A program made the position numbers and the translations under genes. Below are positions 1 to 47,596 of a DNA stretch of 47,596 nt, in pieces. Positions within the stretch are counted from its first letter, which is position 1, and each line of letters starts with the position of its first letter. This DNA comes from Cloacibacillus sp. An23 (GTDB lineage: Bacteria; Synergistota; Synergistia; Synergistales; Synergistaceae). The stretch is from NCBI RefSeq assembly GCF_002159945.1, contig NZ_NFJQ01000016.1:1-47596 (forward strand). Direction: 5' to 3'. Below the pieces are notes generated by a model. The model was not told the origin of the DNA and made no database searches. It worked only from the letters and a program-made list of their open reading frames with translations.

Positions 1-88
1 GCCGGCTGGGCACCCTTGAATGCGCAGCCCCGGCGCGCCACTGGCGGCGGCGCGGGCAGTTTGCGTCCCGTGTATAACCTATGTGTAA

Positions 89-1243
89 TCATGGCGCGAT
101 GCGCCGCACCGCCTCTTCAAGCGAATTTGGAGAAAGATGCGCGTAACGCTGCGTCATCGCCATAGAGCCGTGACACATCAACTTTTGAATAATATGCATA
201 GGCACCCCCTTCATAGCGAGCTGGCTGGCGAAGTCGTGGCGCAGGCAGTGCCACGTGAAATTCTTGATCCCCGCCTTATCCAGCACACGCTTGAAAGCGT
301 GCGCCGTATCGCGCCTTCGGCTGCCGTCGTCCATAGGAAACACGAAGCCGCCGCGTCCTCCGCCCTTCTCGCGCCACGCGGAAAGCGCCGAAAGCGCGGC
401 TCCGTTCAGCGGCATGACGGCGTCGCGCCCTGACTTCATAATCTCGGCGCGAAGCCGCAGCGTGCGCGACGCGAAATCCACGTCCTCCCAGCGCAGCCCC
501 AGCAGCGTCCCCTTGCGAATCCCGGTATTCAGACTGAGAACGACGGCGGGCATCAGATAATCCGGCCCGGACCTGCCCTCGCGGGCGGCGAGCTCCGACA
601 TAAGGCGAGCGCGCTCGTCGTCGCTCAAAAACCGCGTCACGACCTTAGAATCCGTCTGAGCCAGCTTCGGCAGACGAAAAGCCGAAACTCCCGGAATCCC
701 TTCCTTCGCCCCCCACGCGAAAAGCGCCTGCAAAGCCGCGACGCGCCTGTTGATAGTTGCGCGCTTCAGCCGCCCCGCGTTCTCTGAGCGCCACCTTTCC
801 ACAGTATCGCGGTCAAGCGCGCACGCGGGCATATCCATAAACTTGTCGAAAAGACGCAGCGCCCTTATCGTCACCGAGCCGCTCTTCTGATGCGAACACA
901 CCCACGGCTCGTACATATCGATAAGCGCGCGCAGCGAAACAGCCTTGCGCTCCGCCGGCAGACTCACTTCGGCCGGGTCGATACGCTCAAGATAAAGCCT
1001 GGCGAGATACTCCCTAGCCATCCGCCTGGCCACGGCGAGCTGCGTATAAAGCGCGGAAGCGATCTTCTTATTACGCAGCCGCCGCTCGGGCGATGGCGTG
1101 CGGTAACACAGATACCACGTCTTCCGCCCGGAGACCTCGACGCGCATAAAAAGGCCGCGGACAAGCGAGTCACGCAGGTCATAGCGCCGCTCGCGCGGGA
1201 CGGCCGCGTTGCAGATAGCCTGCGTAAGATAAACCAAAGTCAT
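89..1243 (-). CDS. Tyrosine-type site-specific integrase
   Basis: Phage or island integrase that would catalyse strand exchange between attachment sites. The N-terminal ~75 residues resemble the arm-binding domain of P4-like integrases, a SAM-like core-binding domain follows, and the C-terminal catalytic domain carries the family residues: Arg in NTGIRKGTLLGLRW, a Lys in the following beta hairpin (MKSGRD), HCLRH, a later His (MCHGS) and the nucleophile Tyr in QRYAHL. I chose the ATG at 1243 rather than 1249 because GGAGGT sits 8 nt upstream of it. The protein is full length (384 aa) and appears intact. No tRNA gene or clear attachment core is visible on either side, so the extent of the element is unknown; the left part may lie outside the window. 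Confidence 0.93.
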   Translation of the reverse strand: MTLVYLTQAICNAAVPRERRYDLRDSLVRGLFMRVEVSGRKTWYLCYRTPSPERRLRNKKIASALYTQLAVARRMAREYLARLYLERIDPAEVSLPAERKAVSLRALIDMYEPWVCSHQKSGSVTIRALRLFDKFMDMPACALDRDTVERWRSENAGRLKRATINRRVAALQALFAWGAKEGIPGVSAFRLPKLAQTDSKVVTRFLSDDERARLMSELAAREGRSGPDYLMPAVVLSLNTGIRKGTLLGLRWEDVDFASRTLRLRAEIMKSGRDAVMPLNGAALSALSAWREKGGGRGGFVFPMDDGSRRRDTAHAFKRVLDKAGIKNFTWHCLRHDFASQLAMKGVPMHIIQKLMCHGSMAMTQRYAHLSPNSLEEAVRRIAP

Positions 1244-1259
1244 ACACATTACCTCCCTG

Positions 1260-1281
1260 TTCTTGTGTAATTCCTGTGTAA
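1260..1281. repeat. Tandem 11-bp repeat beside the integrase gene
   Basis: Two directly adjacent 11-bp copies, TTCTTGTGTAA and TTCCTGTGTAA, lie just upstream of the integrase start. A related copy, CTATGTGTAA at 79-88, abuts the integrase stop codon. Short direct repeats around an integrase gene are often arm-type binding sites for the recombinase or its excision factor. That role is inference; the repetition itself is directly visible. Confidence 0.45.
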
Positions 1282-1354
1282 CAGATTGTAAATGCGCGCC
1301 GCGCCAGGGAGATTTTGCAAAATTTGCGCAGATTATAAAAATAACCGGGAAAAA

Positions 1355-1363
1355 TGCTATAAT
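1355..1363 (+). promoter_or_regulatory. Extended -10 promoter for the antisense RNA
   Basis: TGCTATAAT is an extended -10 element with a perfect TATAAT (1358-1363). No good -35 hexamer is seen at the normal spacing, as is usual for extended -10 promoters. Transcription would start near 1370 and run toward the terminator at 1553-1584. Confidence 0.45.
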
Positions 1364-1365
1364 TA

Positions 1366-1418
1366 CGAAAGGAAAAGAGAGGCCCCGCCGGAAGGGAAAG
1401 CGGGAAAAACGCCTCTCT
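1366..1418 (-). terminator. Possible terminator of the peptide mRNA
   Basis: Read on the minus strand, AGAGAGGC and GCCTCTCT form an 8-bp stem with an inner CCCGC/GCGGG stem, followed by TTTTCCTTT. The interrupted T tract makes it a weak intrinsic terminator. Confidence 0.35.
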
Positions 1419-1584
1419 CCGGCCTGTCCGAGCTGAGATGGGGACTCAGCCTAGACATTCAAGGCCAAGTGAGGAATCAGCTAAAGGAGGCGGAGCAATT
1501 CCGCCAAAGCTGCGAAAAGCGCCGTTAACGCTGTAAGCAGCTTAACGATTAGAGCCGTCCACTCAAAAAGTGAGCGGCTTTTTT
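1370..1584 (+). ncRNA. Candidate structured antisense RNA (possible type I antitoxin)
   Basis: A stretch of about 215 nt with an extended -10 promoter before it and an intrinsic terminator at its end. It folds into a series of hairpins: AGAGAGGC (1376) with GCCTCTCT (1411), enclosing CCCGC/GCGGG; GCTGAG with CTCAGC near 1431-1449; GGCGGA GCAA TTCCGCC near 1489-1504; and AAGCTGC with GCAGCTT near 1507-1542. It is complementary to nearly the whole 38-codon peptide gene on the minus strand, stopping within its 5' codons. That geometry is known from type I antitoxin RNAs. It is unproven, and some of the structure could instead belong to the minus-strand mRNA. Confidence 0.4.
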
Positions 1585-1597
1585 CGTCCTTTGCCAT
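1481..1597 (-). CDS. Small hydrophobic peptide, candidate type I toxin
   Basis: 38-residue peptide with a charged start (MAKDEKSR), then SLFEW and a continuous hydrophobic helix of about 22 residues rich in Leu and Ala (ALIVKLLTALTALFAALAEL), ending LRLL. This charged-then-single-helix layout resembles holin-like and type I toxin peptides (the BsrG/TxpA and Hol-Tox kind), which insert in the inner membrane. I cannot name a family member with certainty. The ATG at 1597 has AAGGGGGG 8 nt upstream. The minus-strand leader folds into CCTGCC...GGCAGG ending directly before that ribosome site, as expected where translation is controlled. A TATAAT at 1683-1678 gives a promoter, and an antisense transcript covers the gene. 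It lies beside an integrase, a usual home for such loci. Confidence 0.5.
   Translation of the reverse strand: MAKDEKSRSLFEWTALIVKLLTALTALFAALAELLRLL
1553..1584 (+). terminator. Intrinsic terminator of the antisense RNA
   Basis: AGCCG (1553-1557) pairs with CGGCT (1575-1579) and CACTC (1560-1564) with GTGAG (1570-1574), with an AAAAA loop and a two-base bulge. A run of six T follows. Confidence 0.65.
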
Positions 1598-1677
1598 CCG
1601 GTCATCCCCCCTTCCTGCCGGGGGAATCCCTCAAGCTGGCAGGCCCGGCAAACACTGCCACAGGCCCTTCCGCAGAC

Positions 1678-1706
1678 ATTATATCAGCGCGTGCGTGCTG
1701 AGAAAA
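1678..1706 (-). promoter_or_regulatory. Promoter for the 38-codon peptide gene
   Basis: On the minus strand TTTTCT (1706-1701) is followed after 17 bp by a perfect TATAAT (1683-1678). The -35 match is poor, the -10 is good. The leader to the ATG at 1597 would be about 70 nt. Confidence 0.4.
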
Positions 1707-1910
1707 CCACAACGGCGCGGCGGCAGCGAAATACATGTAAGTTGCCGTTGGGTATTGCTTAAGTTAAACAAGCATCCTTAAACTGTACAATTTTATGTAA
1801 ATTATATGAAACATAGGTCTCTGGCCCCATGCGATGAAAAAAAATATATTGTAAAATCCATAACGAACAGACAGAACCGCAGTCTGACACGGCGAAAGCC
1901 GGAACGCATC

Positions 1911-1940
1911 TTGACAATTTGGACTCCCGATTAGCTTAGA
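1911..1940 (+). promoter_or_regulatory. Possible promoter of the SLH porin gene
   Basis: A perfect TTGACA at 1911-1916 is followed after 18 bp by CTTAGA, a weak -10. If used, the porin mRNA has an unusually long leader of over 200 nt, which is common for very abundant envelope proteins. Confidence 0.3.
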
Positions 1941-2161
1941 CTTCCGCGACGACCCTGGACGGCAAGAAAGCGAGGTGAAAACCAACCCCCAGCCAACAAA
2001 GGAGAGCGGAAATTTAAGACGGAAAGAAAAACCGAAGAGCACCGTGCGAAATAAGCGTCAAGGGAACATTGGATACTTACGCGAAAAAGCGCGGCCCCCG
2101 AGGCGGAAATTTCCGTAATACAAAAACACACAAACACAACCAAGGGGGTTGTACATTAACT

Positions 2162-3700
2162 ATGAAAAAGTTTATGGCAGTATTGGCAATGGTAGCCGTC
2201 GTGGCCTTCGCCGCCCCGGCACTTGCAGCGACAAACCCGTTTATGGACGTCCCGCAGGGACACTGGTCGTATGACGCGGTAGGCCTCCTCGCCTCCCGTG
2301 GCATCGTTTCTGGCTATCCGGATGGTGCATTCAAGGGTGCCCAGCCGGCAACTCGTTATGAGATGGCGTCGATAGTGGCGCGCGCGCTCGTGACGGTGGA
2401 CGCGGAAAAGGCTTCCAAGCAGGATATGGAACTCCTCAAGAAGCTCGTCATGGAATTCAAGGATGAGCTCGACGCCCTCGGCGTGAAGGTCGATTCCCTC
2501 GACAAGCGCGTCGCGGTGCTTGAGGACCGTCTCGGTGGATGGAAAGTGAACGGACAGTTCTGGTTCGACGCCCGCTTCGCGAGCAATGATGACAATGGCA
2601 ATAATTCCTATTCTTTTGGAGATACTCCAGAAAAGAATCAGTTTGGTTTTGCCTATGCCCGTCTGATGGTCACGAAGTACATTGACGAAAATACGTACTT
2701 CTTCTTCCGCGCCCGCTTCAACGATGGTTACGGCGACCTTGACAACTGGTTCATGGATCGTTTCTTCGTCAACATGAAGCTGCCCGGAGACATCAACTTC
2801 CGTCTCGGTCGCATCTATAGCGACTGGGAAGGCGATGCCGGACTCTACCACAGCGTAATGGGCGATAACGAAGGTGGACTCTGGAAGGATCAGAAATACG
2901 ACGGATTCAACTTCCAGAAGAGCTTCGGTATGCTCGACGCTGAACTGCTCATCGGTCGTAACTTCAATATCCTTGACAGCAATTATGGTAGCAGCACCTA
3001 CGGTGATAATAATGATTTCATGGAGTATGGTCTTAAGCTTCAGGCTAACTTCAGCGAAAACTTCTATCTCGGTGTTCAGGGCATCTTCTTTGACAACGAC
3101 GGCGATGCCATGGTCACGGATAACACACTGGGACGTCAGGTCGTAACCGACGACATTCAGCAGTATGGCGCGTACCTCAGCTACAGCTTCACGCCCGCGA
3201 TAGCCCTCCGTGGCTACTACTATTGGCAGGATCTCGGCGACAACCCCGTCTACGAGGACAGCCCGATGGCTTGGAGCGCGATGCTCGATGTCAAACAGGA
3301 TCTCCTTAAGTTTACCTCGCTGTGGGTGCAGTACATTGAGCAGGACAACTCCTTCATCGGACCGAGAGCCGCCAACCAGTATCCGGCGATATTCAACCCT
3401 GATCTTAATGGACCAGTTGGACAGGACGGCACGAACAAGACGTGGCTCATCACGGCTGAGCAGCAGTGGGGCGACAGCAAATGGAGCAGCTTCCTCCAGT
3501 ACCTCACCACCGACTGGGACAGCGTTGATTACGACGACACAGACCAGTACACGATTGGTATAGGCTATCAGTACACGCCGCAGATTAAGTTCTGGCTCGC
3601 CTACAACTACATCGACTACGGTGACGGTGCTGGCACTGGTGCGAACGCTTACAAAGGTAACGAAAGCGTAGTACTCTTCCGTACCGCTATCGACTTCTAA
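2162..3700 (+). CDS. SLH-domain outer-membrane porin (OmpM/Omp-alpha type)
   Basis: Major outer-membrane channel that also ties the outer membrane to the cell wall. The start at 2162 gives a clean signal peptide (MKKFMAVLAMVAVVAFAAPALA, cut after ALA), with GGGGG 13 nt upstream. Residues ~25-80 are one S-layer-homology domain (FMDVPQGHWSYDAVGLLASRGIVSGYPDG...TRYEM), known in diderm relatives to bind secondary cell-wall carbohydrate. Residues ~85-125 form a coiled coil (KKLVMEFKDELDALGVKVDSLDKRVAVLE). The remaining ~385 residues alternate aromatic and polar residues in beta-strand fashion and end in a C-terminal Phe, the usual outer-membrane insertion signal. The protein is 512 aa. An earlier in-frame start at 2069 would spoil the signal peptide. 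The gene is monocistronic and ends at a strong terminator. Confidence 0.93.
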   Translation: MKKFMAVLAMVAVVAFAAPALAATNPFMDVPQGHWSYDAVGLLASRGIVSGYPDGAFKGAQPATRYEMASIVARALVTVDAEKASKQDMELLKKLVMEFKDELDALGVKVDSLDKRVAVLEDRLGGWKVNGQFWFDARFASNDDNGNNSYSFGDTPEKNQFGFAYARLMVTKYIDENTYFFFRARFNDGYGDLDNWFMDRFFVNMKLPGDINFRLGRIYSDWEGDAGLYHSVMGDNEGGLWKDQKYDGFNFQKSFGMLDAELLIGRNFNILDSNYGSSTYGDNNDFMEYGLKLQANFSENFYLGVQGIFFDNDGDAMVTDNTLGRQVVTDDIQQYGAYLSYSFTPAIALRGYYYWQDLGDNPVYEDSPMAWSAMLDVKQDLLKFTSLWVQYIEQDNSFIGPRAANQYPAIFNPDLNGPVGQDGTNKTWLITAEQQWGDSKWSSFLQYLTTDWDSVDYDDTDQYTIGIGYQYTPQIKFWLAYNYIDYGDGAGTGANAYKGNESVVLFRTAIDF

Positions 3701-3721
3701 TTCAGCCTAGCTGAAATCCTC

Positions 3722-3749
3722 AGAGAGACCCGAAAGGGTCTCTCTTTTT
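3722..3749 (+). terminator. Intrinsic terminator of the porin gene
   Basis: AGAGAGACCC, GAAA loop, GGGTCTCTCT, then TTTT: a perfect 10-bp stem and T run 21 nt after the porin stop codon. Confidence 0.92.
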
Positions 3750-3888
3750 CTAGGTATACTCCGCCTGCTTACGGAATCCAGCCACGCCGCCGTATGGTCA
3801 TTTAACTACAGAAGACAAATCCCAGTCCGGTTTCACCATGCGGTTATTCGCGTCAATTTTAGCCTAACAACTAAAAAGTAAGACAAAA

Positions 3889-3928
3889 GTTTCATGCTAT
3901 TTAGTTATTTGACTAAATATGATGAAAC
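3889..3928. promoter_or_regulatory. 40-bp inverted repeat upstream of the exported-protein gene
   Basis: GTTTCAT (3889) pairs with ATGAAAC (3922) and TATTTAGT with ACTAAATA, leaving a TATTTG loop and a tiny internal loop. It lies 44 bp before the start codon in AT-rich sequence. It could be a regulator operator or an mRNA leader hairpin; there is no T run, so it is not a terminator. Confidence 0.5.
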
Positions 3929-3971
3929 AATTAACCACATCACGACATCCACCACACAGGAGGATTAAACA

Positions 3972-4742
3972 TTGACTAAGCAGAAGACATCCTCATGGAT
4001 AAAGATTTTCACCATAGCCGTATTCATAACGGCAATATGCGCAGCGGCTTACGCCGCGTCTTTAGACAATATTCTTATGAGATGGCGCAAAACGGCAAAA
4101 TATGAGGACGGCACCAGCAACCTGACGGTCGCCGTAACTTACTACTCCGCAGAGCTTGTGGAAGCGGAGATACAGGCGGAAGCCGAGAAGAACCTCTGGA
4201 CGCAGGACGAGCTTGAGCGCTATAAGTACCGCTATCTCCAGATGCTCAATCTCAGCGAGATGATTCCTATAAAAGTTGAGTTTGTAAACAACGGTCCGAC
4301 GATGCACCCGGGGCCTTTCGATAAGATGATAGACATGACTATAGGTAATAAAACATACGAGCCTGCCGACTATGACAAACGTTTGAATTTCCCGTTCCAG
4401 GGAGAAAAAGACGGGCTTGTGTTCTTCAACCGCTTCGACCCGAAGACGGGTAAGAATATACTCGACGGGCAGAAGCGCGTAACTATAACGCTGAGCCCCG
4501 GCATAAGCGCGATAATATCTTCGCGCGGAAGAAACGCCCGTTTCTTCTGGGACATCAATAAGGACGACCCGAGCAAGCTTTACGCTGGGGCGACCGCGGC
4601 GCGGCTTGAGACCGACCGTCTTATCAAGCGCCTTGAAAATCTGCGCAAGGACAGAGCGGATGAAGCCGCGCGCCTCAAGGCTATCGACGACGAAATCAGC
4701 ACCGTACAGTCGAGGCTTGACGAGCTTGCCACTATTCAGTAG
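3972..4742 (+). CDS. Exported protein of unknown function with C-terminal coiled coil
   Basis: I do not recognise this family. The start is a TTG at 3972 with AGGAGGA 7 nt upstream. Residues ~10-30 are a hydrophobic segment (IFTIAVFITAICAAAYAA) that looks like a signal peptide or membrane anchor, with possible cleavage after AYAA. The middle is soluble and mixed, with a predicted beta-rich part (IPIKVEFVNNGPTMHPG...VTITLSPGISAIISS). Residues ~205-256 are a charged heptad coiled coil (LIKRLENLRKDRADEAARLKAIDDEISTVQSRLDEL). A periplasmic or membrane-anchored role is likely. It follows the porin but has its own upstream inverted repeat and own terminator, so it is probably transcribed separately. 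Confidence 0.8.
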   Translation: MTKQKTSSWIKIFTIAVFITAICAAAYAASLDNILMRWRKTAKYEDGTSNLTVAVTYYSAELVEAEIQAEAEKNLWTQDELERYKYRYLQMLNLSEMIPIKVEFVNNGPTMHPGPFDKMIDMTIGNKTYEPADYDKRLNFPFQGEKDGLVFFNRFDPKTGKNILDGQKRVTITLSPGISAIISSRGRNARFFWDINKDDPSKLYAGATAARLETDRLIKRLENLRKDRADEAARLKAIDDEISTVQSRLDELATIQ

Positions 4743-4808
4743 CGCGTGCCTTGACTTGTATAGCAGAGAACAAGGCATTGACACAGAATAAACCGTATTG
4801 ACACAACG

Positions 4809-4841
4809 CCCCTTTCGACCGAGAGTCGAGAGGGGTTTTTT
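4809..4841 (+). terminator. Intrinsic terminator of the exported-protein gene
   Basis: CCCCTTTCGAC pairs with GTCGAGAGGGG (11 bp, one wobble) around a CGAGA loop, followed by TTTTTT. Confidence 0.9.
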
Positions 4842-4859
4842 GTTATTTAGCGACTATAT

Positions 4860-5160
4860 GTTATAAAGCTGGTCCATATAAAAAGAATGCACTTCGTCAT
4901 GCTTCGCCCTTCTCAGCCTTCGCAGGTGCTCGTTTTCACATTTTTGTCCGCTTGCTTGCACCGCTGTGGACGCCCCGCGCTGTCCGAATAGCGGACACAA
5001 AAAATCTCCGCGGGACAAGATTACTGCCGGGTATGTTCCTCGGAGGGCACGTAACCTCGTGCAGTCAAACTTTGAAGACTCACACATAATGCCGCGAGAT
5101 GCTGCGCCAAGCGCGGCGTGACATGATGCTGCCCGGCCTGTTTGTACAGTTATATTAGTT
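4860..5160. other. Gene-free, GC-rich structured stretch of unknown role
   Basis: This part of the 4743-5513 gap is much more GC-rich than its AT-rich edges and has several stems: GTCCG AATAG CGGAC near 5000 nested inside CCCGCG/CGCGGG, and GCACG TAACCT CGTGC near 5049-5064. Short open frames here lack ribosome sites and have implausible composition. It may encode a structured RNA or be a decayed repeat; I cannot assign a family. No tmRNA, SRP RNA or RNase P signature motif was found. Confidence 0.35.
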
Positions 5161-5164
5161 TAAC

Positions 5165-5356
5165 TTTTGCATAAAAAACACCGTCGTTCCGCGAATTTTC
5201 TGTACCCGATGAAGCGGGGCAGGCTCCGCGGAACCTCCGCTCTAAACACCGAGCCTAAACCCAAAGTGATATAGCCACAATGGTGAGGCTGCGTGGCGCT
5301 GGACGGAGGTCCCGCACAGGGGCATTGCGGGACGACATAGTTTTTGTGTGTAAAGT
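5165..5356 (-). ncRNA. Candidate 6S-like regulatory RNA
   Basis: The minus strand folds into one long rod. A closing stem (GTCGTCCCGC at 5336-5327 with GCGGAACGAC at 5192-5183, one mismatch) leads to a large asymmetric bubble whose 3' side holds a small CCCG/CGGG hairpin. A 12-bp stem follows (GCGGGACCTCCG at 5315-5304 with CGGAGGTTCCGC at 5239-5228, one wobble), then an apical stem AGCCT/AGGCT. TTTTTT follows at 5178-5173. A possible promoter is TTGACT (5393-5388) with TATATA (5368-5363), though its 19-bp spacing is long. Length near 190 nt, a closing stem and a central bubble match known 6S RNA architecture. The plus strand can fold similarly, so strand and identity stay open. Confidence 0.4.
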
Positions 5357-5437
5357 TAAAGCTATATAAGCGATTATATAAGTAAACAGTCAATCAACGA
5401 TATCATTCCTACTGCATTTCCGCCATCACAGTGATAT

Positions 5438-5483
5438 AAAAAATCCCCGCGTTTCCGCGGCGTTTCGCCGTTTCTGCGCGGGG
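5438..5483 (-). terminator. Terminator of the rpsO-pnp-dut transcript
   Basis: CCCCGCG (5445) pairs with CGCGGGG (5477) around an inner GGCG TTT CGCC hairpin. Read on the minus strand it is followed by TTTTTT, 31 nt beyond the dut stop codon. The plus strand also has a T run, so it may work both ways. Confidence 0.85.
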
Positions 5484-5513
5484 GTTTTGTTTTTTGGTTA
5501 TTGGCGGGGCGCG

Positions 5514-5951
5514 CTATTTTCTTCCGGTGCTTCCGAAGCCGCCTTCCGCGCGCTCGGTGCAGCCGAGTTCGCTCACGATTTCAAGTTCAGCTTTCGCGAC
5601 CGGGGCGAATACCATCTGCGCTATCCTGTCGCCTGGCTCTATCGCGAAGTCCTCTTCGCCGAGGTTTATCAGGATGACGCGGATTTCGCCGCGATAGTCT
5701 GAATCTATCGTGCCTGGGGCGTTGAGCACGCTTACTCCGTGCTTGAGCGCGAGGCCGCTGCGCGGGCGCACCTGCGCCTCGCAGCCCTCCGGGAGTTCGA
5801 TATATATCCCAGTGCCCACTATACCCCGCTTGCCGGCTTTTATGACTGCGGCTTCGCTCGCGCGGAGATCCATGCCGGAGGCCCCCGGCGTGGCGTAGGC
5901 GGGCGGCGTGACGCCGTCCGCGGCTTTCACTTTAACTTTTATTACGTCCAT
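5514..5951 (-). CDS. dut: dUTP diphosphatase (deoxyuridine triphosphatase)
   Basis: Hydrolyses dUTP to dUMP and pyrophosphate, keeping uracil out of DNA and supplying thymidylate synthesis. At 145 aa it has the length of trimeric bacterial dUTPases and all five motifs in order: [38 protein letters not shown] and the C-terminal [11 protein letters not shown] that closes over the substrate. The start codon overlaps the pnp stop codon by one base (TGATG), so translation is probably coupled to pnp. It is the last gene of the rpsO-pnp-dut run before a strong terminator. Confidence 0.97.
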
Positions 5952-8278
5952 CAGTTTTTGCGCTCGCGTTCGAAGCGGCGCGCTGGACGGTGCTGCTTTT
6001 CGCCTTCGAAGTCGTCGCCTCCGCGCGGGCGTTCGTGGCGTTCGCCTCTGTCGCGGTCGCGGCCTCCCCTGTCACGGTCGCGTCCGCCGTCACGGCGCTC
6101 GCCTCCGCCTTTCGGGAACTGTGAGTAACGCTCTTCGCGCGCCTTCTCCACGAGCACCTGCTCGCTGAATTCAGGCTCCTGCGCAAGCTCGTCGAGCTTG
6201 TCGAGCAGCTTCTTGCGCGTGAGGTTGACGCGGTGCATGTCGTCTATTTCTTTGACGCTGACGAGCACTTTGTCGCCTATCTCGAATGCGTCTTCGACGG
6301 ATGGCACACGGTAGTTGCTGATTTCGCTGACGTGGAGCAGCCCCTCTTTGCCGGGCAGTACCTCGATGAACACTCCGAAGGTGAGCATGCGCGTGACCGT
6401 GCCGACGAAGGTCTCCCCGGGCTCGACTTCGCGGACGAGGTCTTTTATTATCTTGACGGCCATCGCAGCGGCGTCTTCGTTGACCGCCGCGACGCTGACT
6501 TTGCCGCTGTCTTCGACGTCTATCTTCGCGCCGGTCTGCTGGACTATGCCGCGTATCGTCTTTCCACCGGAGCCGATGACGTCGCGTATTTTTTCAGGGT
6601 CGATGCTGAAGGTGACGATTTTCGGCGCGGTCGGCGAGAGTTCGGGACGCGGCTCTGAGATCACGGCGTCCATTATGTCGAGTATCTGGTAGCGGCCTTT
6701 CTTCGCCTGGGCGAGCGCCTGCGTGAGTATCTCGCGCGTGATGCCGCCGGCTTTGTTGTCCATCTGGAGCGCCGTTACGCCGTCGCGCGTGCCGGCGACC
6801 TTGAAGTCCATGTCTCCGTAGTGGTCCTCGAGGCCCTGGATGTCGGTGAGGATGCAGACCTGGCCGTTGTCGGCGATAAGGCCCATCGCTATGCCCGCGA
6901 CGGCTTTTTTGATGGGGACGCCGGCCGCCATCATGGCGAGGCTGCCGCTGCATACCGAGGCCATGGAGCTGGAGCCGTTGGACTCAAGTATGTCGGAGAC
7001 CTGGCGCACGACGTACGGGAACGACTCTTCTTCGGGGAATACCGCGCGCAGCGCGCGTTCCGCAAGAGCTCCGTGCCCTATTTCGCGGCGTCCGGGGCCG
7101 CGCATCGGGCGCACCTCGCCGACGGAGTACGGCGGGAAGTTGTAGTGAAGGATGAAGCGTTTCGACGGCTCGTCGAGTTTGAGGCCGTCCATGACCTGGT
7201 CGTCGGTGCCCATCATCCCGAGGGTGGTGACGCCGAGGGACTGCGTTTCGCCGCGCGTGAAGAGCGCCGAGCCGTGGGTCATCGGCAGTATGTCCACCTC
7301 GCAGGTTATCGGGCGGAGCTCGTCCATCGCGCGTCCGTCGGCGCGTTTCTTATCGACGAGGAGCAGGCGGCGCACCGCCTTCTTTACCATTTCGTCCATT
7401 ACGGAGGCTATGTATTTCGAAGAATCTGGATAGCTCTCGGCGAAGAAGTCCTCGGCTTTCTGCTGGGCCGCCGCTATCGCCGCGCCGCGCGGCTGCTTCT
7501 GGTTTATCTGCACGGCCGCGTATATTTCGTCTGTGAGGTTGTCGCGCATCCAGTTATCGATCTCTTCTATGACCTCGGGCGCGGGGAGCTGGGCTTTCGG
7601 CTTGCCTATCTCGGCTACGACTTCGTCGATGAAGTCCATTATCTTGCCAATCGCTTCGTTCGCGAGCTCCATCGCGTCTACGAGGAGGTCTTCGGAGACT
7701 TCCTTCGCCCCGGCCTCGACCATCGTTATTCCGCCGCGGTGTCCCGCGACTGTGAGGTCGAGCGTGCTGTTCGGAAGGTCTTTTTCGTCGGGGTTGACCA
7801 CGAGCTTGCCGTCTATGCAGCCGATGCGCACCGCGCCTATCGGGCCGTTCCACGGGATGTCGGATATGGCGAGCGCGAGAGAAGCGCCGTTGATGCCGAG
7901 AATGTTCGCTGGATTCTTCTGGTCTACCGACATTACCGTCGCGACTACATGGACGTCGTGGCGCATCCATTCCGGGAAGAGGGAGCGTATCGAGCGGTCG
8001 ATCATGCGTCCGCTGAGTATAGCGGATTCGGAGGGACGGCCCTCGCGCTTGATGAAGCCGCCGGGGACCTTGCCCGCCGCGTAGTAGCGTTCCTCGTAAT
8101 CGACGAGCAGCGGGAAGAAGTCGAGCCCTTCGCGCGCCTTCTCCGCGAGCACGGTAGTAACGAGTATCACCGTGTCGCCGTGTCTCGCGAGTACCGCAGC
8201 GTTGGCCTGCTTCGCCATGCGTCCGACTTCAAACGACAATTTTTTGCCGTAGAAATCAAGTTCGTAGATTTTCTTCAA
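5951..8278 (-). CDS. pnp: Polyribonucleotide nucleotidyltransferase (PNPase)
   Basis: Phosphorolytic 3'-to-5' exoribonuclease of RNA decay, acting as a ring-shaped trimer in the cytoplasm. The 775 residues give two RNase PH domains (about 10-230 and 320-540), a KH domain ([22 protein letters not shown], about 560-615) and an S1 domain ([20 protein letters not shown], about 625-690). Unlike shorter homologues it ends in a ~50-residue Arg/Gly/Asp-rich tail (repeats of GGRDRDRG) probably adding RNA affinity. The start is TTG at 8278, with AGGAGGA just upstream. It follows rpsO after an intrinsic terminator, the same order as in many bacteria, so part of its expression is likely read-through from rpsO. 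Confidence 0.98.
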
Positions 8279-8331
8279 GATTATTCCTCCTGCCTATTAT
8301 CATCACGTAAAGAAGGATAACACAAAATAAT

Positions 8332-8362
8332 AAAAAATGGCGAAAGGGAGAGCCCTTTCGCC
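8332..8362 (-). terminator. Intrinsic terminator between rpsO and pnp
   Basis: A perfect 10-bp stem, GGCGAAAGGG/CCCTTTCGCC with an AGAG loop on the plus strand, followed on the minus strand by TTTTTTATTATTTT. It would end most rpsO transcripts before pnp. Confidence 0.9.
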
Positions 8363-8392
8363 GTTAAAATGTGCCGAAAATCCGCTTTGGGA

Positions 8393-8659
8393 TCAGTGGC
8401 GGAGTCCGAGGCGCTGGATGAGCGTCTGATAGCGTCCGAAGTCCTTGTTCCTGAGGTACTGGAGGAGCCTGCGGCGCTTTCCTACCATGATGAGGAGACC
8501 GCGGCGGCTGTGGAAGTCCTTCTTGTGGACCTTCATGTGCTCGGTGAGCTCGCGGATGCGCGCCGTGAGGATGGCGACCTGTACCTCGGTAGAGCCGGTG
8601 TCCGCCTCGTGGGTCTTGTACTCTTCGATTATCGACTGCTTCTTATCCTTCTCTATCAT
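8393..8659 (-). CDS. rpsO: 30S ribosomal protein S15
   Basis: Small-subunit protein that binds the 16S rRNA three-way junction early in assembly. The 88-residue product from the ATG at 8659 ([35 protein letters not shown]) matches the usual 88-89 residues; an ATG three codons earlier at 8668 would add MIG. The [25 protein letters not shown] segment is the highly conserved RNA-binding helix pair. Gene order rpsO-pnp is widely conserved. Confidence 0.98.
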
Positions 8660-8960
8660 ACCTATCACTCCGTTCCGGGCCTGTTACGCCCATATTCCCT
8701 CAACTCAGGCATGTTTTGGAGACGCATGTCCGTGTAGAAGGTACGAGGTATATTAACAGATAGGCTGGCGTCCGGCAAGCCCCGGCGCGGTTTTCCCGCA
8801 AAATGAGGGCGAAGGGCGCGCGCCCGAGCCCGGCGGCAAAGGCAAAAAAGGCCAGCGCGCGCCGTTTACCGTGTCAAAAACGCGCTTTTTATGATATAAA
8901 TAACGAAACGCAAAAACGCGCGCGCCGCCTGTGCGCGGACGCGCATACGGAGGAATGGAA

Positions 8961-9509
8961 ATGCCGTCGTCGCCGTGGAATCTGCCCAACATGCTCAGCC
9001 TTTTCAGGGTGATACTGGTTCCCGTCATACTCGTATTCCTTACGCTCCGCGGACAGCTCGGCTCGTTCATGGGGCTGAACGTCGGAGACCTCATAGCCGC
9101 CGCCGTCTTCATAGTCGCTTCCATTACGGACGCGGTGGACGGCTATATCGCGCGCAAGCGCAACATTGTCACGAACCTCGGAAAATTCATCGACCCGCTA
9201 GCCGACAAGATACTCGTCATAGCAGTGCTTACGGCGCTGGTCGAGCTGCACCGTTTCCCGGCGTGGATGGTGGTCGTGATAATATCGCGCGAGTTCATAG
9301 TCTCCGGCCTCCGCATGGTCGCAGCCTCCGAGGGCGTAGTGATAGCGGCCTCGAAGGGCGGCAAGCTCAAGACGGTGACTCAGATAATCGGGATAATACT
9401 GCTGCTCTTCAACATCCCCGGCGCAATGGCAGTGATGTGGCTCGCCGTCGTTCTCACAGTGTGGTCCGGCATCGAGTATATACGCAACAGCATGGATCTG
9501 CTGAGCTGA
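8961..9509 (+). CDS. pgsA: CDP-diacylglycerol-glycerol-3-phosphate 3-phosphatidyltransferase
   Basis: Integral inner-membrane enzyme that makes phosphatidylglycerol phosphate, the committed step to phosphatidylglycerol and cardiolipin. The CDP-alcohol phosphotransferase signature is complete: TDAVDGYIARK, then NLGKFIDPLADK, giving the metal-binding Asp residues. Several membrane helices follow. I use the ATG at 8961 (MPSSPWNLPNMLSLFRV) because GGAGGA lies 6 nt upstream; the ATG at 8955 is too close to it. The product is 182 aa. It is separated from rpsO by a divergent region of about 300 bp. plsY, also for phospholipid synthesis, is nearby on the opposite strand. Confidence 0.95.
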   Translation: MPSSPWNLPNMLSLFRVILVPVILVFLTLRGQLGSFMGLNVGDLIAAAVFIVASITDAVDGYIARKRNIVTNLGKFIDPLADKILVIAVLTALVELHRFPAWMVVVIISREFIVSGLRMVAASEGVVIAASKGGKLKTVTQIIGIILLLFNIPGAMAVMWLAVVLTVWSGIEYIRNSMDLLS

Positions 9510-9615
9510 CGGATTTACGGGAAAAGGGCTTAAGGTACAGGCCGCTCACGCGAAAGGCGCGGGCGGCTTCGTTTTGCCGGGCGTTCCGGAAAATCGCGAA
9601 TGGGGGCAGAAAACT

Positions 9616-10140
9616 ATGCGCTTCGCCGTCAGGCCGATGGCTGAGCATGAATACGTGCTGCTCGAGGATTTTTTATACGAGGCCGTTTTCGTGCCCGAGG
9701 GGGCTCCAGCGCCGCCGCGTTCGATAGTGAGGCTGCCGGAGCTCCGTGTATATATCGAGGATTTCGGCAAAAGAAGGGACGACGCGGCGCTCGCCGCCGA
9801 AGCGGACGGGCGCGTCATAGGCGCGATATGGGCGCGCGTCATGGACGACTACGGTCACGTGGACGGCGAAACGCCCTCGCTCGCTATAGCGGTGCTGAAA
9901 GAATACCGCGGGCGCGGCGCCGGCACGGCCATGCTCGGCGAGATGCTCCGCCTGCTTAAACAAAGGAATTACAAGCGCGTCTCCCTCTCAGTACAAAGGG
10001 CCAACTACGCCGTGAAAATGTATCTCAGGGCCGGATTTGAAGTAGTCCGCGGCGAGGGCGAAGAATACGTGATGCTGCGCCGGCTGTGGCCGCAGTCCGT
10101 CCGCGCTACGACTTCACCTTCGACTCCGTGCCGTCCATGA
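9616..10140 (+). CDS. GNAT-family N-acetyltransferase
   Basis: Acetyl-CoA-dependent acyltransferase of unknown substrate. The acetyl-CoA loop is visible as LKEYRGRGAGTAMLGEML, preceded by a beta strand (SLAIAVL) and followed by VSLSVQRANYAVKMYLRAGFEVV, the usual motif A and B arrangement. The start at 9616 (MRFAVRPM) is preferred because GGGGGC precedes it at normal distance. The last 35 bases overlap the 3' end of plsY on the other strand, so the two transcripts converge and overlap. Confidence 0.85.
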   Translation: MRFAVRPMAEHEYVLLEDFLYEAVFVPEGAPAPPRSIVRLPELRVYIEDFGKRRDDAALAAEADGRVIGAIWARVMDDYGHVDGETPSLAIAVLKEYRGRGAGTAMLGEMLRLLKQRNYKRVSLSVQRANYAVKMYLRAGFEVVRGEGEEYVMLRRLWPQSVRATTSPSTPCRP

Positions 10141-10699
10141 GGCGCGCTATGTTGGCGCGGTGACGCCACGACGAGAGGCAGGCGAGGAAGAGCGCGGCCG
10201 CGGCGTATGGCTTCGGCATTCCCCATAAAAAGGTGAGCAGGGCCGCGGCGAAGAGCCCCGCGAGCGAGGCTACGGAGACATATTTCGTGAAACGCATGAC
10301 GGCGTACCAGACGAGGCCGCCCAAGAGCGCGGGCCACGGCGTGAAAAAGTCGAAGAAGGCGATGACGCCGAAAGTCGTAGCCACCCCCTTGCCCCCCTTG
10401 AAGCCGAGCCAGACGGGATAGTTGTGGCCGAGGACGGCGCATACTCCCGTGAGCGCGAGCAGCGAGGGCGATGACGTAAAGCGCGAGGCCGCGAGCAGCG
10501 CGAGGCCGCCCTTGAGCATGTCGAAGACGGCGACGGCGACGGCCCATTTCTTCCCCATCAGGCGGCCTACGTTCGTCGCGCCGGTGTTGCCCGAGCCGTA
10601 TGACCGTATGTCCGCGCCGCGCGCGTATTTCACGGCGAGGTAGCCGGTCGGGCACGAGCCTGCGAGGTAGCCGAAGAGAGCGCAAAGTATGAAGCCCAT
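10106..10699 (-). CDS. plsY: Acyl-phosphate glycerol-3-phosphate acyltransferase
   Basis: Membrane enzyme that transfers an acyl group from acyl phosphate to glycerol-3-phosphate, the first step of phospholipid synthesis with PlsX. The start at 10699 (MGFILCALFGYLAGSCPTGYL) gives 197 aa, the usual size. Conserved loops are present: GSGNTGATNVGR, HNYPVWLGFKGGKGVAT and the C-terminal WRHRANIARL. About five membrane segments alternate with them. The upstream ribosome site is weak. Its 3' end overlaps the GNAT gene tail to tail. Confidence 0.95.
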   Translation of the reverse strand: MGFILCALFGYLAGSCPTGYLAVKYARGADIRSYGSGNTGATNVGRLMGKKWAVAVAVFDMLKGGLALLAASRFTSSPSLLALTGVCAVLGHNYPVWLGFKGGKGVATTFGVIAFFDFFTPWPALLGGLVWYAVMRFTKYVSVASLAGLFAAALLTFLWGMPKPYAAAALFLACLSSWRHRANIARLMDGTESKVKS

Positions 10700-10848
10700 A
10701 ATTATCACCCGCGTATCATAATAAGGACGGCAAAAGCCACGCCGATTGTACGCCGCGCGCGCGAACAAGTCAAATCCGCCTCACGCAGGAACGGAGCGGA
10801 GGCCCGACGCCCCCGCCCTGCGCGCGCGCCGGCGTCGCAACGCGGCCG

Positions 10849-12039
10849 CTACATTATCCTTTCCACGTCGTGCGGCTTGATGCCGTGCTTGTCGGCGTAG
10901 CCCGTGAGCATCAGCGTGAGCGCGCCGTCGCCGGTGACGTTGCAGGCTGTGCCGAAGCTGTCCTGAAGCGCGAATATCGTCAGCATGAGCGCCGTCCCCG
11001 ATTCGTCGAAGCCCAGCACGCCGGTGATGAGGCCGAGCGACGCCATGACTGTGCCGCCGGGGACGCCGGGAGCCGCTATCGCGAATATACCGAGCAGCAG
11101 GCAGAAGAGCACCATCGTTTCTACCGGCGGAATCACGCCGTAGAGAATCTTAGAGACGGTCATGACGAAGAAGACTTCCGTAAGGACGGAGCCGCAGAGG
11201 TGGATGTTGGCGAAGAGCGGGATGCCGAAGTCCACCATGTCGTCGCGCAGAGGCGGCTCCGACTTCTTCGCGCAGCGCAGGGCGACTGCGAGCGTCGCGG
11301 CCGAGGACATAGTGCCGACGGCCGTGATGTAGGCCGGGCCGTAGTTCTTTACTATGTCGAACGGATTCTTGCCGGAATAGATTCCGGCGATTCCGTAGAG
11401 CAGGGCCATCCATATATAATGGCCGGCCATGACTATCAGTATAACCTGGATAAACACAGGAAGCTGCTTCGTTATACTGCCCTCGTAGGAGAGAGAGCAG
11501 AAGGTGAAGGCGATGAAGAACGGCAGCACTGGGATGACTATCTTCGAGACTATCGCGAGGACGATGCGCTGGAACTCTTCGAGCGCGTTCGTAATGGAGG
11601 CCGCCTTCGTCCACGCCGCCGCGAGTCCGATGCACATCGACAAGACGAGGGCGCTCATGACGGACATGACGGGCGGTATGTCGAGCTTAAAGACGAGGTC
11701 TGGAAGCGACTGAAGCCCCTCGACGTTCGAGACGATGGAGAGGTTCGGTATCAGGACGTAGCCCGCCGCCGTCGAGAAGAACGCCGCGCCTATCGACGAT
11801 ATGTAGGCGATGGCGACGGCGAATCCGAGCATCCGCGAGGCGTTGCTGCCGAGCAGCGTTATAGACGGCGCGATGAAACCTATGATGATGAGCGGAACGC
11901 AGAACAGTATGAGCTGACCGAGGATATAGCGCACGGTCACGACGACGTTCATCAGGCCGGCGCCCGCGGCCTGTCCCGCTGCGACGCCCAGTATGACGCC
12001 GAGCAAAAGTTTCATAGGCAGGCTGGTGAGAAACTTCAT
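10849..12039 (-). CDS. Sodium:dicarboxylate/amino-acid symporter (DAACS family)
   Basis: Secondary transporter that takes up a dicarboxylate or acidic amino acid with sodium ions. The 396-residue protein starts at 12039 (MKFLTSLPMKLLLGVILGVAAG), with AAGGAG 9 nt upstream. Family features are the N-terminal helix ending GLMNVVVTVRYILGQLILFCVPLIIIGFI, the serine-containing loop GTMSSAATLAVALRC, the APGVPGGTVMASLG hairpin and the substrate/sodium segment SFGTACNVTGDGALTLML. The usual RT in the substrate helix is GT here, so the substrate may not be aspartate or glutamate. It is divergent from the D-aminoacylase gene across a 626-bp gap. Confidence 0.92.
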   Translation of the reverse strand: MKFLTSLPMKLLLGVILGVAAGQAAGAGLMNVVVTVRYILGQLILFCVPLIIIGFIAPSITLLGSNASRMLGFAVAIAYISSIGAAFFSTAAGYVLIPNLSIVSNVEGLQSLPDLVFKLDIPPVMSVMSALVLSMCIGLAAAWTKAASITNALEEFQRIVLAIVSKIVIPVLPFFIAFTFCSLSYEGSITKQLPVFIQVILIVMAGHYIWMALLYGIAGIYSGKNPFDIVKNYGPAYITAVGTMSSAATLAVALRCAKKSEPPLRDDMVDFGIPLFANIHLCGSVLTEVFFVMTVSKILYGVIPPVETMVLFCLLLGIFAIAAPGVPGGTVMASLGLITGVLGFDESGTALMLTIFALQDSFGTACNVTGDGALTLMLTGYADKHGIKPHDVERIM

Positions 12040-12404
12040 GGATATCCACTCCTTGCTTTCAGATGTAATGGATTGCACAATGCGCTTCCGCGCCGGCGCG
12101 CATCTCCGCAAGTGCGCGCGGCGCGCTCATACGCGCAGTATGGCGCAGTTGACGGCCCGCTCTGTCGCTCATCCTCCTTCCTGGTACAATGTGCGGCGGC
12201 TGCGGTTTTACCGGACTGACTGTGCGATATACGCCGCCGCTATGTTTTTACACCGCGCGGGCGCGGACAAACCTATAATGGAACTCTTTTATTTATCATA
12301 CCAAAAGCCGCGCTTTTGTCTATATCTCCGGCGCGCCCCCGATCGCTCAGCGGAACAAAATGGTTGTGCGCGGCGCGTGAATTTTTCAAAAATAATTTAT
12401 TATT

Positions 12405-12441
12405 TGCTTAATATATAATATATAGTTATATTTATTAAGCA
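12405..12441. promoter_or_regulatory. Inverted repeat in AT-rich divergent promoter region
   Basis: TGCTTAATA (12405-12413) is inverted as TATTAAGCA (12433-12441) with a 19-bp AT-only spacer apart from one G. Spacing of about two helical turns suits a dimeric regulator. TAATTTTTT follows, so a weak terminator is a less likely alternative. Confidence 0.35.
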
Positions 12442-12550
12442 TAATTTTTTGTGTTCTTCGGCCATGTCTCACGACTATGGCGACTTTGAACCAAAATTAC
12501 GCAAAAATAGGACAACTTGCAATTCGGACGAAGATTTTTCTGTAATTTAG

Positions 12551-12578
12551 TTGAAAAAAATGATTTTTGACATATAAT
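12551..12578 (+). promoter_or_regulatory. Promoter of the D-aminoacylase operon
   Basis: TTGAAA (12551-12556), 16 bp, TATAAT (12573-12578). The leader to the ATG at 12666 is about 80 nt. Confidence 0.6.
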
Positions 12579-12665
12579 ATGTGCGCTTGCTGCGGCGACG
12601 CTATTGTGCAAAAGTTTCGTAACTATATTATGAAGCGCCGCGGAAAGACGAAAGGAGCGCCTGAG

Positions 12666-14027
12666 ATGAGAACTTTGATAAAGGGCGGACTCGTTCTCGA
12701 CCCCGCCAACAGGATACAAAGCGTACTAAACGTCCTGATGGAGGACGGCAAGATAGCCGCCGTCACGGAAAGCGAGCCGGAGGCAGACGAGATTGTAGAC
12801 GCCGCCGGGCGAGCCGTAGCGCCTGGATTCATCGACATACATATGCACGAGGACCCGCTGAACGATGACGGGACTCTCTACCGCGACGAGGAAAGGGCCA
12901 TTTTCAACTGTATGCTGCGCATGGGCGTGACGACGGCGATAGGCGGACAATGCGGCCTCAACGTCCACGAGCCGGGCGAGTATCTCGGCGTAATAGACCG
13001 CGAGGGCGCTGCGGTGAATGTCGGCATGTTCGCGGGGCACGCATATCTGCGCGAGAGCGCCGGACACGGCGACAAATATTCCCACGTTTCGGAAGACGAG
13101 CTGCGCGCGATAGAAAAGCACGCGGCGCGGGCGCTGGACGAGGGATGCCTGGGCGTCTCTTTCGGCATACGCTACGTGCCGGGCATCGACGCGGAGGAGC
13201 TTCGCCGCGCGGCGGCGCCATGCCGCAAAGACGGCAAGGTGATAGCGGCGCACGTCCGCGACGACGCGGCGATGATAGTTCCTGCGGCGCGCGAGCTTCT
13301 CGACGCGGGGCGCGAGCTCGACGTAGCGGCTCAGGTATCGCACATCGGCTCGATGGGCGGCTTCGGGCAGATGCGCGACCTCCTGCGCCTCGTAGACGAA
13401 TACCGCATCGGCGGCATGGACGCGAGCTGCGACTGCTACCCTTACACGGCCTTCTCCACCATGATAGGCTCGACGACCTACGACGACGGCTGGCGCGAGC
13501 GTTACAACTGCGGCTACGACGCCGTCGAGATATGCGAGGGCAAGTACCGCGGACAGAGATGCACGGAAGAGATATTCAACGAGGTGCGCCGCGAAAATCC
13601 GGACTGCCTGACCGTCTGCTACGTCATGGCTGAGGCCGACATAGACATGGCTCTGGCGCATCCCAACGTCATGCTGGCAAGCGACGGCATCATGAACCAC
13701 GGGCAGGGCCATCCGCGCGCGGCAGGCGCATTCCCGCGCCTCTTCGCCGAATACGTAAGGACGGGCAAGCTGCCGCTGTACGAGGCCGTGCGAATGGCGA
13801 CGGTAATGCCGGCGGACAAGCTCGGGCTCAAAAACAAGGGACGGCTGACGCCCGGAGCGGACGCCGACGTCGTAGTATTCGACCCTGCGAAGATACGCGA
13901 CCGCGCAACCTTCATGGAGCCTGTCCTGCCGCCCGAGGGCATCGACAGCGTATGGATAGGCGGAAAGCTCGCGGCGAAGGACTGCCGCGTCGTCGACGGC
14001 GTGCTTGGGCGCTCCGTGCGCAAGTAG
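12666..14027 (+). CDS. N-acyl-D-amino-acid deacylase family amidohydrolase
   Basis: Zinc-dependent amidohydrolase likely releasing D-amino acids from N-acyl or related amides. Starting at 12666 (MRTLIKGGLVLDPANRIQ, with AAGGAG 8 nt upstream) it is 453 aa. Metal and active-site motifs of the D-aminoacylase branch appear in order: GFIDIHMHEDP (His59, His61), HVRDDA, VSHIG, and SDGIMNHGQGHPRAAGAFPR with the catalytic Asp. The small beta-sandwich domain is formed by the two ends (LIKGGLVLDP and GADADVVVFDPAKI). It is followed after 37 nt by an NhaC-type transporter, probably in the same transcript. The exact substrate cannot be read from sequence; dipeptide or hydantoin-like substrates remain possible. 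Confidence 0.9.
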   Translation: MRTLIKGGLVLDPANRIQSVLNVLMEDGKIAAVTESEPEADEIVDAAGRAVAPGFIDIHMHEDPLNDDGTLYRDEERAIFNCMLRMGVTTAIGGQCGLNVHEPGEYLGVIDREGAAVNVGMFAGHAYLRESAGHGDKYSHVSEDELRAIEKHAARALDEGCLGVSFGIRYVPGIDAEELRRAAAPCRKDGKVIAAHVRDDAAMIVPAARELLDAGRELDVAAQVSHIGSMGGFGQMRDLLRLVDEYRIGGMDASCDCYPYTAFSTMIGSTTYDDGWRERYNCGYDAVEICEGKYRGQRCTEEIFNEVRRENPDCLTVCYVMAEADIDMALAHPNVMLASDGIMNHGQGHPRAAGAFPRLFAEYVRTGKLPLYEAVRMATVMPADKLGLKNKGRLTPGADADVVVFDPAKIRDRATFMEPVLPPEGIDSVWIGGKLAAKDCRVVDGVLGRSVRK

Positions 14028-14064
14028 TTAAAAGAGCAAATAAAAATATTGGAGGAATCATAAA

Positions 14065-15480
14065 ATGGAATTCGGTTTTTGGTCCGTTGTGCCGCCGGTC
14101 GTGACGATAGCGCTCGCGCTCATCATCAAGAACGTATTCGTCGCTCTATTCGTAGGCATAACGCTAGCTTCTCTTATACTGAGCGGCTGGAACGTATTCA
14201 CCGGAATCAACGGCGCATTCTACAGCATCGTACACACCTTTGAAAGCAGCGGGAACACGATCGTCATCATGTCGATGTTCCTCATCGGCGCTCTTATCTA
14301 CCTTATCGAGCACTCGGGCGGAATCGACGGCTTCGTAGACATCATGGTGAAGAAGAAGGGAATCATAAAAACGAAGAAATCCGCCGAATTTTTCACTTGG
14401 CTGCTCGGCATCGTCGTATTCACGTCTGGCTCGCTTAGCTGCATGGTGACCGGCTCCGTCTCGCGCCCGCTCAACGACACGATGAAGGTCTCGCACGAAA
14501 AGGCCGCCTTCCTCGTACACACCACCTCGACGCCGTGGTGCGTCCTCTTCCCGCTCAGCGGCTGGCTCGCCGCGATGACCGGCTACCTCACCTCGGGCGG
14601 CGTCTCCGAAGGCGAGGCGATATCCACGCTCATGCGCTCCATACCGCTCAACTTCTACTGTATAATCGCGATAGTGTTCTCCATGCTCTCAACATTCATG
14701 CCGCTCGACTTTGGCGGTATGAAGAAGGCCGAACTCCGCGCCGAGACGACGGGCGAACTCGACGACCCGCGCTCCGCGCCCGAGGAGGAAGAGGCCGCCG
14801 CGACGGTCAAGCGCGACGTCGTGCCGCGCATGAAGAACATGCTCGTCCCGATGCTCATGATGGTCGGCGTCATCCTCGCCGTGCTCATCGTGACGGGCGA
14901 CGGCAACCCGACCGCCGGAAACGGGATGCAGTCGCTGCTCTGGGGCTGCATGATTTCCGTCTTCGTCATAGCCGTCATGTGCCGCGTCGAGAAGCTCTAC
15001 AATCTCGAACGCCTCGTCGGCGAAATGCTCAAGGGCATGGCGACGATGCTGCCGATAGCCTGCATCCTGCTGCTCGGCCTCACGATGGGGACGCTCGTCA
15101 AGCAGCTAGACACCGGCAACTATCTGTCGTCGATATTCATGAGCGCGCTCGTCCCCGAGCTTCTGCCGCTCCTGACCTTCATCATATCGATGATGCTCTC
15201 CTTCGCGACCGGCACGTCGATGGGCACGATGGCGATAATGTCCGTCATAGCTCTGCCGATGGCGATAAACATGGGGATGGACGTGCCGCTCGTCGCCGGG
15301 GCGCTCTTCGGCGGCTCGATATTCGGCGACCACGTCTCACCCATATCCGACACGACGATAATGTCCTGCGCCACGACCGGCTGCAACATCATCGACCACG
15401 TAAAAACGCAGATCCCCTACGCCGTAGGATTCGCGCTAGTCTCGATGGTGCTGTACGGGGTGCTTGGGTTTGTAATTTAA
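14065..15480 (+). CDS. NhaC-family sodium/proton antiporter-like transporter
   Basis: Polytopic inner-membrane protein of the NhaC ion-transporter family (471 aa, about 11 hydrophobic segments). Family features include an N-terminal IALALIIKNVFVALFVGI, GALIYLIEHSGGIDGF, TSTPWCVLFPLSGW and the C-terminal FGGSIFGDHVSPISDTTIMSC. Some NhaC relatives exchange organic acids or amino acids for sodium rather than acting as simple antiporters. Pairing with an N-acyl-D-amino-acid deacylase suggests that it moves the substrate or product, but this is inference. GGAGG lies just before the ATG. Confidence 0.9.
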   Translation: MEFGFWSVVPPVVTIALALIIKNVFVALFVGITLASLILSGWNVFTGINGAFYSIVHTFESSGNTIVIMSMFLIGALIYLIEHSGGIDGFVDIMVKKKGIIKTKKSAEFFTWLLGIVVFTSGSLSCMVTGSVSRPLNDTMKVSHEKAAFLVHTTSTPWCVLFPLSGWLAAMTGYLTSGGVSEGEAISTLMRSIPLNFYCIIAIVFSMLSTFMPLDFGGMKKAELRAETTGELDDPRSAPEEEEAAATVKRDVVPRMKNMLVPMLMMVGVILAVLIVTGDGNPTAGNGMQSLLWGCMISVFVIAVMCRVEKLYNLERLVGEMLKGMATMLPIACILLLGLTMGTLVKQLDTGNYLSSIFMSALVPELLPLLTFIISMMLSFATGTSMGTMAIMSVIALPMAINMGMDVPLVAGALFGGSIFGDHVSPISDTTIMSCATTGCNIIDHVKTQIPYAVGFALVSMVLYGVLGFVI

Positions 15481-15498
15481 GCTACGCTGTCAGCCGAT

Positions 15499-15542
15499 AA
15501 AAAAGAACGGCGGGGCTCGAAGCCTTCCGCCGTTCTTTTTTA
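15499..15542. terminator. Bidirectional terminator between convergent genes
   Basis: AAGAACGGCGG pairs with CCGCCGTTCTT around a GGCTCGAAGCC inner hairpin; A and T runs flank both sides. It serves the NhaC-type gene on the plus strand and the desulfidase gene on the minus strand. Confidence 0.9.
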
Positions 15543-15557
15543 TTTTCCTTATGTTTA

Positions 15558-16859
15558 CTAATGCCCAAGCATTATATTCAGTATCTCAATGTCGGTCTCG
15601 CGCATTCCCTCGCGCCCCATGCGTCCTACGGCCTGAATCGTCTCTTCCGCGCCGTCCATCGTAAGCCCCTCGCCGGGCTGAAACACATGCCCCTCCATTG
15701 CGAGGTCCATAGCCATCAGCGCGTTCTCGACCGCGACGCTGATTTTCGTGGCGCAGCTTGACTTCGCGCCGTCGCATACCATTCCGCCTATCGTACATAT
15801 ACCGTTCGTGACTGTGCGGCATACAGCGCCGTAGACCTCCTCCGTATCCGCCCCCCTGCCTCGCAGCAGCATATAGGCGACGCCGCAGGCGGAGGCTGCC
15901 GCGGCGCTGACTACGCCGCAGTAGGCCGAAAGCCTCCCGATGTACTTTTTCTGATGGACGGCGAGCAGATTGGCGAGGGCGAGCGCGCGGTATGTCAGCT
16001 CCGCGTCCGCGCCGTACTCTTCGGCGTAGGCGACTATGGGCATCGTCACCGTAATGCCTTGGTTCCCGCTGCCGCAGTTGATGACGACAGGCAGCGGGCA
16101 GCCCGCCATGCGCGCGTCGCTGCCGGCGGAGGCCGCGGCCCTGGCCTTTATGTGTATGTCAGGTTCTTTCGCGCGCGCGAGCAGGCTCTTCCCCGCCTGC
16201 ACGCCCCATTCCCCGTGAAGACCTTCCTCCGATATAGCCTTGTTGTACCTTATCTGCGGCTCCAGTATGGGTTCGACGTCCTTCATCTCAACGCAGTCAG
16301 CGAATTCGATTATCGAACGTATATCTATCTTTTCCGGGTCGCCCTCCTGCTCTACGCCAGTCTCGCGCGACTCATTCTTTTCGAACAGGACTTCTCCGTT
16401 CTTCACGATTTTTGTGATGTTGTTATGCTGCTCTTGTATCTCTACAGAGACGCTGTCTCCGCCGGCTTTTACCTCGGCGGTGATATAAAGGTTCTCGACA
16501 CCCTTGACAAGCTCGCAGGTACAGTACTTTTCGGAAAGGAGCTTCCTCGTCAGCGCGCGGTCTTCGTCTGTTACGCCCTCTAGCACCGCCAGCTCGCGGT
16601 TCGGGTCGCCTCCTACGATCCCAAGCACAGCCGCGACTTCCATTCCGCGAAGCCCTCCCGAGTTCGGCACCGTCACGCCCTTGACGTTCTTGACGATGTT
16701 GCCGCTGCACCTGATATGGCACGACTCAGGCATTTTCCCGAGGACTTCTCTCGCCTTCGCGCCGGCGTAGGCTATGGCTATCGGCTCCGTACATCCGAGC
16801 GCGACTTGAAGTTCATGGCGCAGGATGTTAAGATGATTTTTATAATCGATTTGTTTCAT
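15558..16859 (-). CDS. cyuA: L-cysteine desulfidase family protein (CyuA/UPF0597)
   Basis: Iron-sulfur dehydratase-like enzyme that breaks L-cysteine to pyruvate, ammonia and sulfide in characterised members. The protein (433 aa from the ATG at 16859, AAGGAGA upstream) has the family's N-terminal LRHELQVALGCTEPIAIAYAGA, the NVKGVTVPNSGG turn, VINCGSGNQGITVTMP, and the C-terminal CRTVTNGICTIGGMVCDGAKSSCATKI with the conserved cysteines that could hold the cluster. Related proteins act on serine or other amino acids, so the substrate is a prediction. It is divergent from a LysR regulator across 82 bp, which suggests local control. Confidence 0.88.
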   Translation of the reverse strand: MKQIDYKNHLNILRHELQVALGCTEPIAIAYAGAKAREVLGKMPESCHIRCSGNIVKNVKGVTVPNSGGLRGMEVAAVLGIVGGDPNRELAVLEGVTDEDRALTRKLLSEKYCTCELVKGVENLYITAEVKAGGDSVSVEIQEQHNNITKIVKNGEVLFEKNESRETGVEQEGDPEKIDIRSIIEFADCVEMKDVEPILEPQIRYNKAISEEGLHGEWGVQAGKSLLARAKEPDIHIKARAAASAGSDARMAGCPLPVVINCGSGNQGITVTMPIVAYAEEYGADAELTYRALALANLLAVHQKKYIGRLSAYCGVVSAAAASACGVAYMLLRGRGADTEEVYGAVCRTVTNGICTIGGMVCDGAKSSCATKISVAVENALMAMDLAMEGHVFQPGEGLTMDGAEETIQAVGRMGREGMRETDIEILNIMLGH

Positions 16860-16941
16860 AAGCAAATCTCCTTTTTATTGAATTTTATTAAGCCGCCCAA
16901 GGTTCGCGTAAAGCGGCGCTGAAGAAAGGACAGGTCAACGC

Positions 16942-17892
16942 ATGAATTTCCTGAATCTCGAATATTTCGTCGTCCTCTCGGAGGAGATGAATTTCTCAAA
17001 AGCGGCGAACCGCCTGTATATTTCCCAGCAGTCGCTCAGCGCCCACATACACAAGCTCGAACATGAATTCGGTCTTCCTCTCTTCGACCGCGGGATACCG
17101 CTCCAACTTACTGAGGCGGGCGGATATTTCCTAAAAAGCGCCAAATCCATCCTCGAGGAGAAGGCTAACCTCGAAAAGCAGCTCTCTGACCTGCGTGACT
17201 TCCAGCGCGGCGACCTTACCATCGGGATACCAAGCTCCCGCAGCGCTGTCGTTCTGCCGCCGCTTGTGATCGCCTTTCAAAAGCAGTTCCCACAGATAAA
17301 AATTCATTTAGTCGAGGGCGACAGCAACACCATAACACAAGCGCTCTACGCCAAGAAGACAGACCTGACGATAGGCTTCGAACTCGACGATGCGGAACGG
17401 CTCGCGAGCGAGCGCCTATACCTCGAGACGACTCAGATAGTCGTGCCGAATCAGATACTCGACCACTACTTCGGCACGCGCGCGCCCTTTCCGCAGGACG
17501 AGCCGGTACCGCTGAGTTTCTTCGGCAAATGCCCGTTCATCGGCATCAACGCCGACACCTGGCTCGGACAGGTGCTATACGGAGCATGCCGCGAAGAAGG
17601 CTTTCAGCCGAACATAGTCATTGAGACGCGAAACACCATAAGTATGTTGTCATTGTGCTGCGGCGGCGCAGGAATATGCGTCTGCCCCAACAGCTTCCTT
17701 GCCGCGCCTCAGTCGCCGCTTAGCCGCCAGCTTTTGAGCAGCGCCACGCTTTTTCCGCTTCTGTACGAGGAGGGACGGAGCTGGATAACGCTCAGCCGCC
17801 TGAAAGATAAATACCTCTCTCTGGCGGCCAGGGCGTTCACAAAAATCGCAAAGCAGTTCTACGCTTCAAGCGGCACAGGCGCGGACGCGTAA
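16942..17892 (+). CDS. LysR-family transcriptional regulator
   Basis: DNA-binding regulator with N-terminal winged helix (LEYFVVLSEEMNFSKAANRLYISQQSLSAHIHKLEHEFG, residues ~5-45) and a C-terminal ligand-binding fold (from about residue 90, LTIGIPSSRSAVVLPPLV). Length 316 aa is normal. LysR proteins usually act on the divergent neighbour, here the desulfidase gene, in response to a small molecule. The last 34 bases overlap the 3' end of the URO-D-family gene on the opposite strand. Confidence 0.93.
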   Translation: MNFLNLEYFVVLSEEMNFSKAANRLYISQQSLSAHIHKLEHEFGLPLFDRGIPLQLTEAGGYFLKSAKSILEEKANLEKQLSDLRDFQRGDLTIGIPSSRSAVVLPPLVIAFQKQFPQIKIHLVEGDSNTITQALYAKKTDLTIGFELDDAERLASERLYLETTQIVVPNQILDHYFGTRAPFPQDEPVPLSFFGKCPFIGINADTWLGQVLYGACREEGFQPNIVIETRNTISMLSLCCGGAGICVCPNSFLAAPQSPLSRQLLSSATLFPLLYEEGRSWITLSRLKDKYLSLAARAFTKIAKQFYASSGTGADA

Positions 17893-18911
17893 GCTTCCTC
17901 GTATAAAAACGCCTCCACCTCGTCCTTCACAGTGCGGATGAAATGCAGCACCTCTTTGTCCAGCGGATAGCGTATCACGCAGCCCGGCGTAAGTATGAGG
18001 CCGCGGCCTCCGGTCAGCGTGCAGCTCTGGTAAATCTGCTCGGTGATGGCGTTTCTGTCGCCGTTAGTTATGTCCATGCGGTTCATGCCGCCCATCAGGC
18101 ATTTGCCGGTGAGCGCGCGGACCGCCGCGACCGAGGGCAGCGATTCCCACGCGTGCCAGTTGAAAACCTGGACGGGATAATCCTTGAGTATCTCGAAAAT
18201 GATGTTGCCGCCGTGAGCGTGCAGCGTATTCATCCAGCCGCCCGAACAGCGCGCGAGGACAAGCCTGTCGTACGGAGCGCCGTACTCCCTGTACATATCC
18301 GCGGAAACGGCGTCGTAATTGCTCATCTGCGAGGCGAAGAATACGCCGGCCGCCCCCAGCTCTATCGCGCGCTCCGCGAGCGCCGCCGTCGTGCGCGCTA
18401 TCCTTTCAAGCGCGGCTTTGACCTTATCGCCGTGTCCTTCCTCTATATGCGTAAGCATCTTCTTCGCGGACAGCTTATCGGCGATAGTCATCGGACTGAA
18501 CACGGTGAAAAGCACAGGCGCGTCCTCGCCGTCCTTCTTCAAACGCTCGAGCAGAAGCCGCAGCGAATAAAGCTCCCTCGCGAGCGAGCCCTTCTCCACG
18601 CTGCATTCCTCGATCTTGTCCCAGTCTTCGGGACGGCTTATAGGCGTGCTAGTCAGCTTCGCGGCTCCGCCCTTCTTTATCTCCGAATAATCGACGGTGC
18701 AGCCGAAGTCCTCCACGGCGTACATGCCGTTGTTCATCGTCTTTATGACGTCGATGTCGTATTCCTTGTAAAATTCGTAGGTCTTTTCCGCGAGAAGCTC
18801 GGGGTCTAGGTCGATGCCCGGCAGATGCGTCCAGAAAGAATAAGGAATGCGCCCCGTCCGCTCCCCCGCGACCGCCGCGCGGACTCTCTCGGTTTTAGTA
18901 GTTTCTATCAT
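17859..18911 (-). CDS. Uroporphyrinogen decarboxylase (URO-D) family protein
   Basis: TIM-barrel protein of the URO-D superfamily, 350 aa. The N-terminal RVRAAVAGERTGRIPYSFWTHLPGIDLDPELLAEKTYEFYKEYDIDVIK is typical of the clade that includes corrinoid methyltransferases (MtaA/CmuA type) rather than haem-pathway HemE, whose Arg-rich start motif is missing. Later motifs are LGAAGVFFASQMSNYD and NTLHAHGGNIIFEIL. No corrinoid protein gene lies beside it, so the methyl donor and acceptor are unknown. It stands alone on the minus strand, upstream of the divergent tctCBA operon across a 614-bp gap. Confidence 0.85.
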   Translation of the reverse strand: MIETTKTERVRAAVAGERTGRIPYSFWTHLPGIDLDPELLAEKTYEFYKEYDIDVIKTMNNGMYAVEDFGCTVDYSEIKKGGAAKLTSTPISRPEDWDKIEECSVEKGSLARELYSLRLLLERLKKDGEDAPVLFTVFSPMTIADKLSAKKMLTHIEEGHGDKVKAALERIARTTAALAERAIELGAAGVFFASQMSNYDAVSADMYREYGAPYDRLVLARCSGGWMNTLHAHGGNIIFEILKDYPVQVFNWHAWESLPSVAAVRALTGKCLMGGMNRMDITNGDRNAITEQIYQSCTLTGGRGLILTPGCVIRYPLDKEVLHFIRTVKDEVEAFLYEEAYASAPVPLEA

Positions 18912-19525
18912 CTAAATATCCTTTCACGCTGAAAGCAAATCAAATCCGGCCTCACGGCCGGCGGCAAAAACAGCCTAAGCTGCTGATACTATCCTCATAT
19001 TTCCATTATTTGGGAGCTTGAATTCTAATTCGCACAGGCATTTCCAACGCCGAAAACGGGCAAACAGTTCATGCCTTTATGATAGGCGCTGGCGAGGACG
19101 AGAGTCCAACACATAATAGGCTGGCCGTCACAACTGTAAAACTGTAATTCCAGATTTATCTAATTATCTTAAAGCTTTTATGAAAAACTACAGTTAAAAC
19201 TTAAGGCATGAATCAACCTCATATATGATATTCATCATCTTACAGCCTTTTAGTTGTAGCTTTGAGATAAAAAATTGTTTGTGGGCCGCTTTCCGGGGAA
19301 AATATAATAACCACGACACGCACAGGGTAAATATTTTGCAAGTCATTTATATAGCATGGCTTTACATGGATATTGGTTCTGTATAGTCTGCTGTTATGTT
19401 AACAAAGAGAGGGAGGGATTTATTAGGCACAACCAACGCCGTGGCAATGCGGAAAACACGGCTGATGAATTCCGGCGCAAACAGTTATGATGGAGTTTTA
19501 AGGTATTTTAAGGAGGAGACAGAAA
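18912..19525. other. Divergent intergenic region before the tctCBA operon
   Basis: Long AT-rich region between the URO-D-family gene and tctC. Possible -10 elements are TATAAT near 19305 and TATAGT near 19383 (with TTTACA 15 bp before it). A short open frame at 19396-19623 overlaps the tctC start and lacks a ribosome site. No RNA gene was recognised. Confidence 0.45.
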
Positions 19526-20512
19526 ATGAAATTCAGCATGATGCGCACATTGTTGTCTATCGGCGTCGCGGCATCAATGACTTTTGGGTTCGCTGCCTGC
19601 GGAAGCGCGGCGAGTTCCGTTGAAAAATTCCCAGAAGAATCAATTACAATCGTTGTTCCGTTCTCTGCCGGCTCGGGTACAGATGTAGGGGCGCGCAATA
19701 TACAAAAGCTGCTTACAAAAGAGCTTGGCGTAAATATCCTTATTGAAAATGTCACAGGCTCCGGCGGCTGGATCGGCTGGACCGACGTCATCAAAAACAG
19801 CGCTCCCGACGGGTACACGATGGGCATGATAAACCACAACTTCGTCACCGGCGCGTACGACGACGTGACGCCGAGGACGATAACGCTGGACGACGTTCAG
19901 CTTCTCTGCAATCAGGTCATAGACTACAACGTCCTCGCCATCCGCAGTAACGAGACGCGCTTCACCGACCTCGAATCATTCATAGAATACGCCAAGAACA
20001 ACGACGTGCTCGTAACGGCGCAGACGAGCGGCATCACCGACGGCGACGCGAGCACCGCGCAGTGGTTCAACAAGACCTACGGCACGAAGATCATCACCGT
20101 TCCCGTTGACGGAGCCAGCGACGGACGCAGTATGCTTCTCGCCGGAGATATCGACGTCTATTTCGCATCGGTCGGCGACGTCTACATCCAGCGCCAGAGC
20201 GGAGAGCTGAAGACGCTCTGCGTATTCGCGCCGGAGCGCTCCAAGTTCCTCCCCGAAGTGCCGACGCTTAAGGAGATCAACGGCGGAGACTATATAGCGT
20301 TCGCCTGCCGCGGCTTCTTCTACCCGAAGGGCGTGGACAAGGCTATCGTAGACAAGGTGCTCGCCGCCATGCTCAAGTGCATGGAAGACCCCGACTACAT
20401 CAAGGGTATGGAGTCGATGGGGCTTCAGGTGGACACGACGAGCGGAGACGCCTATGCCGACCTGCTGAACAGCCAGCTCGAAACGCGCAAGGAGATATGG
20501 GGGATAAAGTAA
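19526..20512 (+). CDS. tctC: Tripartite tricarboxylate transporter, solute-binding protein
   Basis: Periplasmic substrate-binding subunit of a TTT (Bug-family) uptake system for a carboxylate. The 328-residue protein begins with a lipoprotein signal (MKFSMMRTLLSIGVAASMTFGFAACGS, lipobox FAAC), so it is probably tethered to the inner membrane. The Bug signature follows: FPEESITIVVPFSAGSGTDVGARNIQKLL, then VTGSGGWIGW and APDGYTMGMINHNF. AAGGAGGAG lies 7 nt upstream. It heads the tctC-tctB-tctA operon. The ligand (citrate, other di- or tricarboxylate, or an aromatic acid) cannot be told. Confidence 0.95.
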   Translation: MKFSMMRTLLSIGVAASMTFGFAACGSAASSVEKFPEESITIVVPFSAGSGTDVGARNIQKLLTKELGVNILIENVTGSGGWIGWTDVIKNSAPDGYTMGMINHNFVTGAYDDVTPRTITLDDVQLLCNQVIDYNVLAIRSNETRFTDLESFIEYAKNNDVLVTAQTSGITDGDASTAQWFNKTYGTKIITVPVDGASDGRSMLLAGDIDVYFASVGDVYIQRQSGELKTLCVFAPERSKFLPEVPTLKEINGGDYIAFACRGFFYPKGVDKAIVDKVLAAMLKCMEDPDYIKGMESMGLQVDTTSGDAYADLLNSQLETRKEIWGIK

Positions 20513-20562
20513 CTCCCCCTTTTTTCTTTCTCTTAAACGTATGAAAATGTGGAGATGAATTT

Positions 20563-21051
20563 ATGAATCATAAAATGCATCGCGACGTATACATAGGCAC
20601 GGGGCTGCTGATCGTCTGCGCGGCGTTCCTCGCCTACGGATGGACGTCGATCAACGCCGCCGGCGCAAAAGTGCTCCCATGCTTTCTTCTCACCGCCATG
20701 TGCGTCCTTTCCGCCAGCATCATCATGAAGGGGATGCGCGCCACCAAGGCCGCCGCGGCCTCGGGAGCGCCGGGCTACAACTACGCATATACGATCAAGG
20801 ACAGCAAGGAGCCTCTGATCGCCTACGCCATCTGCCTCGCCTATCTTGCGCTCTTCTGGTGGCTCGGCTACTTCGCTTCCACGCCCGTCTTCCTTATCGC
20901 CCTGATGCGCTATCTTAAAGCCGGAAGCTGGAAAAAGATAATCGTAGTAACGATCATCTACACCGTGGTCATTTACATAACCTTCGTCCCTGTCCTCGGC
21001 CTGCCGATACACCGCGTCGGACTGCTCGGCGACCTGTTCAGGTTCAAATAA
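20563..21051 (+). CDS. tctB: Tripartite tricarboxylate transporter, small membrane subunit
   Basis: Small integral membrane subunit (162 aa, about four hydrophobic helices) that partners TctA. Features are the N-terminal RDVYIGTGLLIVCAAFLAYGW, AKVLPCFLLTAMCVLSASIIMKG, and the C-terminal LALFWWLGYFASTPVFLIALMRYLKAGSW. It lies 50 nt after tctC and 27 nt before tctA. Confidence 0.93.
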   Translation: MNHKMHRDVYIGTGLLIVCAAFLAYGWTSINAAGAKVLPCFLLTAMCVLSASIIMKGMRATKAAAASGAPGYNYAYTIKDSKEPLIAYAICLAYLALFWWLGYFASTPVFLIALMRYLKAGSWKKIIVVTIIYTVVIYITFVPVLGLPIHRVGLLGDLFRFK

Positions 21052-21078
21052 ATCCGGCTGAAAGGAGTTTATTAACTT

Positions 21079-22599
21079 ATGCTTCAGGCAATAATGGACG
21101 GCTTCGCCGTTCTCTGCAACCTTGAATGCATGGTGTCGCTGGTAATAGGCGTCGTATCCGGCATGATAATAGGGATAATCCCCGGACTCGGCCCATCCGT
21201 CGGCGTCGCCCTGCTGATACCGATAACCTTCAACATGCACCCGGCGGCGGCGCTGACGATGATGGCGGCGCTCTACACCTCGGGCGTCTACGGCGGCTCC
21301 ATCACCGCGACGCTCTGCAAGACGCCCGGCACCGCGGCGTCCGCCGCGACCGCGCTAGACGGCTACGAGCTTACGAAGCAGGGGCGCGGCATGGAGGCGA
21401 TCAGCGTAGTCACCATAGCTTCCGTATTCGGTGGCCTCGTCGGCGGCTTCCTGCTCCTATTCTTCGCCCCGCCGCTCGGCAGACTCTCGCTGCGCTTCTC
21501 CGCGCTTGAATACTTCCTCGTCGCATGCTTCGGTCTGCTCGTAGTCTCCGGCCTCGTCGGAAAGAATCTCTCGAAAGGGCTTTTCTCGGCGGCGCTCGGG
21601 CTTCTGCTCGGCACGGTCGGACTTGACCCCATCACGGGAGTTTCGCGCTTCACATTCGGCTCGATGTATCTTGAAAACGGCATAGACTACACGCCGGTCC
21701 TGGTCGGACTCTTCAGCATGGCGCAGGCGCTGATACTCGTCGCCGACATGATAAAGGGCAAGGGAATGATAGTGGACGACCCGGCTGCGGCGCTGAGAGG
21801 ACGCCGTTTCCCGACGAAGGAAGAGTTTAAGACCATCATGCCGACGATGATACGCAGCTCTCTAATCGGAACGTTCATCGGCTTCGTCCCCGCGGCCGGC
21901 GCGGCCATATCCTCGTGGATAAACTACAGCCTCGCCAAGAAATTCTCTAAAACGCCGGAAAAGTTCGGACACGGCGCGATGGAAGGCATCACCGCCTCCG
22001 AGGCTGCCAACAACTCCGCCTGCGGCGGCGCCATGATACCGCTATTCACGCTCGGCATCCCCGGCAGCGCCGTTACGGCGATAATGTACGGAGGACTGCT
22101 CATGCACGGCATGGTTCCCGGCAACTCGCTCTTCACAGGGCCCCAGGCGGGAAGCACATACGCCATATTCATCGGGTTCATACTCGCCAACATCCTGATG
22201 GGCATACTCGGTCTCGGGCTCACGAAGCAGTTCGCGCGCGTCTGCCTCGTCCCGAACGCGGTACTCGTTCCCATAATCATCGCCTTCTCCGTCATCGGCA
22301 CATACGCGCTCAACTACAGCATGGAAGAGGTGTTCATAATGATACTCTTCGGCGTGATAGGCTTCTTCATGAAGATGTACGGATTCGAAACGCCGCCGCT
22401 CATCCTCGGAATGGTGCTGTGCGGAATACTCGAAAGCAATTTCCGCCGCGCTATGATACTTGCGAGAGGCGACCTTGTAACCTACTTCTTCCACCGCCCG
22501 ATAGCCATGATAATAATGCTCATAATCATACTCTTCGCACTGATTCCGGTGTTTATGAGCTACTTCGAAAAACGCTCGGCAAAAGGCAAAACCGCGTAA
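21079..22599 (+). CDS. tctA: Tripartite tricarboxylate transporter, large membrane subunit
   Basis: Large polytopic permease (506 aa, about 11-12 helices). The signature loops are GVVSGMIIGIIPGLGPSVGVALLIPITF, YTSGVYGGSITATLCKTPGTAASAATALDGYELTKQGRG and the mirrored PAAGAAISSWINYSLAKKFSK / EAANNSACGGAMIPLFTLGIPGSAVTA half. GAAAGGAG precedes the ATG. It completes the tctCBA operon and ends before a terminator. Confidence 0.96.
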   Translation: MLQAIMDGFAVLCNLECMVSLVIGVVSGMIIGIIPGLGPSVGVALLIPITFNMHPAAALTMMAALYTSGVYGGSITATLCKTPGTAASAATALDGYELTKQGRGMEAISVVTIASVFGGLVGGFLLLFFAPPLGRLSLRFSALEYFLVACFGLLVVSGLVGKNLSKGLFSAALGLLLGTVGLDPITGVSRFTFGSMYLENGIDYTPVLVGLFSMAQALILVADMIKGKGMIVDDPAAALRGRRFPTKEEFKTIMPTMIRSSLIGTFIGFVPAAGAAISSWINYSLAKKFSKTPEKFGHGAMEGITASEAANNSACGGAMIPLFTLGIPGSAVTAIMYGGLLMHGMVPGNSLFTGPQAGSTYAIFIGFILANILMGILGLGLTKQFARVCLVPNAVLVPIIIAFSVIGTYALNYSMEEVFIMILFGVIGFFMKMYGFETPPLILGMVLCGILESNFRRAMILARGDLVTYFFHRPIAMIIMLIIILFALIPVFMSYFEKRSAKGKTA

Positions 22600-22644
22600 A
22601 ACACGCGCATAGCAAAACCAGCCTGACGGCCATCCCCCGATAAA

Positions 22645-22685
22645 AGAGAAACCGGAGCTGCGCACAACAGCCCGGCTTCTCTTTA
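22645..22685 (+). terminator. Terminator of the tctCBA operon
   Basis: AGAGAAACCGGAGCTG pairs with CAGCCCGGCTTCTCT (a mismatch or two) around a short loop, followed by TTTAT. Confidence 0.7.
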
Positions 22686-22721
22686 TACTATATAACACTG
22701 ATCAATACAGGGAAAAAGCAC

Positions 22722-22747
22722 AAAAAAACGAGCCGCATTCGGACTCG
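22722..22747 (-). terminator. Terminator of the AlpA-type gene
   Basis: On the minus strand CGAG-T-CCG, AATG loop, CGG-CTCG, then TTTTTTT. It is about 135 nt beyond the AlpA-type stop codon. Confidence 0.8.
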
Positions 22748-22815
22748 TGTTAGGTTAAAAATGGTGTCAAGAAGGTACAAGCTAAATCCAGTCATACACT
22801 AGACTGCGCCCTGCC

Positions 22816-22847
22816 CATTCCAAATATTTGGAATGCTACAAGTAGCA
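22816..22847. repeat. Two abutting perfect palindromes
   Basis: CATTCCAAATATTTGGAATG (22816-22835) is a perfect 20-bp palindrome. It shares its last two bases with TGCTACAAGTAGCA (22834-22847), a second perfect palindrome. Both lie between the AlpA-type gene and its terminator. Regulator or recombinase sites are possible. Confidence 0.6.
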
Positions 22848-22880
22848 TAGGAGCAGTGGCGCATCTTGTCAAATAAAAAG

Positions 22881-23069
22881 TTATGCGGCCAGCCAGTTTG
22901 CTACGTCAGAGCGCAGCCTTTGCAGAGCCTTACGTGTTCCGGCTCCGTATAGCTTTAAGTTGATAGGCTGCGGGAAATGTCCGGCCTTTACACGACGCAG
23001 GACTGTCGATCTGCTCCAGCCCGTAAGCTGCTGAATTTCGCCTAAATCATAAAACATACTTTCAACCAT
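22881..23069 (-). CDS. AlpA-family phage/island regulatory protein
   Basis: 62-residue MerR-like helix-turn-helix protein (FYDLGEIQQLTGWSRSTVLRRVKAGHFPQPINL...RSDVANWLA), the usual size and pattern of AlpA, which in known islands activates the integrase or excision genes. The ATG at 23069 has AAAGGA 10 nt upstream. The same frame stays open for another 88 codons upstream, which is odd (see the next entry). No integrase is adjacent; the only one in the window is 21 kb away. Confidence 0.85.
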   Translation of the reverse strand: MVESMFYDLGEIQQLTGWSRSTVLRRVKAGHFPQPINLKLYGAGTRKALQRLRSDVANWLAA

Positions 23070-23333
23070 CTTTTTGCTATCCTTTCTATTGCACGTTTCT
23101 ATGTTGTTCAACGATGCGCATCGTTTTCCTTTGACAATCATATTATGGCACGGCTCCTCCCAGCTAAACAACCTTTCACGACGGCCAATCGCCGTAAAGT
23201 ATGTAAATGAGGCGCCTGCATGCTTGCCCTCTGCTTCTACAGCGAGGTAAACATCCATGCCGTCAACGCCCGCCATATCAAGACGGTACTGAGGCGTAAG
23301 ACAGATATGCGCGACACTCAGTGGATAACTGCG
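23070..23333 (-). pseudogene. Open frame fused upstream of the AlpA-type gene, possible gene remnant
   Basis: The AlpA-type frame continues upstream without a stop to 23333. The upstream part reads like real protein (YPLSVAHICLTPQYRLDMAG, then VDGMDVYLAVEAEGKHAG and FTAIGRRERLFSWEEPCHN), with codon use similar to genes. ATG codons at 23276 and 23258 lack good ribosome sites. It could be the 3' remnant of a disrupted gene or an N-terminal extension. I do not recognise the family. Confidence 0.25.
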
Positions 23334-23455
23334 TTATTCTCTGCCGGACGTTTGCGCGTGGAAAACGCCATGACGCATACTTTCATCGGGTTGTTTTGCT
23401 GCAATTATTCATATAATATACTCAGTAACTGACAAATAAAAACGTGAGGGACGAT

Positions 23456-24979
23456 ATGGCGCAGGAGCACGAGTTCGACATTAAGAAGTTTTATTCATAT
23501 AAAGAGAATAACCGTCTCGAAGTTAAAAGGGCAAGCGGAGGGCTCCCCGGTTCGTTGTGGGAGACATACTCTTCATTTGCGAACTGCGACGGGGGCGTGA
23601 TCATCCTGGGCGCAATTGAAAACGCTGACGGGAGCATCACGACGACAGGATTGGCAGACGACAGACGGCTGAAAAAGGAACTTTTTGACATGGTAAACAA
23701 TCCCAAGAAAGTTTCTATCAACCTTTTAATGGACAAAGACGTCCAATCCTATGTCATGGACAACGGGGATGTTGTGCTGGTTGTTCATATCCCCCCCGCC
23801 AACAGGGAAGACAGGCCAGTTTATATAAACGACAATATTTTCGGCGGAACTTTCCGGCGCAACTGGGAAGGGGACTACCATTGCACAAAGAGCGAAATCA
23901 AAGCTATGCTCCGCGACCAGCCTGACGATAGTACGGATGCGAAAATATTGACCGCGCGGTCATTGGCGGATTTGGATTACGAGTCTGTACACAGCTATCG
24001 CAACCGCCATGTAGCTCATAAAGAGACGCATGTTTGGAGAGATTTGCAGGACCACGATTACCTTGAGCGCATCGGGGCCGCTAAGATAGGAGACGACGGC
24101 GCGCTATATCCCACGGCGGCCGGGCTGCTTATGTTCGGATACGATTACAGGATCAACTATGAATTCCCTGAATATTTTCTGGACTACAGGGAAGAGCTTG
24201 ACCCGGCGACGCGTTGGACTGACAGAGTGTATAGCGGCACCGGAGATTGGTCTGGGAATTTATATGAGTTTCTGTTCCGCGTTATCCCTAAGTTTACTCA
24301 AGACATCAAAATTCCGTTTAAGCTGGATGGAATAGTAAGAGTCGATGATACCCCCGTACATAGAGCCATGAGGGAGGCATTTGCCAACTGTATCATCAAT
24401 GCTGATTTTTTCCTGCCTAAAGGTATCGTCATCTTGAAGCACCCAGACCGCATTGTTTTTGAGAATCCTGGCGGAATAAGAATCGGAAAGGCGCAAATGC
24501 TCAAAGGAGGTGTGTCGGACCCGCGCAACAAAACAATAATGAAGATGCTAAATCTTATAGGCATAGGAGAGCGCGCCGGCAGCGGCGTCCCCGACATCTA
24601 CGCCGTGTGGAAAAAACAGGGCTGGAGAGAGCCGGAGGTAGAAGAGTCATACAATCCGGACAGGACTGTTTTGATACTGCCTATGAGCGACTCGAAAAAG
24701 AAAAGCCATGTATCTGATGAAAAAACGGTCGATGCCGCTCCTAAACAAAATCTACATGAGAAGGCGAATCACAAAACAGCAAAAATAATTCAATTGCTGC
24801 GGGATAGAGCAGAATGTACTACACACGAAATCGCTGAATATCTGGGCCTTAAAGCGCCGAGAACGCGGCAAATCCTCAATGAATTGGCCGATAAAGGCCT
24901 TATAATAGCTGAAGGAAACAATCGAAATCGTAAATATAAAATCAGCGATTCAAAAATCAGCGATTCCGTCAGCGAATAA
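23456..24979 (+). CDS. AlbA_2/Schlafen-type ATP-binding protein with winged helix
   Basis: Accessory-region protein (507 aa from the ATG at 23456; a GTG at 23444 is possible). The N-terminal AlbA_2 (divergent AAA_4) domain spans residues ~15-125: ENNRLEVKRASGGLPGSLWETYSSFANCDGGVIILG. A GHKL-ATPase-like C-terminal half follows (HRAMREAFANCIINADFF, IVFENPGGIRIG, RNKTIMKMLNLIGIGERAGSGVPDIY). Last comes a winged helix (IIQLLRDRAECTTHEIAEYLGLKAPRTRQILNELADKGLI). The tail repeats ISDSKISDS, a low-complexity end common in this family. Such proteins are linked to islands and sometimes to defence or regulation; the actual function is unknown. Confidence 0.88.
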   Translation: MAQEHEFDIKKFYSYKENNRLEVKRASGGLPGSLWETYSSFANCDGGVIILGAIENADGSITTTGLADDRRLKKELFDMVNNPKKVSINLLMDKDVQSYVMDNGDVVLVVHIPPANREDRPVYINDNIFGGTFRRNWEGDYHCTKSEIKAMLRDQPDDSTDAKILTARSLADLDYESVHSYRNRHVAHKETHVWRDLQDHDYLERIGAAKIGDDGALYPTAAGLLMFGYDYRINYEFPEYFLDYREELDPATRWTDRVYSGTGDWSGNLYEFLFRVIPKFTQDIKIPFKLDGIVRVDDTPVHRAMREAFANCIINADFFLPKGIVILKHPDRIVFENPGGIRIGKAQMLKGGVSDPRNKTIMKMLNLIGIGERAGSGVPDIYAVWKKQGWREPEVEESYNPDRTVLILPMSDSKKKSHVSDEKTVDAAPKQNLHEKANHKTAKIIQLLRDRAECTTHEIAEYLGLKAPRTRQILNELADKGLIIAEGNNRNRKYKISDSKISDSVSE

Positions 24980-25108
24980 TGGAAGGATCAGCGATAATGT
25001 AGACTCAAATCTCTTTTTCTGCGTTTGTGATTGCGGAATTTTTAATACACCTGACTTGCTTATTCATCAGCTTGAGTATTGCTAGTGGATCGTAAGATAT
25101 GCGGCAGA

Positions 25109-25560
25109 TTAGAGTACAAAGAAAAGTTTCAGCGGTGATATCTTGAAAGGTTCGAATCCGAAAGCAATATAGAAATCCCTTGCTTTCTCGTCCTTCGCGT
25201 CGACTATCACGGCATAGCAGGCGATCTCCGCTCGTCTCGTCCGTTCGATAGCGTCGTAGAGCAACACCTTGCCGAGCCCTTCACCAATAAAGCGATGGGC
25301 GACTGCAAGGCGGCCAAGCAAAGCCGCCGGGATCACCGGATAGCGCAGCTTTCCAGCTCTGTATCCCGGCAAGGAGTCCAGCAATACAGAGGCTGCCGAG
25401 GGCGTGTAATATCCGATTACTTCGTCGCGTCCACCAGGAAGCATAACATACTGCGGGATTTCGCCTCACATCCTGAGAAACTATGTTTTTGAGGTACAAG
25501 TTCAGCGCCTCCTCGCCGCAGTCGAACTTCTTCCTTGAAAATCTAGGAGAGAGTGAAAAG
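25109..25560 (-). pseudogene. Frameshifted GNAT toxin (TacT-like)
   Basis: Two overlapping minus-strand frames together make one GNAT toxin of the type that acetylates aminoacyl-tRNA. The upstream frame has SPRFSRKKFDCGEEALNLYLKNIVSQDVRRNPA; the downstream frame has DEVIGYYTPSAASVLLDSL, YPVIPAALLGRLAV, FIGEGLGKVLLYDAIERT and KARDFYIAFGFEPF. The break lies near 25450-25460, where one base appears missing in a CCCGC stretch. No ATG, GTG or TTG precedes the FDCG motif in frame at a normal distance, so the start also seems lost. No ribbon-helix-helix antitoxin gene is seen upstream. A sequencing error could explain the frameshift but not the lost start. Confidence 0.75.
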
Positions 25561-25577
25561 AGTTTCTGTGCTCTTTG

Positions 25578-25604
25578 TATAACAAGAATTTTTGTCTTGT
25601 TATA
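25578..25604. promoter_or_regulatory. Inverted repeat upstream of the broken GNAT toxin
   Basis: TATAACAAG and CTTGTTATA, 9-bp perfect arms with a 9-bp spacer, sit at the expected promoter position of the toxin remnant. It resembles an autoregulatory operator left from a toxin-antitoxin pair. Confidence 0.45.
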
Positions 25605-25663
25605 TATTGTGCTTGTTGAGTAGGGATTTATCTGCCAGTATGATAGCTGTTGCTTTGAACATC

Positions 25664-25804
25664 CTAACAGCGCATATATCTTAAGCATACCGAGACCGGT
25701 CTTTTTTTATAGGCCCGGGCGTAATCTTTCAGAGCCGGTACAAAGCCTTGTTCAAGCGTTATGCCGTGAGAAGAGAGCCATTGGTCGATGAGTCGTTTGT
25801 TCAT
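25664..25804 (-). CDS. Small 46-residue protein of unknown function
   Basis: Starts MNKRLIDQWLSSHGITLEQG and continues FVPALKDYARAYKKRP. The ATG at 25804 has AGAGGA 8 nt upstream, which supports translation. It lies 66 nt after the aldo/keto reductase on the same strand. It might be the last gene of the polysaccharide transcript, or a truncated remnant cut off by the island to its left. Family not recognised. Confidence 0.4.
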   Translation of the reverse strand: MNKRLIDQWLSSHGITLEQGFVPALKDYARAYKKRPVSVCLRYMRC

Positions 25805-25870
25805 TATGGGATCCTCTTTGATAATCGTAATATCTATATTTCAGGATTTTTATGTTAAGCAAATTATGGG

Positions 25871-26821
25871 CTAGAGATTATATGCGTAATTAGGATCGTC
25901 TATCCCATCGGATTTCAACATTACGTAATTTTCATTCAGCAGCTCTATTTGCTCCATATCGTCTCGCGAAAGCATAAAATCACTGCAATTTATATTTTCT
26001 GTCATATGTGCTCGTGATACGCTCGCGACGATGGGGATAACGCCATTCTGCATATGCCATCTTATAATAATCTGCGCTGCTGTTTTATTATATTTTTCTG
26101 CGAGCGTAGTCAGAGTCCTGCAATTTCTTGCTTTGTCACACATCCTGGCCGTCGGCGTGTGCGCCATCAGTGTAATACCATGTTTACGGCAAAACTCACG
26201 CAGCCGTGGTTTAGAGTTGAACGGATGCAGCTCCGTCTGGCAAATGTGTGGAATGACACTGCATTTAGCAAATAACTGTTCAAAATGCGCTTCCGTAAAA
26301 TTACAAACGCCCAGCGACTTTGTACGCCCGGCTCTATACTCCTTTTCCATATTAAGATATATGTTTATCCAGTCGCCGTGCGGCCAGTGCAGCAGATACG
26401 CATCGACATAATCAGTGCGCAAATATTCCAGAGAAACAGCAAGATTCTCACGCACAGTATTTGGGCTGCATTCCCGTTCTAGGTCCATGTCCGATATCTT
26501 TGTAACCAGGCAAAACGATTTCCTGTCTATCTCACGCAGGCTGTCGCCAATCATCTTTTCGGAATATCCGTATATTCTGCCTGAATCAAACAACCTGAAA
26601 CCAGCGTAATACGCATCTCTGATTATGCTTTCGGCGAAAACATCCATCCTTAACTGCTTATTCAGTCTTCCATGCTTCAGAGAGCTCAACGCGGCGTGAA
26701 CGTTGCTTTTAGCAAATAGGAGTTTGTTACGTGAATATTTACGTATGACGCCTGTGCCGTATCCTATCGACGGCAGCTGTACGCCGTTTGACAAAGCAAC
26801 CGGCTTAACTTCTCGTGACAT
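25871..26821 (-). CDS. Aldo/keto reductase
   Basis: NADPH-dependent oxidoreductase with a TIM barrel, 316 aa. The catalytic tetrad is visible: Asp in FRLFDSGRIYG, Tyr in the same segment, Lys in LVTKISDMD and His in LLHWPHGDW. The C-terminal NADP-binding part includes IIIRWHMQNGVIPIVASVSR. An unusual basic insert of about 35 residues (KYSRNKLLFAKSNVHAALSS...) lies near residues 27-60, between the first barrel strand and the Asp. It overlaps the flippase gene by 17 nt, so it belongs to the glycan transcript. It may reduce a sugar-nucleotide keto group or make a polyol; that is inference. Confidence 0.9.
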   Translation of the reverse strand: MSREVKPVALSNGVQLPSIGYGTGVIRKYSRNKLLFAKSNVHAALSSLKHGRLNKQLRMDVFAESIIRDAYYAGFRLFDSGRIYGYSEKMIGDSLREIDRKSFCLVTKISDMDLERECSPNTVRENLAVSLEYLRTDYVDAYLLHWPHGDWINIYLNMEKEYRAGRTKSLGVCNFTEAHFEQLFAKCSVIPHICQTELHPFNSKPRLREFCRKHGITLMAHTPTARMCDKARNCRTLTTLAEKYNKTAAQIIIRWHMQNGVIPIVASVSRAHMTENINCSDFMLSRDDMEQIELLNENYVMLKSDGIDDPNYAYNL

Positions 26822-28358
26822 TAGTCTTCCTCCCGATAAAATTCTTCAAGACAGCGGCACAAAACCATTTTGCCGCATTAAACTCGGCAAGCCTGCAAAA
26901 CAACAAAGGCATCACGATATTAGGGACAGTCAAGCACACAACAACGCGCCAGATAACCCCTATTACCCCTTCTCCGCCGAACAGAGCCGCAATATAATAT
27001 GTTAGCCCGGAACTTATCACGACGACGGATAAATAATACATCTGGCGTAATATCATCCTTGGCAGCAGATTTACCTTGTTAAAATAAAGTTTCAACATGG
27101 CAATCAAATATCCGAGATTATATATAAATAATATGCTTATTATCGTCGATATGATAACCCCTGGCAGCCCAATTATTTTTACAAGAATAATATTAAATGT
27201 AAGATTGACCGCCGCTGCGATAAGCGGAATATATCTTGTCTGCCACCATATGCCCGTAGCCTGAGTATAGACATGCAGCATATCCATCCATTTATATATG
27301 AAAAAATAAACTGTAAACATCACGACATACGGGAAAGTGAGCATGAGCTCTTCGCCGACCCACAGCTTCATAAACGGCTGATAAAGACAAAGCAAAAATG
27401 AGCTTCCCCATGCCGCTATATACATATACATGAAATTGAATTTCTTGAAATCTCCAAAGTTTTTATCTTTGGATTCCACGACGCATGAATTCCCTACTGT
27501 CGGAATCATAGACTGCATAAGAGTCCCAGAAACGCTGAACAAAGCCAGTATAATATAATAGTAATTATTATATATTGCCAATATATTCAATCCTAAGAAC
27601 ATCGAAATCACGATGCTGTCAACGGAGGTTAAGACGACTCCGCCGATTTTCTGAAAGATTATCCCCTTTACGTTGGTCATGATATCTTGCTGAACGGAAG
27701 CCGGCAGTATTCCTCTGCACTGATATTGCGGGTAGTGTTTCGACGAGTAACGTTCCGTCGCCAGATTCGTTATAGCCGTAAATATAGGCATCAAGACAAC
27801 GTAACCGTAGTAATTACGGAAGGCCAGCAGTATGGCAATCTGAAGCGCCGACTGTATGATATATACGATGGAGTTTATGTTATTCACTATATCGTAACGC
27901 TGCATCGCCGTTAAAAGCGAATTTTTGTAGGCGTACAGGAAATAGCTCGCTGCGCTGTTTGAAAGATACGCCAGATAAAGTATATATATATTAACGTCGG
28001 CGGGGTATTCGCCGCGTATGAGATATTTTATGAACGGAAGCAGCGCAAGCCCTATAGCCAATATCACGCAGCCGATAATACGGTAACATTTTTTGTAAAA
28101 ACGCAGCAAAGCGCACACCATTTGGCCGTCGCCTTCGGCGAGCGGTCTGTACATTGAATAAGTCAGTGCGGAGCCGAATCCAAGCTCCGCCAAGCTCAGC
28201 AGGCCGAGGATAGACAGGAAAAGCCCGTCCAGCCCGACATACAGAGTACCCATCATATACAGGATGACAGTCCTTATGATAAAAGGGCAGAGCATATGGC
28301 AGAACCTGTTTACAACTCCCCAAAAGATGTTATGGAGGACTCTCATAGATTTCTGCAT
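26805..28358 (-). CDS. Wzx-type polysaccharide flippase (MATE/MVF superfamily)
   Basis: Integral membrane protein of 517 aa with about 12-14 hydrophobic helices, starting with MRVLHNIFWGVVNRFCHMLCPFIIRTVILYMMG, the usual start of O-antigen/teichoic-acid exporters. It probably moves the lipid-linked repeat unit across the inner membrane. It has the expected EpsG-type polymerase partner in the same cluster. It overlaps the aldo/keto reductase by 17 nt. Confidence 0.9.
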   Translation of the reverse strand: MQKSMRVLHNIFWGVVNRFCHMLCPFIIRTVILYMMGTLYVGLDGLFLSILGLLSLAELGFGSALTYSMYRPLAEGDGQMVCALLRFYKKCYRIIGCVILAIGLALLPFIKYLIRGEYPADVNIYILYLAYLSNSAASYFLYAYKNSLLTAMQRYDIVNNINSIVYIIQSALQIAILLAFRNYYGYVVLMPIFTAITNLATERYSSKHYPQYQCRGILPASVQQDIMTNVKGIIFQKIGGVVLTSVDSIVISMFLGLNILAIYNNYYYIILALFSVSGTLMQSMIPTVGNSCVVESKDKNFGDFKKFNFMYMYIAAWGSSFLLCLYQPFMKLWVGEELMLTFPYVVMFTVYFFIYKWMDMLHVYTQATGIWWQTRYIPLIAAAVNLTFNIILVKIIGLPGVIISTIISILFIYNLGYLIAMLKLYFNKVNLLPRMILRQMYYLSVVVISSGLTYYIAALFGGEGVIGVIWRVVVCLTVPNIVMPLLFCRLAEFNAAKWFCAAVLKNFIGRKTNVTRS

Positions 28359-28392
28359 TAAATACCACCGTTATAAAAGAGCCATATTCGCA

Positions 28393-29574
28393 TTATTTGC
28401 CGCGTACCGCGCGCCTCACCATATCTTTCAACAAATCTGCGTACCATCTCGCATATCGTTTCCATACAGGCCTGTGCAGAAGCGACCAGGCTACTTCACT
28501 GAATTTCTCATTCTCAAGCCTCTTAAAAAACGCATCCTGAAGTTCTCCGTTCAGCTTGACGCTGCTTTCCATCATCGGATTGCCCGCTCCTATTGTTTCA
28601 AGCGTTGTTTTATTTATAACGAGCTTTGGTTGTACCGCGCGGAAAAGTTCTTCTCCTTTGGGCGAGTTCAGCAGAACCAGCGACACGCCGTTTTTGCGCT
28701 CGTCGCACGTGTAGTCGCCGCCCCAGAAGTCGCCTATCGTTATGTCGCTCACCCGCGGCAAGCCCTTGAAGCGGCATACGGCGCATGAACGCCTTATCAT
28801 GAATTTCCCGACGACGTAACTGTTTACCCATGCGTCGGTGTAGCGGTTGCCGTAATATTCTTTGCCGTTTTCAAACCATACTTTCGTTCCGAGGTTCTGC
28901 CATCCTCTGCTTTTATCCTTGAATCGGACTTTGCGCGCCTTTGCCCCGTACCGATCTTCCAGTTCGTCGACGAATTTTAGATAACCCTTTGGGGAATTTA
29001 TACCGAGACAGATAAAATCCACCGTTATCAAATTTTCCAGCAGATTTGCAGGGAGATACCGCTGCAAAGCCGCGGACTGGCAGGGAGCGCCGCAGAACAA
29101 CACTTTACGCCCGTCCTGAAGAAAGCCTCGTACTCGCCTGTAAACGCCGCCGGTGTCGCTCTGGAAATATTTGGAACTCAGCAGAGGCTCAAGCTCGTCC
29201 ATATTCTCCGCAAAAGTGTGGTAAGCCGCGCGGTAATCGTCGCTGAACCGGCAGCCGCAGACCACGCCGCCATGACTGATCACATGGGCGGACAGTTCGT
29301 AAAACATCCCGCCCGACGTGCTTTTTTCCCTCACAGCAAATTCCTTACTGTATGCGGAATATACTACTGGCGTAGTTTTCTGTATGTCGGACTGGCTATC
29401 TTTCAGCACGACGCAAGTTTTGCGGCATCTGCCGCATTTGATGCACGCCGAATGATCAATGACCGGATGCCAGAAACCTTTTGCATCCGTTTGAAATTTA
29501 ACCGCGTTCACAGGACACGCGTCTCCGCACGCTTTGCACCCGGTACAGTCAGTAACGCTCGCCAGTTCAATCAT
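28393..29574 (-). CDS. F420-hydrogenase-beta-like iron-sulfur protein of glycan cluster
   Basis: 393-residue protein of the coenzyme F420 hydrogenase/dehydrogenase beta-subunit family. It has two 4Fe-4S motifs at the N-terminus (CTGCKACGDACP and CIKCGRCRKTC) and the family's core (SGGMFYELSAHVI, FCGAPCQSAAL, DFICLGINSPKGYLKF, ITIGDFWGG). The start at 29574 overlaps the previous gene's stop by 4 nt. Such genes are widespread in polysaccharide clusters, often with polysaccharide pyruvyl transferases, and their biochemical role is not settled. A redox step on a sugar or pyruvyl group is inference. Confidence 0.88.
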   Translation of the reverse strand: MIELASVTDCTGCKACGDACPVNAVKFQTDAKGFWHPVIDHSACIKCGRCRKTCVVLKDSQSDIQKTTPVVYSAYSKEFAVREKSTSGGMFYELSAHVISHGGVVCGCRFSDDYRAAYHTFAENMDELEPLLSSKYFQSDTGGVYRRVRGFLQDGRKVLFCGAPCQSAALQRYLPANLLENLITVDFICLGINSPKGYLKFVDELEDRYGAKARKVRFKDKSRGWQNLGTKVWFENGKEYYGNRYTDAWVNSYVVGKFMIRRSCAVCRFKGLPRVSDITIGDFWGGDYTCDERKNGVSLVLLNSPKGEELFRAVQPKLVINKTTLETIGAGNPMMESSVKLNGELQDAFFKRLENEKFSEVAWSLLHRPVWKRYARWYADLLKDMVRRAVRGK

Positions 29575-30542
29575 AAAATCTCCGCTCCGATTCTTTTTAT
29601 TACTTCTTTGGTAAACAGCCGCCTTCCGGTATCGTTCATGCAGATAGCCGTGTCGAAGAACTTGTCGTCCGAGAAAAACTTGTCGTCGAAGTAGTTCCAT
29701 ATCCTAAAACTCTCGCCCGACTCCTCAATCGGCCGCAGCAGAAACCGCTCCAAGTCGTCGCGGCACAGGCGGGCAAGCATGGCGCGGCTTACAGGCGGTA
29801 TCACGATGACAAAATTCAGTTGATTTTCCTCGCATAATTTTTTTATTTTACGAAGGTAAGACAAGCAGTATTCCATACGCCGCTTCATATCCGAAAGAGC
29901 CGAAATGTGCATCTCGTTAAGCATAAATTCTTTTTCCCACCCGCGGCAGCTGCCTTCGGCGCTTGCCGCCAGGCGAGACGCCGCATCCATGGGTACTGAC
30001 TTTCCGTTCCCCAATAACTTATGTTTTATCCTTCTGGCTATCGGAAAAGCATAACGCCGTACAGGCAATGCCGCCAAACAAATTATTGGGTATACAGCGG
30101 CAAGTATTTCAGTCAGTCCGTTTGCTCTGTATATATTTGCCTTTTCAAATACATAACAGTATCTCAGATGCATCCTTGTTTTTTCATATTCAGGAACACA
30201 CAGAGAAAAAACGCAAGGCGACCATATAACAGTACCGCCCTTCTTCATTTTCGTATGATACTGCTCCAGCAGCCTATAATCATAACTTACTGTCTGCGGC
30301 GCGACGGCGCCGTTGAACCCGTTGCCCCCAACTGCCTGGAAGTCATAGGCACACGACGCGGTTGTGGAGCCGAGAACGTAATACTCCAGCCCGTCCGGTA
30401 TATCGCCGACATATTTCCGCGCCCCCGCTGCGGCGTTTCTGTAAAGCCGCAGATTTCGCGCCAAAGTACAGCATATACTCACAGTGAGCACACCAATATC
30501 ACTAAAGGGACGCACCTTATTATTTATCCGCTTTGTCCTCAA
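29571..30542 (-). CDS. SGNH-hydrolase-like protein, possible O-acyl transfer
   Basis: 323-residue protein not confidently assigned. Near the start is a LGSTTASCAYDF block that looks like the Gly-x-Ser nucleophile strand of SGNH/DltD-type esterases. The segment LNFVIVIPPVSRAMLARL followed by IWNYFDD has the look of the later part of that fold. A hydrophobic stretch (GLTEILAAVYPIICLAALPV) may anchor it to the membrane. It is flanked by an acyl carrier protein and an FkbH-like gene, so transfer of a carrier-bound acyl group to the glycan is plausible. The start at 30542 overlaps the carrier gene by 23 nt; a GTG at 30515 would remove the overlap. Confidence 0.6.
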   Translation of the reverse strand: MRTKRINNKVRPFSDIGVLTVSICCTLARNLRLYRNAAAGARKYVGDIPDGLEYYVLGSTTASCAYDFQAVGGNGFNGAVAPQTVSYDYRLLEQYHTKMKKGGTVIWSPCVFSLCVPEYEKTRMHLRYCYVFEKANIYRANGLTEILAAVYPIICLAALPVRRYAFPIARRIKHKLLGNGKSVPMDAASRLAASAEGSCRGWEKEFMLNEMHISALSDMKRRMEYCLSYLRKIKKLCEENQLNFVIVIPPVSRAMLARLCRDDLERFLLRPIEESGESFRIWNYFDDKFFSDDKFFDTAICMNDTGRRLFTKEVIKRIGAEIL

Positions 30543-30756
30543 TAAGGCGGATGAACGCGCCGACGTTTTTGCACGACATGATTTCTTCCGTCGTGAATCT
30601 TATTTTGAAATGCGCCTCAATATCGTTGATAAGGCTGATGTTCGACAGCGAATCCCAGTCCTCGATGTCGTCGGCGGTCATCTCGTCGAAGAGGACTATC
30701 GTCTCGTCGTCGAACAAATCCCTGAATATTTCCTGTAATTCTTCTCTTATATTCAT
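30520..30756 (-). CDS. Acyl carrier protein
   Basis: 78-residue acidic four-helix carrier. The phosphopantetheine site is the Ser in DWDSLSNISLINDIE (Ser36). Start at 30756 with GGAG before it. It is not the housekeeping AcpP by context: it lies between an FkbH-like protein and an SGNH-like protein in a glycan cluster, as in known systems that load a small hydroxy-acid such as glycerate onto a dedicated carrier. Confidence 0.92.
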   Translation of the reverse strand: MNIREELQEIFRDLFDDETIVLFDEMTADDIEDWDSLSNISLINDIEAHFKIRFTTEEIMSCKNVGAFIRLIEDKADK

Positions 30757-30787
30757 TTTTATTCTCCGTTCTTTATGTATTTTTTGT

Positions 30788-32563
30788 TTATTCTGCCGAT
30801 ATATAGTATTTTTTCGACGGTTCCGCGGCTGTATCGAAACTGTACAGCGCGCTGTCGTCCGTAGTTTTATGTATCTCTTCGACTGATTCTGCTGGGACAA
30901 ACCCAAGCGTTTCGTAGAGGTCTTTTACCATGCCGTTTTTTGCGGTCGGGATATATTCGCCCACGACGGCGCGGCAGTCCCATTCACGCGCGGCCGAGAG
31001 GATATGCTCAAACATCATGTACTCCAGCCCGCGCTTGAGAACTCGGCAGCTCATTACCCACGTGTCTATAAAACAGACCGTTCCGGCCCTGCGCAGGATG
31101 ACGCAGGAGATAAGCCCGTAGTCGGAAAATTTGTCTCTAAGTTCCGCAGATATACATTTTGCGTCGTCCGATTTCATATACTCCGCTATTGTCTGTTCCG
31201 AGTATCTCTGCGTCCTAAGGTTGAACTGATTTGACTTATTGATGAGCTGCGAAAAACGCGCGATCTGATTGTCCAAGACAATGCCGATTCTTGCGCGCAT
31301 ATCGAGAGCTTTCAGGTAGTCGCCGTAGTCTACAAAGCTGCCGGCCATTTCCCTGCGCTGGGTTTCGGCAATATATGACTGATTCCGTGCGATGTCTTCT
31401 TTGGTAAGCTGAGTCCATTCAAAGGCCATAGCCTCGTCAAGCGCCGTTACGTAATCCGACGGGTCTTCCGGGGCTTCTATAACTTCCACCATCGGGAGAA
31501 ATTGTCTTACCACTTCGCGCTCTGCAGGGTTATCGTCGAAGAAAACCATACTGTCCAGGCCTATATTCAGTTCTTTGGCTATGCGCTTGATATTCGACGC
31601 CTTGTCTTCCCAGTTGGCGACGAAGCAGGCGATGTCAGTCAACTTCAGCTTCATGTATCTGTTCTTCATGAAAGGTTCTTTGGCGACTTCTTCGTCGTTT
31701 TTACTGCACACGGCGAGGATCACGCCTCTTTCCTTCAACGGCAGCACATATTGCTGAAATGCGAGGTAGCTTTCGCCGACTGCGTTGTTCGGGTCAAGAT
31801 TGATCCCATCGCAGCCCTCTTCGCTTACGACGCCGCCCCACAGGGTGTTGTCCAAGTCGAGCACAAGACATTTTCTAACCTTGCCTTTTAACGCCAGTAT
31901 CTGCTTCGCGAACAGTTCCGTCAAATCCCAGAGACATTCGAGGCTGCATGGCATTTTCGTAAGGAAGTACTGCGAATTGTCGAACCACGTCCTCTTGCCT
32001 ATGGCCGACGCCAGATATTCCATATCGACCAAGATGACGTTAGCGGGCCTGACGTTCAGCAACTCGCCGTTTATCCGCCGGATAAAGCTACGGCGTGAGA
32101 ATTTATAATTAGCCTCTAAATTCCCTAACGGAGATTCGAGCGGCAGGACGAAGTTGCCTTGGAGCACCGTTATCCCAGGAAGGCGATTTGTCAGCGCTGC
32201 CCACATTTTCTTATAGCCGTCTATAAAACCGGCGCAGAGTTGGCTCGCGTCTTCATCGCATAATAGCTTTGGGTAGGCTTTGATGTCACGGTAATCAGGC
32301 AGAATGATCACTGCGTCCGGCGCAAACGAGTAAAGCCCGGAGCCGGCGTCCAGCACGTCCATGGCGATTCCGTTGTACTCGCCTTCGTAAATATCGGCTG
32401 TTATCCCGTTTTGAAAGAGATAATATCTCAAAAGCAGCACAAAGTACTGTATCGAGCACGAGCCGAGCACGGCGATTTTTATGTCATACTTTTCGCAGGC
32501 CAGAGCAGTTTTCGCAAACTTCCTTGCTTCCTTTAATATTTTACTTATTTGCATACCGTCCAT
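30788..32563 (-). CDS. FkbH-like HAD-family protein (HAD-IIIC)
   Basis: 591-residue protein with an N-terminal SGNH-like fold (IKIAVLGSCSIQYFVLLLRYYL, residues ~28-50), a central HAD domain with the DLDNT motif (CLVLDLDNTLWGGVVSEEG, about residues 230-250; then FFDDNPAEREVV), and a C-terminal acetyltransferase-like part. Characterised FkbH enzymes dephosphorylate 1,3-bisphosphoglycerate and load glycerate on a carrier protein. Its partner carrier protein is 31 nt downstream. In glycan clusters such pairs probably supply an acyl substituent; whether glycerate is the acyl here is unproven. Confidence 0.92.
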   Translation of the reverse strand: MDGMQISKILKEARKFAKTALACEKYDIKIAVLGSCSIQYFVLLLRYYLFQNGITADIYEGEYNGIAMDVLDAGSGLYSFAPDAVIILPDYRDIKAYPKLLCDEDASQLCAGFIDGYKKMWAALTNRLPGITVLQGNFVLPLESPLGNLEANYKFSRRSFIRRINGELLNVRPANVILVDMEYLASAIGKRTWFDNSQYFLTKMPCSLECLWDLTELFAKQILALKGKVRKCLVLDLDNTLWGGVVSEEGCDGINLDPNNAVGESYLAFQQYVLPLKERGVILAVCSKNDEEVAKEPFMKNRYMKLKLTDIACFVANWEDKASNIKRIAKELNIGLDSMVFFDDNPAEREVVRQFLPMVEVIEAPEDPSDYVTALDEAMAFEWTQLTKEDIARNQSYIAETQRREMAGSFVDYGDYLKALDMRARIGIVLDNQIARFSQLINKSNQFNLRTQRYSEQTIAEYMKSDDAKCISAELRDKFSDYGLISCVILRRAGTVCFIDTWVMSCRVLKRGLEYMMFEHILSAAREWDCRAVVGEYIPTAKNGMVKDLYETLGFVPAESVEEIHKTTDDSALYSFDTAAEPSKKYYISAE

Positions 32564-32621
32564 GAAAAATCACGCCCTTGTATAAAATGGTGTGGAACAT
32601 CAACGAGTACAGTCGCTCAAA

Positions 32622-33311
32622 CTACTTTTCAGCAGTTTCTGCATCCTGCTTAGGCGACGCCGACCAAATGACGGAAGAATATCCTCGCGCCGGGTTGCCC
32701 TGCGCCAGAACGCCGGGCTTTATTTTTCCGCCGACGACGGAGCCCGCAGCCACCATAGCCCCTTCGCCGATATTGCTGCCGCGCAGCACTATACACTTTA
32801 GCCCGATCCAGACGTGATCTCCGATCACAACGTCTCGCGCTGGATTGGCTATTTCGCCTTTTTCGTTGTAAATAGGATGATGGTCGCTGTCGTATATGAA
32901 GACATGGCGGGAAATAAGAACGCCTTGTCCGATATTGATATGCTTTGCGGCCAGGATGACTGCGCCTGTGTTGATATATGCACCGCCGATTTCTACAATG
33001 GCGTTCTCGTGGATTTCTATCGTGGCTCCGTAGTTCAGCGATGTCGTGCCGCGCACAACAAGGCGTGCTCCGGAACGCATTATAACGTAGGCCTCCGTCC
33101 TGGAACCGGAAGGCTTGTTAGTGTTGACGAGGAAATGATTATCGTAAAGTTCAATCTGAGAACTTTCGCCCAAAGAGATGACTGCGCCCCGCATAGGCAA
33201 TATACAACCCTTTCCGTGGCGTTTCACTTTATTACAGAAGAAGTTATAGAATATAAACTTAAAAAAATTCATATTCTTTAATATATGTATATGATAAACT
33301 AATCTAAACAT
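32622..33311 (-). CDS. Hexapeptide-repeat acyltransferase
   Basis: Left-handed beta-helix O- or N-acyltransferase (229 aa from the ATG at 33311; GGAGTG lies 8 nt before it). Hexapeptide repeats run through AIVEIGGAYINTGAVILAAKHINIGQGV and VVIGDHVWIGLKCIVLRGSNIGEGAMVAAGS; the likely catalytic His is in IYDSDHHPIY. It resembles LPS and colanic-acid acetyltransferases. It would modify a sugar of the repeat unit with acetyl or another acyl group. Confidence 0.88.
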   Translation of the reverse strand: MFRLVYHIHILKNMNFFKFIFYNFFCNKVKRHGKGCILPMRGAVISLGESSQIELYDNHFLVNTNKPSGSRTEAYVIMRSGARLVVRGTTSLNYGATIEIHENAIVEIGGAYINTGAVILAAKHINIGQGVLISRHVFIYDSDHHPIYNEKGEIANPARDVVIGDHVWIGLKCIVLRGSNIGEGAMVAAGSVVGGKIKPGVLAQGNPARGYSSVIWSASPKQDAETAEK

Positions 33312-33401
33312 TATATTCACTCCATATGATATTTTATTTTTCAGATTTAAATAAAAAATCAAGTTTAATGTACAAACTCTTCGATATTATATTTTAATTT
33401 A

Positions 33402-34553
33402 TTATCTAAGATATCTTGTAAAAATGCTTTGATATGGGATCACTTCACTATTGCCTATAAAATATGTTTGATAAATAAAGTAGAATATATACCAACAAAA
33501 ATAATATATAGTCAAAATATATCTTACTTGATGTTCTTTTATATTTGATAAAATCATTGGTATCATTATTATTTCAATTAATTGGGGGATCCTAGCCAGT
33601 CTTCCATACCATATATTATAAAATCCGAACATCCTAAAAGGAATTTCCAATAAAAAAATCCGCATTATAATGACACTTTTCACATTATTAATTAAATTTC
33701 TATTACACACAATGACTAATGGCAAAATAACAGGAAGTATATGCAATAGCCATTTAAAAGAAATTAACGACGGTATATGAAATGCATACATGTCTATGCT
33801 ACAATAACGCTCAAAAATTAAAACCTTTTTAGTAAGATTATACAATACTGGCACTATCAAAGGAAAACATATAATACTCAAAACTAACATCCAGTCTCTT
33901 ATTTTATTCAATAGCTTAGAATTAAATTCCCGTAATCCAACAAAAATGATTGATATTAAAGCTGATTTATGAAAACACATTGCTATTAGTATAAATATAA
34001 GATATCTAAGAGTTTTATTATCAATTAAATATGTATATCCTAATAAAATGAATGACAATGCTATTACAAAACGGATCCCATTCATAGAATAGGCAAAATG
34101 CTCACATAAATAGATTAAGATGGCCATTCCCCAATGAACTTGACTCCGAATAATTGATATAACTATAACACAATAAATTAATATGGCTATAATTATTTGT
34201 AGAGCAGTATAATTATAGGCAATTTTATTTAAGAAATAGTAACCAATTTCCAGATAAATTTCTCCAGATAAATGCTTTTTTATATACTCAAAAAAATGAA
34301 GATTATGTAACTGATAATAGATATCCTCATATGCATAATAATCTGTTCCAATACCATAGCGAAAGCCATATAAAAAAATCAAAGGCGAAAGACAAAACAT
34401 TCCAACCATTAAGTATTTAAAAGTAATGTCATTTGAGATACATATATGCTTTGCAGTACATTGACATATTGTACGTTTGTATAAAATCCCAACATATCGC
34501 AACGTGACGCTACATATTATAAACATAGAAATATACAATCCAATAGTAGACAT
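33402..34553 (-). CDS. EpsG-family polysaccharide polymerase (Wzy role)
   Basis: 383-residue membrane protein with about 10 hydrophobic helices and the EpsG hallmark FRYGIGTDYYAYEDIY. It probably polymerises repeat units in the periplasm with the Wzx-type flippase in the same cluster. The gene is very AT-rich compared with most of the window, rich in AAA/ATA codons, which suggests separate origin. Confidence 0.85.
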   Translation of the reverse strand: MSTIGLYISMFIICSVTLRYVGILYKRTICQCTAKHICISNDITFKYLMVGMFCLSPLIFLYGFRYGIGTDYYAYEDIYYQLHNLHFFEYIKKHLSGEIYLEIGYYFLNKIAYNYTALQIIIAILIYCVIVISIIRSQVHWGMAILIYLCEHFAYSMNGIRFVIALSFILLGYTYLIDNKTLRYLIFILIAMCFHKSALISIIFVGLREFNSKLLNKIRDWMLVLSIICFPLIVPVLYNLTKKVLIFERYCSIDMYAFHIPSLISFKWLLHILPVILPLVIVCNRNLINNVKSVIIMRIFLLEIPFRMFGFYNIWYGRLARIPQLIEIIMIPMILSNIKEHQVRYILTIYYFCWYIFYFIYQTYFIGNSEVIPYQSIFTRYLR

Positions 34554-34574
34554 CTTATTTTAAATCCATATATC

Positions 34575-35726
34575 TTATAAATTATCAATTAAAAAACTTT
34601 CTGACTTTTGCCGCATAAGCATTAGCTTTTCTCTATTACCGGTATAATCTATTGGAGCAATATCATTTATTTGAGCGATGCCACAGAGATTGCTATCTTC
34701 TATTAAACGTTTTTCACCGTGGATTATTTCTAATATGGATTCTATTCTAGAAATCATGCTTCTACCATCATCTCGATTAAACGCATAGAATTGTTTTCTA
34801 TATAATATTGAAAATACACAGGCATGAAAACTATCTGTAAATATACAATCTGCATATTTAATAAGAGAAATAAAATCATTCGGCGATGCATTACATAATT
34901 TTATATCTCCAAAACCGTCTAGTTTATTATATTTGCCTAACATAGGAATATTTACCACGCTTAGTTTATGCTGCATGGCGAATTGTTCAGCCATTTTACG
35001 TCCTAACAGGGCATTCCCAAGAAAATAACACAATATATAAGGACCTGCCACCAATTGCTCGCTACAAACGGCATCCCACTCCGGCATCGGAAGTAGCATG
35101 GTCGGGTCAAGCACCCACTCTATTTTGCAACTAGTAATTTCCGAAAGCAACTTTACTGACGACTTTTCTCGTACGGATATAGCATAAAAATCCGCAAGTT
35201 TGTGTTTCATCAATGTCCGTTGTTCATTAGTAAGAGTAGATTGGCCAATACTGGCTGCGTATGCAATCTTTTTTTTCTTTTTCGGTACAAAATCAAGAAA
35301 AAAGCCTTTTCTAAACCAGATAGGGTTCCATACTTGATCGCTTCCTGTAATAAAAATATCATAGTCATCAACACAATTTGCTATAGTCGAATCTAGATAT
35401 AGTTCTTTGCTATGAGGAATACTCTTTTCCCGAAATTCACTAAATGATTTATATCTGTCCAATAAAATATTGCTATTTTTATAATTATTCGTTATATATA
35501 GTATTTTTCTTGGAACTATAGTAAGTATTTTCTCTAATGACATATTCCTATTTAATCGTTTTGATAATTCCTGCAATGACATTGGTTCATGAAGCGGATA
35601 ACAGATTTGTTCTGCTGAATACCCCATTAAATTAAGTTTGCGACAAAGAGCATACGCCTGCAGTATACCTCCATAATTGTTAGAGCCATAATAATGTGTT
35701 AATATACCGATCCTCTTATTATTCAT
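34575..35726 (-). CDS. Polysaccharide pyruvyl transferase family protein
   Basis: Predicted to add a pyruvyl ketal from phosphoenolpyruvate to a sugar. From the ATG at 35726 (MNNKRIGILTHYYGSNNYGGILQAYAL) it is 383 aa. Family motifs are the N-terminal NYGGILQAYAL, FITGSDQVWNP, and SVREKSSVKLL, with a C-terminal DSFHACVFSILYRKQFYAF. A redox partner of the F420-hydrogenase-beta-like family is also in the cluster. AT-rich like its neighbours. Confidence 0.9.
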   Translation of the reverse strand: MNNKRIGILTHYYGSNNYGGILQAYALCRKLNLMGYSAEQICYPLHEPMSLQELSKRLNRNMSLEKILTIVPRKILYITNNYKNSNILLDRYKSFSEFREKSIPHSKELYLDSTIANCVDDYDIFITGSDQVWNPIWFRKGFFLDFVPKKKKKIAYAASIGQSTLTNEQRTLMKHKLADFYAISVREKSSVKLLSEITSCKIEWVLDPTMLLPMPEWDAVCSEQLVAGPYILCYFLGNALLGRKMAEQFAMQHKLSVVNIPMLGKYNKLDGFGDIKLCNASPNDFISLIKYADCIFTDSFHACVFSILYRKQFYAFNRDDGRSMISRIESILEIIHGEKRLIEDSNLCGIAQINDIAPIDYTGNREKLMLMRQKSESFLIDNL

Positions 35727-35769
35727 AACAACTTTGCCTCCCAACCTTATAACAAATTCCATAACACTA

Positions 35770-36879
35770 CTAAACAATTGTTAGTCTGTTTCGATTATTA
35801 TAAACAGTATAATAAGTCCAACAAATGAATAAAATCGCAAAGGTCCATCTCATCTTCAAAAATGACAGAATAACCTTATCACGTATTGCTTGAATATTTT
35901 TAATTTGCAGATTATTAATTGCACCTCTATAAATTGACGAATTTAAGATATGTTTTATTTCTCCCCATGCTAAAAAATAAGTGTGAATTGAATTTAAAGA
36001 CATACAAATGTATTGTATTGTTTCTCTTATATTTATAAAACAACAGTAGTTATAATAAATAGATAAACATTGCGTTAATGAATATTTATGCATAAATAAA
36101 TATATTGCTTTTATATGAGCACTGCGTTTGTCAAAGCAAATAGATAACTCACTATTAAGAGCAGATCCAGTTCTTATGTAATAATGGTATATTGATTTAT
36201 TAAAAAATTGAACAGACCTTGCATAATACATTACCTCTAAATTAAAAACTCGATCCTCCCCAAATTTTATATTCGTGGGGAAAATAATGCGATTTTTAAT
36301 TAAAAAAGATTTTCTATATAATTTAGAGATAGGACCTCCAAATGTTGGACATTTTAACATATCTTCGGGAAAAGTCTCTGGTATTTCGACAGGCCTAACA
36401 AGACACAAACCTAATAAATATTTTTTCCGGTCAGTGCTTTTATATATATGTTCCTCAAATCCCACAGGAGAAGCCTGCTTACTCTCGCCTTCACGTTCCC
36501 AAGTATATGTGGCAACAACAACGTCACAATATTCTTGAATGCGTTGATAAAGCTGCTCAACTGCATCTGGATCTATCCAATCGTCTCCATCTACAAACAT
36601 TATCCATTCACCGGTTGCAAGTTTGATACCTGTATTTCTGGCCGCAGAAACACCTTTGTTCGTTTGATGGTGGACGACCTTGATTCTTCTATCATTAGAA
36701 GCCAATTTATCACAGATGGTAGGACTCTGATCTGTACTACAGTCGTCAATTAAGATGATCTCTATATCTTGATATGTCTGTTTTTGAACGCTCTTTATGC
36801 ATCTATCAAGATAATATTCTATGTTAAATACTGGGATAATAATAGATATAGTTGGAATTTTGTATACCAAATCCTCCAT
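35770..36879 (-). CDS. Family 2 glycosyltransferase
   Basis: GT-A fold inverting glycosyltransferase (369 aa from the ATG at 36879). The nucleotide-sugar site is ISIIIPVFNIEYYLDRCIKSVQKQTYQDIEIILIDDCSTD; the DxD is in GEWIMFVDGDDWID; then FGEDRVFNLEVMYYA is the acceptor-side acidic motif. A C-terminal hydrophobic segment (FAILFICWTYYTVY) may anchor it. The sugar cannot be told. Confidence 0.92.
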   Translation of the reverse strand: MEDLVYKIPTISIIIPVFNIEYYLDRCIKSVQKQTYQDIEIILIDDCSTDQSPTICDKLASNDRRIKVVHHQTNKGVSAARNTGIKLATGEWIMFVDGDDWIDPDAVEQLYQRIQEYCDVVVATYTWEREGESKQASPVGFEEHIYKSTDRKKYLLGLCLVRPVEIPETFPEDMLKCPTFGGPISKLYRKSFLIKNRIIFPTNIKFGEDRVFNLEVMYYARSVQFFNKSIYHYYIRTGSALNSELSICFDKRSAHIKAIYLFMHKYSLTQCLSIYYNYCCFINIRETIQYICMSLNSIHTYFLAWGEIKHILNSSIYRGAINNLQIKNIQAIRDKVILSFLKMRWTFAILFICWTYYTVYNNRNRLTIV

Positions 36880-37007
36880 TTTTATAGCCCCCACTTTCTT
36901 AATAACATTTTTAATTTCAACACACATCAAAAGCATTTAGGTATCTCGTAACTGATAAGCAAGTTTCAACAAATATTTATACATCAGATTTCAACATTTT
37001 TACGCGC

Positions 37008-38102
37008 CTATCTATGAAATGAAGCACCTAGTTCAAAACTCTCAATTAACCGTTTAAATGTATTCGCCAAGTTAATTTCAAATATATAGTCAAGCGCTTC
37101 TACTTTATTGTTACTCAATATATGAGTGCTAATTTTGTTATATCCATACTTACTTGCATCATCCGGTATGTCGTATATAACTTTTATACCTGAATCGGAA
37201 TATTTTCCTGCGAGCGTCTCAGCCAGTTCTTTTACAGATAACACATCCTTGTCATTTGTCACGTTGTATGCCTCGCCATCCTTACCTTTTACCATCAGAG
37301 TAAAAATGGCAGCCAGCGCATCCGCCGTATAGCAGTAATTAAGAAGTGTTTCGCCTGTAGAGTGCAGAACGATATCGCGATGCTCCGCTACACATCTGGC
37401 AAATTGCGTCAGTATCCTGTTGTCGTTTTTATCAACAATTCCAGGGCCGATTATCCTGCTTATCCTTGCGATTTTAACATGCACTCCGTACTCCGCAGCA
37501 TACGAAGCGCACATACACTCGGCCATACGTTTGCCTTCCGAGTAACTGGAGCGAATGTCCAATATGTCTATGTATCCCAACTTGTCTTCCGTTACGTTTT
37601 TTACTTCGTTTGGAAATTGACCGTAGACTTCCATGGACGACAGATAGACCATGCTTTTGATTTTTTTCTGAAGAGCAAGCTCTAAAATGCTCTCCGTACC
37701 TGTAAGTATCGTCTTTATCGTTTCAACAGGATGTGTCACAAAATATTTGGAGTCGGTCGGGTTGGCACCGTGGATTATAAAGTCTACCTTTTGCCCGATT
37801 GTTATTTTTTCATTGACGTTGCCAATGATCAGCTTAACATCCGGTCTATGTATGATGTGTCCGAGTACATGTTCTGCTTTTGCTTCGTCGCGCACAAAAG
37901 CTAATATATTGATGTTAGTCTTTTTAACTCTGTTAGCGCAGGCCAATGCCTGCACAGCAAGGGAGCCGATCAGCCCTGTCGCGCCTGTGACGAGAACTGT
38001 GCTGCCGTTCATTTGTTCCAGAGCAGGCATGCTTCTTTCAACGATGTTCTCTAAATCTTCCTGTAAAATGGGGTTAGAGCTTTCAAGTATGGCTTTATCC
38101 AT
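37008..38102 (-). CDS. Extended SDR: NAD-dependent epimerase/dehydratase family
   Basis: 364-residue Rossmann enzyme with TVLVTGATGLIGSLAVQAL, a Ser in VYLSSMEVYG and a Tyr-x3-Lys in SSYSEGKRMAE. It lies 10 nt after the IspD/TarI-like gene, so the two are likely co-translated. In pneumococcal capsule loci a comparable pair (cytidylyltransferase plus SDR reductase) makes CDP-mannitol or CDP-arabinitol. A polyol-forming reductase role is therefore plausible, but ordinary sugar-nucleotide epimerase activity is not excluded. Confidence 0.88.
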   Translation of the reverse strand: MDKAILESSNPILQEDLENIVERSMPALEQMNGSTVLVTGATGLIGSLAVQALACANRVKKTNINILAFVRDEAKAEHVLGHIIHRPDVKLIIGNVNEKITIGQKVDFIIHGANPTDSKYFVTHPVETIKTILTGTESILELALQKKIKSMVYLSSMEVYGQFPNEVKNVTEDKLGYIDILDIRSSYSEGKRMAECMCASYAAEYGVHVKIARISRIIGPGIVDKNDNRILTQFARCVAEHRDIVLHSTGETLLNYCYTADALAAIFTLMVKGKDGEAYNVTNDKDVLSVKELAETLAGKYSDSGIKVIYDIPDDASKYGYNKISTHILSNNKVEALDYIFEINLANTFKRLIESFELGASFHR

Positions 38103-38112
38103 TTGTCATCAC

Positions 38113-38841
38113 CTATAGTCCCATGATTTGAGCGTTTTCTTTTATGTCCATGATCGCCCTGAATATGTAGAAGTCCAAAGGAGTCGTTATTTTTATGTTT
38201 TCTACTGCCCCGGCGACCGTGTGTATAGAGTGCCCGTAGTGTTTCATCAACGTAGCCGAATCTATGAAATCCCTCCGTCCGTCATGCAGCGCCTGCTTAT
38301 GCGCGGCCATGATGTCGGAGAGGACAAAACTCTGCGGAGCCTTGGCAAGCCGACAGACATTTCTGTCAAGCACGTCAACGACAGCTTCGTTATTGGGGTC
38401 GATGTTGATAACGGTTTCTATGGCGGGCGTAACGGTAACGGCAGAACCGTGCTTTTTCACGGACTCTATATTGTCAGTGATAAGCTGTTCCGTTACTAAA
38501 GGACGCACGCCGTCGTGTATCAACACTATGCTGTCGCGCGGCACGGACGCATCTCCGTATATAGCGGATAGCCCGTTGTATATGGACATCTGCCCGCTGG
38601 CTCCGCCTTTTACAATCCACCGAACTTTTTTAATACCGGCTTTCTCTATAAGACCGGCAAGATAGTCCTCCCAGCCTCCAAGACAAACGACAGCGATGGC
38701 GTCTATGTCCGGATGCCGTTCGAATATTTCAAGCGTATATATGATGATGGCTTTCCCGTGCAGCTCCAAGAACTGTTTGGGCTTGGCCACGCTGTTCATT
38801 CTGACGCCGGTGCCTCCGGCGAAGATTAGGGCGATGTTCAT
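38113..38841 (-). CDS. IspD/TarI-like cytidylyltransferase
   Basis: Transfers CMP from CTP to an alcohol phosphate. The 242-residue protein has IFAGGTGVRMNSVAKPKQFLELHGKAII, VKGGASGQMSIYNGL and VLIHDGVRPLVTE, the binding loops of the IspD/TarI family. Housekeeping IspD makes CDP-methylerythritol, while TarI makes CDP-ribitol. The position between a glycerophosphotransferase-like gene and an SDR favours a polyol phosphate for glycan assembly. Sequence alone does not exclude IspD. Confidence 0.88.
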   Translation of the reverse strand: MNIALIFAGGTGVRMNSVAKPKQFLELHGKAIIIYTLEIFERHPDIDAIAVVCLGGWEDYLAGLIEKAGIKKVRWIVKGGASGQMSIYNGLSAIYGDASVPRDSIVLIHDGVRPLVTEQLITDNIESVKKHGSAVTVTPAIETVINIDPNNEAVVDVLDRNVCRLAKAPQSFVLSDIMAAHKQALHDGRRDFIDSATLMKHYGHSIHTVAGAVENIKITTPLDFYIFRAIMDIKENAQIMGL

Positions 38842-38876
38842 TTGGTGTTATATCTCCACAACTTTATTTGATGGTA

Positions 38877-40061
38877 CTATCTTTTATCACCGAAACAAAT
38901 TTTATATATATACTCACAAACTAGCTGTGTCGCCTTGCCTGTCTCGCAACCACCTAAATCTTTATAATGTTTGGCACATGCAGCTTTGTATGATTTTTCA
39001 TCAAACTCTAATATGTTCTTTTCCAATTCGTCATTGGTCGTTGCTTTAGGGAAAGGCCATTCAGAAACAGGAGTATAAACCTCAGTCGTTCGAACATAGT
39101 GATCAAGATCAATCGCAAATAAGAAGCTTGGCCTGCCAGTGAGCATATAGTCCCACATAGATGATGAAAAATCGTTGATCATCACGTCGGCAGCTAAAAG
39201 CAGTTCCTGCATTTCTTCATAATCTGAGAGGTTTAATATGTCTCCCTGCGGCAACTCACATCTATTGACTACACACGGATGCAGTCTAAAGCCAAACTTC
39301 CACTTTCCTCCAAATCTATTACTTAAAGCATTGCATACACGTTCACAGTCAATACCGTAAGAAATAGCTATAGATTCCTTAAAATAGTTATCATCAGGTT
39401 TCCTATATGTCGGCGCATATAGAACTAAATGCTCATCGTCTTTTAGTCCTAGTTTTTTACGTATAGCATGATATTGTTTTTCATCCCTATTGATCAGCAT
39501 ATCATTGCGAGGCATGCCAATTTCCCAAAATATATTTTTAGGCATCAGCAAAGAGTCCACAGCAATTTCTGTGAAGCGTTTACATGTCGATAAAAACACC
39601 GTCGTTTGCTTGGCAGAGAGCAATAGGTCATGTCTGAACAGCCATGTATCGGTGTACATATACCTGCCCATTTTTTTATATGCTCCGCCGCCATGATGTG
39701 TATTGATTACACACGTACCTTTTCTAAGCGGAAGATATGAATATCCTCCACTGTTAGTTAGAAAGACTTTGGATGTCAAAGCGTAGAAAAAATAGCGCAA
39801 CGAATTAAAACCAACAACTGTGATTCCTTTCTGAGAAAGGTACTCGTATTTTTCTGGATATTTTACAGATACGACAATATCAAATTGTCCACTATAATTT
39901 TTTATAAGATACTCTGCGACACATTTGGGATTTTCCGAATAGTTGTATGCCAAGTCATTGTGCAAAAACACACGATTTTGCTTTTGCGGAAACAGCTTTA
40001 TAGGTGATAAAGCTACCCGCAAGGCTATTTTTTTATAATATCTTATGAGTTCACTAAGCAT
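38877..40061 (-). CDS. CDP-glycerol glycerophosphotransferase-like polyol-phosphate transferase
   Basis: 394-residue protein of the TagB/TagF/TarL family. Key features: the central HHGGGAYKKMGRYMY loop, MPRNDMLINRD, the CDP-binding LYAPTYRKPDDNYF, and the C-terminal DVMINDFSSSMWDYMLTGRPSFLFAIDLDHY. Such enzymes move a polyol phosphate from CDP-polyol onto a glycan. They are best known from teichoic acids of Gram-positive bacteria but also occur in some Gram-negative capsule clusters. Confidence 0.92.
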   Translation of the reverse strand: MLSELIRYYKKIALRVALSPIKLFPQKQNRVFLHNDLAYNYSENPKCVAEYLIKNYSGQFDIVVSVKYPEKYEYLSQKGITVVGFNSLRYFFYALTSKVFLTNSGGYSYLPLRKGTCVINTHHGGGAYKKMGRYMYTDTWLFRHDLLLSAKQTTVFLSTCKRFTEIAVDSLLMPKNIFWEIGMPRNDMLINRDEKQYHAIRKKLGLKDDEHLVLYAPTYRKPDDNYFKESIAISYGIDCERVCNALSNRFGGKWKFGFRLHPCVVNRCELPQGDILNLSDYEEMQELLLAADVMINDFSSSMWDYMLTGRPSFLFAIDLDHYVRTTEVYTPVSEWPFPKATTNDELEKNILEFDEKSYKAACAKHYKDLGGCETGKATQLVCEYIYKICFGDKR

Positions 40062-40082
40062 TTTAATTCCTCATTGTTGAAT

Positions 40083-40865
40083 TTATTTAATTGCTTGGTC
40101 AATATATATTCCATTGCGAATCAGTTCTTGCTCCGTCGGAGCCGTAATCAGCACAGCCTTCAACCGCCCGTAGAACACGAACATACTTCCTGCGGCAGCT
40201 GCATGTGCCTTGCCTTCGTGCAGTACGCGCTCTAAGTCATTTATGCCAGCGGCACCGCCGCATGCCGTGACAGGAATGTTTACAGCGTCCGCAACGCTTT
40301 TGACCAAATCCAAGTCATATCCATCCATCATGCCGTCTCTATCTACGGAATTGAGGAATATTTCTCCGGCGCCCATTGCTTCAGCTTTCTGCGCCAGTTC
40401 AACAGGAGTGCTGTCGATAACCTCTTGTCCGTCTGATATGACGCATTTGTATCGTCCATCGACTTTTTTAGCGTCTATCGATACAACCACACTCTGGCCT
40501 CCGGCGAGATTTACCGCCTCCGTCACGAGTTCCAGTTTTCTGACGAACGAAGTATTAATCACGACTTTTTCATACCCTGTGGCAAGAAGCCGCTTAACTT
40601 GTTCAACCGTAGTAATGCCTCCGCCGTAGCTGAGCGGCATAAATGCCTCGCTCGCTATATCATCGAGAAGCTCCCAGTCCGGCTCTTTGCCCAGCTTCGT
40701 CGCCGATATGTCGAGGATAGCCATTTCGTCTATCCCCTTGCGGTTGAATATCTTCACGGCGTTGACAGGATCTCCGAGATATGTGGGAGAGCCGAACTGC
40801 TTCGTCTTTATGAGGTCTCTGTCGTCAATCAGCAGAACAGGAATTATACGAGGACGGTTATACAT
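40083..40865 (-). CDS. HisF2/WbuZ-like cyclase-fold subunit, acetamidino modification
   Basis: 260-residue TIM barrel homologous to HisF (RIIPVLLIDDRDLIKTKQF, AILDISATK, PLSYGGGITT, DRDGMMDGYDL). The basic N-terminal segment replaces the HisF-type active-site residues, as in the AglZ/HisF2 branch. With the glutaminase HisH2 and the amidotransferase it converts N-acetyl to N-acetimidoyl on a sugar. It is not histidine biosynthesis, because no his genes surround it and a sugar amidotransferase follows directly. Confidence 0.9.
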   Translation of the reverse strand: MYNRPRIIPVLLIDDRDLIKTKQFGSPTYLGDPVNAVKIFNRKGIDEMAILDISATKLGKEPDWELLDDIASEAFMPLSYGGGITTVEQVKRLLATGYEKVVINTSFVRKLELVTEAVNLAGGQSVVVSIDAKKVDGRYKCVISDGQEVIDSTPVELAQKAEAMGAGEIFLNSVDRDGMMDGYDLDLVKSVADAVNIPVTACGGAAGINDLERVLHEGKAHAAAAGSMFVFYGRLKAVLITAPTEQELIRNGIYIDQAIK

Positions 40866-40866
40866 G

Positions 40867-41481
40867 TCAGCACCTCTTTACGAAATTCTCAAGCAGACGC
40901 ATACCGAAGTCATGGCTCTTTTCGGGGTGGAACTGCACGCCGTAAACATTTGTGTTTCTGACGGCAGCGGCAAATTCATAACCGTAATCGCATGTCATAA
41001 GGACGTTTTCTTCATTGTCGCAGAGCGCGTGATATGTGTGGACGAAGTAGTATCTTTGTTTCGAACCGTCAATTCCATAAGTCAGCGGAGAATCATGCTT
41101 GAAGGTCACAACGTCCCAGCCCATGTGAGGTATTTTGAGGTCTGTATCGGCATGGAAACGAAAGCGCACGTTATCAAACGGGATAAGTCCGAGCCCGTCG
41201 AGATTCCCTTCTTCACTCTTTCTTCCAAGCAGCTGCATACCGAGGCAGATACCAAGCATCGGCTTACCGGTGGCAGCTTCTTTCTTCAAGAACTCGCACA
41301 AGCCTCGCTCATTCAGATTTTTCATCCCGGCGTCAAATGCTCCGACGCCCGGCAGAATTATCTTGTCTGCCGAAGCGATCTCTTCTTTGTCGCAGGTGAT
41401 GACGGATTTCTCGCCTATCACCTTTAACATATTCCTGATGGATCCTACGTTGCCGAGGCCGTAATCAATTATTGCTATCAT
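40867..41481 (-). CDS. HisH2/WbuY-like glutamine amidotransferase
   Basis: 204-residue class I glutaminase that frees ammonia from glutamine for the amidino-transfer. The catalytic triad is in GICLGMQLLG (Cys) and VQFHPEKS (His, Glu). GVGAFDAGMKNL is the usual N-terminal strand-turn. It lies one base upstream of the HisF2 gene and 5 nt after the amidotransferase, so the three are translated together. Confidence 0.92.
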   Translation of the reverse strand: MIAIIDYGLGNVGSIRNMLKVIGEKSVITCDKEEIASADKIILPGVGAFDAGMKNLNERGLCEFLKKEAATGKPMLGICLGMQLLGRKSEEGNLDGLGLIPFDNVRFRFHADTDLKIPHMGWDVVTFKHDSPLTYGIDGSKQRYYFVHTYHALCDNEENVLMTCDYGYEFAAAVRNTNVYGVQFHPEKSHDFGMRLLENFVKRC

Positions 41482-41486
41482 CGTTC

Positions 41487-42632
41487 TTACCTCATGTTCC
41501 TGCTTTCAATGCCAAGCATTTTGCAAACGGAAAGGCCGAGCTTTATAAGCCAGAATGAGTTTTTGTAATCAAACGGCGTTTTGTTTTCTCCGGCAATTAT
41601 CTCTTCAAACTCTTTTGTAGTAATTCCAAGTTTCTTTGCTATATATTCCTTATCTTGCTCCATCTGGTCTCTGTCGTATGGATTCGTCTTGAGCTTCTCC
41701 AGCGCTTCGTCGCGCGTCATAGTGCCAGCAAGAATTTGAGTTGAAAACACGTTCTTCCTCGTATCGAAACCAAATTTAGCTGGCAGATAATAACCTTCGA
41801 AAAATCTGGTAAAGACATTTTCGTAGTGCTTGTTCTCATATTTCGTCCAGCCATATTTTTCATGCAGAAATTTCTCTGCCTTCGCTTTGTCGTAGACAAC
41901 ATAGTCGAGAGGATAAAAACGCTGCATACCATATACGTATTTATATAGAATGCGGTATTTCAATATTCCGCACGTCGGATAAGTTTTAAGTTTACGCTTG
42001 CCGAATTTTTCATGTATGTCCTTATACAAAGTAAGGTCGTTCATATAGATCCATTCCAGCGGCGGACGGATAAATTCGGTTGAGTTGTTGGAGCCTGTCA
42101 ATATATATTTTATTTTGTGTTTTGCAGCATAATTGTACAATGCCGCGAAAATAGCATGATCCTGCGGAGCGTCCTGCGAGGATATCTGCGACTTGAACAT
42201 AGCCAATTGGAAGTCGCTCATCTCTTTCCAGTTGACGACTTCCGTGTACATATCGAGATCCAGACCTTTGACTATCTTCTCGATATTTTCAACGGCTACA
42301 TTCAGATTCCAGCCGGTGTCTACGACGAACGCGAGCGGACGAAGGCGCATAACCTCCTTAGCGATGTAGGCCATATAGGAGCTGTCCGCGCCTCCGCTTA
42401 AGCCGAGCAGACAGTCGTAATCACGTCCTTTTCCGGCTTCACGAATTTTAGCAGCCATCGCTTCGAGTTCCTCAAGGCGGTTTTCATTCGGATGCCAGTA
42501 TGGTTTTATCTTTTTATCAAAATTTCTGCAATGGTCGCAGACGCCGTTCTCATCAAAGGTTATCTTTGAGTCCGTGGTGTCCATGACGCATCGAGTGCAT
42601 ATCTGATAAGGTCTCTTTTGGATACTGCTCAT
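41487..42632 (-). CDS. N-acetyl-sugar amidotransferase (WbuX/WbpG type)
   Basis: ATP-dependent ligase that converts a sugar N-acetyl group to N-acetimidoyl using ammonia from HisH2. The PP-loop is in LLGLSGGADSSYMAYIAKE; zinc-type cysteines are in CTRCVMDTT and CDHC. I start at the ATG at 42632 (MSSIQKRPYQICTRC, 381 aa); a TTG at 42650 is an alternative. It lies 2 nt after fnlC. Where fnlABC and such a triad co-occur in E. coli O145-type clusters, the product is L-FucNAm. Confidence 0.92.
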   Translation of the reverse strand: MSSIQKRPYQICTRCVMDTTDSKITFDENGVCDHCRNFDKKIKPYWHPNENRLEELEAMAAKIREAGKGRDYDCLLGLSGGADSSYMAYIAKEVMRLRPLAFVVDTGWNLNVAVENIEKIVKGLDLDMYTEVVNWKEMSDFQLAMFKSQISSQDAPQDHAIFAALYNYAAKHKIKYILTGSNNSTEFIRPPLEWIYMNDLTLYKDIHEKFGKRKLKTYPTCGILKYRILYKYVYGMQRFYPLDYVVYDKAKAEKFLHEKYGWTKYENKHYENVFTRFFEGYYLPAKFGFDTRKNVFSTQILAGTMTRDEALEKLKTNPYDRDQMEQDKEYIAKKLGITTKEFEEIIAGENKTPFDYKNSFWLIKLGLSVCKMLGIESRNMR

Positions 42633-42634
42633 GC

Positions 42635-43774
42635 TTACGCTTTTCTCCAAACCATCCTGTCAACAATGCTCGCATAGCTCTGAATGATCTTCACGACTTT
42701 CGTAGATACGTTATCGTCCGTGTAGTCCGGCACTTGTGTTCCTAAGTCATGGTTTTCCTGCATCTGCACCGCGGTCTCTACGGCTTGCAGAACGCTTTCT
42801 TCCGTTATCGAGCCAATGATGAAGTTCCCCTTATCTATGGCCTCCGGCCTTTCAGTGCTGGTCCTTATGCACACGGCGGGGAAGCTTCTGAAGTACGAAG
42901 CTTCTTCCGGCAGCGTGCCGCTGTCGGATACTACGCAGTAGGCATTCATCTGAAGATGGTTGTAATCGCTGAAGCCGAAGGGCTTCATGCTTCTTACGTT
43001 TTTGTGGAATTTGAAGTTCCTCTGTTCTATGAACTTCTTGCTTCTAGGGTGCGTGCTGTAGATTACAGGCATGTCGTATTTTTCCGCCATCGCGTTTACC
43101 GCGTTCATGAGCGAGAGGAAGTTTTTCTCTATGTCTATGTTTTCTTCCCTGTGCGCCGAGAGCAGTATGTACTTCTTCGGCTTGATGCCGAGTTCTTCCA
43201 GCACTCTGCTTTTGTTTATCTTGTCTATGTTCGCGGATAGGACTTCGGCCATAGGCGAACCCGTGACGTATGTCCTTTCTTTCGGCCTGCCTTCGGCGTT
43301 GAGGTAGCGTCTGGCGTGTTCGCTGTAGCAGAGGTTCACGTCGGCTATGTGGTCTACTATCCTTCTATTCATCTCTTCCGGCAGGTTTTCGTCAAAGCAT
43401 CTGTTGCCGGCTTCCATGTGGAAGATCGGTATCTTGTGTCTCTTTGCGGATATAGCCGAGAGTGCGGAGTTGGTGTCTCCGAGTATGAGCAGCGCGTCGG
43501 GCTTTACTTCTGCCATGAGTTTATAGGACTTGGCGATTATGTTGCCTATGGTTTCTCCCAGGTCCTGTCCTACCGAGTCGAGGTAGTAGTCGGGCGCACG
43601 GAGATTTAAGTCCTCAAAGAATATTTGGTTGAGGGTGTAGTCCCAGTTCTGTCCTGTGTGGACCAGTATGTGGTCGAAGTATTTGTCGCATTTCTTTATG
43701 ACTTCGGAGAGGCGGATAATTTCAGGTCTCGTTCCGAGTATGGTCATAAGTTTTAATTTTCTTGTATCGTTCAT
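42635..43774 (-). CDS. fnlC: UDP-N-acetylglucosamine 2-epimerase family (FnlC/WbjD type)
   Basis: 379-residue non-hydrolysing 2-epimerase that in this pathway forms UDP-L-FucNAc from the L-talosamine intermediate. Start KLKLMTILGTRPEIIRLSEVI matches the CapG/FnlC branch. Other motifs are HTGQNWDYTLNQIFF, DTNSALSAI and FHMEAGNRCFDENLPEEMNRRIVDHIAD. The third gene of a fnlA-fnlB-fnlC set, which supports the branch over WecB. Confidence 0.93.
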   Translation of the reverse strand: MNDTRKLKLMTILGTRPEIIRLSEVIKKCDKYFDHILVHTGQNWDYTLNQIFFEDLNLRAPDYYLDSVGQDLGETIGNIIAKSYKLMAEVKPDALLILGDTNSALSAISAKRHKIPIFHMEAGNRCFDENLPEEMNRRIVDHIADVNLCYSEHARRYLNAEGRPKERTYVTGSPMAEVLSANIDKINKSRVLEELGIKPKKYILLSAHREENIDIEKNFLSLMNAVNAMAEKYDMPVIYSTHPRSKKFIEQRNFKFHKNVRSMKPFGFSDYNHLQMNAYCVVSDSGTLPEEASYFRSFPAVCIRTSTERPEAIDKGNFIIGSITEESVLQAVETAVQMQENHDLGTQVPDYTDDNVSTKVVKIIQSYASIVDRMVWRKA

Positions 43775-43850
43775 CTTTTTCTATCCTTATATTCTCTTTA
43801 CTCTGCTCTATAGCTATATGTTCTGTTTTATAACCTATACCCGATACTCT

Positions 43851-44966
43851 CTATACTTCTTCGTAGTAGGTGTCGGGATTATTCGGATCAAAAGGTTCGT
43901 TCGCCCACATTACAGTCACGAGGTCTGTCTCTCCCGTGTTGGTTATGCTGTGGGTGTAGCCCGGCGGGATGTCTACGGCTTCTATTTTGTCTCCGCTTAC
44001 GTCGTAGGATATGACTTCGGCAGAACCAATCTTTCTGAACGATATTCTCGCTTTGCCGCTTACTACTATGAATTTCTCATTTTTCGTACTGTGCCAGTGG
44101 TTGCCTTTGGTTATGCCCGGTTTTGATATGTTGACCGAGACCTGGCCTCTTTCGTTAGATTTGAGCATTTCTGTGAAGCTGCCTCTGGCGTCGCAGTGCA
44201 TGGTGAGCTCGTAGCTGAATTTGTCTTCCGGCAGGTACGAGAGATATGTAGCGTAGAGCTTTTTCGAGAACAGGTCTCTCATGTCGGGGATGTAGAGGTC
44301 TTTTCTGCTCTCTTTGAAGGTGTAGAGCATGTTTACTATGTCGAGCAGTTTGACTTTATACTGCTCTGGCACGGTACAATACTTGCTATCTTCCATACAG
44401 GTGTTCGCTTCGCCGTTAAGAGCGTTTAGGAGTTCTTTTACAAGGTCGTCTATGTAGACCAAGGTCAATGTCGGGTTTGTCTCGTTTACCTGTATGGGCA
44501 GATTTCTCGCTATGTTGTGGCAGAAGGTGGCTACGGCGCTGTTGTAGTTCGGACGGCACCATTTGCCGAAGACGTTGGGGAAGCGGTAGACGTAGACTTT
44601 CACATCGTTGTCTCTGCCGTATTGGAATATGAGTTCTTCTCCGGCTTTTTTGCTTCTGCCGTATGGGTTGTCGAGCTCGGCCTGTATGGAGGAGGAGAGC
44701 ATTACGGGAGCTTTGTTCCCGTGTTTTTTCAGGCTGTCGAGTAACGTCGATGTGAAGCCGAAGTTGCCGGACATGAAGTCTTCGGGGTTTTCCGGCCTGT
44801 TTACTCCGGCGAGATGATATACGAAATCGCAGCTTGAAGCGTATTCGTCGAGCTGTTTTTCGGTATTGTCTATGTCGTAGGATAGTATCTCGTGTCCATG
44901 TCTTTTGAGTTCTTCTGTTAGGTTTCTGCCTATGAAGCCTTTGGCTCCGGTTACAAGGATTTTCAT
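43851..44966 (-). CDS. fnlB: UDP-sugar reductase with cupin domain (FnlB/CapF type)
   Basis: 371-residue bifunctional enzyme. Residues ~1-245 form a short Rossmann reductase (MKILVTGAKGFIGRNL, NPYGRSKKAGEE with Tyr and Lys). Residues ~250-371 form a cupin (KPGITKGNHWHSTKNEKFIVVSGKARISF) whose His residues hold the metal. In known homologues the cupin epimerises C3 and the reductase reduces C4 to give UDP-L-TalNAc. Domain order and length match CapF. Confidence 0.95.
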   Translation of the reverse strand: MKILVTGAKGFIGRNLTEELKRHGHEILSYDIDNTEKQLDEYASSCDFVYHLAGVNRPENPEDFMSGNFGFTSTLLDSLKKHGNKAPVMLSSSIQAELDNPYGRSKKAGEELIFQYGRDNDVKVYVYRFPNVFGKWCRPNYNSAVATFCHNIARNLPIQVNETNPTLTLVYIDDLVKELLNALNGEANTCMEDSKYCTVPEQYKVKLLDIVNMLYTFKESRKDLYIPDMRDLFSKKLYATYLSYLPEDKFSYELTMHCDARGSFTEMLKSNERGQVSVNISKPGITKGNHWHSTKNEKFIVVSGKARISFRKIGSAEVISYDVSGDKIEAVDIPPGYTHSITNTGETDLVTVMWANEPFDPNNPDTYYEEV

Positions 44967-44996
44967 TTTATGCTTCCTCCTTTCTGTCCTTTTTCT

Positions 44997-46052
44997 TTAG
45001 TTCTTATCCTTATCTTTGCTCTTGTTTTTATGTTCTTCCCAAGACGCGAGCTCTTCTTGTATGTATTTGAGTGAGAGGAGCTTTTGCTTTACGGCTTCTA
45101 CATCCAATAGTTCGGTGTTGTCGGAGTTGAATTCTTTTATGGCTGTCTCTTTCGGAGTTCCTTTGTCGAAGTATTTTTCGTAGTTAAGGTCGCGTTTGTC
45201 GCAGGGGACGCGGAAGAAGTTGCCCATGTCTTCTGCGTGGGCGCATTCTTCTTTGGTGAGGAGCGTCTCGTACATTTTTTCGCCGTGGCGGATGCCGATG
45301 ATTTTAGTTTCGGCCAACGAGTTGAATAATTCTTTTACTGCTTCGGCGAGTACCGCTATTGTGCAGGCAGGTGCTTTCTGTACCATGATGTCCCCGTTCT
45401 CCGCGTGTTCGAAAGCGAATACGACGAGCTCTACGGCTTCTTCGAGGCTCATGATGAAGCGCGTCATGGCGGGTTCGGTTATGGTCAACGGCTTGCCTGC
45501 TTTTATCTGCTCGACGAAACGCGGAATTACCGAACCGCGCGAGGCCATTACGTTGCCGTAGCGCGTGCAGCAAATCGTAGTCTTTGAAGGATCTACGGTA
45601 CGCGATTTGGCTATTACCACTTTTTCCATCATGGCTTTGGACGTACCCATCGCGTTGATTGGATAGGCGGCTTTGTCTGTAGATAGGCAGATTATTTTCT
45701 TTACGCCGTATTCTATCGCTGCGGACAGTACGTTGTCCGTGCCTATGATGTTTGTCTTGGCGGCTTCGAGCGGGAAGAATTCGCACGAGGGCACCTGTTT
45801 TAATGCCGCCGCATGGAATATGTAGTCCACGCCGTGCATTGCGTTTTTGACGCTGTTCACGTCCCTGACGTCGCCGATATAGAACTTTATCTTCGGGTTG
45901 TTGCCGTATTCGGTGCGCATGTCGTCCTGTTTCTTCTCGTCGCGAGAGAAGATGCGGATTTCACGCACGTCCGTGTCGAAGAAACGGTCCAAGACTGCGT
46001 GTCCGAAGGATCCCGTGCCGCCTGTGATTAGGAGAATGTTGTTCTCAAACAT
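44997..46052 (-). CDS. fnlA: UDP-GlcNAc 4,6-dehydratase/5-epimerase (FnlA/CapE type)
   Basis: 351-residue extended SDR that begins L-FucNAc synthesis from UDP-GlcNAc. LLITGGTGSFGHAVL binds NAD; HAAALKQVPSCEFFPLEAAKTNIIGT is typical of the short FlaA1/CapE group. The usual Tyr-x3-Lys appears as Met-x3-Lys (SKAMMEKV), as known in that group. Overlaps the glycosyltransferase gene by 8 nt. The lysine-rich tail (EHKNKSKDKDKN) is not part of the fold. Confidence 0.95.
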   Translation of the reverse strand: MFENNILLITGGTGSFGHAVLDRFFDTDVREIRIFSRDEKKQDDMRTEYGNNPKIKFYIGDVRDVNSVKNAMHGVDYIFHAAALKQVPSCEFFPLEAAKTNIIGTDNVLSAAIEYGVKKIICLSTDKAAYPINAMGTSKAMMEKVVIAKSRTVDPSKTTICCTRYGNVMASRGSVIPRFVEQIKAGKPLTITEPAMTRFIMSLEEAVELVVFAFEHAENGDIMVQKAPACTIAVLAEAVKELFNSLAETKIIGIRHGEKMYETLLTKEECAHAEDMGNFFRVPCDKRDLNYEKYFDKGTPKETAIKEFNSDNTELLDVEAVKQKLLSLKYIQEELASWEEHKNKSKDKDKN

Positions 46053-47280
46053 TTGTATGACCTGCCTTGGCGAAGATTACGTCTATCTGGTTGAGCAGTT
46101 TTTGTTTTTCGAAGTGTGATTCGAAATATCTGCGTGCGTTTCTGCCTAATTCTTTCAATGTTTCATCCGGCGTTTTAGAGACTTGTTCTATAATGCCGGC
46201 AAGCGCCTCGTAATCACCGGCGTCACAGCAGAAGCCGGCATCCGATTCTTGAATGACCTGCTGTATTTCGCCGTCGGCGCATACGATTACAGGGACGCCG
46301 CAGGCAAGGCATGACGGGAGTTTGGCAGGAAGCGTCATGCGGAATATTTCATTTTTAGCCAAGGTTATGAGCGTTACGTCGCACACACTCATATACTCCG
46401 GTATCTTTGCCGCCGGCTGCCTGTCTATGAAGTTGAAGCAGTCCGACACATCCATGCTGTCCACAAGGCGCATAAGCGTTTCTTTAAATCTTCCGTCTCC
46501 GACGATGTTGAATCTGACTAAGATGCCTCTATCTTTTAGCCTTTTTGCTGCTTTAGGCAATACTTCAAGCCCCTGCGATTTGCCTATATTTCCTGCAAAC
46601 AGCAGATTAAGACGGCCGTCTTTCGGAATATCCGAAAGGCTGACGCTTTGTTCTATCGGCATATAGAAATCCTCCGCATATTGCGGCCAGAACTTTATCT
46701 TATGGTTAGGGACGCCGCGGGCTTTTATCGCGGAGATGAAGCTTTTCGACGACGTCAGTATCAAGCCTGTCTTTCTGTATATGTAATCCACCATACTGCC
46801 GATCAGATTCAATATTTTCGTGTTGTTGATGCCTCCGGCATACTGCACATTCTCTGGCCAAAGGTCTGTGACATATAGCACGGAAGGTATATCCCTGCGC
46901 TTCGCGTACCATATTCCAACGAGCGCCTGCGTCATCGGAGAAACCTCATACGTAAAGACTTTATCCGCCTTTAATGAGGTAAGCTTGGCCCAGAAAAAGC
47001 CTGAGACTATAAAAGACAGGTAGTTCAGCGCCATCATGACGGAACTGTGACCGCGAGGGATTATCGGAAGGCGTATTATTTCCACGCCGTTATAGTTTTC
47101 TCTGCGTTTTTTGAAATATCCGTAGCCTTCGTAGAATTTTCCCTGCGGATAATTCGGCATACCTGTTACGACAGTGACTTCATAGCCGCGCCTGACCCAT
47201 TCGGAGCATATGTCGTTTATCCTGAACTGCTCGGGATAAAAGTATTGGGATATGACGAGTATGTGCGTTTTATTTGACAT
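46045..47280 (-). CDS. WbuB-like family 4 glycosyltransferase
   Basis: GT-B retaining glycosyltransferase (411 aa from the ATG at 47280; AAGGAC lies 12 nt upstream and GGCGGAT adjoins). The N-terminal SQYFYPEQFRINDICSEWVRRGYEVTVVTGMPNYPQG is the WbuB signature, the C-terminal half has LLFAGNIGKSQGLEVLPKAA and ACGVPVIVCADGEIQQV. WbuB homologues are commonly found next to fnlABC and are proposed to transfer L-FucNAc; here the sugar may be the amidinated form. Confidence 0.92.
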   Translation of the reverse strand: MSNKTHILVISQYFYPEQFRINDICSEWVRRGYEVTVVTGMPNYPQGKFYEGYGYFKKRRENYNGVEIIRLPIIPRGHSSVMMALNYLSFIVSGFFWAKLTSLKADKVFTYEVSPMTQALVGIWYAKRRDIPSVLYVTDLWPENVQYAGGINNTKILNLIGSMVDYIYRKTGLILTSSKSFISAIKARGVPNHKIKFWPQYAEDFYMPIEQSVSLSDIPKDGRLNLLFAGNIGKSQGLEVLPKAAKRLKDRGILVRFNIVGDGRFKETLMRLVDSMDVSDCFNFIDRQPAAKIPEYMSVCDVTLITLAKNEIFRMTLPAKLPSCLACGVPVIVCADGEIQQVIQESDAGFCCDAGDYEALAGIIEQVSKTPDETLKELGRNARRYFESHFEKQKLLNQIDVIFAKAGHTNV

Positions 47281-47596
47281 ATCCGCCAGTCCTTGCCAAG
47301 CTGTCATGAAAGCTTACTATGTTATATTTACGATAACCATAGAGTGCTTTATCATATATTTTCGAGCCAAACGCTTTGTTGAATGTCTCGTTTTTGCTTA
47401 ACTGTTTGATGATAAACTGAGGGCATGGCAGTATCCACGTCCGATGTCCGGCCAGCTTTCTGGCTTTTACTATCACGTCTTTCGTCGAGACGTATTCCTC
47501 GTTCTGAGGGAAGAATATGCCGCCTCTGGCAGCGTCTATTATCTGTCTCACGCATTCGCAGAAGTTGTCTATGTATATCATGCTGCGGCGGTTATC
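47270..47596 (-). CDS. NAD-dependent epimerase/dehydratase, C-terminal part (cut by window edge)
   Basis: Only the last 108 codons are inside the window; the gene continues past 47596. The visible start DNRRSMIYIDNFCECVRQII is the C-terminal substrate-binding region of extended SDR sugar-nucleotide enzymes. The rest (FFPQNEEYVSTKDVIVKARK) agrees. Such a C-terminus is seen in the SDR paired with WbuB-like transferases. Its end overlaps the transferase start by 11 nt. Confidence 0.8.
   Translation of the reverse strand, partial: DNRRSMIYIDNFCECVRQIIDAARGGIFFPQNEEYVSTKDVIVKARKLAGHRTWILPCPQFIIKQLSKNETFNKAFGSKIYDKALYGYRKYNIVSFHDSLARTGGYVK

Follow-up and report, generated by a model that had tools for sequence, protein, structure and literature searches.

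A candidate type I toxin-antitoxin-like peptide module with a predicted cis-encoded antisense RNA, found in multiple copies across Synergistota

Positions 1350 to 1710 of a contig from Cloacibacillus sp. An23 raise the question of whether a small peptide gene and an RNA transcribed against it form a type I toxin-antitoxin system. The window, i.e. the whole stretch of DNA analyzed, is a contig of 47,596 nt (NZ_NFJQ01000016.1) from this 2.9 Mb genome. The elements on which the original prediction was built are all present in it. An open reading frame (ORF) of 38 codons runs from 1597 to 1481 on the minus strand and encodes MAKDEKSRSLFEWTALIVKLLTALTALFAALAELLRLL, a putative toxin with a charged N-terminus and a single Leu/Ala-rich helix with AELLRLL at its end. 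It is preceded at good spacing by the Shine-Dalgarno (SD) sequence AAGGGGGG (1613-1606), and further upstream by a −10 TATAAT (1683-1678) from which transcription is predicted to start at 1671. The sequence CCCCC at 1624-1620 is an anti-SD that pairs with 1611-1607, closing the leader hairpin proposed at the ribosome site. The possible terminator of the peptide mRNA can be assigned, from folding and from relatives, to a minus-strand hairpin at 1377-1417 that is followed by UUUUCCUUU and has a loop CCCUUCC at 1390-1396. Together the −10 and this hairpin define a predicted mRNA of ~300 nt (1671-1370). On the plus strand there is an extended −10 sequence TGCTATAAT at 1355-1363, and a terminator, placed originally at 1553-1584 and found at 1554-1584, with its stem at 1554-1578 and a T-run at 1579-1584. 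This promoter and terminator would generate an antisense RNA of ~215 nt (1370-1585), and the predicted U-rich 3′ end of the mRNA and the predicted antisense start lie back to back. Between the stop codon and the mRNA terminator is a structured domain common to the 3′-UTR and the antisense RNA, GGCC-UGUC-CUGAG..CUCAG-GAC-GGCC (1421-1466); it is conserved in relatives, and an equivalent stem is visible in a second family.

A generic scan of positions 1-4000 for promoter and terminator consensus sequences gave no excess over shuffled sequences, and listed none of the elements of the locus. The sequence of the window alone therefore cannot separate the claim from chance. RNA folding does exceed that of shuffled sequences, with z = −4.6 for 1368-1585 of the plus strand and z = −3.8 for the minus strand. 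Comparison with relatives settles the matter, and on that comparative basis the observation of the locus is confirmed.

DNA searches revealed a second copy in the same genome (contig C5, 71% identical) and four copies at 76-83% in Candidatus Caccocola faecipullorum, the other genome of the genus, and none in 59 other genomes of the same family and order. The genus copies retain the minus-strand ORF and the plus-strand TATAAT, with TGnTATAAT in all except L006, and the SD hairpin is retained wherever the contig extends far enough. Two of these copies have peculiarities of their own. In the sister copy in the window genome (L002, about 9775-10174 of G000:C5) the ORF is lengthened to 104 codons and the antisense promoter is kept, and the antisense terminator is an unrelated perfect hairpin lying deeper into the ORF; this copy is a diverging or decaying member of the family. 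L003 has an insert of ~90 nt with strong hairpins in the mRNA leader (about 1775-1870), flanked by the SD hairpin and the 5′ structure, and is otherwise intact.

A peptide profile, built from five sequences and then from 23, extended the family to the phylum. Of 188 Synergistota genomes 59 gave matches, representing 16 of the 63 genera; E-values per genome went down to 1e-15, a single genome held as many as 13 copies, and the anatomy is shared across ~100 distant copies. A search for the peptide with conserved flanks in other Synergistota had been suggested as a check, and the positions of the elements are indeed conserved. The spread within the phylum was counted in these 188 genomes, and other phyla were covered by a scan of a genome-contig collection, which returned three Caccocola loci and a weak match of 17 residues in Woesearchaeota that we treat as chance. 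Peptide and DNA patterns found no relatives in a viral contig collection, so there is no sign of phage carriage there. Some copies form tandem arrays with a period of 300-400 bp (G133:C95, G118:C99, G114:C51 and G130:C4). Such arrays, and the presence of up to 13 copies in a genome, are what would be expected of a small selfish REP- or MITE-like repeat that spreads in one piece and carries promoters and terminators only incidentally. We consider this extremely improbable, since copies within a genome have diverged (71-83% in Caccocola, and 103 distinct peptides among 106 copies) and the peptide is evidently under purifying selection, as set out below.

The ORF is intact in some 106 copies, where it has 24-40 codons and begins with GTG or ATG, and in nearly all relatives the start is preceded at good spacing by GAAAGG(G/A)GGTGA. 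Between pairs of copies that are 70-97% alike, 55% of the codons with a single change are synonymous, compared with 27% expected, and the three codon positions carry 1438, 916 and 2217 changes respectively. The five Caccocola copies have 40 synonymous and 42 non-synonymous changes, which also exceeds the expectation of 0.27. Breakage of the ORF in relatives had been named beforehand as the result that would count against the prediction. That refutation fails, because start, SD and frame are kept with a synonymous bias. The pattern of changes indicates that the family peptide is translated and under purifying selection. The peptides have a median length of 28 aa and a net charge of +3, and with a mean moment of 0.49 they are strongly amphipathic as well as cationic. 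Their charged residues are spaced at 3, 4, 7, 10, 14 and 17, corresponding to a charged stripe. Type I toxins are hydrophobic or amphipathic peptides of less than ~60 aa, and a helical amphipathic peptide of this length under coding constraint is of that kind. The same data bear on the possibility that the functional product is a structured regulatory RNA from the plus strand, with the ORF incidental. Conservation is highest in the 5′ part of the plus-strand RNA, which also folds well. Yet ~106 copies retain start, SD and frame, synonymous changes are twice as frequent as expected, and SD and anti-SD change together (see below), so that this explanation seems very improbable.

The antisense RNA is marked out by both of its ends. 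TATAAT is found on the antisense strand downstream of the stop codon, mostly by 80-120 nt, in 84 of 94 loci, compared with 5.8 (sd 2.0) in dinucleotide shuffles; on the sense strand it occurs in the same stretch in 11 of the 94. The extended TGn precedes the antisense TATAAT in 48 of 92 loci. Of 106 copies, 99 have an intrinsic terminator for the antisense strand within the ORF, whereas resampling of synonymous codons gives 14.4 (sd 2.9, maximum 19), and sense-strand terminators inside the ORF number four in the same 106. The stem and U-tract of the antisense terminator usually fall in the codons of the peptide motif IIKLV or IIKLL; in the window and its close relatives they are placed in N-terminal codons, those for EKSRSLFEWTA. 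The predicted antisense RNA has a median length of 171 nt in the relatives. It covers the 3′-UTR and most of the ORF of the mRNA with full complementarity, and ends before the SD. Judged by comparative sequence, the locus includes a putative gene for an antisense RNA, equipped with a promoter and a terminator, whose product would overlap the toxin mRNA. One stretch of DNA is constrained simultaneously as peptide codons, as mRNA hairpins and as the terminator of a putative antitoxin.

The peptide mRNA has a corresponding terminator-like hairpin at its 3′ position in 65 of 92 loci, compared with 26 in controls. We dropped a reading of the ORF as a leader peptide or attenuator, as the mRNA ends at a terminator of its own and the copies showed no conserved gene downstream. 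The leader hairpin gains support from covariation, as SD and anti-SD types change together across loci (GGGGG with CCCCC, and GGAGG with CCTCC; odds ratio 8.75, p = 0.001). There is a second pairing within the mRNA. The word GGAAGGG at its 5′ end (+1 to +7, 1671-1665) can pair with the loop of the terminator hairpin at the 3′ end, and in the window the match is perfect over 8 nt. Among the loci the paired 5′ words vary (GGAGAGG, GGCGAGG, GGCAAGGT, GGGAAGC, GGACAGG, GGCAGGT, GGGGAT and GAAGAGG), and own partners are more complementary than swapped partners, with a mean score of 19.28 compared with 17.88 (sd 0.29; z = 4.9). None of 20,000 permutations of partners reached the score of the own partners, and in an independent version based on energy the own mean lay beyond all 10,000 permutations. 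The median rank of own over swapped partners is modest because GGAGAGG is common to many loci. Strand complementarity cannot explain the covariation, since the two words lie at opposite ends of the transcript. For 47 of 73 loci the distance from a −10 hexamer to the word is 6-8 nt, which places the word at predicted nucleotide +1 or +2 of the mRNA; in the window it begins precisely at the predicted +1, base 1671. The covariation across loci thus points to an mRNA whose 5′ end pairs with its 3′ end, as in hok, and together with the SD/anti-SD covariation to elements in cis that mask the SD or keep the toxin mRNA in a locked form. Such a fold-back works like hok, and is no proof of being hok.

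Nested folding of the window mRNA does not contain the pairing between 5′ word and loop, and the 5′ end pairs instead with the very 3′ end. The 5′-3′ contact in the window would be a pseudoknot, and would therefore be invisible to nested folding. In the same calculation the SD is 0.26 unpaired, with or without the 3′ end. As the SD is mostly paired regardless of the 3′ end, the local SD hairpin is likely to be the main translational block in the window copy.

Coding constraint, both −10 sequences, both terminators, the SD pairing and the 5′-3′ pairing are thus established at the level of comparison between copies, and the conservation in position of every proposed element supports the reading as a type I toxin-antitoxin system. 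We put the probability at roughly 0.8 that the locus is a type I toxin-antitoxin-like module, in which an antisense RNA represses a TisB-like amphipathic membrane peptide, and that it belongs to a large multicopy family in Synergistota. The extended ORF of L002, the nested fold of the window mRNA and the scores of the peptides, below threshold for every known toxin family, speak against this reading. That the module is transcribed, that the peptide is repressed, and that it is toxic and acts at the membrane, is what we infer from this anatomy. By analogy with TisB the peptide would be a membrane toxin, as it is short, cationic and helical with a similar strip of charge. The minus strand would give the ~300-nt mRNA for a 38-residue membrane-active helical peptide, and the plus strand the ~215-nt antisense RNA, from a promoter beyond the 3′ end of the mRNA to a terminator in the peptide codons. 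The SD hairpin with its upstream anti-SD would keep the mRNA silent, and a second silencing, of a kind known from the hok and AapA mRNAs, would come from its first 7-8 nt binding the loop of the hairpin at which it terminates. In both of those systems the full-length mRNA is inert, and 3′ trimming precedes translation (PMC6733600). Activation would be expected in the same way here, with trimming of the 3′ hairpin releasing the 5′ end. The antisense RNA would then remove the activated mRNA, pairing with it probably from exposed loops, and leading to a block of translation or to decay by RNase III. If the level of antisense RNA dropped, peptide would be made, enter the inner membrane and depolarize the cell, as TisB does.

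The same RNA anatomy could serve a peptide that is not a self-toxin, for example a secreted PSM-like or bacteriocin-like agent, or a modulator of membrane stress, kept low by the antisense RNA. The strongly amphipathic and cationic character of the peptides would suit such a role. However, the peptides carry neither a signal nor a leader sequence, and genes for export or immunity were not seen next to the copies. Moreover, layered silencing by SD occlusion, 5′-3′ lock and antisense RNA is what is found on the type I toxins hok and AapA (PMC6733600). We regard a role other than self-toxin as unlikely.

What then of the genomic setting? The locus had been described as lying beside an integrase. 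This is true of the window and of one Caccocola relative, and false for the other copies, and we therefore rejected the integrase as a component of the system. In the window, positions 1-2349 are bounded by a perfect 23-bp inverted repeat (1-23 and 2327-2349). The segment holds a tyrosine integrase (89-1249, minus strand) and the toxin-antitoxin-like locus, together with the promoter of an OmpM-like SLH porin and the part of its gene for the signal peptide and head; the break in the assembly falls exactly on base 1. There are six occurrences of the 23-mer in the genome, and elsewhere it opens four other porin copies. The signal peptide and head of a porin are visible in front of it only at window position 2327; the other copies of the 23-mer start abruptly at AFKGAQPATRYEM or sit at the ends of the stretch read, and porin copies with readable upstream DNA are mostly headless cassettes beginning at AFKGAQPATRYEM. 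The segment is likely to be a tyrosine-recombinase porin switch with the toxin-antitoxin-like locus inside it, judging from this arrangement. Proximity to porins extends beyond the window. Among genomes of the second family (f3), eight have a copy no more than 2.5 kb from an OmpM-like SLH porin gene, when ~0.3 would be expected (G082:C86, G110:C114, G111:C70, G118:C99, G122:C63, G133:C95, G140:C101 and G141:C107), and such a porin is also near the copy in the window (within 1350-3700) and near one Caccocola copy (L133). A more far-reaching proposal would be that of a phylum-specific type I superfamily with an independently evolved hok/AapA-like lock and a terminator in the toxin codons, tied to porin loci, and in Caccocola guarding the recombinase-driven porin switch against loss. 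Taken as a whole, we think this unlikely.

Two further observations concern neighbors of individual copies. Two tandem, near-identical ORFs (MLEDTLGLEAGAKYKIIIYKDITPDAKKIFRAV...) adjoin the tandem array in G118:C99 (L138, 2112-2896). An ORF ending ...DPDFVKVTAGEMRDIEEGMRQIEDGEYVDLDKL that adjoins a copy in G001:C161 (L133, 3647-4015) resembles a type II antitoxin.

Synergistota are common anaerobes of the gut and mouth. According to a paper from July 2025, which describes a case in Cyanobacteria, type I systems had until then been found in no phyla other than Proteobacteria, Firmicutes and Tenericutes (PMC12390103). A search of the open-access literature, by title and abstract, returned nothing relevant on type I or toxin-antitoxin systems in Synergistetes or Synergistota, and a prior prediction elsewhere is possible. 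Systems of this kind are already known; the family, its phylum and its layout are apparently undescribed. If the reading is correct, the family adds Synergistota to the phyla with type I systems, with more than 100 copies. It would also provide another, apparently unrelated, covarying 5′-3′ pairing in an mRNA, with which to test whether type I toxins have converged on such a lock.

How does the module compare with known systems? The original prediction left homology to any named family open, and that stands for Pfam, NCBIfam and Rfam, where nothing exceeds threshold. In Rfam the window and 20 relatives gave only a tRNA, with the locus above the gathering threshold of no family. Seven peptides matched no Pfam or NCBIfam family above threshold, TisB being sub-threshold with best scores of 12.7 bits against a cut-off of 25 (Pfam PF13939) and 8.3 against 38 (NCBIfam TIGR04459); a match to Babuvirus_MP, at 13.1 bits against 27, was taken as chance. 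TisB is of similar length at 29 aa, and is likewise an amphipathic helix with its charges on one strip (PMC8309996). However, its antitoxin IstR-1 is trans-encoded and targets a 5′ standby site (PMC8309996), whereas the Synergistota antisense RNA is encoded in cis over the ORF and 3′-UTR. With hok/Sok the family shares an antisense RNA on the opposite strand and an mRNA locked by 5′-3′ pairing, here supported by coupled covariation, but the peptide is unrelated, having no match to the Hok family in Pfam or NCBIfam, and the phylum is different. In addition Sok is directed at the leader, where the antisense RNA here would be directed at the ORF and 3′-UTR.

The antisense RNA IsoA lies over the 5′ part of the AapA toxin mRNA. 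In the Synergistota family it spans instead the 3′-UTR and ORF, starting beyond the 3′ end of the mRNA and ending inside the ORF, and at ~171-215 nt it is longer than the 80-bp IsoA duplex. The peptide also differs, and masking of the SD here falls to a local anti-SD on its upstream side. Nevertheless AapA/IsoA of Helicobacter and Campylobacter is similar in having a small peptide in several copies per genome with a cis-overlapping antisense RNA, and an mRNA with SD-masking hairpins and a long-distance 5′-3′ interaction (PMC6733600). In TxpA/RatA, BsrG/SR4 and YonT/SR6 of Bacillus, and in systems of the Fst/SprA types, a convergent antisense RNA overlaps the 3′ side of the toxin gene, as it does here. 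The family peptides have no match to the Bacillus-type or Fst/Ldr toxins in Pfam or NCBIfam, and lack the PxxxGC motif of Fst/Ldr, with proline in just three of the 106. The Synergistota modules differ from all of these in the position of the antitoxin terminator, which is placed systematically within the codons of the toxin.
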